Shown here: positions 1 to 48,786 of the stretch, piece by piece
Numbering within the stretch: position 1 is the stretch's first letter
Layout of the letters: each line of letters opens with the position of its first letter
DNA from: Centipeda periodontii DSM 2778
GTDB taxonomy: Bacteria; Bacillota; Negativicutes; Selenomonadales; Selenomonadaceae
Reading direction: 5' to 3'
DNA length: 48,786 bases
Assembly: GCF_000213975.1 (NCBI RefSeq)
Contig: NZ_GL892076.1
Span: forward strand, 2,217,144 to 2,265,929
Made by a program: the position numbers and the translations under genes
The notes under the pieces: generated by a model
The model's database searches: none
What the model was told of the DNA's origin: nothing
The model's input: only the letters and a program-made list of their open reading frames with translations

Positions 1-8
1 AAGCTCGC

Positions 9-36
9 CACTTCCCCCGTTGCGACGGGGGAAGCT
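9..36. repeat. GC-rich hairpin at the window edge
   Basis: Dyad with CTTCCCCCGT on one arm and ACGGGGGAAG on the other, around a short GCG-type loop. There is no T-tract on either side, so it does not look like an intrinsic terminator. With the next hairpin it fills the stretch downstream of the FMN-binding lipoprotein gene. Confidence 0.6.
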
Positions 37-52
37 AATATACCATGTTCCA

Positions 53-104
53 AAGCCTCCCCCGCCGATGCGGGGGAGGGGGACCGCGAAGCGGTGGAAG
101 GGGC
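53..104. repeat. Dispersed GC-rich repeat, left copy
   Basis: A CCTCCCCC/GGGGGAGG dyad is followed by a G-rich segment holding the small hairpin ACCGC-GAA-GCGGT and ending GGAAGGGGC. The segment at 72-104 recurs in inverted orientation at 48745-48779 with only a few differences. Two copies in one window, both intergenic, suggest a genome-wide dispersed repeat. I cannot assign it to a named family. Confidence 0.6.
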
Positions 105-139
105 GCCTTGAGCGTCTGGACAACAGCCCCGCGTACCGT

Positions 140-616
140 TTATTTCTTCGCCGCTTCCACAGCCTTTGCGACAGCCTCGTTAAACTGGTCGTAGCTGACG
201 GTTGCGCCCGCGATGGCATCGACCTTCGCGAGATCCTTCTTGCTCTCAAGCTGGCTTGCATACGAGCCGATCGCCTTGTAGGCAGTCTGCGCCTTCTTGC
301 GGACTCCCTCGGGCTTGTCTGCGCCGTAGTTCTCGTCCTTTACCTTGCCGTCCTTATCAAAGCCCGTATGGACGACCTTTGTGATTGCACCGTTTTCAAT
401 TGTAACCTCGACGTGCGAATGCCCAAGCTGTGCGTGCTCGGAGCTGTCCCCCGCAAACGTGCCGTCCTTCGCGCCCGTCAGATCGACGGACACCGCCTGT
501 GCGGCGGGCTTTGCCGCATCCTTTGGCGCGTCCTTCTTCTCATCGCCGCAGCCGACGAGCATAACGCCGATCGAGAGGAGCACCGCGACTCCCAGAACTG
601 TTTTCTTCATGCTCAT
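140..616 (-). CDS. FMN-binding lipoprotein, predicted covalent flavoprotein
   Basis: A 158-residue extracytoplasmic redox protein, last gene of the iron operon. The N-terminus is a lipoprotein signal ending in a lipobox LVGC with the lipidated cysteine at about residue 23, followed by an Ala/Lys/Asp-rich linker. Residues 45-156 match an FMN_bind domain, including AGATVS (136-141), the motif in which ApbE attaches FMN to threonine (here T139). Family knowledge says such domains carry electrons outside the cytoplasm. Its role here, passing electrons to or from iron or the DUF2318 protein, is inference. The start ATG overlaps the ATPase stop as ATGA. A second ATG two codons on (610) is also possible. 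Confidence 0.85.
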   Translation of the reverse strand: MSMKKTVLGVAVLLSIGVMLVGCGDEKKDAPKDAAKPAAQAVSVDLTGAKDGTFAGDSSEHAQLGHSHVEVTIENGAITKVVHTGFDKDGKVKDENYGADKPEGVRKKAQTAYKAIGSYASQLESKKDLAKVDAIAGATVSYDQFNEAVAKAVEAAKK

Positions 617-1272
617 GCCGTCCTTTCACGCATGTGTCCATGCTCGATGATGACGCAGCGCTGCGCCTCCTCGCCGACCTCGGCAGAGTGCGTAACGGTC
701 AGGATCGTGTGCCCCTCATCGTGCAGCTCATGGAAGATCTTCATGACGAGTTTTTGGTTCTGCTCGTCGAGGTTGCCCGTCGGCTCATCCGCGAGGATGA
801 GGACAGGATAGTTGATGAGGGCACGCGCGATGCAGACGCGCTGCTGCTCACCGCCCGAGAGCTGGCTCGGCAGATGGCTCGCACGGTCGGCAAGTCCGAC
901 GCGCTCGAGTGCCGCCATCGCCTCATCGCGGTCAGGCATGCTGTGATAGTACTGCGCGACCATGATATTCTCGACCGCCGTCAGATACGGGATCATGTGG
1001 AACTGCTGAAAGACGATGCCGATCTTGTCGCGGCGATAGCGCGTCAGCTCCTCGGGTGTCGCGTCCGTCAGCACCTCGCCGTCGAGGATAACCTCGCCGC
1101 TCGTCGCACTGTCCATACAGCCGATGATGTTCATGAGCGTCGACTTACCCGAGCCGGAGGGACCCATGACGGCAAGCCATTCGCCTTTTTCCACCTTCAG
1201 ATTGACATCGTCCAGAGCGAGCACCTTTTCGTTGTACGCCTTGGAAACGTGCCGCAGTTCAAGCAAACTCAT
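613..1272 (-). CDS. ABC transporter ATP-binding protein, MacB/LolD type
   Basis: Cytoplasmic ATPase of 219 residues that pairs with the two FtsX-type permeases encoded just upstream. The Walker A motif GPSGSGKS, the signature LSGGEQQR and the Walker B segment ILADEPTGNLDEQ are all present and in order, and the length is normal for the LolD/MacB-ATPase class. A strong GAGGAGG ribosome site precedes the ATG. In the Campylobacter p19 locus an ATPase of this type sits at the same place, after two permeases. What the complex moves, or whether it works mechanically on a periplasmic partner as MacB-type machines do, cannot be read from the sequence. Confidence 0.9.
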   Translation of the reverse strand: MSLLELRHVSKAYNEKVLALDDVNLKVEKGEWLAVMGPSGSGKSTLMNIIGCMDSATSGEVILDGEVLTDATPEELTRYRRDKIGIVFQQFHMIPYLTAVENIMVAQYYHSMPDRDEAMAALERVGLADRASHLPSQLSGGEQQRVCIARALINYPVLILADEPTGNLDEQNQKLVMKIFHELHDEGHTILTVTHSAEVGEEAQRCVIIEHGHMRERTA

Positions 1273-1285
1273 GCGTTATTCCTCC

Positions 1286-2419
1286 TCATTCGCCGCGCAG
1301 GATAATCGCGGGATCTACATTCGTCGCAATGCGCACGGGCAGGAGCGATGCAAGCCCCGTGACAAAGATGGACATGACAAGCGCGACGACGACAATGGTC
1401 GCCGAGAACTCGATGCCGCGCCCGAATACATTGACGCTGACACTCTGGGCAAAGAGATAGCCAAAGCCCGAGCCGAGCACGCCGCCGAGAAAACCGAGGA
1501 GACACCCCTCGCCGAAAAACTCCGCGACAATGTGACGGTTATCCGCACCGAGCGCCTTCTTTAGCCCGATCTCGCGGCGACGCTCCGTCACAATCGCCAT
1601 CATCGTGGTCGAGACGCAGATCAGCGTCAGGACAAGGACAACGACGGTGACGATGAGCACGAGTGCCTGCAGTTTCCCGAGCACCGTGCCCTCGGACTGG
1701 GCAATCTGCTTGACGAGCTGGGGCTGAACGCCGGGTACATCCGTGCGAATCTTCTCCTCTGCGCGCGTCAGCTCATCCTGCCCCGCGACAACGGAGACCT
1801 GCGCGAGACTCAGCTCGCCGGGGCGTCCCTTCATGTTCTGCATATCGGGCAGGGAGACAAAGACAAAGTTCTCCTCGTTTCCACCCGTGCGAACGATGCC
1901 GGACACGCGGTAATCACTCACAATCGTCCCCTCACCGCCCGATACGGTAATTGTATCGCCGGGATTCACGCGCAGCTTCGCCGCAAACTCCGCGCCGAGC
2001 AGGATCTCCTTCTCGCCCGGTGTCGGCCAGTCGCCGCGAATCTGCCAATACGGGCTGACCTCCTGCAGGACGGCGAAGTCCGTGCCGCCCGCCATCACGG
2101 TCTGATGGTTGATCAGGAGGGTATCATACAGAAAGGGTGTAATGCCGACAATCTCATAGCCCGAGAGGGACTTGCGCACAGCGGCAATCGAGCTTTCCTG
2201 TATCGTGCCCGTATCCGTACCCGGCAGAATGAGGAGGTTCGCACCGTAGGCGCGGAACGCACGCCCCATCTGTTCGGGGACTTCCTTGTAGACCGTGATC
2301 ATGCCCGAGATGATCGTCGCCCCGATGGCAACGGCAAGCAGGGCGATTGCCATGCGTGCGCGCCGCCGCAGCAGGGAATTGGCGACCATGATAAAGAACA
2401 TTTTATATCGATTCATCAT
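1286..2419 (-). CDS. ABC transporter permease, FtsX/MacB family (second)
   Basis: Inner-membrane permease of 377 residues. One transmembrane helix near the N-terminus is followed by a large extracytoplasmic domain (about residues 45-245) and three C-terminal helices, the FtsX/MacB layout. Between the C-terminal helices it has the family segment ERRREIGLKKALGADNRHI. It lies 13 nt before the ATPase and three bases after the sister permease, so the three probably form a heterodimeric transporter. Two adjacent ATG codons (2419 and 2416) could start translation. The permease pair is typical of p19/FTR1 loci. Its substrate is unknown. Confidence 0.85.
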   Translation of the reverse strand: MMNRYKMFFIMVANSLLRRRARMAIALLAVAIGATIISGMITVYKEVPEQMGRAFRAYGANLLILPGTDTGTIQESSIAAVRKSLSGYEIVGITPFLYDTLLINHQTVMAGGTDFAVLQEVSPYWQIRGDWPTPGEKEILLGAEFAAKLRVNPGDTITVSGGEGTIVSDYRVSGIVRTGGNEENFVFVSLPDMQNMKGRPGELSLAQVSVVAGQDELTRAEEKIRTDVPGVQPQLVKQIAQSEGTVLGKLQALVLIVTVVVLVLTLICVSTTMMAIVTERRREIGLKKALGADNRHIVAEFFGEGCLLGFLGGVLGSGFGYLFAQSVSVNVFGRGIEFSATIVVVALVMSIFVTGLASLLPVRIATNVDPAIILRGE

Positions 2420-2422
2420 TCA

Positions 2423-3706
2423 TCACCTGCCATAGAGAACCTCTGCCGGCTGCAGCGACAGAAGCATACGGATCGCGGGCACACTCCCGATAATGAGCAC
2501 GAGCGACATGAGCACGGCAATGATCGGAATGACGTACGGATTCACTGCAATGCCCGAGCCAAAGACATTCTCACCAATGAGCTGGGCAAAGCCGAGTCCG
2601 ACGACGTAGCCGAGAATGCCGCCGAGGATGCCTGCAATAAAGATCTCCGCGAGAACGGAGAGCACGACGGCGCGATTCGTCGCGCCAAGTGCCTTCAGGA
2701 GTCCCAGCTCGCGGCTGCGCTCCATGATGTTCGCACTGATGAGGTTGCTGACGCCAAGGCTCGAGGAGAGCAGCGACAAAACCGTAATCAGCAGCATAAG
2801 GAGCTGCGTCTTGCCGAGAATCTTGCCCTCGGACTCTGCGATCTGGCGCACGGGATGCGCTGCCGCATTATGCATGACCTCCTCGATCTGATAGGCGATG
2901 GAACCGACGTACGACGTGCAGTACCAGATATCATACTCCGCCTGCGAGAGCGACTTCGGATTCTCTGCCGCCTTGCGCGCAAGATCATTCTCCGGCGTCG
3001 TCATTGCACTGACCTCCACCTGATCAATCTTGCCTGCCGCATTCGCAAGCTCTTGTGCACAAGCGAGCGAACCGACGATCTGATTCTCCTCCTCGCCGCC
3101 GCCTGAAAGGATGCCGGTGACCATCAACGTGCCGTCCGAACCGTCCGACTTCTTGTAGGAAATCGTACTGCCTGTGGTAACGCCAAGCTTTTGCGCGAGC
3201 TTCGTACCGACGAGCACCTGATCCGTCTGCGTATCGTCCGCCCAGTCACCATCGACATGCCACCACGACTTCATAAATTTTACACCCGTAGTGTAGACCT
3301 CATCCGTCGGCAGCGTGAGCGTGTGCTCAAACCATGTGCCGAAGAACGGAACCGTCTCGCCGTCCGCGAGCGTGATGTTCGTCGTCAATGACGGTGAGAA
3401 CGCAACGATATTGTTCGTCCAGAAGATTGTCTTGATGTTGCCGAGATCTGACTCCTCAAGGTATTCGCGGTGCATACTCGTGGTCGTCTCCACGCCGTAG
3501 AGATCTTTGAGCACCATCGAGTTGCGCGGCGTAACCGTGATGTTCGCACCGAACGCCTTCAGCTCCTGATTGACCTTCTCGCCGATGTCGAACATGACAT
3601 TCAGCATGGCAGTCGCGAGCGAAACGCCGAGCGCAACCGTCAGAGCGATGAGGATAAACCTCCCGCGCTGACGGATGAGCGCCCCTTTTACCATTTGCCA
3701 AAACAT
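2423..3706 (-). CDS. ABC transporter permease, FtsX/MacB family (first)
   Basis: A 427-residue inner-membrane protein with the same plan as its neighbour: N-terminal helix (about residues 17-37), an extracytoplasmic domain of roughly 250 residues, then three helices with the family segment MERSRELGLLKALGATNRAV between the first two. It ends with the LQPAEVLYGR tail common in these permeases. The start ATG has an excellent GAGGAGGA site. It follows the DUF2318 gene by 21 nt. The two permeases are clearly related but diverged, which supports a heterodimer rather than a recent duplication. Confidence 0.85.
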   Translation of the reverse strand: MFWQMVKGALIRQRGRFILIALTVALGVSLATAMLNVMFDIGEKVNQELKAFGANITVTPRNSMVLKDLYGVETTTSMHREYLEESDLGNIKTIFWTNNIVAFSPSLTTNITLADGETVPFFGTWFEHTLTLPTDEVYTTGVKFMKSWWHVDGDWADDTQTDQVLVGTKLAQKLGVTTGSTISYKKSDGSDGTLMVTGILSGGGEEENQIVGSLACAQELANAAGKIDQVEVSAMTTPENDLARKAAENPKSLSQAEYDIWYCTSYVGSIAYQIEEVMHNAAAHPVRQIAESEGKILGKTQLLMLLITVLSLLSSSLGVSNLISANIMERSRELGLLKALGATNRAVVLSVLAEIFIAGILGGILGYVVGLGFAQLIGENVFGSGIAVNPYVIPIIAVLMSLVLIIGSVPAIRMLLSLQPAEVLYGR

Positions 3707-3727
3707 GGCCTTCCTCCTCTCATGCCG

Positions 3728-4993
3728 TCACCGGAAGTGAATGCGTGCCGCTTCGAGCGTGTCCGCCGAAATCTGCACGCTGCCGCTCGCCACACGGTAC
3801 TCCACAGGGATCGGGTTGCAGCCTCCCGGGAGGCCGATCGTCGCCTTGTTCATGACGACATCGCAGAGACGGCAGACAATCTGTCCGTCACGCTCGAAGT
3901 AGCCCGTCGCACCGCAGATCTCGCAGGCATCCAGTCCCACGCCGAACGCGGAGCCGCCCTTCTGTACGATGATGACACGCACCTCCGTTCCATCCGAGGC
4001 GCGAAAGGCATAGCGGTGGAGATGTCCGTCGGAAACCTCCTCAAGCGGGATCTGCACGAGGCCGTCCTCCGCCTTGACCGCAACGGCAGGGACAAGCTGC
4101 TCCTTCTTGTTCGCGTACCAGCCACCGACACTCGAAATGAGCATCGTCAGAACGAGCATTGCAAGAAGTCCCGATCCCCAGCGCTTGCGCCGAATCGCGC
4201 GCGCGAGCAGCTGACGGTACTGCGCGGGATTTGCCCAGAGCGGACGCTCGGGACGCGGCTGCAAAAAGAGCGTAACGGGCACGAGAATGGAAACGAAGTA
4301 GATGGCATAGATGATTTTGTTCTGGTTATCGATAAACGGCGCCATAAATGGGATGAGCGCCTCCGCGCCAAGCACCTGCCGTGCCATCATGACCGTCATG
4401 ACAAAGATGATCTGCTGCACGGCGGTCGCAGCGATCTGCACGGTAAAGACAAAGACGAGCCGCCCGTGATTAAGCGCCGCCGCCGCATGGTACGCCAGAT
4501 ACCCCGAGAGGAAGCCGAGGAAGATGCCGCCGAGAAAACCGAGCATCTTGACAAAGAAAATGAGGGTAAAGTAGTCCCCCATCGCAACCTGAACCGTAGC
4601 AACAGGGATCAGCCAGAGTTCCAAACCGTGATAGAGGAAGATACCAAGTGCAAGCGCCCCCGTCCCAATACGGAAGACGCGCTCCTCCTTCGTTGTCCAT
4701 TCACGATGCAGACTGCGCAGGAGGATCGTACAGAGAACGAGCGCGCCCACGAGATCGACACCGATCGCCATGCTCTCGAAAATCTCGCGATTGACTGCGG
4801 ACTTTGTACCGACACGCACGGCAGTCATAAAGAGCGAGAGGAAAAACCCCCACTTCAAAACGCGCACAAACGTATGGCGGATGCTTTGATTCGGCAGGGG
4901 CAAAATGATTGCAAGCAGAATACCGAGCGGCACGGCGAGCTTGATGCTCTCTTCGAGCGCCGGTACCAATTGTTGTAGAAACGCCTGTAACAT
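3728..4993 (-). CDS. DUF2318 membrane protein with Cys-pair domain
   Basis: A 421-residue protein. About seven or eight transmembrane helices fill residues 15-330, including one near 310-330, followed by a soluble domain with two CxxC pairs (C357/C360 and C374/C377) and a further cysteine at C392 in a GGCNPIP motif. This is the DUF2318 signature, found at the same place beside P19 and two FtsX-type permeases in the Campylobacter locus (Cj1660). The cysteines suggest a metal or Fe-S site facing the periplasm, possibly an electron-transfer or iron-handling step (inference). A terminator-like hairpin lies between this gene and the P19 gene, so it may be expressed at a lower level than the genes before it. 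Confidence 0.8.
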   Translation of the reverse strand: MLQAFLQQLVPALEESIKLAVPLGILLAIILPLPNQSIRHTFVRVLKWGFFLSLFMTAVRVGTKSAVNREIFESMAIGVDLVGALVLCTILLRSLHREWTTKEERVFRIGTGALALGIFLYHGLELWLIPVATVQVAMGDYFTLIFFVKMLGFLGGIFLGFLSGYLAYHAAAALNHGRLVFVFTVQIAATAVQQIIFVMTVMMARQVLGAEALIPFMAPFIDNQNKIIYAIYFVSILVPVTLFLQPRPERPLWANPAQYRQLLARAIRRKRWGSGLLAMLVLTMLISSVGGWYANKKEQLVPAVAVKAEDGLVQIPLEEVSDGHLHRYAFRASDGTEVRVIIVQKGGSAFGVGLDACEICGATGYFERDGQIVCRLCDVVMNKATIGLPGGCNPIPVEYRVASGSVQISADTLEAARIHFR

Positions 4994-5014
4994 TGTAATA
5001 ACCCTTTCCTACTA

Positions 5015-5044
5015 GAAAAGCCGCCGTCCCCGAAGGACGGCAGC
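5015..5044 (-). terminator. Intrinsic terminator or attenuator between P19 and DUF2318 genes
   Basis: On the minus strand CCGTCC-TTCGG-GGACGG is extended to about 10 bp by GCTG/CGGC and followed by TTTTCT. The T-run ends about 22 nt before the DUF2318 start. There is no evident promoter between, so this looks like a leaky terminator inside the iron operon. Confidence 0.7.
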
Positions 5045-5114
5045 CATTCTAATTCCGGCAGGACAATGTGCGGCACAGGAATCCCGCGCCGTCATCGTCC
5101 GGGAGTAACTGAAA

Positions 5115-5684
5115 TTACCACTTACGCGGAACGTATTTGAACACCCAGCTCATCTTGACCGGCTCGGTCCAGAAATGACCCGGAACGCCCGTCTCCTTGT
5201 CGGTGTGGAGCATGTAGTTCTGACGTGCGGGACTGTCGATCGAGAACTCGCAGTCATAGGTGCCCGCGCCGAGCATCTTGACATTCGCGCCGTAGTGCGG
5301 ACCATCGTCTGCGCTCATCGGCATGAAGACGCCCTCAAGGCTCTCGCCCGTCTCGCGCTTCGTGAACTTGTAGTGCACCGTCAGATAGGGAATCCACTCG
5401 CCGACACCGAAGCCGCACTCATTGCCCTCGGTTGCATGGATATCCGTCTCAATGTGGATATCCGCCTGATCTGCCGGGAGACTCATGCCGGCGGGCTCCA
5501 TCGTGACCGGCTGGAAGTACACGAGCGCAACCTTGAAGTGGTTCGTCGTATCCTCAATCTCGTCGCCGATCGGGAACTCCTCGAACGCAGCTTCGCTGAC
5601 ATTCGCGTTGATCGCAAACGTAGAGAATGCGATGGCGCCAACGGCAAGTGCCTTCTTAAGCATGCTGAGATTGGATTTCTTCAT
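5115..5684 (-). CDS. P19/Tp34-family periplasmic iron-transport protein
   Basis: 189 residues from the ATG at 5684, which has an AAGGAGG site. An upstream in-frame start at 5714 lacks one and would bury the signal peptide. A Sec signal peptide ends near NVSEA, followed by the mature start AFEEFPIGDEIE. The body matches the P19/Tp34 (Fe2+ transport protein) family: the IHIETDIHA segment, the FMPMSADDGPHYG segment and the VPGHF segment carry the Met and His residues that in Campylobacter P19 bind copper and line the iron site. Its place beside FTR1 and DUF2318 matches p19 loci. It likely receives ferric or ferrous iron in the periplasm and hands it to FTR1. Confidence 0.88.
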   Translation of the reverse strand: MKKSNLSMLKKALAVGAIAFSTFAINANVSEAAFEEFPIGDEIEDTTNHFKVALVYFQPVTMEPAGMSLPADQADIHIETDIHATEGNECGFGVGEWIPYLTVHYKFTKRETGESLEGVFMPMSADDGPHYGANVKMLGAGTYDCEFSIDSPARQNYMLHTDKETGVPGHFWTEPVKMSWVFKYVPRKW

Positions 5685-5738
5685 GGGATAATCCTCCTTA
5701 CAAAGATGAAACACTGCTCCCTCTTGCGAGGAAATAAC

Positions 5739-6935
5739 TTACGCCTCTACCGCAGCAGAGCGTTTTCTATATGATACCGCTGCAACAGCTGCCAAAATCA
5801 GCAGCAGCTGCGGCACAACGGTTTCATAGGTGGGATAAAGTCCGAGCAGATCAATGCTCGGTACGGGGATCGCCTCAATGACCGATGTGGAGATCACATC
5901 TGCCTCCTGCAGTTCCTTGAGTCCGCCGCCAAGGAAGGTGACCGCAAGGACAAACATGAACGCGCTCGTCACCTTGAAGAACGGACCGATCGGGATGCGC
6001 AGCGCACCGCGCTGCATGAGGAAGAAGAGCAGTGCAAGCGCCGCACACGCAGCGACAAAGCCACCCCAGATCATATCGACATCGCCAATGGCGTTGTTAA
6101 AGAGCGCCTGATAGAAGAGAATGACCTCCGCGCCCTCACGATAGACGGCAAGGAATACGGCGAAGCCAAGAGCACGACTCTTGCCCGTCGAGAGCGTCAG
6201 CTTGACCTGACTGTCGATGTAGGACTTCCAAGCCTTTGCGTTGGACTTGCCGCCCATCCACGCAGATGTACCGAGAAGAACGAGCACGGCAAAGAGAGCG
6301 GTACAGCCCTCGATGATCTCACGCCCGGAGCCTGTCGTCGTCGTATTGTCAAGAACTTCGACAAAGAGATAAGCCGAGATAAAGCTCGCAATAACGCCCG
6401 CAATCGCCCAGTTATAGACCGTGGAGAGTTCCTTCTCATGTCCGGCACGCCCGAGATAGGCGATGATGCCGACGAGCACGAGGATCGCCTCAACGCCCTC
6501 ACGCAGAAGAATCAGAAACGCCTGCAGGAACATGCCCCAGCCGCCCGACTGCACCCCCGCCGTCTCAAGGGTTGTCACTTCCGTCTGAACCATATCGAGG
6601 AGTTTTTTTCCCTCAGCTTCTATCTCGGACTGCGGTGCACCCGCGCGGATCGCCTTTTTCAGTGTGTAGAACTGGTACTCCGTGAGGTTCGCACTCTTGG
6701 AGGAGATCCCGCTGCGCACGGCACTCTCAAGGCCGTCCTTTTCATAGATGCCATAGTAAATATCATTGACGGCATCCTTCGCTCCCTCCGCATTGCCCGA
6801 TTGGTAGATGGTATAGACATTCTCCATCTCAGCGGCAATGTGGTCGTGGATCTGCTGCCACGTCTGTGCGGCATCGGTGGACGCCGCCGGCAGAAGCAGG
6901 AAAAGTGCCGTAATAAACACAAAGAGTTTTCTCAT
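5739..6935 (-). CDS. FTR1-family iron permease with extracytoplasmic helical domain
   Basis: Inner-membrane iron permease of 398 residues from ATG 6935. The protein begins with a signal-like helix (1-24), then a helical extracytoplasmic region (about 25-125), then seven or so membrane helices. Both essential RExxE motifs of the FTR1/EfeU family are intact: REGVE (145-149) and REGAE (266-270). No oxidase or EfeO/EfeB partner is encoded nearby; P19 and DUF2318 take that place, as in p19 loci. An upstream in-frame ATG at 6968 would add eleven residues in front of the signal sequence and is less likely. Confidence 0.9.
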   Translation of the reverse strand: MRKLFVFITALFLLLPAASTDAAQTWQQIHDHIAAEMENVYTIYQSGNAEGAKDAVNDIYYGIYEKDGLESAVRSGISSKSANLTEYQFYTLKKAIRAGAPQSEIEAEGKKLLDMVQTEVTTLETAGVQSGGWGMFLQAFLILLREGVEAILVLVGIIAYLGRAGHEKELSTVYNWAIAGVIASFISAYLFVEVLDNTTTTGSGREIIEGCTALFAVLVLLGTSAWMGGKSNAKAWKSYIDSQVKLTLSTGKSRALGFAVFLAVYREGAEVILFYQALFNNAIGDVDMIWGGFVAACAALALLFFLMQRGALRIPIGPFFKVTSAFMFVLAVTFLGGGLKELQEADVISTSVIEAIPVPSIDLLGLYPTYETVVPQLLLILAAVAAVSYRKRSAAVEA

Positions 6936-6969
6936 CGGATTGCTCGTTTCCTCCCAATTTTCATGCACG

Positions 6970-7623
6970 CTATTTGATGTTGCGCGCAGGCTTCATATTG
7001 AAATAAACGGGGCACTGCATATCGGATTCCATCGGCTGCCCGTTCATATCCTTTGCAGGCTCGAACTTCCACTGCTTCTCGACAATGCGGCGCGCCATGC
7101 GGTCGTAGAGTGCATTTCCCGAGGAAACCTGTATCTTCGTGGATATGACCTTGCCGTCCGTGCCGATGCGTGCCGAAACGGCGATGCGTCCCTTGAACTC
7201 AATCACGCCGTAAGGCGGCTGCTCTGCATGGAGGATCTTGCCCGGCATGCCGATCTGCTTGCCCTCGCCGGAGCGCAGAACCTTCGGTTCTTCCGGCTTG
7301 TCCGCCGTTTCCTCGACTTCCTTCAGAATCTCCGTAATGGCTTCCTCTGGAACCTCTGCCTCAACCACGGCAGGTTCTTCTTCCACCTGTTCCGGTTCGG
7401 GCGGTGGGGGCGGAGGTGGCGGCGGAGGTTCTTCCTCCTGCTGCTCCTCCTCGGGAGGACCCGGATCATCCGCGAGTTCGACCCACTCCATCGGCTCCTC
7501 CTGCGGAGGCGCTTCAAGCGCTTTGAAGACGTGCGGAATCAGGATCGTCAGAAAGAGCCACGCAATGATGTGAAAGAAGAACGCGAGAACAAAGGCGAGA
7601 CGCCAATGTGTCTGATAATGCAC
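6970..7623 (-). CDS. tonB: TonB energy-transducing protein
   Basis: 217 residues. A single N-terminal membrane anchor (about 9-31) is followed by an acidic, proline-rich spacer with a run of ten consecutive prolines (about 69-78) and a C-terminal TonB domain of about 90 residues with the GRIAVSARIGTDG and AxRIVEKQWKFEPA segments. It spans the periplasm and passes proton-motive energy from ExbBD to outer-membrane receptors. The start is GTG at 7623 with a GGGAGG site; it overlaps nothing and directly follows the exbD stop. No TonB-dependent receptor gene is present in the window, so its client is elsewhere. Confidence 0.92.
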   Translation of the reverse strand: MHYQTHWRLAFVLAFFFHIIAWLFLTILIPHVFKALEAPPQEEPMEWVELADDPGPPEEEQQEEEPPPPPPPPPPEPEQVEEEPAVVEAEVPEEAITEILKEVEETADKPEEPKVLRSGEGKQIGMPGKILHAEQPPYGVIEFKGRIAVSARIGTDGKVISTKIQVSSGNALYDRMARRIVEKQWKFEPAKDMNGQPMESDMQCPVYFNMKPARNIK

Positions 7624-8034
7624 TCAGACCCCTCCCGTCTCCGTCGCAATGGACACATGGCGCGTCCCCGCTTCCTTGAGCGCATCGAACACAGTAACAA
7701 CGAACTGATAGTCCGCCTTGCGGTCGCCGCGCACGACAAAGACCGTATCGGGATCATCCTCAAGCTGCGTCTTGACCCGCGCCGTGAGTTCCCGTGTCGG
7801 CTCTTCATCGCGGTCAAAAAGAACCTTCCCGTCCTCCGTTACCGTGATAGAAACGATGTGCGGGCGCGTGTCATGTTGAGCCGTCGCCGCCTGCGGAAGG
7901 CTCACCTGTACCGTGCTCGCGTTCACCATATACATCGTGCTGAGCATGAAGAATACGAGCAGGAAGAGCATGATGTCGATCATCGGGATAATCATGACGA
8001 GCGGCTCGCGCACATCATGAAAATTACGACGCAT
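7624..8034 (-). CDS. exbD: ExbD biopolymer transport protein
   Basis: 136 residues from ATG 8034. An N-terminal cytoplasmic stretch leads into one membrane helix containing the conserved aspartate (PMIDIMLFLLVFFML), followed by a periplasmic domain with the FVVRGDRKADYQFVV segment of the ExbD/TolR family. It forms the proton-driven motor with ExbB that energises TonB. Its start lies 11 nt inside the exbB reading frame, showing translational coupling. An upstream in-frame start at 8061 is unlikely because homologues begin close to the MRRNF sequence. Confidence 0.92.
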   Translation of the reverse strand: MRRNFHDVREPLVMIIPMIDIMLFLLVFFMLSTMYMVNASTVQVSLPQAATAQHDTRPHIVSITVTEDGKVLFDRDEEPTRELTARVKTQLEDDPDTVFVVRGDRKADYQFVVTVFDALKEAGTRHVSIATETGGV

Positions 8035-8650
8035 GAGAACGCCCTCCATCCGCAGCAACAAATCCGGCGAGCAAGGTGTTCATCGTCTTTTCGAGCAATG
8101 TCAGCATCGTATCCATGCGCTGGGCAAAGTAGGTATGGACAACGAGTGCGAAAATCGCAACGAGAAGCCCCGTCGCCGTTGCAATGAGCGCCTCCCCGAT
8201 GCCGCCCGTGATCGCCATCGGCTGACCTGCCTGCAGGTTGAACACACTGAACGACTGGATCATACCTGAGATCGTGCCGAGAAGACCGAGGAGCGGCGCA
8301 AGCGTAACGATCGTCGAAAGATAGTTCAGACGTGCGCGCAGAAGCATTGCCGCCTCGCCGTAAACAGCCTCAAGCGTCATGGGGACATCCTCCCCTGCCG
8401 CACGTGCATCAAGTGCACTGTTCACAAGATAGGCGACCATATTGTCCTTGCCCTCGGCGGCAGATGCAGCTTCATCCACCTTCCTCTTACGAAGCGAGGC
8501 GGATACTTCCGCCTCAAGTTCCTGTGCCCCCTTCGCTGCACGACGATAGAGCAAAAAGCGGTCAATCGCAATTGCTGCCACTGTGAGAGAGCACAGGAGC
8601 AGCAGATACATGACGGGACCGCCTTTTTCAAAGAGTTCTGCACTGGTCAA
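8024..8650 (-). CDS. exbB: ExbB/TolQ/MotA-family proton channel protein
   Basis: About 208 residues with three membrane helices (near 13-33, 115-140 and 155-180), including the family segment LAPLLGLLGTISGMIQSF. First gene of the iron operon. I place the start at TTG 8650 because an AAGGAAGG ribosome site lies 8 nt upstream. A further in-frame TTG at 8671 has no such site. With ExbD it makes the channel that powers TonB. The Fur-like site and consensus promoter lie about 100-160 nt upstream. Confidence 0.9.
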   Translation of the reverse strand: MTSAELFEKGGPVMYLLLLCSLTVAAIAIDRFLLYRRAAKGAQELEAEVSASLRKRKVDEAASAAEGKDNMVAYLVNSALDARAAGEDVPMTLEAVYGEAAMLLRARLNYLSTIVTLAPLLGLLGTISGMIQSFSVFNLQAGQPMAITGGIGEALIATATGLLVAIFALVVHTYFAQRMDTMLTLLEKTMNTLLAGFVAADGGRSHAS

Positions 8651-8755
8651 AAAGAACACCTTCCTTGTCAAATATACGGATATATGCGTGATTACCTATG
8701 GATTCGTCGTATACCATCGAGAATGATACACCTTGCTATATGTGAATCGGTACTA

Positions 8756-8784
8756 AGTATAGCTCTATAGAGAGTGATTGTCAA
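8756..8784 (-). promoter_or_regulatory. Consensus sigma-70 promoter of the exbB iron operon
   Basis: TTGACA (8784-8779), a 17-bp spacer and TATACT (8761-8756) on the minus strand. The -35 is a perfect match and the -10 differs at one base. It points toward exbB, leaving a leader of roughly 100 nt. Confidence 0.85.
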
Positions 8785-8798
8785 CACAAGTTTAATGG

Positions 8799-8812
8799 AA
8801 TTATCATTATCA
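8799..8812 (-). promoter_or_regulatory. Fur-like operator upstream of exbB
   Basis: TGATAATGATAATT on the minus strand contains two perfect GATAAT hexamers of the Fur-box consensus; the third hexamer is degenerate. It lies 15 bp upstream of the -35 box. A weaker GAGAATGATAC motif sits downstream of the -10 near 8720-8730. Given the iron genes that follow, Fur control is likely; binding itself is inference. Confidence 0.65.
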
Positions 8813-8816
8813 ATCT

Positions 8817-10013
8817 TCATTCATGTGGATCCTTATAGGATTCTGCCAACTTCTGAAAACGCGGCAAGGCGCGTTCAATCACCGCGGTGCGCACACAATA
8901 TGCCGCGCGGAAGTAGCCGGGACAGCCAAAATCCCTGCCCGGCACAAGAAGCAGATCAAATTCTCGCGCCCGTGCACAAAATGCAGCATCGTCCTCCTCA
9001 AGAGCCTTTGGGAAGAGGTAGAACGCACCTTGCGGGCGCATGCAGGAAAAGCCCGATGCAGACAGCCCTTCGTAGAGCAGCTTTGCATTGCGCGCATAGG
9101 TACTCAGATCGGCATTTCTTCCTGCGCAGCGCGCGATAACGAGCTGCCAGAGTGACGGCGCATTGACGTGCGTAAGGACACGCGCCGCACCCGCGATCGC
9201 ACCGTAGATACGCGCAAAGTCCGCAACCGTATCCGGCACAACGATGTAGCCGATGCGTTCTCCCGGCAGGGAGAAGGATTTGCTGTAGGAGTAGCAGACA
9301 ATCGTATTGTCGTAAAGAAGTGGAATGTATGGAACGGTCAGACTGTCATAAACGATCTCGCGATAGGGTTCATCCGCGATGATAAAGATCGGATGCCCGA
9401 ACTCCATTTCCTTTTTGCGTAAGAGTTCCGCAAGTTGGCGAAGTGTTTCCCCACTGTAGACCGCACCGCTCGGGTTGTTCGGGGAGTTGATGATGACAGC
9501 TTTTGTATGCTGTGTGATTGCCTCCGCGAGCGCTGCGAAATCGATCTGAAAATCATCGGTTTTTGCAGGCACAACAATGAGCTTCCCCCCGCATGCCTCG
9601 ACAAAGACACGGTACTCGGGGAAGAAGGGAGCAATCGTGATGAACTCGTCCCCCGCCTCCGCGAATGCCTTGAACGTAATTGTTATGGACGCTGCCGCCC
9701 CCGCCGTGAGGAAGAGATTTTTTCCCGTGAATTCCATGCCGAATCTCTTGTTCAGATCAGCAGCAAGCACCTCGCGTACATGGGGCTTGCCGGGCGCAAT
9801 CGTATAGCCGTGCACCTCCATCGGGTCACTGTGTGTGAGGATATCTATCGCCGCATCTCGAATGAAGTCCGGTGTCGGTACATTCGGGTTTCCGAGGCTG
9901 AAATCAAAGACATTCTCCGCGCCGACCTCCGCCGCACGCTTCTGTCCGTATTCAAAGATTGTGCGAATGGTCGATTTCTTCGTTCCGAGTTCGTACATCT
10001 GCTCAGAGACCAT
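8817..10013 (-). CDS. PLP-dependent aminotransferase, class I/II
   Basis: 398 residues from ATG 10013, which has an AAAGGAG site; the longer in-frame start at 10076 would run through the terminator hairpin. Fold-type I features are visible: the SPNNPSGAVYS segment, DEPYREIVYD, and the Schiff-base lysine in SYSKSFSLPGERIGY. The N-terminal segment with DFSLGNPNVPTP fits aspartate/alanine-type aminotransferases. The exact amino donor cannot be read. The gene follows the M18 aminopeptidase gene after a terminator with no room for a separate promoter, so it is probably expressed by readthrough or from inside that gene. Confidence 0.88.
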   Translation of the reverse strand: MVSEQMYELGTKKSTIRTIFEYGQKRAAEVGAENVFDFSLGNPNVPTPDFIRDAAIDILTHSDPMEVHGYTIAPGKPHVREVLAADLNKRFGMEFTGKNLFLTAGAAASITITFKAFAEAGDEFITIAPFFPEYRVFVEACGGKLIVVPAKTDDFQIDFAALAEAITQHTKAVIINSPNNPSGAVYSGETLRQLAELLRKKEMEFGHPIFIIADEPYREIVYDSLTVPYIPLLYDNTIVCYSYSKSFSLPGERIGYIVVPDTVADFARIYGAIAGAARVLTHVNAPSLWQLVIARCAGRNADLSTYARNAKLLYEGLSASGFSCMRPQGAFYLFPKALEEDDAAFCARAREFDLLLVPGRDFGCPGYFRAAYCVRTAVIERALPRFQKLAESYKDPHE

Positions 10014-10030
10014 GGTATGCTCCTTTCCAA

Positions 10031-10064
10031 AAACAAATACCCCTGCCACCGTAAGCAGCAGGGG
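10031..10064 (-). terminator. Intrinsic terminator between aminopeptidase and aminotransferase genes
   Basis: Minus-strand stem CCCCTGC/GCAGGGG with an 11-nt loop, followed by TATTTGTTTTT. The T-rich tail ends 17 nt before the aminotransferase start and merges into its ribosome site. Confidence 0.85.
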
Positions 10065-10079
10065 CGTTTCACCCATTAC

Positions 10080-11468
10080 TCACGCATTCCGCAAAAACAC
10101 ATCGTAGCCCTTCTTCATCTCATAGATGTCAGCCTTGCTCGTGACCTCCCACGGCGCGTGCATGCTCATCACGGCGACACCGTTGTCGATCACGTCCATG
10201 CCGTAGCGCGCCATGATGTAGGCGATCGTACCGCCCCCGCCGAGATCGACGCGACCGAGTTCCGCAAGCTGATAGCTGACGCCGTTCGCATCCATCATGC
10301 CGCGCAGCTGCCCGAGATACTCCGCACTCGCATCGCTCGAGCCGGACTTTCCGCGCGCACCCGTGAACTTGTTGAACACCATGCCGCGCCCGAGGTAGGC
10401 GACGTTCTTCTTCTCGAATGCGTCTGCATAGAGCCCATCGTACGCACTCGACACATCCGAGGAGAGCATCTTCGAGTGCGCAAGCGTGCGGCGAAGCGCA
10501 AGCTCCGTATACTGCCCGCAGGCGGAGAGCAGTTCCGCGACCATGTTCTCAAAGAAACGCGAATGCATGCCTGTTGCACCAACACTGCCGATCTCCTCCT
10601 TGTCCACGAGGAGACAGCACGCCGTGCGCTTTGGCATATCTGTCTCAAGCATGGAGCGGAGTGCGGTATAGGAGCAGACGCGGTCATCCTGCCCGTAGCC
10701 GAGCACCATGCTGCGATCAAAGCCAAGCTCCCGCGCACGCCCCGCCGGAACAAGTGTCAGCTCCGCCGAGTTAAAGTCCTCCTCAGCAATATCGTAATGT
10801 TCCTTGAGGAGTGCGAGGATACCGTCCTTGACGGATTCCTTATCATCTTTTTTCAGTGGATAACCGCCGATGAGGACATCCAGCTTCTCGCCCTCAATGA
10901 CCTTCGACGCCTTTTTCTCAAGCTGTTCCTGCGAGAGATGGATGAGCAGGTCGGTCACACAGAAAACGGGATCGTCCGCCTTTTCTCCAAGCGTGATCTC
11001 CACAACCGTGCCATCCTTCTTCACGACGACGCCGTGCAGGGCAAGCGGAATCGTCACCCACTGATACTTCTTGATGCCGCCGTAGTAATGCGTATCGAAA
11101 TAGGCAAGCCCGTTATCCTCGTACAGCGGGGTCTGCTTCACATCAAGGCGGCAGGTATCGATGTGCGCGCCGAGGATGTTCATGCCGTGCTCCATCGGCT
11201 CCGTCCCGATATGGAAGAGGACGATCGCCTTTTTCATATTGACGGCATAGACCTTGTCGCCCGCCTTGAGCTTGGTGCCCGCCGCAATCACGTCTGCAAA
11301 GTCGCGGTAGCCCGCCGTCTGCGCCAGACGTACCGCCTCCGTTACGCTCTCGCGCTCCGTCTTGCAGTCCGAGAGAAAGTCAATATAGCCGCGTGCAAGT
11401 TCATCTACTGCTGCGCGCTCCTCCGGCGTATACTTCAACCAGACCGAAGTCTTCTTATCGTCACTCAT
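10080..11468 (-). CDS. M18-family metalloaminopeptidase
   Basis: Cytosolic zinc aminopeptidase of 462 residues, the usual M18 length. The metal-ligand motif AHIDTCRLD starts at about residue 101 (H102, D104). The catalytic and ligand segment DKEEIGSVGATGMHSRF and the C-terminal SMHAPWEV ligand histidine are also present. It removes N-terminal, often acidic, residues from peptides. The start ATG 11468 has an AAAGGGA site. It follows dusB by 12 nt and is probably the last gene of a birA-coaX-dusB-peptidase transcript ended by the 10031-10064 terminator. Confidence 0.9.
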   Translation of the reverse strand: MSDDKKTSVWLKYTPEERAAVDELARGYIDFLSDCKTERESVTEAVRLAQTAGYRDFADVIAAGTKLKAGDKVYAVNMKKAIVLFHIGTEPMEHGMNILGAHIDTCRLDVKQTPLYEDNGLAYFDTHYYGGIKKYQWVTIPLALHGVVVKKDGTVVEITLGEKADDPVFCVTDLLIHLSQEQLEKKASKVIEGEKLDVLIGGYPLKKDDKESVKDGILALLKEHYDIAEEDFNSAELTLVPAGRARELGFDRSMVLGYGQDDRVCSYTALRSMLETDMPKRTACCLLVDKEEIGSVGATGMHSRFFENMVAELLSACGQYTELALRRTLAHSKMLSSDVSSAYDGLYADAFEKKNVAYLGRGMVFNKFTGARGKSGSSDASAEYLGQLRGMMDANGVSYQLAELGRVDLGGGGTIAYIMARYGMDVIDNGVAVMSMHAPWEVTSKADIYEMKKGYDVFLRNA

Positions 11469-11480
11469 ATATATCCCTTT

Positions 11481-12452
11481 CTATCGTTCCCACGCATCAC
11501 GCAGAATATTTATAAATTCATCCTTTGATGCCGCGCGGTTAAATCGCTCACGCAGCTCCGCACTGCCCGAGAGACCGCGTGTGTACCACGCCGCATGCTT
11601 TCGCATCTCACGGATGCCGACATACTCGCCCTTGTAGTGCACGAGCAGGTCGAGGTGGCGCAGAATCACCTGTGCACGCTCCGTCAGCGTCGGCGGGGGA
11701 AGTTCTTCCCCCGTGCGCAGCCAGTGGATGAGCTGCGGGAAAATCCACGGATTCCCCTGTGCTCCACGCCCGATCATGACGGCATCTGCGCCCGTAATGT
11801 CGAGTGCACGCGCAAGATCGGCGGGGCGGCGCACATCGCCGCTCACGATCACGGGAATTTGCACGGCGCGTTTCACCTCAGCGATCGCCGCATAGTCCGC
11901 ATTGCCGCTGTAGAACTGCGCGCGCGTCCGCCCGTGCACGGCGACGGCATCCACGCCGACCGCCTCCGCCATCCGCGCAATCTCCACGGCGTTGCGCGAG
12001 GCATCGTCCCAGCCGAGCCGCATCTTCACCGTGAACGGCAGCTTCGTCGCACGGCGAATCGCCGTAAGGATCTCCTCCGCCTTTTTCGGCTCACACATCA
12101 GAGCCGAGCCCTCACCGTTCTTCACGACCTTCGGCGCAGGACAGCCCATGTTGAAGTCCAAAATATCCGCCGTGCCGATCTCCTCGATGTAGGCAGCTGC
12201 CTCCGCCGCCATCTCCGCCGACTTCGCGAAGATCTGCATTGCGATTGGGCGTTCCTCCGGCTCCGTTTGGAGCATTTTCATCGTGTGCTCATTGCGATAG
12301 TGAATGCCCTGACTGCTCACCATCTCCGCGAACGCGAGCGGACAGCCCATGTCGTGCGCGATGATGCGGTACGCGCGATCCGTCACACCCGCCATCGGCG
12401 CAAGAAAGACGGGATCATCAAACGTGAACGCGCCTATTTTCATTGGTTTCAC
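11481..12452 (-). CDS. dusB: tRNA-dihydrouridine synthase
   Basis: 323-residue flavoenzyme that reduces uridine to dihydrouridine in tRNA. It has the N-terminal FLAPMAGVTDRAYR segment, the catalytic cysteine in NMGCPAPKVVKNGEGSAL, the VHGRTRAQFYSG segment and the FMN-phosphate loop GADAVMIGRGAQGNPW. The GTG at 12452 overlaps the coaX stop as GTGA, which suggests coupling; an ATG three codons on (12443) is the alternative. dusB near ftsH and coaX is also the arrangement in Bacillus. Confidence 0.93.
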   Translation of the reverse strand: MKPMKIGAFTFDDPVFLAPMAGVTDRAYRIIAHDMGCPLAFAEMVSSQGIHYRNEHTMKMLQTEPEERPIAMQIFAKSAEMAAEAAAYIEEIGTADILDFNMGCPAPKVVKNGEGSALMCEPKKAEEILTAIRRATKLPFTVKMRLGWDDASRNAVEIARMAEAVGVDAVAVHGRTRAQFYSGNADYAAIAEVKRAVQIPVIVSGDVRRPADLARALDITGADAVMIGRGAQGNPWIFPQLIHWLRTGEELPPPTLTERAQVILRHLDLLVHYKGEYVGIREMRKHAAWYTRGLSGSAELRERFNRAASKDEFINILRDAWER

Positions 12453-13216
12453 GGCTGGTTACGCTCGTAGAGGACGCGCAGTCCCGTAAGCGTCAGGAAG
12501 TGATCGACCTTGTCAATCGTCTGCGACTCCTTTGCCACCATGCGGGCAAAGCCGCCCGTTGCGACCACCTTCATTTCCATCGCGAGCTCTGCCTTGACGC
12601 GGCGCACAATCTCGTCGATCTGCCCGACATAGCCGTAGATGATGCCCGCCTGCATCCCCTGTATTGTGCTGCGGCAGACGACCGTCTTCGGCGGCACAAG
12701 CTCGATGCGCGGCAGCTGCGCCGCCCGCTGAAAGAGCGCCTCGGCACTCGATCCGAGTCCCGGCGCGATGACACCGCCGAGGAAATCCCCGTTCTCCGCC
12801 ACAATGTCGAACGTCGTCGCCGTCCCAATGTCGATGACAATGAGCGGTCCGCCGTACTGCTCGTGCGCGCCGATGACATTCACAATGCGGTCGGCGCCGA
12901 TTGCACGCGGATTTTCATAGTTCAGGCGTATCCCGGTTCGTATGCCGGGACCGACGATCAGCGGGCGGATGCGGAAGTAGCGCTCGCACATCTTCTGCAT
13001 GGGCACGACAAGCGGCGGCACGACCGAGGAGATGATGATCGCATGAATGTCCGACATCTGAATGCCCTGATAACGGAACAATTCATTGAAAAGGATTCCA
13101 TACTCGTCGCCCGTCTTCTGCCGATCCGTCGAGATGCGCCAATGCCGCAGAAGTTTTTTCCCCTCATACGCGCCCATGACGATATTGCTGTTGCCGATGT
13201 CCAGTACTAGCAGCAA
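12449..13216 (-). CDS. coaX: Type III pantothenate kinase
   Basis: 255 residues. It phosphorylates pantothenate in the first step of coenzyme A synthesis. The ASKHA-fold ATP motif DIGNSNIVMGAYEG is at the N-terminus, followed by GADRIVNVIGA and the DIGTATTFD phosphate-binding segment with GGVIAPGLGSSAEALF. The start is TTG at 13216, with GGAGGAA 8 nt upstream. It sits 15 nt after birA, so biotin and CoA metabolism genes share a transcript. Confidence 0.93.
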   Translation of the reverse strand: MLLVLDIGNSNIVMGAYEGKKLLRHWRISTDRQKTGDEYGILFNELFRYQGIQMSDIHAIIISSVVPPLVVPMQKMCERYFRIRPLIVGPGIRTGIRLNYENPRAIGADRIVNVIGAHEQYGGPLIVIDIGTATTFDIVAENGDFLGGVIAPGLGSSAEALFQRAAQLPRIELVPPKTVVCRSTIQGMQAGIIYGYVGQIDEIVRRVKAELAMEMKVVATGGFARMVAKESQTIDKVDHFLTLTGLRVLYERNQP

Positions 13217-13231
13217 GTTCTTTCCTCCGTA

Positions 13232-14203
13232 CTATTTCTTCGGGCGGATGGACACATCCCCCGCCAACACACGCCTTCTCCCAGCCTTTGTATCAATCAG
13301 GAGCGCCCCCTCCTCATCAATATCCGCCGCAACGCCCTCGAACTCCTCGCCCGCAGGCGCAATCACGCGGACGGACTGCCCAAGCGTCACCGCATAGTCC
13401 CGCCACGCCGCGAGCACGGGCGCAAACCCCTGCTGCTGCACATCCGCATAGAGCTCGTCGAGTGCGCGCAGGAGCTCTTGCAAAAATGCTACGCGCGGCA
13501 GCGGCTCGCCCTTCATCTGCATCAGCGAGGTCGCAACCGACCGCAGTTCCTCAGGAAAATCCTCATTCGCAATGTTCACGTTGATGCCGATGCCGATCAC
13601 GACGTAGTTCACGCGATCCATCTCCGCGCTCATCTCCGTCAAGATTCCGACCAGTTTGCGCCCGTCGTGCATAATGTCGTTCGGCCACTTGATCGCCGCG
13701 CGCAGACCGAACCGCTCCATCGCGCGCGCAACTGCCACCGCCGCCATCAGTGTGCACTTTGGCGCATCCTGCGGCAGGAACGTCGGACGCAGGAGGATGC
13801 TCACCCAGATGCCCTTGCCGGGCGGCGAGAAGAACGCGCGCTCCATGCGCCCTCGTCCCGTTCCTTGACTGTCGGCAACGACAACGGTACCATCCTCTGC
13901 CCCCTCACGCGCAAGGTCTTTGAGCACAAGATTGGTCGAGTCCACCGCATCATAGGCGATGATCTTTCGCCCGATAAGCTGCGTATCGAGCTCCTGCGCG
14001 ATCTCCGCCTCGATCAGGCGATCCGGCGCCGAGCGCAGAACATATCCGCTGCGCGGTGCACTCGATATATCATAGCCCGCATCGCGCAGTGCCGCGATCT
14101 TCTTCCACACCGCCGCGCGTGTCACACCGAGCCGCTCCGCCATCTTCTCGCCCGAGATATAGCCGCCCGCCGCCCGCAGCAGCTCCAACACATCCCTACT
14201 CAT
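13232..14203 (-). CDS. birA: Bifunctional biotin-protein ligase / repressor
   Basis: 323 residues from ATG 14203, with a GGGAGG site 6 nt upstream. An N-terminal winged helix-turn-helix (about 1-60, with AERLGVTRAAVWKKIAAL) precedes the ligase domain with GRGRMERAFFSPPGKGIW, KWPNDIMHDGRKLVGIL and a C-terminal SH3-like domain. It makes biotinyl-AMP, biotinylates carboxylases and, thanks to the HTH, should repress biotin genes. Upstream is a TATAAT flanked by an inverted repeat (14243-14277) that could be an operator. birA here sits between ftsH and coaX, which are neighbours in Bacillus. Confidence 0.93.
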   Translation of the reverse strand: MSRDVLELLRAAGGYISGEKMAERLGVTRAAVWKKIAALRDAGYDISSAPRSGYVLRSAPDRLIEAEIAQELDTQLIGRKIIAYDAVDSTNLVLKDLAREGAEDGTVVVADSQGTGRGRMERAFFSPPGKGIWVSILLRPTFLPQDAPKCTLMAAVAVARAMERFGLRAAIKWPNDIMHDGRKLVGILTEMSAEMDRVNYVVIGIGINVNIANEDFPEELRSVATSLMQMKGEPLPRVAFLQELLRALDELYADVQQQGFAPVLAAWRDYAVTLGQSVRVIAPAGEEFEGVAADIDEEGALLIDTKAGRRRVLAGDVSIRPKK

Positions 14204-14242
14204 CACATGCCTCCCAATGAAGGAATCTCGCTTCCTCAAAAA

Positions 14243-14277
14243 GCCGTTATCCGCCCCATTATAGCGCAGATAGCGGC
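14243..14277 (-). promoter_or_regulatory. birA promoter region with flanking inverted repeat
   Basis: A TATAAT (14263-14258) lies between imperfect inverted repeats GCCGCTATCTGC and GCGGATAACGGC, which pair at 10 of 12 positions. No convincing -35 is seen. The dyad centred on the -10 could be an operator or an RNA hairpin. It does not resemble the TTGTTAAC BirA box that I know. Confidence 0.4.
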
Positions 14278-14298
14278 TCCCTGCCACAAAAATATGAA

Positions 14299-14445
14299 GG
14301 AATTACTGATAAAACGAACCTTCAATTGGCGTAGATTCTTCGTCCGAACAATGTGGAAAACCGGACGCAGCGTGGTGCTCTGTGGAGGATTTGCCGACGA
14401 AGTACTGACCGTCAAGAGATGCAATCTGAATTTATCAATGCGTTC
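14299..14445. mobile_element. MITE-like foldback element, copy 1 (most diverged)
   Basis: 147-bp member of a four-copy family. Left end GGAATTACTGATAAA and right end TTTATCAATGCGTTC form degenerate terminal inverted repeats. The interior keeps the shared TTGGCGTAGAT and GTGGTGCTCTGTGGAGGATTTGCC segments. A TTA follows the right end (14446-14448), but the left flank has no TTA, so the target duplication is lost. With the birA promoter and the ftsH terminator it accounts for the 324 bp between birA and ftsH. Confidence 0.8.
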
Positions 14446-14476
14446 TTAATAGTATCGTCAAAACCTCATCTTCTCT

Positions 14477-14518
14477 AAAGAAAAGGCGCTGCTGCACACT
14501 GATCCATGCAGCAGCGCC
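14477..14518 (-). terminator. Intrinsic terminator of ftsH
   Basis: Perfect 12-bp minus-strand stem GGCGCTGCTGCA/TGCAGCAGCGCC with a 10-nt loop, followed by TTTTCTTT. It begins ten nt after the ftsH stop codon. One of the clearest terminators in the window; it ends the tilS-hpt-ftsH transcript. Confidence 0.93.
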
Positions 14519-14527
14519 TCCGCTGCG

Positions 14528-16522
14528 TTACTTATTCCACTGTGTTAGATTAAATTTTGGCTCGGTGGTCGGAATGGGCGCAGGACGCTCCTCCTCCGCG
14601 CGTTCCGCCTCCTCACTCGTCTGTGTGGAGTCATCGATCACGACATCGACAGGGATCGGCAAAGGCTTGCCCGTATCATCCGAATCGTTATCGTCTTTGT
14701 CCTTGTCCCCGATCGTTCCCTTTGTCATCAGTTCCTCAAGCTCACTTGCGTTCAATGTCTCACGTTCGAGCAGAGCACTTGCGATCAGATCAAGTTTTTC
14801 ACGATTCTCCGTGATAATGACGCGACACGCCTCATATGCGTCCTCAATGTAACGGCGTACCTCGCGGTCGATCTCGCCCGCGACCTCCTCGGAGTAATTG
14901 CGGTCGCGATTGAAGTCACGACCGAGGAAGACTTGGTGATTTTCCTCACCATAGGCAATGGGACCGATCGTCTCACTCATACCATACTGCATGATCATAC
15001 TGCGGATGATTTGCGTCGCCTGCTGAATATCGCTTGAGGCACCCGTACTGATCTCGCCGAGCACGACCTCCTCGGCAACACGCCCGCCGAGCGCAACCTT
15101 GATGCGGTCAAAGAGCTCTGAGCGCGTGCGATAGGAGCGATCTTCCTTCGGCAGGGAGAGCATATATCCGCCCGCACGCCCGCGCGGAATGATCGTGACC
15201 TTGTGCACGGGGTCGGCGTGCTCAAGCAGAAGTCCCACGAGGGTATGTCCTCCCTCGTGATATGCCGTGAGGCGCTTCTCCTCCTCCGTCATGACGTGGG
15301 ATTTGCGTTCGGGACCTGCAAGCACGCGCTCGATCGCCTCCTCCATCTCCGCCATGTGGATCTGTTTCTTATTGCGGCGCGCAGCAAGGAGTGCTGCCTC
15401 ATTGACAAGGTTGCTGAGATCTGCGCCTGTAAAGCCGGGCGTACGGCGTGCAAGCACATCCAGATCTGCATCATCCGCGATCGGTTTCCCCTTTGTATGC
15501 ACCTTGAGAATCGCCTCGCGTCCGCGTACATCGGGTTTGTCCACGACAATCTGACGATCAAAGCGCCCTGGGCGCAGAAGTGCGGGGTCCAGAACATCGG
15601 GACGGTTTGTCGCTGCAATGATGATGATGCCCTCATTCGAGGCAAAGCCGTCCATCTCGACGAGCAGCTGATTGAGCGTCTGTTCGCGCTCGTCATGTCC
15701 GCCGCCGAGGCCCGCCCCGCGCTGACGTCCGACGGCATCGATCTCATCGATGAAGACGATGCACGGCGCGGACTTCTTCGCCTGTTCGAAGAGATCGCGT
15801 ACACGCGAAGCGCCGACACCGACGAACATCTCGACAAAGTCGGAACCGCTGATCGTAAAGAACTGCACGCCCGCCTCACCGGCAACCGCCTTCGCGAGGA
15901 GTGTCTTGCCCGTACCCGGAGGTCCGAAGAGGAGGACGCCCTTCGGAATACGTGCGCCAAGTTCGTTGAATTTATCCGGTGTCTTGAGGAACTCAACGAC
16001 TTCCTCAAGTTCCTGTTTCGCTTCGTCCGCGCCTGCAACATCGGCGAACGTTACCTTTTTCTTGTCGCTCACCATCAGGCGCACACGTGACTTGCCGAAG
16101 TTCATCATGCGTCCGCCGCCCATCTGCGACTGCTGCATGATGAAGAACCAGAAGCCGATGAGCAGCGCGATCGGGATGAGCGAGGTGAGCATTGTCTGCC
16201 ACCACGGCGGTTCGGGCGGGTTCTCTGCCGAGATATTGATCCCCTTGTCCGCAAGGCGTGTATAGAGATCGTGATCGCTGTTCGGTGCTTCCGGTGCAAT
16301 GGTCGTAAACTCCGTCCCATCTGTGAGCGTGCCGCGAATGTTGTTCCGGACAATAACGACCTTGTCCACCTCGCCCGCCGTCACCTTTGCATTGAAGTCA
16401 CTGTAACCGAGCGCCGTCGCCTGAGGAGCCTGATGACTCCCCGACATATAGTCCGCGACCGTCCAGACAACGAAGAACATGAGCGCATAAAACGCAAGAT
16501 TTCTAAGGATTGATTGATTCAA
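14528..16522 (-). CDS. ftsH: ATP-dependent zinc metalloprotease FtsH
   Basis: 664-residue membrane-anchored AAA+ protease that degrades misfolded membrane and regulatory proteins. Two transmembrane helices (about 7-23 and 110-128) flank a small extracytoplasmic domain. The AAA+ core has Walker A GPPGTGKT (200-207), Walker [11 protein letters not shown] and the second region of homology with RPGRFDRQ. The zinc site HEGGH is at 422-426. The C-terminal tail is acidic. The start is TTG at 16522 with an AGGAGG site 6 nt upstream. It follows hpt by 14 nt in the tilS-hpt-ftsH order conserved across Firmicutes. Confidence 0.97.
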
Positions 16523-16536
16523 GTCCTACCTCCTGT

Positions 16537-17082
16537 TTATTCGTAAACGGAACGTTTGAGCACCCCGATATAGGGAAGGTTTCGATATTTTTCCGCATAG
16601 TCCAGACCGTAACCCACGAGAAAGTCATCCGGGACCTCGTGTCCGAGATAGTCGATCTCCACAGGTGCAACACGGCGCGATGGCTTCGACAGGAATGCGC
16701 AGATCTTGATGCTCTTAGGATGGCGGCCCTTGAGCATCTGCTTCAAATAATGCATCGTTGTCCCCGAGTCGATAATATCCTCCACGATGATGACATGCTT
16801 TCCCTCGATGGAAAAATCGAGATCCTTTAGGAGCTTGACCTGTCCGCTTGAGACCGTCGCCTCCCCATAGCTGGAAACAATCATGAAGTCAAATGCGACG
16901 GGATGGTCAATGGCGCGGACAAGATCCGTGAAAAACACCGCAGCGCCCTTCAAAATTCCGACACAATAGATGGGTTCGGGGTCGTCACGATAGTCACGCG
17001 CAATCTCCGCGCCGAGTTCCTGTACCCGCATACGAATCTCATCTGCGGAAAAGGATATACGCTCAATATCATTGCTCATCAT
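16537..17082 (-). CDS. hpt: Hypoxanthine phosphoribosyltransferase
   Basis: 181 residues from ATG 17082; an in-frame extension upstream is spurious because it lies within the tilS coding region. The PRPP-binding motif VIIVEDIIDSGTTMHYL, the ILKGAAVFFTDL segment and the VGYGLDYAEKYRNLPYIG tail identify the purine-salvage enzyme that converts hypoxanthine (and guanine) to IMP or GMP. Start ATGATGA overlaps the tilS stop; either of the two ATGs could be used. The AAGGAG site is about 11 nt upstream of the first. Confidence 0.95.
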   Translation of the reverse strand: MMSNDIERISFSADEIRMRVQELGAEIARDYRDDPEPIYCVGILKGAAVFFTDLVRAIDHPVAFDFMIVSSYGEATVSSGQVKLLKDLDFSIEGKHVIIVEDIIDSGTTMHYLKQMLKGRHPKSIKICAFLSKPSRRVAPVEIDYLGHEVPDDFLVGYGLDYAEKYRNLPYIGVLKRSVYE

Positions 17083-18470
17083 CCGTCTATCGTCTCCTTC
17101 ACACATGTAATGTCCAAAACATCCGTACTGGACTCTGTGACGGGGGCAATTATGCTTCGCCGCCCACCCGCAATCCAAAAAATCTCATGCGTATCCGCAA
17201 GGGCAATCAACGGAAGAACATCCCTCTGCTCCTGCGGGATCTTATCATCGATCAGGATGTTCTTGAGTTTCTTGCGCCCAAAGGGAAGCCGGATATAGTC
17301 TCCCGTCCGCCGCGTCCGCAGCACAAGCGGCGGAAGACCGTCGAGATCGGCATAGACCGCCTCTCGCACCTTCATCCTATGCCAATCGTCCGCAGTCATA
17401 TGGGTCAGACGTCTGAAACGAAACTCGATTCCCCGAAAATTCATTATAGCATATTCGCGGATGAAAGGAAGCAAAATTTCTCCTTTTTCCACGATAGGCT
17501 TTACCGATGGTGCATGGTGGAGAGTCAGGACGCCATAGCGCACACGCGCCTGCCAGCCATGCGGCATTTCACAGACGCGCGCGCCCTTCGCAGCGAGGAG
17601 AGCGCGCATGCGCTCCTCGTGAAGATAGGAGAAATCCTGTGTCGTCCCCGTCTTCTGTGCCCAAAAAAGGCGCAGAACGCGCCGCTGCATCGCGGGGTGC
17701 ATCGCACGAACCGCCACCACGGAAAGACCTTCGGGACACATGGCGTGCTGAAACGTTTCTGCAGCAACCCCCGCAAGGAAATCATCTTCCTCACCGGCAA
17801 GGGTGCCAAGACGCGTCAGAGCCTCTTGAACCGCAGGGTTATAGACGCGTGCAAGTTCCGGCAAAAGTTCGTGACGAATGCGGTTGCGGCGTGCGTCCAT
17901 GCAGTCGTTTGTCGCATCGTATCGAGGTTTAAGCCCACACTCATCTGCATACGTCTCAATCGCCGCGCGCGTAACCGTGAGAAACGGCCGCAAATGCAGT
18001 CCATCCCATTCCTGCATTGCCGCGAGTCCCGCCGGTCCCGTTCCGCGCAAGATGCGCAGGAGGATTGTCTCCGCGAGATCGTCTGCATGGTGCGCGAGCA
18101 CAACAGCATCACAGCCCCGTTCATCCCGTATGCGATGGAAAAAGTCATAGCGACAGATCCGCGCAGCCGTCTCGATCGAGAGTCGATGCGTACGCGCATA
18201 GGCGGGCACATCGCCCGTGCCGAGAATGAAGGGGATCTTCCGCACCGTGCAGAACCGCTCCACAAAGCACGCATCCGCAAGCGAATCCGCGCCGCGAATC
18301 CCATGCTCATAGTGGACGCAGATGAGCCTCGCCCCGCCCGCGCTCCGCAAGAGATCCAAAACGTATAGCAGCGCGAGTGAATCTGTGCCGCCGGAGCATG
18401 CAGCGAGGAGCGTGCGCTGTGGGCTGAAAAGATCATGCGCGCGTAAAACGCGCTCCACCTGTTTTTGCAA
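17079..18470 (-). CDS. tilS: tRNA(Ile)-lysidine synthase
   Basis: 463 residues. It modifies C34 of the AUA-decoding tRNA-Ile to lysidine and is essential. The N-type ATP pyrophosphatase motif SGGTDS is at 26-31, followed by LAHHADDLAETILLRILRG and a C-terminal TilS domain with RTRRTGDYIRLPFGRKKLKN. I place the start at TTG 18470, six nt after AGGAG. A GTG further upstream (18497) lies inside the terminator hairpin that precedes the gene, so it is unlikely. The terminator right before the ribosome site implies readthrough, or a promoter I cannot see. Confidence 0.93.
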   Translation of the reverse strand: MQKQVERVLRAHDLFSPQRTLLAACSGGTDSLALLYVLDLLRSAGGARLICVHYEHGIRGADSLADACFVERFCTVRKIPFILGTGDVPAYARTHRLSIETAARICRYDFFHRIRDERGCDAVVLAHHADDLAETILLRILRGTGPAGLAAMQEWDGLHLRPFLTVTRAAIETYADECGLKPRYDATNDCMDARRNRIRHELLPELARVYNPAVQEALTRLGTLAGEEDDFLAGVAAETFQHAMCPEGLSVVAVRAMHPAMQRRVLRLFWAQKTGTTQDFSYLHEERMRALLAAKGARVCEMPHGWQARVRYGVLTLHHAPSVKPIVEKGEILLPFIREYAIMNFRGIEFRFRRLTHMTADDWHRMKVREAVYADLDGLPPLVLRTRRTGDYIRLPFGRKKLKNILIDDKIPQEQRDVLPLIALADTHEIFWIAGGRRSIIAPVTESSTDVLDITCVKETIDG

Positions 18471-18485
18471 AATATGCTCCTGATA

Positions 18486-18519
18486 GAAAAAGGGCACTCC
18501 GAATGGAGTGCCCTTTTTC
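18486..18519 (-). terminator. Intrinsic terminator between yabR and tilS
   Basis: Perfect 9-bp stem GGGCACTCC/GGAGTGCCC with an ATTC-type tetraloop, flanked by A-runs and T-runs on both sides so it could work in either direction. Its T-run on the minus strand ends 17 nt before the tilS start. Confidence 0.9.
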
Positions 18520-18588
18520 TTCTCTATGATGCGCGCTCTGCCACGAGGCAGACAACGCCGTCATCTCTACATCAGCACTTCCCTGTGA

Positions 18589-19038
18589 TCAGCCGCGACG
18601 CGAGCCTCGACCGCCGCGCTTGGAGTCCGTCTTGCGGCGCAAATCGGTCAAGCGTTCATCACTGTCCTTCAGGAAGCGTGACAATTTATCCTCGAAGGAG
18701 GGAGAGCCGATCTGTCGCGTGGCAGCCGTGCGGCGCATATCACGCGGGGGGCGCGGCGGACGTACAGGAGCCGCTGCAGCCGACTGTGCGGGTGCTGCCG
18801 GCTTATCCTGAAGTGCCTTGATGGAAAGACCGATCTTGCCGCGGTCATCCACGGTGAGCACCTTGACCTTGACTGAATCACGCTCTTTAAGGAAGTCGTG
18901 CACATCGTTCACATAGACATCGGCAACCTCTGAGATGTGGATGAGTCCCGTCTTTCCCTCGGGGAGCTCGACAAAAGCGCCAAAATTGGTGATGCCCGTT
19001 ACGACGCCCTCTACTACACTGCCAACTTCAATGGCCAA
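18589..19038 (-). CDS. yabR: S1-domain RNA-binding protein, YabR/GSP13 type
   Basis: 149 residues from TTG 19038. Residues 1-75 form an S1 RNA-binding domain (GSVVEGVVTGITNFGAFVEL, LIHISEVAD, VKVKVLTVDDRGKIGLSIKA). An Ala/Pro/Arg linker leads to the conserved YabR tail FEDKLSRFLKDSDERL ending in a basic KRGGRGSRRG. It probably binds ribosomes or RNA. A further TTG at 19056 has no ribosome site. A near-perfect promoter lies 59-88 nt upstream. In Bacillus, yabR also lies between divIC and the tilS region. Confidence 0.88.
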   Translation of the reverse strand: MAIEVGSVVEGVVTGITNFGAFVELPEGKTGLIHISEVADVYVNDVHDFLKERDSVKVKVLTVDDRGKIGLSIKALQDKPAAPAQSAAAAPVRPPRPPRDMRRTAATRQIGSPSFEDKLSRFLKDSDERLTDLRRKTDSKRGGRGSRRG

Positions 19039-19096
19039 TACAACTCTTCCCTTCAACTACAAAACATGGGGTCTCCCCCTGTATCATTACCCGCTC

Positions 19097-19126
19097 ATTA
19101 TACAAGGCAAACACATCCGATGTCAA
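19097..19126 (-). promoter_or_regulatory. Consensus promoter of yabR
   Basis: TTGACA (19126-19121), 18-bp spacer and TATAAT (19102-19097) on the minus strand; both hexamers match the consensus exactly. It lies in the gap between divIC and yabR. Confidence 0.88.
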
Positions 19127-19131
19127 GAATT

Positions 19132-19431
19132 TCAATTACTGTTTGCGCGCTTTCCCGGCGCATAGGGCAGCTCGCCCACGCCCGTCATCCCGAGCTCCTC
19201 GCGCGCCAATTTTTCAATATAGGGAAGTTCATCCAGACGATCTTTCTCCGCGCGCAGACGATCGTTCTCCGCGCGTGCCGACATAAGTCTCTGCGTCGCA
19301 AGTACCTGATCCTCGTGAACATGGGAGAGGTAAAGCCCCTGCGATACGATTATCGAACCAAAATAGCCCAAAATGATCAAAAGGGTGATGACAAACCATC
19401 GTGGTCTCCTAGGGGTTCTTCTCTGAGCCAC
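19132..19431 (-). CDS. divIC: Septum formation initiator, DivIC/FtsB family
   Basis: 99-residue bitopic membrane protein of the divisome. A basic N-terminus (RRTPRRPRW) and one transmembrane helix (about 12-32) precede a coiled coil (about 38-75, heptad-like ARAENDRLRAEKDRLDEL) and the conserved EKLAREELGM motif. It bridges FtsL and FtsQ/DivIB. The start is GTG at 19431 with a GGGGAG site, 23 nt inside the preceding glycosyltransferase gene. Its position before yabR matches Bacillus. Confidence 0.9.
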   Translation of the reverse strand: MAQRRTPRRPRWFVITLLIILGYFGSIIVSQGLYLSHVHEDQVLATQRLMSARAENDRLRAEKDRLDELPYIEKLAREELGMTGVGELPYAPGKRANSN

Positions 19432-20566
19432 TTCGCTCCCCTCTCTTTCTTGTCAGCATCTCAACAAGCATCTCAGCCACGTGCTGTGCTGCCTCCTCGC
19501 ATGCACAATCACGCGCCGCTTTACGCATCTGTGAGATTCTGTGATCCAAGATCTCCTTCACCGCAGGAGCCATCTGCTCCCCCGGGTGGAGCCATACCGC
19601 TGCACCGCATCGTGTCGCATAGATGGCATTCTCCGTCTCAGGTCCGGGGATAGGATCGTGCAGGAGGAGCGGCAGCCCCGCGGCAAACGCTTCGCTGATC
19701 GTAAGAGCCCCCGGTTTTGTGATGAGGAGATCTGCCGCCCGCATGAGCACAGACACCTCATGCGTATAGGCAAAGACACGGATGACATGCCGCGATGTGC
19801 GTGCCACACCGCGCGCATGTGCCGCAAGTGCCGCATTATGTCCCGCTACAACGAGGATGGAAAGTCGCCGCTCCACCGCCTCAAGAGCGGTGAGCGTAAT
19901 GTCCATCCCCCCAAGCCCAAGACCACCTCCCATGAGGAGAAGTGTCGGCAGATCCTCCGTCAGACCGACACGCATCTGCGCCTCGCTCCGCGCCAATGCG
20001 TAGTCGGCAGGAGCAATCGGGATCCCCGTCGCGTGCACCATACGAACATCAAAGCCGCGCTCTGCCATCCCCGCTGCCATCGACTCAGTCGCAACAAAGT
20101 ACGTATCTACATTGCGCGTAAGCCAAATTTCATGCAGAGCATAATCCGTCAGGAGCGCAGCAAGAGCAAACGACTCTCCGTTCCGCGCACGCCAGAGCGC
20201 TGCCGCCCCCTCGGGAAAGGGGTGTGTCGCAACAATCAGATCCGGCTCGTAGTCCCGTATGAGTCGCCCCACAGCACACACCATTACCCACGCGAAAGCA
20301 TTGCGCACAATACCGCCGCTCGTATTCTTTCCTGCAACGCGGAAAAACACATCGTAAAGATCGGGCACGAAACGCAGCATCGTGAGATAGATGCGTTTCA
20401 TGAGATAGTGAATGACGGAAACTTCACGTGTCATGAAGTCGACGACATCCACCTGCATGTCTTTCGCATGCGGATGTGCGGTGAGGGCGGCGCAAATTGC
20501 TTCCGCTGCTCGCGTATGTCCGGAGCCAATGGAGGCTGTCAGAATGAGAATACGGGCACGTTTCAT
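19409..20566 (-). CDS. Glycosyltransferase, MGDG-synthase/UgtP family
   Basis: 385 residues from ATG 20566 (GAGGAGG site). N-terminal MGDG-synthase-like domain with ILILTASIGSGHTRAAEAI, then a GT28-type C-terminal domain with MGGGLGLGGMD and KPGALTISEAFAAGLPLL. Enzymes of this family transfer glucose or galactose from a UDP-sugar to diacylglycerol at the membrane face. The acceptor cannot be read, so glycolipid synthesis is likely but not certain. It sits where Bacillus has sporulation genes in this block. Confidence 0.82.
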   Translation of the reverse strand: MKRARILILTASIGSGHTRAAEAICAALTAHPHAKDMQVDVVDFMTREVSVIHYLMKRIYLTMLRFVPDLYDVFFRVAGKNTSGGIVRNAFAWVMVCAVGRLIRDYEPDLIVATHPFPEGAAALWRARNGESFALAALLTDYALHEIWLTRNVDTYFVATESMAAGMAERGFDVRMVHATGIPIAPADYALARSEAQMRVGLTEDLPTLLLMGGGLGLGGMDITLTALEAVERRLSILVVAGHNAALAAHARGVARTSRHVIRVFAYTHEVSVLMRAADLLITKPGALTISEAFAAGLPLLLHDPIPGPETENAIYATRCGAAVWLHPGEQMAPAVKEILDHRISQMRKAARDCACEEAAQHVAEMLVEMLTRKRGERSGSEKNP

Positions 20567-20593
20567 GCACAACCTCCTCGCATAACCATGACT

Positions 20594-20622
20594 ATTCTAT
20601 CACAATTTTCAGCAACAAACAA
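20594..20622 (-). promoter_or_regulatory. Putative promoter of the glycosyltransferase-divIC unit
   Basis: TTGTTT (20622-20617), 17-bp spacer, TAGAAT (20599-20594), with a TGA just before the -10 giving an extended -10. It lies right after the SDR stop and 27 nt before the glycosyltransferase start. Confidence 0.6.
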
Positions 20623-20628
20623 AAGTTT

Positions 20629-21411
20629 TTACGCCGTCAGTCCACCGTCAACGCAATAGATGCTCCCTGTCACCCACGCCGCCGCAGGAGAGGCGAGAAA
20701 AGCGATCACATGCGCGACCTCCTCCGCCGTGCCGATTCGCCCCAGCGGATAGTGTGCCGCCATCTCACGTAGCTGGTCTTCACGAGGCAGATGCGGGGAG
20801 AACTGTCGCTCCGTGAGCGGCGTCAGGATATCCGCAGGAGCAACGGCATTCACGCGTACGCCGTCCCGTGACAAATCAAGGGCAAGCGAGTGTGTAAAGG
20901 CAATGACTGCCCCCTTGGTCGCCGCATATGCTGCACAGAAATAATTGCCGTGCAGCCCCGCATCTGAGGCGACATTCACAATATTCCCGCGTGTTTTCCG
21001 TAAATATGGCAGCGCAGCCTGCGTCAGATGAAACGTCCCCTTGACATTGGTCGCGATCAATTCCTCGAGCATGTCTTCCGTGAGATCATCCAACGCGCCC
21101 TCCGCATAGATGCCCGCGGAGTTGAGGAGAATATCCACGCCGCCGAACGCGCGCGCACATTCCTCCACAGCGCACGCGCAGTCTACACGTACGCGCACAT
21201 CTCCTGCGATATAGCGGGCATTCTCCCCTCCCGAGAGTGTATGGATGGCAGCCTGCCCACGCGCCTCATCGCGCCCCATAAGAGCGACCTGCGCACCCCC
21301 CGTGCAAAAAATCTTGGCGGCAGCAAATCCGATCCCCGATGTTCCACCCGAGATCAAGACGGTTTTCCCCGCAAAGGCATCGCCAACGAAAATGGTCTTT
21401 TCCATATCCAT
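20629..21411 (-). CDS. Short-chain dehydrogenase/reductase, FabG-like
   Basis: 260-residue Rossmann-fold oxidoreductase. The NAD(P)-binding motif SGGTSGIG is at 21-28; NSAG, the catalytic serine in VASD and the YAATK Tyr/Lys pair follow in the classical SDR order, ending with VTGSIYCVDGG. Its substrate is not evident. It lies 14 nt after the HU terminator with no clear ribosome site and no room for a promoter, so expression may depend on readthrough. Two in-frame ATGs (21411 and 21405) are possible starts. It is not part of the block in Bacillus and may be an insertion. Confidence 0.88.
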   Translation of the reverse strand: MDMEKTIFVGDAFAGKTVLISGGTSGIGFAAAKIFCTGGAQVALMGRDEARGQAAIHTLSGGENARYIAGDVRVRVDCACAVEECARAFGGVDILLNSAGIYAEGALDDLTEDMLEELIATNVKGTFHLTQAALPYLRKTRGNIVNVASDAGLHGNYFCAAYAATKGAVIAFTHSLALDLSRDGVRVNAVAPADILTPLTERQFSPHLPREDQLREMAAHYPLGRIGTAEEVAHVIAFLASPAAAWVTGSIYCVDGGLTA

Positions 21412-21424
21412 CCCACAATGCGAA

Positions 21425-21455
21425 CAAAAAACCGGACCCCCATTGGAAGTCCGGT
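21425..21455 (-). terminator. Intrinsic terminator downstream of HU
   Basis: Minus-strand stem ACCGGAC/GTCCGGT with an 11-nt loop, followed by six T. It lies on the far side of MITE copy 2 from the HU stop codon. Without the element it would start about 22 nt after the HU gene. Confidence 0.85.
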
Positions 21456-21479
21456 CTCACGTTCAAGAGAATCCTCTTA

Positions 21480-21641
21480 GGGAATCACTGATAAAATGAA
21501 GTCCGCCAGATTGGCGTAGATTTTTTCGTCCGAACGAGGAGGCAAACCGGACGCAGAGTGGTGCTCTGCGGAGGATTTGCCGACGCAGTGCGGGCAAAAA
21601 AGATGCGCTAAGATGGCGGTGCTGAATTTATCGGTACTTCC
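21480..21641. mobile_element. MITE-like foldback element, copy 2
   Basis: 162 bp. Left end GGGAATCACTGATAAA, right end TTTATCGGTACTTCC. It is flanked by TTA on the left (21477-21479) and TTA on the right (21642-21644). The right TTA is the HU stop codon read on the minus strand (TAA). Interior arms TTGGCGTAGATTTTTT and AAAAAAGATGCGCTAA pair imperfectly, as do GCAAACC and GGATTTGC and CGCAGAG/CTCTGCG, so the whole element folds into one long hairpin. Confidence 0.88.
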
Positions 21642-21914
21642 TTAGTTCACAGAATCCTTCAGAGCTTTGCCAGCCTTGAACACGGGCGTCTTCGAAGCCG
21701 GAATATCGATCTCCTCGCCCGACTGCGGATTGCGTCCCTTGCGTGCCTTACGATCCTTCACCTCGAAGGTGCCGAAACCGATCAGTTGAATTCTGTCACC
21801 CTCGGAAAGTGCGCTCTTAATTGCCTCAAAAACGGCATTGACCGCCTTTTCTGCATCCTTCTTTGTCAGACTTGCCTGCTCTGCTACGTTTGCGACCAAT
21901 TCCTGCTTGTTCAA
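21642..21914 (-). CDS. hup: HU-family DNA-binding protein
   Basis: 90 residues, the normal HU length, beginning [13 protein letters not shown] from a TTG at 21914 with an AAGGAGG site 8 nt upstream. The conserved [19 protein letters not shown] beta-arm region and the [16 protein letters not shown] tail are intact. It bends and compacts DNA. A longer in-frame start would not match any HU. The stop codon TAA is directly abutted by MITE copy 2. HU downstream of a YabN/MazG-type gene is typical of Clostridia. Confidence 0.96.
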
Positions 21915-21981
21915 AGTAGCATCCTCCTTTAAGATATGATCCATTTCCTCAGCGACCACAGGTGTCGCACTGTCATGAGAG

Positions 21982-22010
21982 AATTTAACAGAATTACCTA
22001 GAAAAATCAA
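21982..22010 (-). promoter_or_regulatory. Putative promoter of the HU gene
   Basis: TTGATT (22010-22005), 17-bp spacer, TAAATT (21987-21982) with a TGT just before the -10 (extended -10). The -35 abuts the tail of the upstream terminator, leaving a leader of about 65 nt. Confidence 0.65.
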
Positions 22011-22039
22011 GGGGAAAAACAAAAAAAACGTTTTTCCCC
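22002..22039 (-). terminator. Intrinsic terminator of the YabN-type methylase gene
   Basis: Minus-strand stem GGGGAAAAAC/GTTTTTCCCC with a T-rich loop, followed by TTGATTTTTC. It starts 15 nt after the methylase stop codon. Confidence 0.75.
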
Positions 22040-22054
22040 CCTAAAAATATGAAT

Positions 22055-22753
22055 TTATTCGTTGTTTTCCCAAAAAACAGGAACGTACGGGATGAAAAGC
22101 GTGGTCAAATGGTCGATATCATCCTGCCAATCGAGCTCAAAAAGAGGTATCCGCTCGACCCTCTGATCGGGAAGCGCAAGATGATGCAGATAGATGACCT
22201 CCTGTGTATCAGGGAAATGCTCCATCAGGAGGATCTTCAGATCCGATGCAAGCTCACGTGAATAGAGCTGCGTAATGATCAGATCCTGTGCCGGCGGTGC
22301 GGCAACGGCATCCTCGTTCAGCGCATCTATGATCGAAAGGCCGTTCACGGGATCGAGGCTGAGTGCCGCGAAGAGCGGATCCAAAAAACTCATCGCAGGC
22401 AGGATCTCGATGGGCTGCCCCTTCTCCATCGTCCGCGTGCGCAGGAGCTGTACCGTGCGCTCAGCGACAAACGGACTGCCCGGAACGAGATAGAGCACAT
22501 CGTTTGCCTGCACGCGTTCCATCAAATCATTCGTAATTGCTTCATAGAGTTCTTCAAAATCCTCGGCATCCTCGTAAAAATCATCGTAGGTTTCATACGT
22601 AATCCCCGCCGCATCCAGCGCCGCCACCGTCGGGTGGATGCGCGTGCGCAGAAAGATATGTTCTGCCGCCTCGATGCGCGCCCACGTTTCACGCGTGATC
22701 AGCCCCGCATCACCGGGACCAAGCCCCGCCACGGTCAATTTGTATTCTGCCAT
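22055..22753 (-). CDS. YabN-type SAM-dependent methylase domain, MazG domain absent
   Basis: 232 residues from ATG 22753. It matches the tetrapyrrole-methylase-like half of YabN: LTVAGLGPGDAGLITRETW, then FLRTRIHPTV, YLVPGSPFVAERTVQLL and DLIITQLYSRELASDLKILL. In Bacillus YabN this half is fused to a C-terminal MazG nucleoside-triphosphate pyrophosphohydrolase. Here the frame stops after FWENNE, and a terminator and the HU promoter follow, so there is no MazG domain. It follows mfd by four nt. Function of the lone domain is unknown. Confidence 0.85.
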   Translation of the reverse strand: MAEYKLTVAGLGPGDAGLITRETWARIEAAEHIFLRTRIHPTVAALDAAGITYETYDDFYEDAEDFEELYEAITNDLMERVQANDVLYLVPGSPFVAERTVQLLRTRTMEKGQPIEILPAMSFLDPLFAALSLDPVNGLSIIDALNEDAVAAPPAQDLIITQLYSRELASDLKILLMEHFPDTQEVIYLHHLALPDQRVERIPLFELDWQDDIDHLTTLFIPYVPVFWENNE

Positions 22754-22757
22754 TCTT

Positions 22758-27667
<4,910 letters not shown>

Positions 27668-27672
27668 CTAAA

Positions 27673-28002
27673 TCAGTTCTGAATACTCTCGAGCTTCTTC
27701 TTGCGCGTTGTTTCCTTCGTGACGGCAGCCTTTGTCGTCCCCGCAGACGAGCGAGATGAGGAGCGTTTGACCTCAGGGGGAACCCACTCGGTCAGCCCCC
27801 ATTTGCTCTCTCCCTCATAGTGGAAGCGGCTGTCCATATTCATCATCGTGTAGATCTCGGAGATCGCCATCGCAAGCGACTGCACCGGCTTGTGCGTTGA
27901 TTCGATAACCTCGATGATGAGATCCTTGTAGTGTATCGGCTCCCCCTTCTGCGAAAGAATGTGATAGGCGGTGTCCACTTCCGACATATGTTCAAAATCC
28001 AT
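27673..28002 (-). CDS. rpoE: RNA polymerase delta-like HARE-HTH protein with basic tail
   Basis: 109 residues. The N-terminal HARE-HTH domain (about 7-75: AYHILSQKGEPIHYKDLI ... MNMDSRFHYEGESKWGLTEW) is that of the RNA polymerase delta subunit, and its place before pyrG is the classic rpoE position. Bacillus delta has a long acidic C-terminal region; here residues 76-109 are instead rich in Lys, Arg, Ser and Thr with almost no acidic residues. The start ATG 28002 has a GAGAGGAG site. MITE copy 3 lies between argS and this gene. Domain call sure; delta function less so. Confidence 0.8.
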   Translation of the reverse strand: MDFEHMSEVDTAYHILSQKGEPIHYKDLIIEVIESTHKPVQSLAMAISEIYTMMNMDSRFHYEGESKWGLTEWVPPEVKRSSSRSSAGTTKAAVTKETTRKKKLESIQN

Positions 28003-28038
28003 AGGTACGCTCCTCTCAGCGAATGCGTTTTTCCTTTA

Positions 28039-28200
28039 GGGAACCACTGATAAAATGAAGTCCGTCAGATTGGCGTAGATTTTTTCGTCCGATTGAGGAG
28101 GCAAACCGGACGCAGAGTGGTGCTCTGTGGAGGATTTGCCGACGAAAAGCGGGCAAAAAAGATGCGCCAAGATGATGGTGCTGAATTTATCAGTGGTTCC
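28039..28200. mobile_element. MITE-like foldback element, copy 3
   Basis: 162 bp, with the best-preserved terminal repeats: GGGAACCACTGATAAA on the left and TTTATCAGTGGTTCC on the right. TTA flanks both sides (28036-28038 and 28201-28203); the right TTA is the argS stop codon (TAA on the minus strand). It is same-length and co-oriented with copy 2 and differs at few positions, so the two copies are probably recent. It places a long RNA hairpin between argS and the delta-like gene. Confidence 0.9.
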
Positions 28201-29859
28201 TTACATCTTCTCCGGTGCCGACACCCCAAGCACGCCGAGGCTGTGACGAATCACGCGTCCCGTCGCCAGCACGAGGGCGAGACGAGCGACGGCAAGTGCC
28301 GGTTCCTGTCCCACAATGCGGCATTTATTGTAAAACGAGTGAAATGCACCCGCCAGTTCATGGCTGTAGCGCGCAATGCGCTGCGGCGCAAACTCCGCCG
28401 CCGCGCGTGCGATCTCCTCGGGATAGGAGGCTATCTTCTTGATGAGCGCGATCTCCGTCTCATCCGTCAGCAGTTCGAGTTCCGCGCCGTCCCGTACGAC
28501 AATGCCCGCCTCATCCGCCTGACGGAAGATGCTCGAAATGCGTGCGTGTGCATACTGAATGTAGTAGACGGGGTTCTCGTTGGACTTCTTCGTCGCCAGG
28601 TCGAGGTCAAAGTCGAGCTGACTGTCCAGCGAGCGCATGAGGAAGAAATAACGGGCCGCGTCGACGCCGACCTCCTCCATCAGCTCGCGCAGGGTGACCG
28701 TCTCACCCGTGCGCTTGCTCAGCTTCACGATCTGCCCGTCGCGGTAGAGGCTCACCATCTGGAGAAGCAACACCGTGAGCTGCTCTGCATCATGCCCAAG
28801 GGCTGCCATCGCCGCCTTGACGCGTGCCACATAACCATGATGATCAGCACCCCAGATGTTGATAAGGCGCCCATAACCACGCCTGTATTTGTCATCATGA
28901 TAGGCAATATCCGCAGCAAGATAGGTCGGCACACCGTTATCGCGAAAGATCACGCGGTCCTTGTCGTCGCCGTAGTCCGTCGAGCGCAACCAGACGGCAC
29001 CGTCCTTTTCGTATGCCGTGCCACGCTGAAGCAGCACATCCACCACACGGCGCACGGCATCCGGATGGAGCGTCCGCTCACTGAACCAACGATCGAATGT
29101 CACGCCGAAATCCGCGAGATCCGCCTCAAGTGCCGCAAGCTTCTCGCGGTAGGCAACATCTTGGAAGAGTTTGATCCGCTCCTCCTCGGGCATAGCGAGA
29201 TATTTATCCCCATCGCGGTCAATGATCCGCTGCGCCGTCTCCACGATGTCTGCGCCGTGGTAGCCATTCTCTGGGAACTCCACCGCCTGTCCGAGGAGTT
29301 CCAGATAGCGTGCATTCACGGATACGGCAAGGAGATTCATCTGATTGCCCGCATCGTTGACATAGTACTCGCTGTCCACGTCATAGCCCGCCGTGCGCAG
29401 GAGTTTCACAAGCGCCGAGCCGACCGCCGCACCACGTCCATGCCCGACATGAAGCGGTCCCGTCGGATTCGCACTGACGTATTCCACCTGGATGCGCGGT
29501 GCCCCATTGGGTGGAAGCGTACCGAATGCCTCACCTGCGGCAAGAACGGCACGCAGGGTATCGGCAATCACAGATTTCCTCAGATAGAGATTGAGAAATC
29601 CGGGACCCGCTACCTCCGCATGATCGAGCCAGTCCCCCATCAGATGCTCTTTGATTGCCGCTGCAATCTTCTGCGGCGACTGACGAAAGACACGCGCCGA
29701 CTGCATGGCGAAATTCGTCGCGAAGTCGCCCAGTTCCTTTTCCGGCGGCTCCTCCAAAAGGACGGCGGGAAGTGTTCCGCCCGCCGGCAGCTGCCCTGTT
29801 GCCACTGCCTCCTCCACGGCACGTATGAGCGCCTGCTCGATCTGCTGTTTGATATCCAA
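28201..29859 (-). CDS. argS: Arginyl-tRNA synthetase
   Basis: 552-residue class I synthetase. The HIGH-type motif is ANPTGPLHVGHGRGAAVG and the C-terminal anticodon-binding domain ends AHARISSIFRQ...HSLGVLGVSAPEKM. The KMSKS position reads IVKLSKRTGETVTLRELMEEVG. The start is TTG at 29859 with AAGGAG about 11 nt upstream. It follows ywiB by 16 nt, as in the Bacillus ywiB/argS/rpoE/pyrG group. Its TAA stop is directly bordered by MITE copy 3. Confidence 0.97.
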   Translation of the reverse strand: MDIKQQIEQALIRAVEEAVATGQLPAGGTLPAVLLEEPPEKELGDFATNFAMQSARVFRQSPQKIAAAIKEHLMGDWLDHAEVAGPGFLNLYLRKSVIADTLRAVLAAGEAFGTLPPNGAPRIQVEYVSANPTGPLHVGHGRGAAVGSALVKLLRTAGYDVDSEYYVNDAGNQMNLLAVSVNARYLELLGQAVEFPENGYHGADIVETAQRIIDRDGDKYLAMPEEERIKLFQDVAYREKLAALEADLADFGVTFDRWFSERTLHPDAVRRVVDVLLQRGTAYEKDGAVWLRSTDYGDDKDRVIFRDNGVPTYLAADIAYHDDKYRRGYGRLINIWGADHHGYVARVKAAMAALGHDAEQLTVLLLQMVSLYRDGQIVKLSKRTGETVTLRELMEEVGVDAARYFFLMRSLDSQLDFDLDLATKKSNENPVYYIQYAHARISSIFRQADEAGIVVRDGAELELLTDETEIALIKKIASYPEEIARAAAEFAPQRIARYSHELAGAFHSFYNKCRIVGQEPALAVARLALVLATGRVIRHSLGVLGVSAPEKM

Positions 29860-29875
29860 CTTCGTTTAATCTCCT

Positions 29876-30307
29876 TTACATTGGCTCAACGCGCATTTCC
29901 AACGTGTTGTCACTCTGGCGCACACCGTCCACATAGAGCGTATAGAAAATATATGCCTCCTCCACCCCGTCGGGATATGTACGCATACGGAGGCGCCGCG
30001 TCAGTGTTTTGATGAGGAACATGCCATACGGCGTACGATAATTGCTCGTGCGTTCTTCTCCCATGGCAAAGTGCTGTGTCCAACGCACCACACCGCGCCG
30101 CTGCAGCATGACACCAGAATTACCGATCCGCAAAATCGTCGGGATTTTCTCTCCCTCAATCAGCTCCGTATCGTCATAGCTGATATAACGGCTCTCTCCA
30201 CGCAAAAAACGCCGTCCTTTAACGGACAGCGCAATGCGGCTCTCCTCGCCCGCAGCATCCACCTGTCTCCCATTGAGAAAGACACGTACCTGCTCCGCAC
30301 CCTTCAT
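29876..30307 (-). CDS. ywiB: DUF1934 protein, YwiB family
   Basis: 143 residues of a calycin-like beta-barrel family with no established role. Matches to DUF1934 are the YDDTELIEG segment, LRIGNSGVMLQRRGVVRWTQ, the YRTPYGMFLIKTLTR segment and FYTLYVDGVRQSDNTLEM at the end. The ATG at 30307 has a GGAGGG site. Linkage to argS and the delta-like gene matches Bacillus and supports the call. Confidence 0.82.
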   Translation of the reverse strand: MKGAEQVRVFLNGRQVDAAGEESRIALSVKGRRFLRGESRYISYDDTELIEGEKIPTILRIGNSGVMLQRRGVVRWTQHFAMGEERTSNYRTPYGMFLIKTLTRRLRMRTYPDGVEEAYIFYTLYVDGVRQSDNTLEMRVEPM

Positions 30308-30345
30308 CGAATCGTCCCTCCGATAAAAAGTGTGTCCTGCACGGC

Positions 30346-30810
30346 TTACGTCTGATCGACAGCGATCGCCAGATCCACCAGCTGACCGCTCAGGTTCATC
30401 TCTACAATGAGGTATTGCCCGTCACTGATCTTGACCTCAAAATCCTTGCCCACAGTGAGCGACGGCGTCGAGATGTCAACGTCGAGTCCAAGCCCCGTGA
30501 TATTCGTTGCCGTGTGCGCCGTCAGCATATTGCTGAGCTCCGAGATCGCACTCTGTGCCATCTCATCGAACGTTGCCACCGGCATGCCCATCATCATCTG
30601 GGACGCGATGAATCTCGCCGTATCCTCACTCATATTGTAGACTACATTCCCACGGATCTGCTTTGTAAAGCCGACGAGCATCGACACACCGAGACTCTTG
30701 ACCCGCATCGATGCGGCGTAGAGCTTCGTCCGCTTCGGCTCCGGGAAGCCCAGCATCGGCATGACCGTCGTAAAGGCATCCACAAAAGGATTGATCAGTT
30801 TTGCATCCAT
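30346..30810 (-). CDS. cheX: CheX-type chemotaxis phosphatase
   Basis: 154 residues, single CheX domain. The phosphatase signature ExxN is visible in AISELSNMLTAH, and the N-terminus MDAKLINPFVDAFTTVMPML is typical. CheX removes phosphate from CheY-type receivers. The start ATG has a GGAGAG site and overlaps nothing; three bases separate it from the REC-CheX gene, so the two are co-expressed and probably act together. No receptor, CheA, or flagellar gene is in the window. Confidence 0.85.
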   Translation of the reverse strand: MDAKLINPFVDAFTTVMPMLGFPEPKRTKLYAASMRVKSLGVSMLVGFTKQIRGNVVYNMSEDTARFIASQMMMGMPVATFDEMAQSAISELSNMLTAHTATNITGLGLDVDISTPSLTVGKDFEVKISDGQYLIVEMNLSGQLVDLAIAVDQT

Positions 30811-30813
30811 TGA

Positions 30814-31677
30814 TTACTCTCCCTCTGCAAAGCCCACATTCATCCGCACCATTCCAATTGGCAGTCGCATACTGATACAGAACGTCGTCATACGGGGGCT
30901 GACAATATGCACCTGTGCCCCACGAATCGTCCCCGGCGGTGTCAGGCGCAGTTCCTTCCCCTCAAGTACGTTGTTGATCTTCGAAACGGCACGCCCTGCG
31001 ATAATGTTTGCCGCCTCTTCCACAGCATCCACCGCTTCGTCATCTTCGAGCTCTTCCACGGTCGCACGCCCAAGCATATGCATGGCGAACAGTTTGATCA
31101 TCGCTTCATCCACATAGAGGATTGCACGCCCTGTTGTAAATCCCGTGATGCCGATAATAACTGCGGCACCGCTCACATCGAGCGAGCGCGAGTGATACGG
31201 TTCGATCTCGACTTCCCCCTCCATATGGAGGAGCCCCGCTACACATTGTTGCAGTCCGCGTCCGAACGGCTTCGCGTAAAGTTCGCGAAAGACCGACTCC
31301 TGACTTGCCGCCGACTCACAGACCATGTGGAGTGTATCTACCAGATCGGATTTCGACACCGGCTTTTGTAGAAATGCACGGATTCCAACAGCCCTTCCCT
31401 GTACGATAAGATTCAGATCTTTCATCGCACTGACCATCAAAATCTTTGCATCCGAATCCACCGTCAGAATACGTCTGCTGCACTCCAACCCATTGGCATC
31501 CGGAAGATTCATATCCATCGTCACAAGATCCGGATGCAGCTCGGTGTAAAGTTTCAGTGCCTCCACAGCGTCTGCCGCCATGCCGCAGACCTCGAAATCC
31601 GTGTCCTTTAGATTCTCAGCAATCATCACGCGGCTGATCTTGGAGTCATCCACAATCAGCACCCGTAATTTCCCCAT
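30814..31677 (-). CDS. Response regulator receiver fused to a CheX/CheC-like domain
   Basis: 287 residues. Residues 1-120 form a receiver domain with LIVDDS, the phospho-acceptor D55 in TMDMNLPD and the LQKPV lysine. Residues 130-285 form a CheX/CheC-like domain with an ExxN-type motif in AVEEAANIIAG. The pairing suggests a phosphatase controlled by its own receiver, or a self-dephosphorylating sink. It lies upstream of and is coupled with a lone CheX. A weak promoter precedes it. The signal output is unknown. Confidence 0.85.
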   Translation of the reverse strand: MGKLRVLIVDDSKISRVMIAENLKDTDFEVCGMAADAVEALKLYTELHPDLVTMDMNLPDANGLECSRRILTVDSDAKILMVSAMKDLNLIVQGRAVGIRAFLQKPVSKSDLVDTLHMVCESAASQESVFRELYAKPFGRGLQQCVAGLLHMEGEVEIEPYHSRSLDVSGAAVIIGITGFTTGRAILYVDEAMIKLFAMHMLGRATVEELEDDEAVDAVEEAANIIAGRAVSKINNVLEGKELRLTPPGTIRGAQVHIVSPRMTTFCISMRLPIGMVRMNVGFAEGE

Positions 31678-31720
31678 ACAACTTCACCCTCTTTTACGGA
31701 CTATCACAGGTGTATTCCCT

Positions 31721-31749
31721 ATTATACACGAAACTACAGCTTTCGTCAC
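31721..31749 (-). promoter_or_regulatory. Putative promoter of the REC-CheX/CheX unit
   Basis: GTGACG (31749-31744), 17-bp spacer, TATAAT (31726-31721). The -10 is perfect and the -35 matches four of six. It overlaps the stop codon of the glyoxalase gene. Confidence 0.45.
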
Positions 31750-32111
31750 ATATTTTTTGGCAAAACTTCGACCCAGTACCCATCCGGATCTTCGACGAAG
31801 TAGATCCCCATTTCGGCATTCTCATAGCAGATGACGCCCATCTCCGCATGTTTCGCACGCGCCGCCTCATAATCATCCGTATGGAGCGCAAGGTGAAACT
31901 CCTTCTCCCCAAGGTTATATGGCTCCGTACGCTCATGCAGATACGTCAGTTCCAGCTCAAAATCCGTTGCGCCATCCCAGAGATAGACCAGTGTGAAGCC
32001 CTCCGCCTCCAGCCGACGCTTCTCACGAAAGCCGAACGCCTTCTCATAGAACGCCATGCTGCGCGCAAGATCGAGCACATTAAAGTTCACATGGGTAAAT
32101 GTAAATGACAT
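31746..32111 (-). CDS. gloA: VOC-family protein, glyoxalase I (lactoylglutathione lyase)
   Basis: 121 residues from ATG 32111, which has a GGGAGGA site; longer in-frame starts lack one. Two beta-alpha-beta-beta-beta modules carry likely metal ligands: H7 in FTHVNF, a glutamate in FELELTYL, the histidine in FHLALHTDD and the glutamate in YWVEVLP. That set matches GloA-type glyoxalase I, which detoxifies methylglyoxal. The family is broad, so another VOC function remains possible. Confidence 0.75.
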   Translation of the reverse strand: MSFTFTHVNFNVLDLARSMAFYEKAFGFREKRRLEAEGFTLVYLWDGATDFELELTYLHERTEPYNLGEKEFHLALHTDDYEAARAKHAEMGVICYENAEMGIYFVEDPDGYWVEVLPKNM

Positions 32112-32149
32112 TGTTTCCTCCCGTTCAAAAAACATTGTATCGCGGCAAC

Positions 32150-32163
32150 ACTGCATATGCAGT
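32150..32163. promoter_or_regulatory. Perfect 14-bp palindrome upstream of gloA
   Basis: ACTGCATATGCAGT reads the same on both strands, 39 bp upstream of the glyoxalase start. It might be an operator. I see no convincing promoter pair with it, so this is only a candidate. Confidence 0.3.
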
Positions 32164-32188
32164 AACGAATGCAACATTTTACTTGTTA

Positions 32189-32338
32189 GGAATCACTGAT
32201 AAAATAGACCTTCCGATTGGCGCAGATTTTTCGTCCGATTGAGGCACGCACAGCCAAAGCTATGTGGAGGATTTGCGAACGAAAAGCGGACAAAAAAGAT
32301 GCGCTAAAATGGCGTGGCTGAATTTATCAGTGCTTCCG
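32189..32338. mobile_element. MITE-like foldback element, copy 4
   Basis: 150 bp. Left end GGAATCACTGATAAA and right end TTTATCAGTGCTTCC, with one extra base at each end. TTA flanks both sides (32186-32188 and 32339-32341); the right TTA is the PutP stop codon. The middle differs from copies 2 and 3 (a short deletion and changes around 32245-32265), but the outer stem is intact. Confidence 0.87.
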
Positions 32339-33811
32339 TTACGTTCCATCCACGCGATCAAACAGATCCGTTACCTCGTGTGCAGGCTCCGCATCCAGCA
32401 TGCTCACAACATAGATCGCAATCAGTCCGAAGAAGAATCCGGGCACGATCTCATAGAGCCCGAAGAGCGCCAACTGCTTCCAGACGAGCACCGTAACGCC
32501 GCCCGTCACAATCCCCGCGAGCACACCGCGCTCCGTCGTGCGCCGCCAGAAGAGGCACATGAGAAGCGCAGGACCGAACGCGGCACCAAAGCCCGCCCAC
32601 GCATACGCCACCATGTCAAGGATGAAGTTGTCCGGACTCAGCCCGAGATAGATCGCCGCCGCTGCAATTGCAAGCACAGACATACGACTCACCCAGACCA
32701 GCTCTACCTGCTGCGCATGCGGTCGAAAGCTGCGCCGATAGATATCCTGCGCGAACGCCGATGCCGCGACAAGCAGCTGCGCAGACGCGGTGCTCATAAT
32801 CGCCGCAAGCACCGCCGCAAGGATCAGCCCCGCAAAAACAGGCGGGAAGAGCTCCCCTGCCATCGCTAGGAACACCGTCTCCGCCGCCGTTCCTTCCAGC
32901 GGTGTCTGTAAATAGACCGCTCCAACCATGCCGACCAAGATCGCAGCAGAAAGAGAGATCACCACCCATGCCATCGCAATGCGCGTTGCCTGCGGCAGTT
33001 CTTCCGCGTGACGGATCGCCATAAAACGTACGAGGATGTGCGGCTGACCGAAATAACCGATCCCCCATGCCATCAGCGAGATGAACTCAATGAAGCCGAG
33101 CGTGCTCCCGTCCACCTTTGTGAGGGGCGAGAAAAACGAAGCGTGTTCCGTGTAGATCAGTTCTGCCGTCGTCGTAAAACCGCCGAGCATAATCGCGGCG
33201 CCCACAGGCACCACAAGAATGGCAAAGAACATCATCACGCCCTGAATGAAGTCCGTGCGCGATACGGCAAGAAAGCCGCCGACAAGCGTATAGAACACGA
33301 CCACGCCCGCTCCCGCAAGGAGTGCGGTCAAATACGGCAGATGGAAGATCGTCTCAAAGAGACGCCCCGCTGCCACAAAGCCTGAGGACGTATAGAGAAT
33401 GAAGAAGATCAGGATGAAGATCGCCGGAACGATGCGCAGCGCCCCCGAGGTCGCAAAGAAGCGATTCTCGAAGAAATCCGGCAGAGTCAGCGAGTTGTTC
33501 GCAAGCTCCGTGTAGATGCGCAGACGCGCAGCGATGAACTGCCAATTCGCCCACGTCCCAAGTGCAAGACCAAGCGCGATCCACCCCGCATTGAGTCCCG
33601 CCACATAGGCGAAGCCGGGCAGCCCCATAAGCATCCACCCCGACATATCCGACGCCTCGGCACTCATCGAGGTGACCCATGCACCAAGCTTGCGATTGCC
33701 AAGGAAGTAGTCGCTCATGTTTCGCGTGCGCCGATAATAATAGACACCGATCCCCATCATTACGAGCATATAGACAAGGAAGATTACACTGATTTCAATT
33801 TGCTCTGCCAA
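32339..33811 (-). CDS. putP: Sodium/proline symporter, PutP type
   Basis: 490-residue member of the sodium:solute symporter family with about 13 membrane helices. The N-terminus has YYRRTRNMSDYFLGNRKLGA followed by MSAEASDMSGWMLMGLPG, the sodium/proline-site signature of PutP, then LPDFFENRF. It imports proline with Na+. The start is TTG at 33811 with a GGGGGA site. A good promoter lies just upstream, and MITE copy 4 borders the stop. There is no proline dehydrogenase gene nearby, so uptake may serve protein synthesis or osmotic balance. Confidence 0.92.
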   Translation of the reverse strand: MAEQIEISVIFLVYMLVMMGIGVYYYRRTRNMSDYFLGNRKLGAWVTSMSAEASDMSGWMLMGLPGFAYVAGLNAGWIALGLALGTWANWQFIAARLRIYTELANNSLTLPDFFENRFFATSGALRIVPAIFILIFFILYTSSGFVAAGRLFETIFHLPYLTALLAGAGVVVFYTLVGGFLAVSRTDFIQGVMMFFAILVVPVGAAIMLGGFTTTAELIYTEHASFFSPLTKVDGSTLGFIEFISLMAWGIGYFGQPHILVRFMAIRHAEELPQATRIAMAWVVISLSAAILVGMVGAVYLQTPLEGTAAETVFLAMAGELFPPVFAGLILAAVLAAIMSTASAQLLVAASAFAQDIYRRSFRPHAQQVELVWVSRMSVLAIAAAAIYLGLSPDNFILDMVAYAWAGFGAAFGPALLMCLFWRRTTERGVLAGIVTGGVTVLVWKQLALFGLYEIVPGFFFGLIAIYVVSMLDAEPAHEVTDLFDRVDGT

Positions 33812-33846
33812 AGATAAATCCCCCTTAATAAAATAATATGCGGCTT

Positions 33847-33875
33847 ATTATACGGGATTTTCCCATGAAAAGCAA
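33847..33875 (-). promoter_or_regulatory. putP promoter with a dyad inside its spacer
   Basis: TTGCTT (33875-33870), 17-bp spacer, TATAAT (33852-33847). The spacer holds the perfect dyad GGGAAAATCCC (33854-33864), which could be an operator. Confidence 0.7.
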
Positions 33876-33897
33876 AAACATTTCAAGCGATGACATG

Positions 33898-33919
33898 AAA
33901 AAACCCCGCATACGCGGGG
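33898..33919 (-). terminator. Intrinsic terminator of the rubredoxin gene
   Basis: Minus-strand stem CCCCGC-GTAT-GCGGGG followed by six T, 22 nt after the rubredoxin stop. It separates rubredoxin from the putP promoter. Confidence 0.92.
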
Positions 33920-33941
33920 CTCGCTCCAAAACAGATGGTCG

Positions 33942-34103
33942 TTACTCCTGCTGCTCAAACAGAGACTTGTCCACGCCGCAAAGCGGGCAGACAAAATCCT
34001 CCGGCAGATCCGCAAAAGCCACACCGGCAGCCAGATCGTAATCGGCATCTCCGACAGCCTCATCATAGACCCAGCCGCAAACCGTACAAACCCATGTCTT
34101 CAT
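33942..34103 (-). CDS. rub: Rubredoxin
   Basis: 53 residues, the usual rubredoxin length. The iron is held by four cysteines in two motifs, CTVCGW (C6, C9) and CPLCGV (C39, C42), with the conserved WVYDEAVGD and FADLPEDFVCP segments. It carries single electrons in the cytoplasm, typically to oxygen- or peroxide-scavenging enzymes in anaerobes. The start ATG 34103 has an AAGGAGG site; a longer in-frame start at 34130 does not. It is a monocistronic gene ended by its own terminator. Confidence 0.95.
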   Translation of the reverse strand: MKTWVCTVCGWVYDEAVGDADYDLAAGVAFADLPEDFVCPLCGVDKSLFEQQE

Positions 34104-34231
34104 GGGAAGCCCTCCTTTGATATAATACACAGATGTATCGGGATGTTAGACTCACGTACAAGTTACTACCCAATAACAATTATTATATTACACCATTTTT
34201 TTACTCTTGGCTAGGGCTTTTGTGAAATTTT

Positions 34232-34999
34232 TTATAAATTTTTTCCATGCCGATATTCCGTCGGCTTAACGCCCATATGTTTCTGAAAAATTTTACTGAA
34301 ATAGCGCGTGTCCTGATAGCCGCAGGCAGCGGCGACGGCATAGATCTTTTCATCGCCCTCACGGAGCATCTGCCCCGCGCGGCGCAGACGGCAGTCCGTC
34401 AGATAGGAGCTGAACGAGGTACCGCAGCGTGCAAAGAGCTTGTGCAGATAGCTCACACTGAGCCCAAGCTCGTCCGCAACCTCGCGCACGGTAATCGGCT
34501 CCGCCATATGCTCCTCTATATGGCGCACAGCCCGCAGCAGATAGCCTCGAATCGGCTCCTCCTCCGGCAGATTGAGATGGACACAGCCCCCCTCCGCACT
34601 CCCTGCATCATGCAGATGAAAGCGACGTTCCTCAATATGCTCTGCTGCAAGGCGCACGGCGGCAGCAAGCTCCTCATCATCGAGGGGCTTTAATAGATAG
34701 GCACATACGCCGAGGGAAATCGCCTGCTGGGCAAACTCGAACTCACCGTATCCCGAAAGGATAATATACTCCGCATCGAGCTCCTCGCGCAGGCGCGCGA
34801 TCACATCAAGCCCTGAGAGTCCGGGCATCTTGATGTCTACAATGAGCACATCGGGACGGTGCTCCCGTGCAAGAAGAATCCCCTCCATGCCGCTGCCCGC
34901 TGCGCCGACCACCTCGGCACCAAAATCCCCCCACGGCGTCAGGCGCACAATGCCCTGCCGCTGCATGGGTTCATCATCGATCACAAGCACTTTAATCAT
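34232..34999 (-). CDS. Response regulator, YesN/AraC type
   Basis: 255 residues. Receiver domain (1-120) with D8/D9 and the phospho-acceptor D55 in LIVDIKMPG; AraC-type double HTH at the C-terminus (about 155-250) with VREVADELGLSVSYLHKLF and QDTRYFSKIFQKHMGVKPTEYR. Its start lies 8 nt inside the kinase gene. Encoded at the end of the ABC operon, it probably activates that transporter in response to its ligand. The 100 bp downstream, before rubredoxin, is AT-rich and shows no clear terminator. Confidence 0.92.
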   Translation of the reverse strand: MIKVLVIDDEPMQRQGIVRLTPWGDFGAEVVGAAGSGMEGILLAREHRPDVLIVDIKMPGLSGLDVIARLREELDAEYIILSGYGEFEFAQQAISLGVCAYLLKPLDDEELAAAVRLAAEHIEERRFHLHDAGSAEGGCVHLNLPEEEPIRGYLLRAVRHIEEHMAEPITVREVADELGLSVSYLHKLFARCGTSFSSYLTDCRLRRAGQMLREGDEKIYAVAAACGYQDTRYFSKIFQKHMGVKPTEYRHGKNL

Positions 35000-36686
35000 A
35001 ATGAGGAACCTCCTCCCAATGCTTCAGTGTCAGGATTGCCTTCGTTCCTTTCCCCTCCGCGCTGTGCAGCGCGATCCCGCAGTTCGCATCCCCATTCAGC
35101 ACCGCGCGCATGTGCACATTGTAAAGTCCGAAATGATTGTCATCCCGTCGCTCGAGCACTTCTTTTCGACGTTCCTCAGACATCCCATGTCCATTGTCCT
35201 TCACGCAAAAAACCAGATGACCGTCCTCTTTCTCTCCCGTGATCCTAATACATCCGCCGCCCTCGCTCATCTCAATGCCATGCTGTATGGCATTTTCGAC
35301 GAGCGGCTGCAGGATCAGCTTCGGTACATAGCAGCCATAGACGGCTGTGTCCACAGACAGAGAAACTTTCAGCCGCCCCTCATAGCGGCGCTGCTGGATC
35401 TTCAGATAGGTGCGGAGAAAGGTCAGCTCATCCGCAACGGTTACATATTCTTTCATGCTCACCGATGCGCGCAGGAGTTTCCCCAACTGAACGGCAATAT
35501 CTGCCGCCCCCTCGCTGTCGCCGAGCTTTGCACTCCATTTGATCAGATTGAGTGTATTGTAGATAAAGTGTGGGCGTATCATCTCCGTGAGCGACTTTAC
35601 CTGTGCAATGCGCAGCGTCCGCTCCCGCTCCCGATTTTCCGCGAGCAGTGTGCGGATATGCTCGACCAAACTATTAAAAGTCAGCGCGAGTTCCCCGATC
35701 TCATCGCTGCGATCGGCATCCACCTGCACGGAGAAATCATCCTGACGGCGCACACGCCGCATTGCCATCGTCAGTGTATGCAGCGGACGCCAGAGATGAC
35801 GGCTCAAACGATAGGCCAAATACGCTGTCAAACAGAGTGCGAACGCATCTACCATGAGAACGAGACGAAAGAGATAATCCAAAGGCGCGGAGTCCAGACG
35901 CTGCCGCAAATGCACCGTAAACCCCGTATCAGGCGACATGTAGGCGTAGTCGCGAAAGGAGGACGCAGACGCTTCCTCTTCAGAGGAGAGAAACACAGAG
36001 GAAAATCCTTCACGTTGATGATCGTACATATCCATCATCACATAGTGATAGCGATCGGTCAGGATAATCTGTCCCTCACTGCCGTCCTGCACACGCTGGA
36101 TGAGCGGCACAAGCGCCTCACGACGCACATCAATGACAACGAAGCCGAGGAGATTATCTCCCTCTCGGATGGCACGCGCCATCGAAAAGACGGTATCCTT
36201 CTGATCCGGCGCATAGCGGTCCGCAGACAAAAGAACCCAATCCTGCTGCTGATCGGCCTGCCCGATCAGTCCCCAATGCAGATTCGACGGCAAACGATAG
36301 TGATGCGGCAAATCATCCGTCGCAATGACGCGGCTTCCGTCTGCCGAAAGGAGATAGATTGCCGCCTCACCGGAACGTCCCGCCAGAATCGCATACAGAT
36401 CGCCATAGATATGCTCCACATCTGTCCGCTTGCCCCCGAGAAACGAACCGATCTCCCCCCGTGCAAGAAGAGGTGATATCATCCTCTGATGGTCGGAAAT
36501 AAGATGATCGACTTCTGCCGATATTCTTTGCACTTCCGTGCGTCCGCGCTGCTCCTGTGTCATCTCATACATATGACCGGCAACATAGAGAATAATGCCC
36601 GAGACAAGCAGAAGGGGCAAAAAGCCTCCGGTCAACAGATAGATCAGCAGCCTTTTTTGATAGTTGATACCGTAATGGATCATCAT
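34992..36686 (-). CDS. Sensor histidine kinase, YesM type
   Basis: 564-residue inner-membrane kinase. TM1 (about 13-36), a large extracytoplasmic sensor domain (about 37-270), TM2 (about 275-300), HAMP linker, then a His_kinase domain with the phospho-acceptor in RPHFIYNTLNLIKW. The ATP-lid domain has the N box LVENAIQHGIEMSEGGG and G box KDNGHGM. It phosphorylates the adjacent YesN-type regulator. Lies four nt after the permease gene. Its sensor domain may read the transported compound. Confidence 0.92.
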   Translation of the reverse strand: MMIHYGINYQKRLLIYLLTGGFLPLLLVSGIILYVAGHMYEMTQEQRGRTEVQRISAEVDHLISDHQRMISPLLARGEIGSFLGGKRTDVEHIYGDLYAILAGRSGEAAIYLLSADGSRVIATDDLPHHYRLPSNLHWGLIGQADQQQDWVLLSADRYAPDQKDTVFSMARAIREGDNLLGFVVIDVRREALVPLIQRVQDGSEGQIILTDRYHYVMMDMYDHQREGFSSVFLSSEEEASASSFRDYAYMSPDTGFTVHLRQRLDSAPLDYLFRLVLMVDAFALCLTAYLAYRLSRHLWRPLHTLTMAMRRVRRQDDFSVQVDADRSDEIGELALTFNSLVEHIRTLLAENRERERTLRIAQVKSLTEMIRPHFIYNTLNLIKWSAKLGDSEGAADIAVQLGKLLRASVSMKEYVTVADELTFLRTYLKIQQRRYEGRLKVSLSVDTAVYGCYVPKLILQPLVENAIQHGIEMSEGGGCIRITGEKEDGHLVFCVKDNGHGMSEERRKEVLERRDDNHFGLYNVHMRAVLNGDANCGIALHSAEGKGTKAILTLKHWEEVPHYD

Positions 36687-36690
36687 AAAC

Positions 36691-38364
36691 TCAAAATTCT
36701 ATTTTTCCACCCGCAAGTTTACGACAAATGACGAGAGAGAGAACCGTCGCCGCCGTCAGGATGGTCGCAAGAGCTGCGGCTGTACCAAAGTGTGCCTTGC
36801 TCGTGACCTCGTTAAATATGGCCACCGAGATGGTCTGCGTTCCGCCGGTATAAAGGATCAACGAGGAGCTCAGCTCGTTCATCGTCGCAATCCAGCTCAA
36901 AATCGCCCCCGACATAACACCGGGCAGCATCAGCCGCGCAGTCACCAGAAAGAAGGTTTTCAGAGGCGTCACGCCCAGACTGATCGAGGCCTCATCCACA
37001 CTGCGATCGATCTGATACAGAATACCGATACTTGATCGCAGCGTAAACGGAAGTTTTCGGATTACATAAGACAGAATAAGGATAAATGCCGTTCCTGTCA
37101 AGGGGAGAGGTGCACCATTAAATGTAGAGGACAGCATAATGCCGAGAACCGCCCCCGGGATGACATAGGGAAACATCACCATCATATCGATGACGGTACT
37201 CGCCCGCGACTGCTCCCGCACGATCAGATACGAGATCAAAAGGGCGCAGAGCACCATGATCGCAATAGCAGAAAGAGAAAACAGGAAGGAGTTGAGTATC
37301 GCATCGGACATCTTACCAAATGCTTCTGTATAGCTCTCCAGTCCAAAACCGGGAAGAAATACAGGCCCGCTCGTTTTGACGAAGGATGTCACGGCAACGG
37401 TCAGCTGGGGTAAAATAGCGAGAAAGGCAACGAAATAAATGCCCAGCGTAACAACGACGCTGCGCACACCGGAGAGCGTCTTTCGCTTCATCGGGCGAAG
37501 TCCCGACATCATGTAATCGCGCCCGGCAAGCGCCTTTTTTTGAAGCAGCAGAACCATCAGCGCAAAGACGACCACAACGACACTGAGGACATTTGCAAAC
37601 GCCGTATTTCCGCCGCCAAGTTCGCTCATATACTCATCGTAAATGGAGACCGGCAAAACGCGAAATCCCTCACCGATGAGCGCCGGCGTACCAAAATCCG
37701 CAAGACTCGTCATAAAAACCATAAGTGCGGCAGAGAGAATCGTCGGGAGGATCAGAGGGAATGTAATCTCACGAAAGCGGCGCCAACCGCTCGTCCCAAG
37801 ATTCTCCGCTGCCTCCTCAAGCGATGCATCCATGCTCTGCAAGGCGGCCGAAACATAGAGATAGACATAGGGAAACAGCTTGAGCGTGAAGACGAGGAGA
37901 ATCCCGGAAAACCCGTAGATCGACGGCAGAGAGAAGCCAAATGTATCCTCGGCAAAACGCGTGAAGACGCCGGCACGTCCAAGCAGTACAATCCATGAAT
38001 ATGCTCCGATGAACGGCGGTGAGAGCATCGCAAGAATGCAGAGATGATCGACGACGGATTTGCCCGTAATGCGATAGCGTGAGGTAAAATATGCCATAGG
38101 CAGCCCGATGAGAAGCGCCAGAACCGTTGCAGAGGCAGACACGACGAAGCTGTTGAACAAGGTGCGCAGGTAGTATTTGCTCTGGAAGAATTCGGCGTAA
38201 TGTGCAAAGGAGATACTGCCGTCCTCCATCACAAAGGATCGAATCAGCAAATGCGAGAACGGATAGACAATGAAGAACAGAATCAGGATAAAGGCAAGAA
38301 CCGTGACAATCGTCCAGAAGTTCAGGCGATCCAGCGGATTTTCACGCAAGAGGGCGTATTTCAT
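36691..38364 (-). CDS. ABC transporter permease, two-module FbpB/AfuB type
   Basis: 557-residue protein that fuses two permease modules, about 12 helices. Each module has an EAA-type loop for contact with the ATPase: EEAAENLGTSGWRRFREI in the first half and VDEASISLGVTPLKTFFLV in the second. This layout is that of FbpB/AfuB/SfuB transporters for ferric iron or for phosphorylated organic compounds. The start ATG overlaps the ATPase stop by four nt. It links to the ATPase and solute-binding protein upstream and the sensor kinase downstream. Confidence 0.9.
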   Translation of the reverse strand: MKYALLRENPLDRLNFWTIVTVLAFILILFFIVYPFSHLLIRSFVMEDGSISFAHYAEFFQSKYYLRTLFNSFVVSASATVLALLIGLPMAYFTSRYRITGKSVVDHLCILAMLSPPFIGAYSWIVLLGRAGVFTRFAEDTFGFSLPSIYGFSGILLVFTLKLFPYVYLYVSAALQSMDASLEEAAENLGTSGWRRFREITFPLILPTILSAALMVFMTSLADFGTPALIGEGFRVLPVSIYDEYMSELGGGNTAFANVLSVVVVVFALMVLLLQKKALAGRDYMMSGLRPMKRKTLSGVRSVVVTLGIYFVAFLAILPQLTVAVTSFVKTSGPVFLPGFGLESYTEAFGKMSDAILNSFLFSLSAIAIMVLCALLISYLIVREQSRASTVIDMMVMFPYVIPGAVLGIMLSSTFNGAPLPLTGTAFILILSYVIRKLPFTLRSSIGILYQIDRSVDEASISLGVTPLKTFFLVTARLMLPGVMSGAILSWIATMNELSSSLILYTGGTQTISVAIFNEVTSKAHFGTAAALATILTAATVLSLVICRKLAGGKIEF

Positions 38365-39428
38365 GAGAGTGCCTCCTTTCCATCCTCCGTGTAAAGTGTC
38401 AGCGCATTGCGCGGAAGCGCAATGCCGACCGTATCTCCAACGTTGTATGCCTGTCCTCCATGTGTGCGATAGATCTTACTGATCAGAGACTCTCCCCCCT
38501 CAAGCACAATCTCATACTCATCATTTGTACCGAGATAGGTGACACGGCGAACCGTCCCGCACAGCGCACCGGACTCCGGCGAAACGAGCTCGACATCCTC
38601 GGGGCGCACAGAGATCTTCAGCGCACCCTGATACCCGTTCGAAAGTCCGCCGGAAAAAGAGATTTTCCCTAGGACATCAAACGATGATGCCTCTGCTCTT
38701 CCCGCGAGAAAATTCGATGTCCCTATAAAGTCCGCGACAAACATATTTGCGGGATGTGTATAGATCTCACGCGGGGTGCCGAGCTGCATGACCGACCCGG
38801 CCTGCATGACTGCAATCCGATCCGAGATGGCAAGAGCCTCCTCCTGATCGTGCGTTACGTAGATCGTTGTAATGCCAAGCTCCTTTTGGATGCGGCGTAT
38901 ATTGGTCCGCATCGTCAGACGCAGCTTGGCATCCAGATTTGAAAGCGGTTCATCCATGAGCAGGACATCGGGGCGGATGACAATCGCGCGTGCAAGCGCC
39001 ACACGCTGCTGCTGTCCGCCGGAGAGTTGGGACGGCATACGCTCCGCCAGATTTTCAATCTGCATGAGGGCAAGCGCCTCAGCCGTCCGCTCCTTTTGCT
39101 CGGCCGCGCCGGCATTGCGCGCACGCAGTCCATAGGCGACATTATCCGCAACGGAAAGATGCGGGAAGATGGCGTAGTTCTGAAAGACCATGCCGGTATT
39201 GCGGCGGTGGGGCGGAATATCATTGATGCACCGATCACCGAAGAAGATCTTCCCGTCATCGATTTCGTTGAAGCCTGCGATCATGCGCAGCAGCGTCGTC
39301 TTTCCGCACCCCGAAGGTCCGAGCAGGGTAAAAAACTCTCCTCCGTTGATGGAGAGCGTGATATGATTGACGGCGTAGAAATCACCATAGCGCTTTACAG
39401 CATCTTGTATACGAACAGACAGACTCAT
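38361..39428 (-). CDS. ABC transporter ATP-binding protein, FbpC/PotA type
   Basis: 355 residues from ATG 39428. Walker [12 protein letters not shown], signature [14 protein letters not shown], Walker [16 protein letters not shown] and the H-loop THDQEEA are intact, and a TOBE-type C-terminal domain (about 285-350) is present. It powers the two-module permease. An attenuator-like hairpin and a G-quadruplex motif separate it from the solute-binding protein gene, so it is probably made in lower amount than that protein. A longer in-frame reading upstream runs through those structures and is not real. Confidence 0.92.
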
Positions 39429-39440
39429 AATACACAGCCT

Positions 39441-39473
39441 TTCAAAAAGAAAACCGCCACACAATGTGACGGT
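39441..39473 (-). terminator. Terminator/attenuator before the ABC ATPase gene
   Basis: Minus-strand stem ACCGTCACA/TGTGGCGGT (one G-U pair) with a three-base loop, followed by TTTTCTTTTTG. Its tail ends 12 nt before the ATPase start and overlaps its ribosome site region. It lies 47 nt after the binding-protein stop. Confidence 0.75.
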
Positions 39474-39480
39474 CTTGGAA

Positions 39481-39518
39481 GGGGAAAATATGGGAATGGG
39501 GGGATGGGGGAAATGGGG
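39481..39518 (+). other. Five-tract G-quadruplex motif
   Basis: Five runs of three to six G (39481-39484, 39492-39494, 39498-39503, 39506-39510, 39515-39518) separated by loops of 7, 3, 2 and 4 nt on the plus strand, which is the template for the surrounding genes. It meets the usual G3+N1-7 pattern with one tract to spare. It sits directly after the binding-protein stop codon. Confidence 0.75.
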
Positions 39519-39520
39519 AT

Positions 39521-40531
39521 TTATTTGATAACCGCTGCGCGCCACTTGCTCAGGAACTCATCCTTAAAGGAAACGGCACGCTGGGTATCAAACGGTGTGT
39601 AGCGAATCTCCGACACCGGTCGGATCGACGCAGGCGGCTGAACATCGGCGCGCGTTGAACGGCGCTGATAGTCACCGAAACGCTCATGCACCTTCTTGCT
39701 CATGACGAAATCAAGGAATTTCTGTGCATTTTCCGCGTGTTTGGCGCCCTTGATGATGCCAATGCCGCCGGAGGAAATCGCTGTTCCCTCCTCGGGATAG
39801 ACAATCTTCATATGTGCGCCGTTCGTAATATATTTGAGCACAGGCTCTTCGAATGTCGCTGTAATGGCATACTCTCCGTCCGAGAGCGCCTTAATCTGTG
39901 CCGCCGATCCGCTGATGATCTTGCCGTCCAGATTATCGACGAGCTGTCCGATGATCGCCGTGTCGCCGCCGAGTTTATCCATCATCGTGAGGAGTACTGC
40001 GTAGGTGGAACTCGATTTAGCGGGATCGGCAAGAGCAATGCGTCCACGGAATTTCGGATCCAACAGATCCTTCCAGCCTTTCGGTGCATCTGCCTCGCTG
40101 ACAAGATCCGTGTTATAGGCAAGAACATAGGGATCCATCGTCACATTATAGAAAGCATTGTTCTCTCGAACAAAGTTCGGATTGATCGAAGATTTCTCTT
40201 TCGATTCATAGGGCTGCAGATATGGCTCCAATGCCACATAGGCATCTGCCGAGCCGCCCCACATGATATCGCCGAGCGGATTCTCCTTTTCCGCACGCAC
40301 ACGTGCCATGAGCTCTCCTGAGCCGCCAGCAACGAGCTGCACCTGAATTCCCGTCTGCTCTTGGAACTCCTTGACAATCGGTGCCGTCCAATCGTCCGTA
40401 TTACAGTTGTATACAACAAGTGTGTTATTCTCTGCCTTGGATCCCTGTTCCGAGCCGCCACAGCCCACAAGCACCATCGACAGAGACGTGAGCGCAGCTA
40501 CGGCGAGCATTGCTTTCCGACGAAAGAACAT
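39521..40531 (-). CDS. ABC transporter solute-binding lipoprotein, AfuA/FbpA-like fold
   Basis: 336 residues. A lipoprotein signal ends in LVGC (Cys about 24). Family segments are NTLVVYNCNTDDW, GSGELMARVRAEKENPLGDIMWGGSAD and KIVYPEEGTAISSGGIGIIKGAKHAENAQKF. These belong to the FbpA/AfuA cluster of periplasmic binding proteins. The paired tyrosines (NNYYWH-like) that bind ferric iron in FbpA are not seen: the equivalent stretch reads ITATFEEPVLKYI. So a phosphorylated organic ligand, such as a sugar phosphate or phosphonate, is as likely as iron. Start ATG has a GAGGAGG site. Confidence 0.88.
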   Translation of the reverse strand: MFFRRKAMLAVAALTSLSMVLVGCGGSEQGSKAENNTLVVYNCNTDDWTAPIVKEFQEQTGIQVQLVAGGSGELMARVRAEKENPLGDIMWGGSADAYVALEPYLQPYESKEKSSINPNFVRENNAFYNVTMDPYVLAYNTDLVSEADAPKGWKDLLDPKFRGRIALADPAKSSSTYAVLLTMMDKLGGDTAIIGQLVDNLDGKIISGSAAQIKALSDGEYAITATFEEPVLKYITNGAHMKIVYPEEGTAISSGGIGIIKGAKHAENAQKFLDFVMSKKVHERFGDYQRRSTRADVQPPASIRPVSEIRYTPFDTQRAVSFKDEFLSKWRAAVIK

Positions 40532-40578
40532 AGGCGATACCTCCTCAAGAGAGCAATCAATATTTCATCTTTTTTGTT

Positions 40579-40607
40579 ATTATAGAATTATCAGAACTAA
40601 CCTTCAA
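40579..40607 (-). promoter_or_regulatory. Promoter of the binding-protein ABC/two-component operon
   Basis: TTGAAG (40607-40602), 17-bp spacer, TATAAT (40584-40579). The -10 is perfect. It lies between uvrC and the binding-protein gene, leaving a leader of about 40 nt. Confidence 0.8.
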
Positions 40608-40645
40608 TTAGATGATTCATCATTTTAGTATGAGAATCCTATCTT

Positions 40646-42475
40646 CTATTGTTTCCCACGAAGTTCTCGCTGTGCCTCAAAGAAATGAGCAATCGCCTCC
40701 GCCGAAGGACGATTCATTCCGGGTACAGCGGCGAGTTCATCGACCGAAGCCGCCTTAATCTTGTCCAGTGTTCCAAAGTGCATCCAGAGACTCTGCCGCC
40801 GTTTCGGACCAACACCGACGATATGATCCAATACAGAAACGAGGTTGCGTTTGCCGCGCAGCTTCCTGTGGAAGGTAATGGCGAATCGGTGCGCCTCATC
40901 GCGGATACGCTGGATGAGATAGAGGGATTGACTGCGGCGCGGCAGTTCGACCGGTTCGGGATTCCCCTCCGTAAAAACGAGTTCAAACTGCTTGGCGAGT
41001 CCGACAACGGGCACATCCTTATGCCCCGCCTCGTTTCGGATGATCTCAAGTGCAGAGGAGAGCTGCCCCTTGCCGCCGTCGATGATGATGAGGTCGGGCA
41101 GTTCATCGGCAGGCAGTCCGACGTAGCGACGCGTCGTCACCTCACGCATGGAGAGGAAGTCGTCGGGCTTGCCCTCCGCACTCCTGATCTTAAAGCGGCG
41201 GTAGTCCGACTTCTTCGGCATGCCGCCCTCGAAGACAACCATCGAGGCGACCGTTTCCTGCCCCTGATTGTGAGAAATGTCGAAGCACTCCATGCGATAC
41301 GGCGTCTTCTTGAGTCCGAGATAGCGCCCAAGCTCCTCGACGGCGCCGAGCGTCTGCTCGTCTGCAAGACTGCGGCGCGTCTCCTCGTCCGCGAGAAATT
41401 TCTCCGCATTGCCCGTCGCCATCAGGACGATATCGCGCTTCGTCCCGCGCTGTGGCGTGAGGAGGATAACCTTTCCCCCGCCCTTTCGCTCCGCAAGCCA
41501 GCGCTCGATGATCTCCTGCTCCGCCGCATCGATCGCGTGCGGCAGCAGTACCTCGCGCGGGACAAACGTCGCCTGATTGTAATACTGTTCGAGGAACGCG
41601 CGCAGAATGTCCGCATCGCTCTCCTCCTCGCTCCCGCGCAGGAGGAAGTGCTCGCGTCCGATCATCTTGCCGCTGCGGATAAAGAAGATCTGCATGCAGA
41701 CCCCCGCCGCCGAACGCGCCATACCGATCGCATCCTGATCGCCCGCGCCCGTCACGATGTTCTGCCGCTCCGCCGCCTTGCGCACCGCAGCGAGCTGATC
41801 TCTGAGGCGCGCCGCCGTCTCGAAGTGATAGGCTTCTGCCGCAAGCGTCATGCGGTGCTCCAATTCGCGTTCCACATCGTCCGTCCGCCCCTCAAGGAAG
41901 AGCAGGACGGCACGGATCATCGAACGGTAGTCCTCCTCCGTCACCTTCCCCACACAGGGCGCGAGGCAGCGCTTGATATGATACTCAAGGCAGGGACGAT
42001 CGGGCATTGTCCGACACGTACGCAGAGGAAAAAGGCGCTTCAGGAGCTTCAAGCTGTCCCGCAGCGCCGTCACATTCGTATAGGGGCCGAAGTAGCGCGC
42101 TCCATCACGCAGCACACGCCGCGTGATGAAGACGCGCGGATATTCCTCCTGCACCGTCACCTTTACATAGGGGTAACTCTTGTCATCTTTCAGCCGAATA
42201 TTGTACCGAGGACGATGTTTCTTGATCAGATTCGCCTCGAGGATCAGCGACTCGACCTCGTTCGCGGTCATGATCGTCTCGAAATCCACGACATGCGAGA
42301 CCATCGCCCGCACCTTCGGCGATTGATTGCGGCTGCTCTGGAAATACTGCCGCACGCGGTTCTTGAGGACAATCGCCTTGCCCACGTAGATGATCTTCCC
42401 GCGCGCGTCCTTCATGAGATAGACACCCGGCGAATCGGGCAGCAGTTTCAGCTTTTCAGCAACGAGGTCTGTCAC
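40646..42475 (-). CDS. uvrC: UvrABC system protein C
   Basis: 609-residue excision endonuclease subunit. N-terminal GIY-YIG nuclease domain (LLPDSPGVYLMKDARGKIIYVGKA), a UVR motif near 200-235, the RNase H-like second nuclease domain (MECFDISHNQGQETVASMVVFEGG ... IIDGGKGQLSSAL) and a C-terminal helix-hairpin-helix pair (VGVGPKRRQSLWMHF). It makes the two incisions around DNA lesions. It lies two nt after leuA, so transcription of a repair gene follows leucine synthesis here. No terminator is visible downstream. Confidence 0.96.
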   Translation of the reverse strand: MTDLVAEKLKLLPDSPGVYLMKDARGKIIYVGKAIVLKNRVRQYFQSSRNQSPKVRAMVSHVVDFETIMTANEVESLILEANLIKKHRPRYNIRLKDDKSYPYVKVTVQEEYPRVFITRRVLRDGARYFGPYTNVTALRDSLKLLKRLFPLRTCRTMPDRPCLEYHIKRCLAPCVGKVTEEDYRSMIRAVLLFLEGRTDDVERELEHRMTLAAEAYHFETAARLRDQLAAVRKAAERQNIVTGAGDQDAIGMARSAAGVCMQIFFIRSGKMIGREHFLLRGSEEESDADILRAFLEQYYNQATFVPREVLLPHAIDAAEQEIIERWLAERKGGGKVILLTPQRGTKRDIVLMATGNAEKFLADEETRRSLADEQTLGAVEELGRYLGLKKTPYRMECFDISHNQGQETVASMVVFEGGMPKKSDYRRFKIRSAEGKPDDFLSMREVTTRRYVGLPADELPDLIIIDGGKGQLSSALEIIRNEAGHKDVPVVGLAKQFELVFTEGNPEPVELPRRSQSLYLIQRIRDEAHRFAITFHRKLRGKRNLVSVLDHIVGVGPKRRQSLWMHFGTLDKIKAASVDELAAVPGMNRPSAEAIAHFFEAQRELRGKQ

Positions 42476-42477
42476 GC

Positions 42478-44145
42478 TCAGTGTCCCGCCTTCATCCGAT
42501 TGATCGCACTGAAGAGAGCAAGGATGGACGAGGTGATGATATCCGTGTCCAGCCCTGCGCCCCAGTAGACCTTGCCATCCTCGCCCGTGATGCTGATGTA
42601 GGAAATGGCGCGCGAGGTCTGCCCGATCTCGAGTGCGTGCTCGCTGTACGTCAGATTCGTATAGTGGAGACCGAGGTTCGCCTGCAGGGCGTTCGAGATC
42701 GCATCGAGACGTCCGTTGCCACGCGCCTCATACGTGCGATCCTCACCGTCCACCTTGAGGTGAACGTCGCCCATGCGCGTGCCGTCCGGCTGCTTTTTCA
42801 GATGGAAGTCCGAAAGCTCGAACGGGAAGATGACATTGACATAGGTATCTGTGAACACCTTATAGATTTCATCCGGCATAAGCTCCTTGTGTCCGCTGTC
42901 GGAAACGGCTTTCACGCGGTAGCTGAGGTCCTCGCGCATCTTCTTCGGCATGCTGATGCCGTACTGCTGCTCCATAATGTAGCCGACGCCGCCCCTGCCC
43001 GACTGGCTGTTGATGCGGATGACATCGCCGTCGTACGTACGCCCGACATCCTTCGGGTCGATGTAGAGGTATGGCAGCGACCAGTGCTTCGGCTTGTTCT
43101 CGTCCCAGTGCTTCATGCCCTTCGCAATGGCATCCTGATGGGAGCCGGAGAACGCGGCAAAGACGAGCGAACCGGAGTACGGCTGACGCGGGTTGACCTG
43201 CATGCGCGTCACCTGCTCGTAGACCTCGACGAGATGCGGCAGATCGGAGAAGTCGAGATTCGGATCAACACCGAGTGCGAACATATTCATCGCAACTGTG
43301 ATGATGTCGACGTTGCCCGTGCGCTCCCCATTGCCGAAGAGCGTGCCCTCGACACGGTCTGCGCCCGCCAGAAGCCCCATCTCTGCATCCGCTACACCGC
43401 AGCCGCGGTCGTTGTGCGGATGGAGGGAAAGAACAACACTGTCACGGTATTTCAGCCGCTCGTTGACATAGGCAATCTGCATCCCGTAGACATGCGACAT
43501 CGACATTTGAACTGTCGAGGGAAGATTGATGATCGCCTTGCGGTCCGGCGTCGGCTGCCACACATCGAGGACGGCATTGCAGACCTCGAGCGCGTACTCG
43601 GGTTCCGTGCCCGTAAAGCTCTCAGGTGAGTACTCGAAGCGGTAGTTCGCTCCCGCCTCCTCCGTCAGCTTCTTGAGGAGCTTCGCGCCGTCCACGGCAA
43701 TCTGAAGAATCTCCTCCTTCGAGCGCGCAAAGACCTGCTCACGCTGTGCCGCAGACGTGGGGTTGTAGACATGCACAATCGCGTTCTTCACGCCGCGCAG
43801 CGCATCAAACGTCTTGCGGATGATATGTTCACGCGCCTGTGTCAGCACCTGCACGGTCACATCGTCGGGGATGAGGTTGTCCTCCACGAGACGGCGCAGG
43901 AACTCATACTCCGTCTCCGAGGCGGCAGGGAAGCCGACCTCGATCTCCTTGAAGCCCACACGTACAAGGAGATCGAAGAACGCCAGTTTCTCATCGAGAC
44001 TCATCGGGATGATGAGTGCCTGATTGCCGTCGCGCAGATCGACCGAGCACCAGATCGGCGCCTTGTCGGGTGCATCCGTACGCAGCCAGTCCAGACGAAT
44101 CTCGGGCGGCATATAGTAACCCTTCGTGTACTTTGTGTGATTCAT
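42478..44145 (-). CDS. leuA: 2-Isopropylmalate synthase, long (LeuA2) type
   Basis: 555 residues. Catalyses acetyl-CoA plus 2-oxoisovalerate to 2-isopropylmalate, the first leucine-specific step. The N-terminus has WCSVDLRDGNQALI (catalytic Arg-Asp) and the barrel carries LHPHNDRGCGVAD with GNGERTGNVDI. The C-terminal regulatory LeuA_dimer domain (about 430-555) is present, so leucine feedback is likely. The other leu genes are absent from the window. Its leader contains a promoter and a terminator-like hairpin. Confidence 0.95.
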   Translation of the reverse strand: MNHTKYTKGYYMPPEIRLDWLRTDAPDKAPIWCSVDLRDGNQALIIPMSLDEKLAFFDLLVRVGFKEIEVGFPAASETEYEFLRRLVEDNLIPDDVTVQVLTQAREHIIRKTFDALRGVKNAIVHVYNPTSAAQREQVFARSKEEILQIAVDGAKLLKKLTEEAGANYRFEYSPESFTGTEPEYALEVCNAVLDVWQPTPDRKAIINLPSTVQMSMSHVYGMQIAYVNERLKYRDSVVLSLHPHNDRGCGVADAEMGLLAGADRVEGTLFGNGERTGNVDIITVAMNMFALGVDPNLDFSDLPHLVEVYEQVTRMQVNPRQPYSGSLVFAAFSGSHQDAIAKGMKHWDENKPKHWSLPYLYIDPKDVGRTYDGDVIRINSQSGRGGVGYIMEQQYGISMPKKMREDLSYRVKAVSDSGHKELMPDEIYKVFTDTYVNVIFPFELSDFHLKKQPDGTRMGDVHLKVDGEDRTYEARGNGRLDAISNALQANLGLHYTNLTYSEHALEIGQTSRAISYISITGEDGKVYWGAGLDTDIITSSILALFSAINRMKAGH

Positions 44146-44180
44146 GATCGTTCCCCCCGCATTATCAAAATATCCTTCCT

Positions 44181-44220
44181 AAAACAAGAAAGTCCCTCGC
44201 CGCTTTGTGGGGCGAAGGAC
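44181..44220 (-). terminator. Terminator-like hairpin in the leuA leader
   Basis: Minus-strand stem GTCCTTCGCC/GGCGAGGGAC (one G-U pair) with a 9-nt loop, followed by TTTCTTGTTTT. It lies inside the leader, about 20 nt after the expected transcription start and 36 nt before leuA. It may attenuate leuA-uvrC. No T-box consensus and no leader peptide rich in leucine codons are visible before it. Confidence 0.75.
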
Positions 44221-44247
44221 GAACCTGCGTTATCCTAGCGTTGTGCT

Positions 44248-44276
44248 ATCTTACCATATTCACGGGCAGTTTGCAA
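44248..44276 (-). promoter_or_regulatory. leuA-uvrC promoter
   Basis: TTGCAA (44276-44271), 17-bp spacer, TAAGAT (44253-44248), preceded by TGG (extended -10). It is close in sequence to the manA promoter TTGCAG-N17-TAAGAT. Confidence 0.7.
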
Positions 44277-44296
44277 ATCCGACCAATGAGCATGGA

Positions 44297-44460
44297 GTGA
44301 TGTCCCAAAGCGAACCCTAGTGGAGCAAGTGAGTAAAGCGTGCGACTCGCCCCCGGCGTACTTCTTTCGTTCAAGCGTAGCGCGTTTAAGAAGTGCGCCG
44401 GTATTTAGGCGAACGAGCACGTGATCACTTGCGTAACGAGGCGTTCGCGCGGGACATCAC
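44297..44460. repeat. 164-bp foldback palindrome between DUF2156 gene and leuA
   Basis: The outer arms GTGATGTCCC (44297-44306) and GGGACATCAC (44451-44460) are exact reverse complements. Inside, GCGAAC/GTTCGC, GTGA/TCAC, GTGC/GCAC, CGCC/GGCG and ACTTCTT/AAGAAGT pair in nested order down to a small GCGTAGCGC loop. The right end contains the TGA stop of the DUF2156 gene (TGA inside GTGATG on the minus strand). It has no similarity to the MITE copies. Together with the leuA leader it fills the 311 bp without a gene; I see no protein gene in it. Confidence 0.85.
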
Positions 44461-45371
44461 CCGAGACACAGAGTAGCATTAAACTTTTCGATCAGCTTCT
44501 CGGGCTTGTAGGACTCCTTTGCCTTGCGTAGCCCCTCGATACCCATATCCTCCTCGCGGTTGATGTAGGTCAGATGGCTCCACGCGTGCTCCACGAAGCC
44601 CTGATTGATCGCGGGATACGCGCCGCGCAGCTCGGGATCCGCCTTCTCGACGTGAATCACCGCCGTGTCCGTGTTCAGCTGCTCGCCGAAGGTAAAGGCA
44701 ATGACGCGCCCCCCGAGGAGGATTGCGCCGCCCTTCAGCCCGAAATCCTCGAAATTGTTCAGCACCTCAAGGATCGCCGTGCGCTCGTAGCCGATGAACG
44801 GATCAACCGTACCGTCCTCCTGCTTGTGCTGCTTATACCAGCTGTTCAACTCGAGCTTGCACAGCGTCACGATTTCATCCGTGATCGGCACAAACACCGC
44901 ATCGGGATGCTCCTTGTGGAACGCGTTCAGATGGTTCTTCTTCGAGTGCAGCTTGCGCCCCGCAAGACTGATGAGTTTTTCCGAGAGATACACATAGTCA
45001 TAGTTGTCACGGTCGGCGACCACCTCAAAATTCGCACAGTCGCAGCTGCGCAGAAAATCAGCATAGCCGCGCTCCATATCGTAGATGTGAAAGGGCTGCT
45101 CAATCTCCTCGAAGTACGCGAGCAGCTTCTTCGTCGCCGCAGGGTACAGCGTGGGATCGCAGAACGGCTGCAATGCCGAGACACGCGCCTTCCACTCGCT
45201 CACGACATAGAGGACGTTATCTTCCTCCGCAACGTGAACGTGGAACGGCTCGCGCCACATGTAGAGATTCGTAAAGTTAAAATGCGAATTCTCGTAGTAA
45301 TTCGCACGGAAATAGCGATCAAGCAGGGGCTTGTCTTCCTTTGTCAAGGCATGAAATTCGATGAGTCTCAC
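44457..45371 (-). CDS. DUF2156 (LPG-synthase C-terminal-like) acyltransferase-fold protein
   Basis: About 304 residues with a GNAT-type DUF2156 domain: RANYYENSHFNFTNLYMWR near the start, KLHSKKNHLNAF in the middle and YPAINQGFVEHAW near the end. Relatives move aminoacyl groups to lipids or act on unknown substrates; there is no membrane domain here. The start is unclear. An ATG at 45413 lies inside a TGCTATAAT extended -10 and so is probably not used. A GGGAGGGTGAG ribosome site lies beside GTG 45371 and nine nt before an ATC at 45362. The TGA stop is inside the foldback palindrome. Confidence 0.75.
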   Translation of the reverse strand: MRLIEFHALTKEDKPLLDRYFRANYYENSHFNFTNLYMWREPFHVHVAEEDNVLYVVSEWKARVSALQPFCDPTLYPAATKKLLAYFEEIEQPFHIYDMERGYADFLRSCDCANFEVVADRDNYDYVYLSEKLISLAGRKLHSKKNHLNAFHKEHPDAVFVPITDEIVTLCKLELNSWYKQHKQEDGTVDPFIGYERTAILEVLNNFEDFGLKGGAILLGGRVIAFTFGEQLNTDTAVIHVEKADPELRGAYPAINQGFVEHAWSHLTYINREEDMGIEGLRKAKESYKPEKLIEKFNATLCLG

Positions 45372-45411
45372 CCTCCCTTTGGGTTTCCTAAAAAGTTCTC
45401 CTAATGGTTTC

Positions 45412-45420
45412 ATTATAGCA
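45412..45420 (-). promoter_or_regulatory. Extended -10 upstream of the DUF2156 gene
   Basis: TGCTATAAT on the minus strand is a perfect extended -10. No good -35 lies 17 bp upstream. Transcription from here would start around 45404, after the ATG at 45413, which favours a downstream translation start. Confidence 0.5.
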
Positions 45421-45438
45421 AAGCCGTCAAGCCCTGCT

Positions 45439-46404
45439 CTATATCTTACTAAGAATCAGTTCTCCGTTGCCATACATCTCATAGCGTCCGAGCCCCGCCG
45501 GAAGGAATACACTCTCCCCTTTCTGAATATGCAGATCCCCTGTTTCAGCACGCAGGATCAAACTGCCGTCGAGTACGGTCAGCGCGTGAAACGAATCCGT
45601 ACCCGCTGTGAGCGAACATTTGCCCGCAACGCTCAGGTGATACACGGTGAAATAATCACATGCCGCAAGAAGCCTCACCTCTGCCCCCGAAAAGATATCA
45701 ATGGGGGGCGAGGATGCCGCACGCTGCGTGACGGGAGCAAGACGAACCACATCGAGCGCCTTGTCAATATGGAGGTCGCGCAGTTTCCCATCTGTCCCGA
45801 CACGTCCATAGTCGTAGATGCGGTACGTTGTGTTTGAGTTCTGCTGAATCTCGCAGATGAGGATGCCCTTACCGATCGCGTGGAGCGTCCCCGCAGGGAT
45901 GAAGAACACATCCCCTTTCTTTACAGGCACACGACGCACGACATCGAGCAGGGTCCCCTCCTCAATGCGACGGCGAAATTCCTCCTTTGTGATTTCATGC
46001 TGAAAACCATAGAGCAGCTCTGCTCCCGCCGCAGCGTCCACAACGTACCACAGTTCCGTCTTGCCGTACTCTCCCTCTGCCTGCATGGCATAGTTGTCAT
46101 CAGGATGCACCTGCACAGAGAGGTCATCATGTGCATCAATCAGCTTGATGAGCAGGGGGAAATAGGAAAACCTCGCTGCATTCCTGCCGAGCGCATCCTG
46201 CCCTTCCGTCGCGATCCAATCTGCGAGGGTCTGCCCCGCTGCCGCACCGTTTGCAATCACACTCTTGCCGTCTCTGTGACAGGCAAGCTCCCAACTCTCG
46301 GCAACCTTCATCAGCTGTGTTTCTTTTCCATATTCGTCCCTCAGACGCATCCCACCCCAAAGATAATCCTTAAGCGGTGCTATCAGTTTCATTGGATATT
46401 TCAT
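45439..46404 (-). CDS. manA: Mannose-6-phosphate isomerase, class I
   Basis: 321-residue zinc cupin enzyme that interconverts mannose 6-phosphate and fructose 6-phosphate. The zinc/active-site segment LSVQVHPDDNYAM and the KTELWYVVDA segment are present, along with a second cupin region (PAGTLHAIGKGILICEIQQNSN). The start ATG has a GAGGAAG site. It has a good promoter and is followed 25 nt later by the DUF2156 gene region. Confidence 0.95.
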   Translation of the reverse strand: MKYPMKLIAPLKDYLWGGMRLRDEYGKETQLMKVAESWELACHRDGKSVIANGAAAGQTLADWIATEGQDALGRNAARFSYFPLLIKLIDAHDDLSVQVHPDDNYAMQAEGEYGKTELWYVVDAAAGAELLYGFQHEITKEEFRRRIEEGTLLDVVRRVPVKKGDVFFIPAGTLHAIGKGILICEIQQNSNTTYRIYDYGRVGTDGKLRDLHIDKALDVVRLAPVTQRAASSPPIDIFSGAEVRLLAACDYFTVYHLSVAGKCSLTAGTDSFHALTVLDGSLILRAETGDLHIQKGESVFLPAGLGRYEMYGNGELILSKI

Positions 46405-46439
46405 GTTTCACTTCCTCTTTGCATTCACTTATAGAGGTT

Positions 46440-46468
46440 ATCTTACCGAATCCCGCGAGAAACTGCAA
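46440..46468 (-). promoter_or_regulatory. manA promoter
   Basis: TTGCAG (46468-46463), 17-bp spacer, TAAGAT (46445-46440). It is divergent from the uraA promoter 28 bp away. Confidence 0.7.
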
Positions 46469-46495
46469 GTGAAAACGTGCCACGCGAAATGATGA

Positions 46496-46524
46496 TTGTT
46501 CCCCGCCGCCGTCTATGGTATCAT
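46496..46524 (+). promoter_or_regulatory. uraA promoter
   Basis: TTGTTC (46496-46501), 17-bp GC-rich spacer, TATCAT (46519-46524) on the plus strand. The leader is about 35 nt, too short for a PyrR-type attenuator. Confidence 0.6.
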
Positions 46525-46565
46525 AAGAACGCACATATTCTACGATTCTGAAACGGAGTGATCTT

Positions 46566-47819
46566 ATGTCCCAAAAGGCGATTGATACAACGGAACGTCC
46601 GCCGCTCCTGACGACCATTCCCTTGTCGCTGCAGCACCTCTTTGCGATGTTCGGCTCGACGGTGCTCGTGCCGATTCTCTTTCATGTCAATCCCGCGACC
46701 GTGCTGCTCTTCAACGGCATCGGCACGCTCTTCTACCTCATCCTCTGCAAGGGGAAGATTCCCGCCTATCTTGGCTCAAGTTTTGCCTTTCTCTCCCCCG
46801 TCTTTCTCGTTCTCTCCGAGTACAGCTATGAGGCGGCGCTCGGCGGCTTCATCGTTGTCGGCATTGTCTTCTGTATTGTCAGCTTCATCGTCCACACGAT
46901 CGGAACGAGCTGGATCGACGTGATCTTCCCGCCCGCCTCGATGGGCGCGATCGTTGCGGTCATCGGTCTGGAGCTGATGCCAACGGCGGCAAACATGGCG
47001 GGGCTGACGGGCGAAAACACGGATACCACTGTCATCTTCGTTTCAATTGCAACCCTTGCCATCACCATCTTTGCCTCAATGGCATTCCGTGGATTTCTCT
47101 CCATCATCCCGATTCTCATCGGCGTAGTCGCGGGCTACATCATTGCATTTGCCGTGGGCATCGTCGATCTCTCTCACGTTGAGAGTGCACCTTGGCTGGC
47201 GATTCCGACCATCTACACACCGACGTTCGACCTGCGCGCCATCCTCATTATTCTGCCCGCCTCCATCGTCGTCATCGTGGAGCACATCGGCCATCTCATC
47301 GTGACGGGCAACATCGTCGGACGCAACCTCGCAAAGGATCCGGGACTCGACCGCTCGCTGCTCGGCAACGGTGTTTCCACGATCTTCTCCGGCTTCTTCG
47401 GTTCAACGCCGAACACGACTTACGGTGAGAACATCGGCGTGCTCGCCATCACGAAGGTCTACTCCACATGGGTCATCGGCGGTGCGGCGATCTTTGCAAT
47501 CCTGCTCTCCTGCCTCGGCAAGCTCGCTGCGCTCATCCAGAGCATCCCGACACCCGTCATGGGCGGGGTATCCATGCTGCTCTTCGGCGTCATTGCCGCC
47601 TCGGGCATCCGCATCCTCGTTGAGGCAAAGGTGGACTACAACAACCCGATGAACCTCCTCCTGACCTCCATCGTCATGGGCGTCGGCGTATCGACCGCAA
47701 GCCTCACGATCGGCACGGTCACACTGCGCGGCATGGCACTTGCAACGGTCATTGCCATCATTCTCTCCATCTCCTTCCGCATCATCCTCGCACTGCGCCG
47801 TCAGAGTCAAAAGGAATGA
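46566..47819 (+). CDS. uraA: Uracil permease, NCS2 (UraA) family
   Basis: 417-residue inner-membrane transporter with 12-14 helices. The N-terminus has LSLQHLFAMFGSTVLVP, the TM8-10 signature reads VIVEHIGHLIVTGNIVG and STPNTTYGENIGVLAITKV is the conserved family motif. These identify a uracil:proton symporter. It is the first plus-strand gene of the window and overlaps the pseudouridine synthase gene by four nt (ATGA). A GGAGTG ribosome site precedes the ATG. Confidence 0.94.
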   Translation: MSQKAIDTTERPPLLTTIPLSLQHLFAMFGSTVLVPILFHVNPATVLLFNGIGTLFYLILCKGKIPAYLGSSFAFLSPVFLVLSEYSYEAALGGFIVVGIVFCIVSFIVHTIGTSWIDVIFPPASMGAIVAVIGLELMPTAANMAGLTGENTDTTVIFVSIATLAITIFASMAFRGFLSIIPILIGVVAGYIIAFAVGIVDLSHVESAPWLAIPTIYTPTFDLRAILIILPASIVVIVEHIGHLIVTGNIVGRNLAKDPGLDRSLLGNGVSTIFSGFFGSTPNTTYGENIGVLAITKVYSTWVIGGAAIFAILLSCLGKLAALIQSIPTPVMGGVSMLLFGVIAASGIRILVEAKVDYNNPMNLLLTSIVMGVGVSTASLTIGTVTLRGMALATVIAIILSISFRIILALRRQSQKE

Positions 47820-48694
47820 CGGAACACATCGTTATGCTTCCGGAGGACGAGGGGTGCCCTGCAAAGGCATATCTGATGCGCGTGTGCGGAATTTCTTCAA
47901 CTCTTTGGAAACGCATCAAGCACAGCGGCACCTTCACCGTGAACGGCGTTTCCGAGATTGCCGCACGCACAACGCTGCGCGCAGGAGATATTGTCTCATA
48001 CGAGCTGCCAATCATTTCTTCGGTCATCCCCGAACATCTCCCCCTTGCGATCGTCTACGAGGACGAGGATCTCCTCGTCCTCGACAAGCCCGCAGGGCAG
48101 CTTGTTCATCCGACGACGAGGGAGGCACACGGAACTGTTGCCAATGCCGTGCTTGGTCTCTATGAAGCGCGCAGCATGCCGCTCGACTTTCACCCCTGCC
48201 ACCGCCTCGACCGCAATACGACGGGACTACTGCTCATCGCGAAGCATCCCGAAGTGCAGTATCAGATTGCAAAGCAGGATGCGCTCGTGCGGGAATATCT
48301 GGCACTCATTGATGGTTCGCTCACTCCCGCAGAGGGCACGATCGACGCCCCCATCGCACGCGCTCTGCCGAGCATCATCCTGCGCTGTGTCTCCCCCGAT
48401 GGGAAGCCCGCACGCACACATTACAGAACAGAACGGACAGACGGCAGACACAGCCTCCTGCGCCTTCGCCTTGAGACGGGACGCACCCATCAGATTCGCG
48501 TCCATCTCGCCCATCTGGGACATCCCCTGCTCGGCGACGATCTCTATGGCGGGAGCATGGACGAAATCACGCGTCACGCCCTCCACTCGGCGCGTCTCAC
48601 ACTCACACATCCGCGCACGGGGGAACACCTCACCATCGAAGCCCCTCTTCCGATGGATATGGCGCATATTGTGCGAAGCAATCTCTCCAAATGA
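47816..48694 (+). CDS. RluA-family pseudouridine synthase
   Basis: 292 residues. An S4-like N-terminal region (LWKRIKHSGTFTVNGV) is followed by the RluA catalytic domain with HRLDRNTTGLLLIAKHP (catalytic aspartate in RLDR), then LETGRTHQIRVHLAHLGHPLLGDDLYGG. It converts uridine to pseudouridine in rRNA or tRNA. The exact target (RluD, RluA, YjbO-like) cannot be assigned. Linked to uraA by a four-nt overlap, although no pathway tie is obvious. It ends in a strong terminator. Confidence 0.92.
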   Translation: MTEHIVMLPEDEGCPAKAYLMRVCGISSTLWKRIKHSGTFTVNGVSEIAARTTLRAGDIVSYELPIISSVIPEHLPLAIVYEDEDLLVLDKPAGQLVHPTTREAHGTVANAVLGLYEARSMPLDFHPCHRLDRNTTGLLLIAKHPEVQYQIAKQDALVREYLALIDGSLTPAEGTIDAPIARALPSIILRCVSPDGKPARTHYRTERTDGRHSLLRLRLETGRTHQIRVHLAHLGHPLLGDDLYGGSMDEITRHALHSARLTLTHPRTGEHLTIEAPLPMDMAHIVRSNLSK

Positions 48695-48695
48695 A

Positions 48696-48742
48696 AAGGG
48701 GCTGTTGCACGAAGCTAAAACTTCGTACAACGCCCCTTCTTT
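48696..48742 (+). terminator. Intrinsic terminator of the uraA-pseudouridine synthase unit
   Basis: Long stem AAGGGGCTGTTGCACGAAG/CTTCGTACAACGCCCCTT with two mismatches and a CTAAAA loop, followed by CTTCTTT. It begins right after the stop codon. Confidence 0.92.
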
Positions 48743-48744
48743 GT

Positions 48745-48779
48745 GCCCCTTCCACCGCTTGCGCGGTCCCCCTTCCCCG
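48745..48779. repeat. Dispersed GC-rich repeat, right copy
   Basis: Reverse complement of the left-edge repeat: read on the minus strand it has GGGGAAGGGGGACCGCG then AAGCGGTGGAAGGGGC. It directly follows the last terminator and runs into the window edge, so its full extent is unseen. Confidence 0.6.
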
Positions 48780-48786
48780 TCAAACG

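Follow-up and report, generated by a model that had tools for sequence, protein, structure and literature searches.

The window analyzed here, a stretch of 48,786 nucleotides from Centipeda periodontii DSM 2778, contains short foldback elements that lie directly against the TAA stop codons of three genes. This raises the question of whether such elements, referred to as MITEs herein, seek out stop codons or come to rest there for some other reason. A preliminary description, made from the letters of the window, had proposed an insertion strategy that avoids gene damage by targeting ochre stops through a 3-bp duplication of TTA. The copies, their target site duplications (TSDs) and the adjoining genes are as follows.

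14299–14445, plus strand: MITE copy 1, 147 bp, ends diverged, flanked by TGAA and TTAA without a perfect TSD
21477–21480: left TSD of copy 2, TTAG
21481–21641, plus strand: MITE copy 2, 161 bp
21642–21645: right TSD of copy 2, TTAG, of which 21642–21644 is the HU TAA stop (minus strand)
21642–22022, minus strand: HU DNA-binding protein gene (PF00216)
28036–28039: left flank of copy 3, TTAG, a duplication one base off the right-hand TTAC
28040–28200, plus strand: MITE copy 3, 161 bp, with which the searches were run
28201–28204: right TSD of copy 3, TTAC, of which 28201–28203 is the argS TAA stop (minus strand)
28201–29859, minus strand: argS, arginyl-tRNA synthetase (PF00750/PF05746)
32185–32188: left TSD of copy 4, GTTA
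32189–32337, plus strand: MITE copy 4, 149 bp
32338–32341: right TSD of copy 4, GTTA, of which 32339–32341 is the TAA stop of the symporter gene (minus strand)
32339–33811, minus strand: sodium:solute symporter gene (SSF, putP-like; PF00474)

Upon inspection of these junctions, we found that the TTA triplets at 21642, 28201 and 32339 are indeed the in-frame TAA stops, on the minus strand, of HU, argS and the putP-like gene, and that TTA also stands on the left side of copies 2, 3 and 4, both as first described. The accompanying view, that insertion with target duplication left each gene its stop codon and placed the element just outside, is supported as well. The statement that the base right after the element is the first of TTA holds for copies 2 and 3; at copy 4 this base is G, the TSD being GTTA. 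The duplication itself is 4 bp rather than 3 bp, reading TTAG/TTAG at copy 2, TTAG/TTAC at copy 3 and GTTA/GTTA at copy 4. Three of three copies at stops had been called unlikely by chance. With copy 1, which is not at a stop codon, the count is three of four window copies; the start of a birA-like gene (14287) lies 11 bp from copy 1 and the nearest gene stop, that of ftsH (14528), 82 bp from it. Stops are over-represented against the nulls that we tried, significantly in most. An Rfam search of the window found no family at gathering score.

The element is about 160 bp long with 15-bp terminal inverted repeats, and its ends read GGAAnCrCTGATAAA. We counted 105 two-ended copies in its own genome (104 when duplicates were removed otherwise), with the repeats 130–170 bp apart and most copies at 159–162 bp. 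These were drawn from at least 158 hit clusters of pattern and BLAST searches, which are partly chance matches and fragments, and the copy number in this genome is at least about a hundred. Only one ORF of at least 20 aa fits entirely inside copy 3 plus its flanking duplications, and it is 44 aa long, so the element has no capacity to encode a transposase. The MITE is present in all 14 genomes of the genus, the listed matches in two of them (G001 and G009) being few, two or three, and weak or partial; family-wide it was found in 34 of 151 sampled genomes and 11 of 30 genera. The copies from relatives, 94 in 80 stretches, are those that best matched the window copy in BLAST, a sample biased to close and young copies.

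To follow the insertions themselves, we compared orthologous sites. In 11 of 13 relatives, the argS stop shows a single TTAC, with nothing of the element present. Relative G005 carries a short scar at the same stop, set between TTAC and TTAC, and G003 has a degenerate inverted remnant beside the stop. At the HU site no element was detected by BLAST in any of the 13 relatives; four of them keep TTAG, and in eight of the other nine the gene ends in TGA within a CTGA, a sequence that does not match YTAR. The symporter site likewise gave no BLAST-detectable copy in 13 of 13 relatives, and an inverted-repeat-like stretch is found there in G003. The preliminary description had looked to related strains for empty sites, with two TTAs lacking an element as the outcome that would speak against it; element-free sites were found and that arrangement was not seen. 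A further case is purA, whose stop (TTC TAA) bears a MITE with a CTAA duplication in G000 and G011 and none in 12 of 14 genomes, the flanks in G000 being much like the element-free site of G012. We considered shared ancestry of the two purA insertions. G013 and G008, which are nearest to G011 in the tree, are both without the element, and the DNA downstream is not alike, so that parallel insertion in G000 and G011 seems likelier than loss of an ancestral copy.

Across two-ended copies from the own genome, G011, G006 and G013, the duplication is perfect over 4 bp in 104 of 175. The pooled target consensus is YTAR, with at most 0.18 bit per position outside those 4 bp. In the own genome the commonest perfect duplications are TTAA, TATA, CTAG, TTAG and CTAA; the target is looser than YTAR, with TATA, TTTA and TAAA used too. 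A duplication of 3 bp was rejected on the counts: in 7 of 104 own-genome copies the two flanks agree over 3 bp and differ at the fourth, versus 52 with a perfect 4-bp match. A YTAR duplication is reported for IS5 of E. coli (PMC10359306; PMC5493358). YTAR carries TAR, that is TAA or TAG, on both strands, and hence a stop codon preceded by Y is itself a target. Since this target holds the stop and its duplication restores the stop, an element can sit at the end of a gene without damage to it. In the window, called genes contain 38 YTAR sites in 45,571 bp and intergenic DNA has 33 in 3,215 bp (the copies' own flanks included), a density about 12 times lower within genes than outside them.

We identified a candidate source of transposase in the own genome, where one transposase ORF (L031) scores 284 bits against the NCBIfam IS5-family model NF033581 (cut-off 140) and carries PF01609 and PF05598, both over cut-off. 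The transposase of the partner IS is of the IS5-family DDE type. At five loci of relatives (L193–L197), the terminal repeats of the MITE bound IS copies some 1.24 kb in length, and at L195 a 332-aa transposase ORF lies between these repeats. Four of the five have YTAR on both sides with one base differing (L193 TTAA/TTAG, L194 CTAA/TTAA, L195 TTAA/CTAA and L196 TTAG/TTAA), and L197 is flanked by TCAA/TTAG. The similarity between MITE and IS is confined to the ends. A complete autonomous IS was not seen in the own genome: one copy is without a recognized left end, another is partial, and a third is interrupted by a nested MITE with a TTAA/TTAA duplication. The repeats in common, the 4-bp duplications and the element-free sites in relatives point to mobilization in trans, in which an IS5-family transposase would move the MITE by way of the common terminal repeat GGAAnCrCTGATAAA. 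Taken together, the repeats are short with terminal inverted repeats, have target duplications and element-free orthologous sites, and encode no transposase; we class them as IS5-family MITEs of the non-autonomous, foldback type.

How often such MITEs sit at stop codons was counted with genes called by a custom codon-usage script rather than a standard gene finder, and genes reading into the element were excluded. Copies at called stops number 19 of 105 in the own genome, 12 of 45 in G011, 2 of 16 in G006, 0 of 9 in G013 and 6 of 24 in G003, which gives 39 of 199 (20%) for the five species pooled. Some 80% of copies thus lie elsewhere, which is the outcome that the preliminary description had itself named as telling against a stop-codon strategy. 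At this rate the probability of at least three of four window copies at stops is 0.026; the window is an unusually rich sample and not the rule. A site-specific stop-codon element would have most of its copies at that site, and this one does not. Where a MITE sits at a stop, no bias is seen in its orientation to the gene that ends there (16 versus 17), nor does MITE orientation between co-directional neighbors show one among 104 own-genome copies (35 versus 33).

We then asked how many stop hits the target motif alone would give. Each copy was set against all non-damaging sites in its own intergenic region, with the element computationally removed and sites weighted by the 4-mer preference of copies not at stops. 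This null used 169 of the 199 copies; for the rest, a gene call was missing on one side, a gene call ran into the element, or no weighted site was available. The weighted null expects 23.8 stop hits and 39 were observed, a number that none of 50,000 simulations reached. When G003 was left out, 32 of 148 were observed where 17.7 were expected; the subset with perfect duplications gave 21 of 91 against an expected 11.0. With YTAR copies only and all YTAR sites equal, 17.3 were expected of 81 and 21 observed (P 0.024). The strictest own-genome null, again for YTAR copies, expects 7.4 of 42 against 9 observed (P 0.17), and G003 alone, weighted, gives 4.6 expected of 20 and 6 observed (P 0.21). The target motif and survival outside genes account for much of the association with stops, and an excess of 1.2- to 2-fold, by null and subset, remains unexplained, with target choice or selection as its possible sources.

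We consider that placement at stops is mainly a by-product of an IS5-type target and purifying selection, and not dedicated targeting, with a probability of about 0.78. Insertion would duplicate a 4-bp YTAR-like target. Surviving insertions would be mostly intergenic; among the YTAR sites where they do no harm, some would be a gene's own stop codon. The staggered duplication would then keep the stop intact and put the element just downstream.

Selection could also be given a larger part, with insertion blind to stops and copies just after a stop favored or best tolerated because promoters, ribosome-binding sites and coding DNA are spared. Use of sites distant from gene 3′ ends falls below expectation, as this would predict, with 20 observed versus 23.9 expected in the 5′ 31–100 bp class and 23 versus 33.4 in the class of other sites. 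However, positions 2–30 bp past a stop should be tolerated alike, yet the excess is confined to the stop itself and this 3′ class shows no enrichment (24 observed versus 25.5 expected). Nor are sites 0–30 bp from gene starts depleted (11 observed versus 10.7 expected). An age trend is also absent, the nearest-neighbor identity being 0.975 both for copies at stops and for the rest, so that slow selective retention is no obvious explanation of the excess. Copies at stops make up 21 of the 104 with a perfect TSD and 12 of the 71 with an imperfect one. On balance, we regard this account as possible and rather doubtful.

A different proposal would have IS5-type transposition drawn to termination sites beyond YTAR, at up to about twice the motif rate and as a safe harbor, and would have the hairpin kept as a strand-specific RNA; we think this combination unlikely. 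Such attraction might come from DNA that melts locally or is accessible at places where transcription uncouples from translation.

The foldback also has an unexpected property. We aligned 70 copies from the own genome (67 distinct), 28 of 98 copies, mostly diverged, having been left out by hand. Changes on both sides were found in 13 of 50 hairpin pairs, with 114 covarying cells; shuffles gave 35.2 ± 6.4 such cells and slid versions no more than 13. The outcome was unchanged with all 98 copies (95 distinct), in which 14 of 40 pairs covary with 140 cells versus 51.7 ± 5.6. On the canonical strand, in a register set by hand, G.T accounts for 390 cells versus 103 for A.C (65 of these 103 in one pair), and among pairs with at least five cells there are 14 G.T versus 2 A.C. 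This strand is also the more stable as folded RNA, in 67 of the 67 distinct copies of the smaller alignment and 92 of the 95 of the larger one. The covariation and the preference for G.U over A.C on one strand suggest a strand-specific constraint at the RNA level or on the single strand. However, the copies are related by descent, which leaves few independent events, and template-switch correction of the quasi-palindrome is an alternative.

The model of the preliminary description, active targeting of ochre stops by way of a TTA duplication as a means of sparing genes, has in its favor the three of four window copies and the 1.2- to 2-fold excess of the 39 pooled stop copies over motif-based nulls. 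The recurrence at single sites also speaks for it: the purA stop bears a MITE in two species and none in 12 of 14 genomes, and at the argS stop one species carries a full copy and a second a scar, with a remnant next to it in a third. Against it, about 80% of copies are elsewhere, the duplication is the 4-bp YTAR, and there is scant consensus beyond 4 bp to mark an in-frame stop codon. The 33 stops examined are 24 TAA, 6 TAG and 3 TGA, which is not ochre-specific. With 39 of 199 copies at stops, a strategy aimed at ochre stops does not stand as a general rule, and we judge active targeting to be improbable.

A Pfam check covered 33 stop genes, six further stop genes being those of G003. Outside G003, 25 of the 33 have Pfam domains, including purA, a lexA-like gene, phosphofructokinase, clpX, mnmE, argS and HU, and 8 have no Pfam match at the thresholds used. 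At least one of the stop genes, L109 (84 aa, no Pfam match, next to an IS copy with a MITE inside it), has probably been called in error. An artefact of gene-calling errors and a lucky window could draw on L109, on the 8 unmatched genes and on the richness of the window (P 0.026), but is very improbable given that most stop genes have Pfam domains, several of them housekeeping, and that the rate is similar elsewhere, at 14 of 70 in G011, G006 and G013 together (with 0 of 9 in G013) and 6 of 24 in G003.

Placement as a by-product of the target leads to a rule that is easily missed, namely that an IS5-type YTAR target reads as TAA or TAG on both strands, so that insertion at a gene end can be harmless. 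This rule can be tested in other genomes that bear IS5-type MITEs, and it helps explain tolerated insertion at the ends of the probably essential argS, purA and HU. The excess at stops over motif expectation is in turn a measurable quantity with which target choice could be told from selection. Among the matches listed, and judged by titles and the openings of abstracts, we found no publication on this MITE or on the placement of IS5-type MITEs at stop codons, which is not proof of absence.

Several known systems can be set beside this one. The Correia, ERIC, RUP and BOX elements have ends and targets unlike those of this MITE. They are likewise small and mostly intergenic repeats; as outlined in a review, RNase III cleaves transcripts that contain Correia elements, and transcript levels are affected by ERIC copies at gene 3′ ends (PMC10969869). 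MITEAba12 of Acinetobacter is similarly short and non-autonomous, with similarity to its IS limited to the terminal repeats, and has target duplications in 40% of 90 copies; the excerpted text of that account mentions no stop-codon preference (PMC6382973). It differs in its 9-bp duplication, in having ISAba12 as its IS and in its length of 113 bp (PMC6382973). With the IS5 family (E. coli IS5; NF033581), the present system has in common the transposase family found in the genus, the 4-bp YTAR duplication of the MITE, as reported for E. coli IS5, and the terminal repeats of the IS copies in the genus; the MITE departs from IS5 in that it carries no transposase, has only its ends in common with the IS and uses a looser target.

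Across the own-genome copies of the foldback MITE (alignment A1; 70 copies, 67 distinct), of which window 28040-28200 is an example, we found that 13 of the 50 stem pairs carry changes on both sides, meaning that the foldback covaries. Within the stem, G·T pairs exceed A·C pairs on one strand. This canonical strand folds better in all 67 distinct copies of A1 and in 92 of the 95 distinct copies when the full set of 98 is considered.

In element-free relatives, a terminator-like inverted repeat immediately follows the HU stop. In the window, such a repeat is found at 21420-21480, past the MITE as seen from the HU stop. Since MITE copy 2 lies between the stop and the terminator-like repeat, this arrangement of the sequence suggests that the element is probably contained in the 3′ untranslated region of the HU mRNA.

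Some called genes that enter a MITE stop at a TGA in its terminal repeat, 11 bases inside the element. This TGA is used by 9/17 gene ends that run into a MITE, at the following loci:

Own genome: L006, L057, L078, L085, L106
Relatives: L225, L236, L242, L272

At the argS stop of the relative G005 (L149, upstream of the stop), two TTAC copies bracket a short scar that retains both MITE ends, apparently an internally deleted MITE. One IS copy (L206, 948-2199) hosts a nested MITE with the same terminal repeats as its host, and a TTAA/TTAA duplication flanks the nested element:

Near G000:C1:1853653-1853813: nested MITE of L206

Lastly, at L031 (~2550-2660), the right end of an IS5-family copy without a recognised left end is adjoined by two repeats, which we take to be CRISPR-like.
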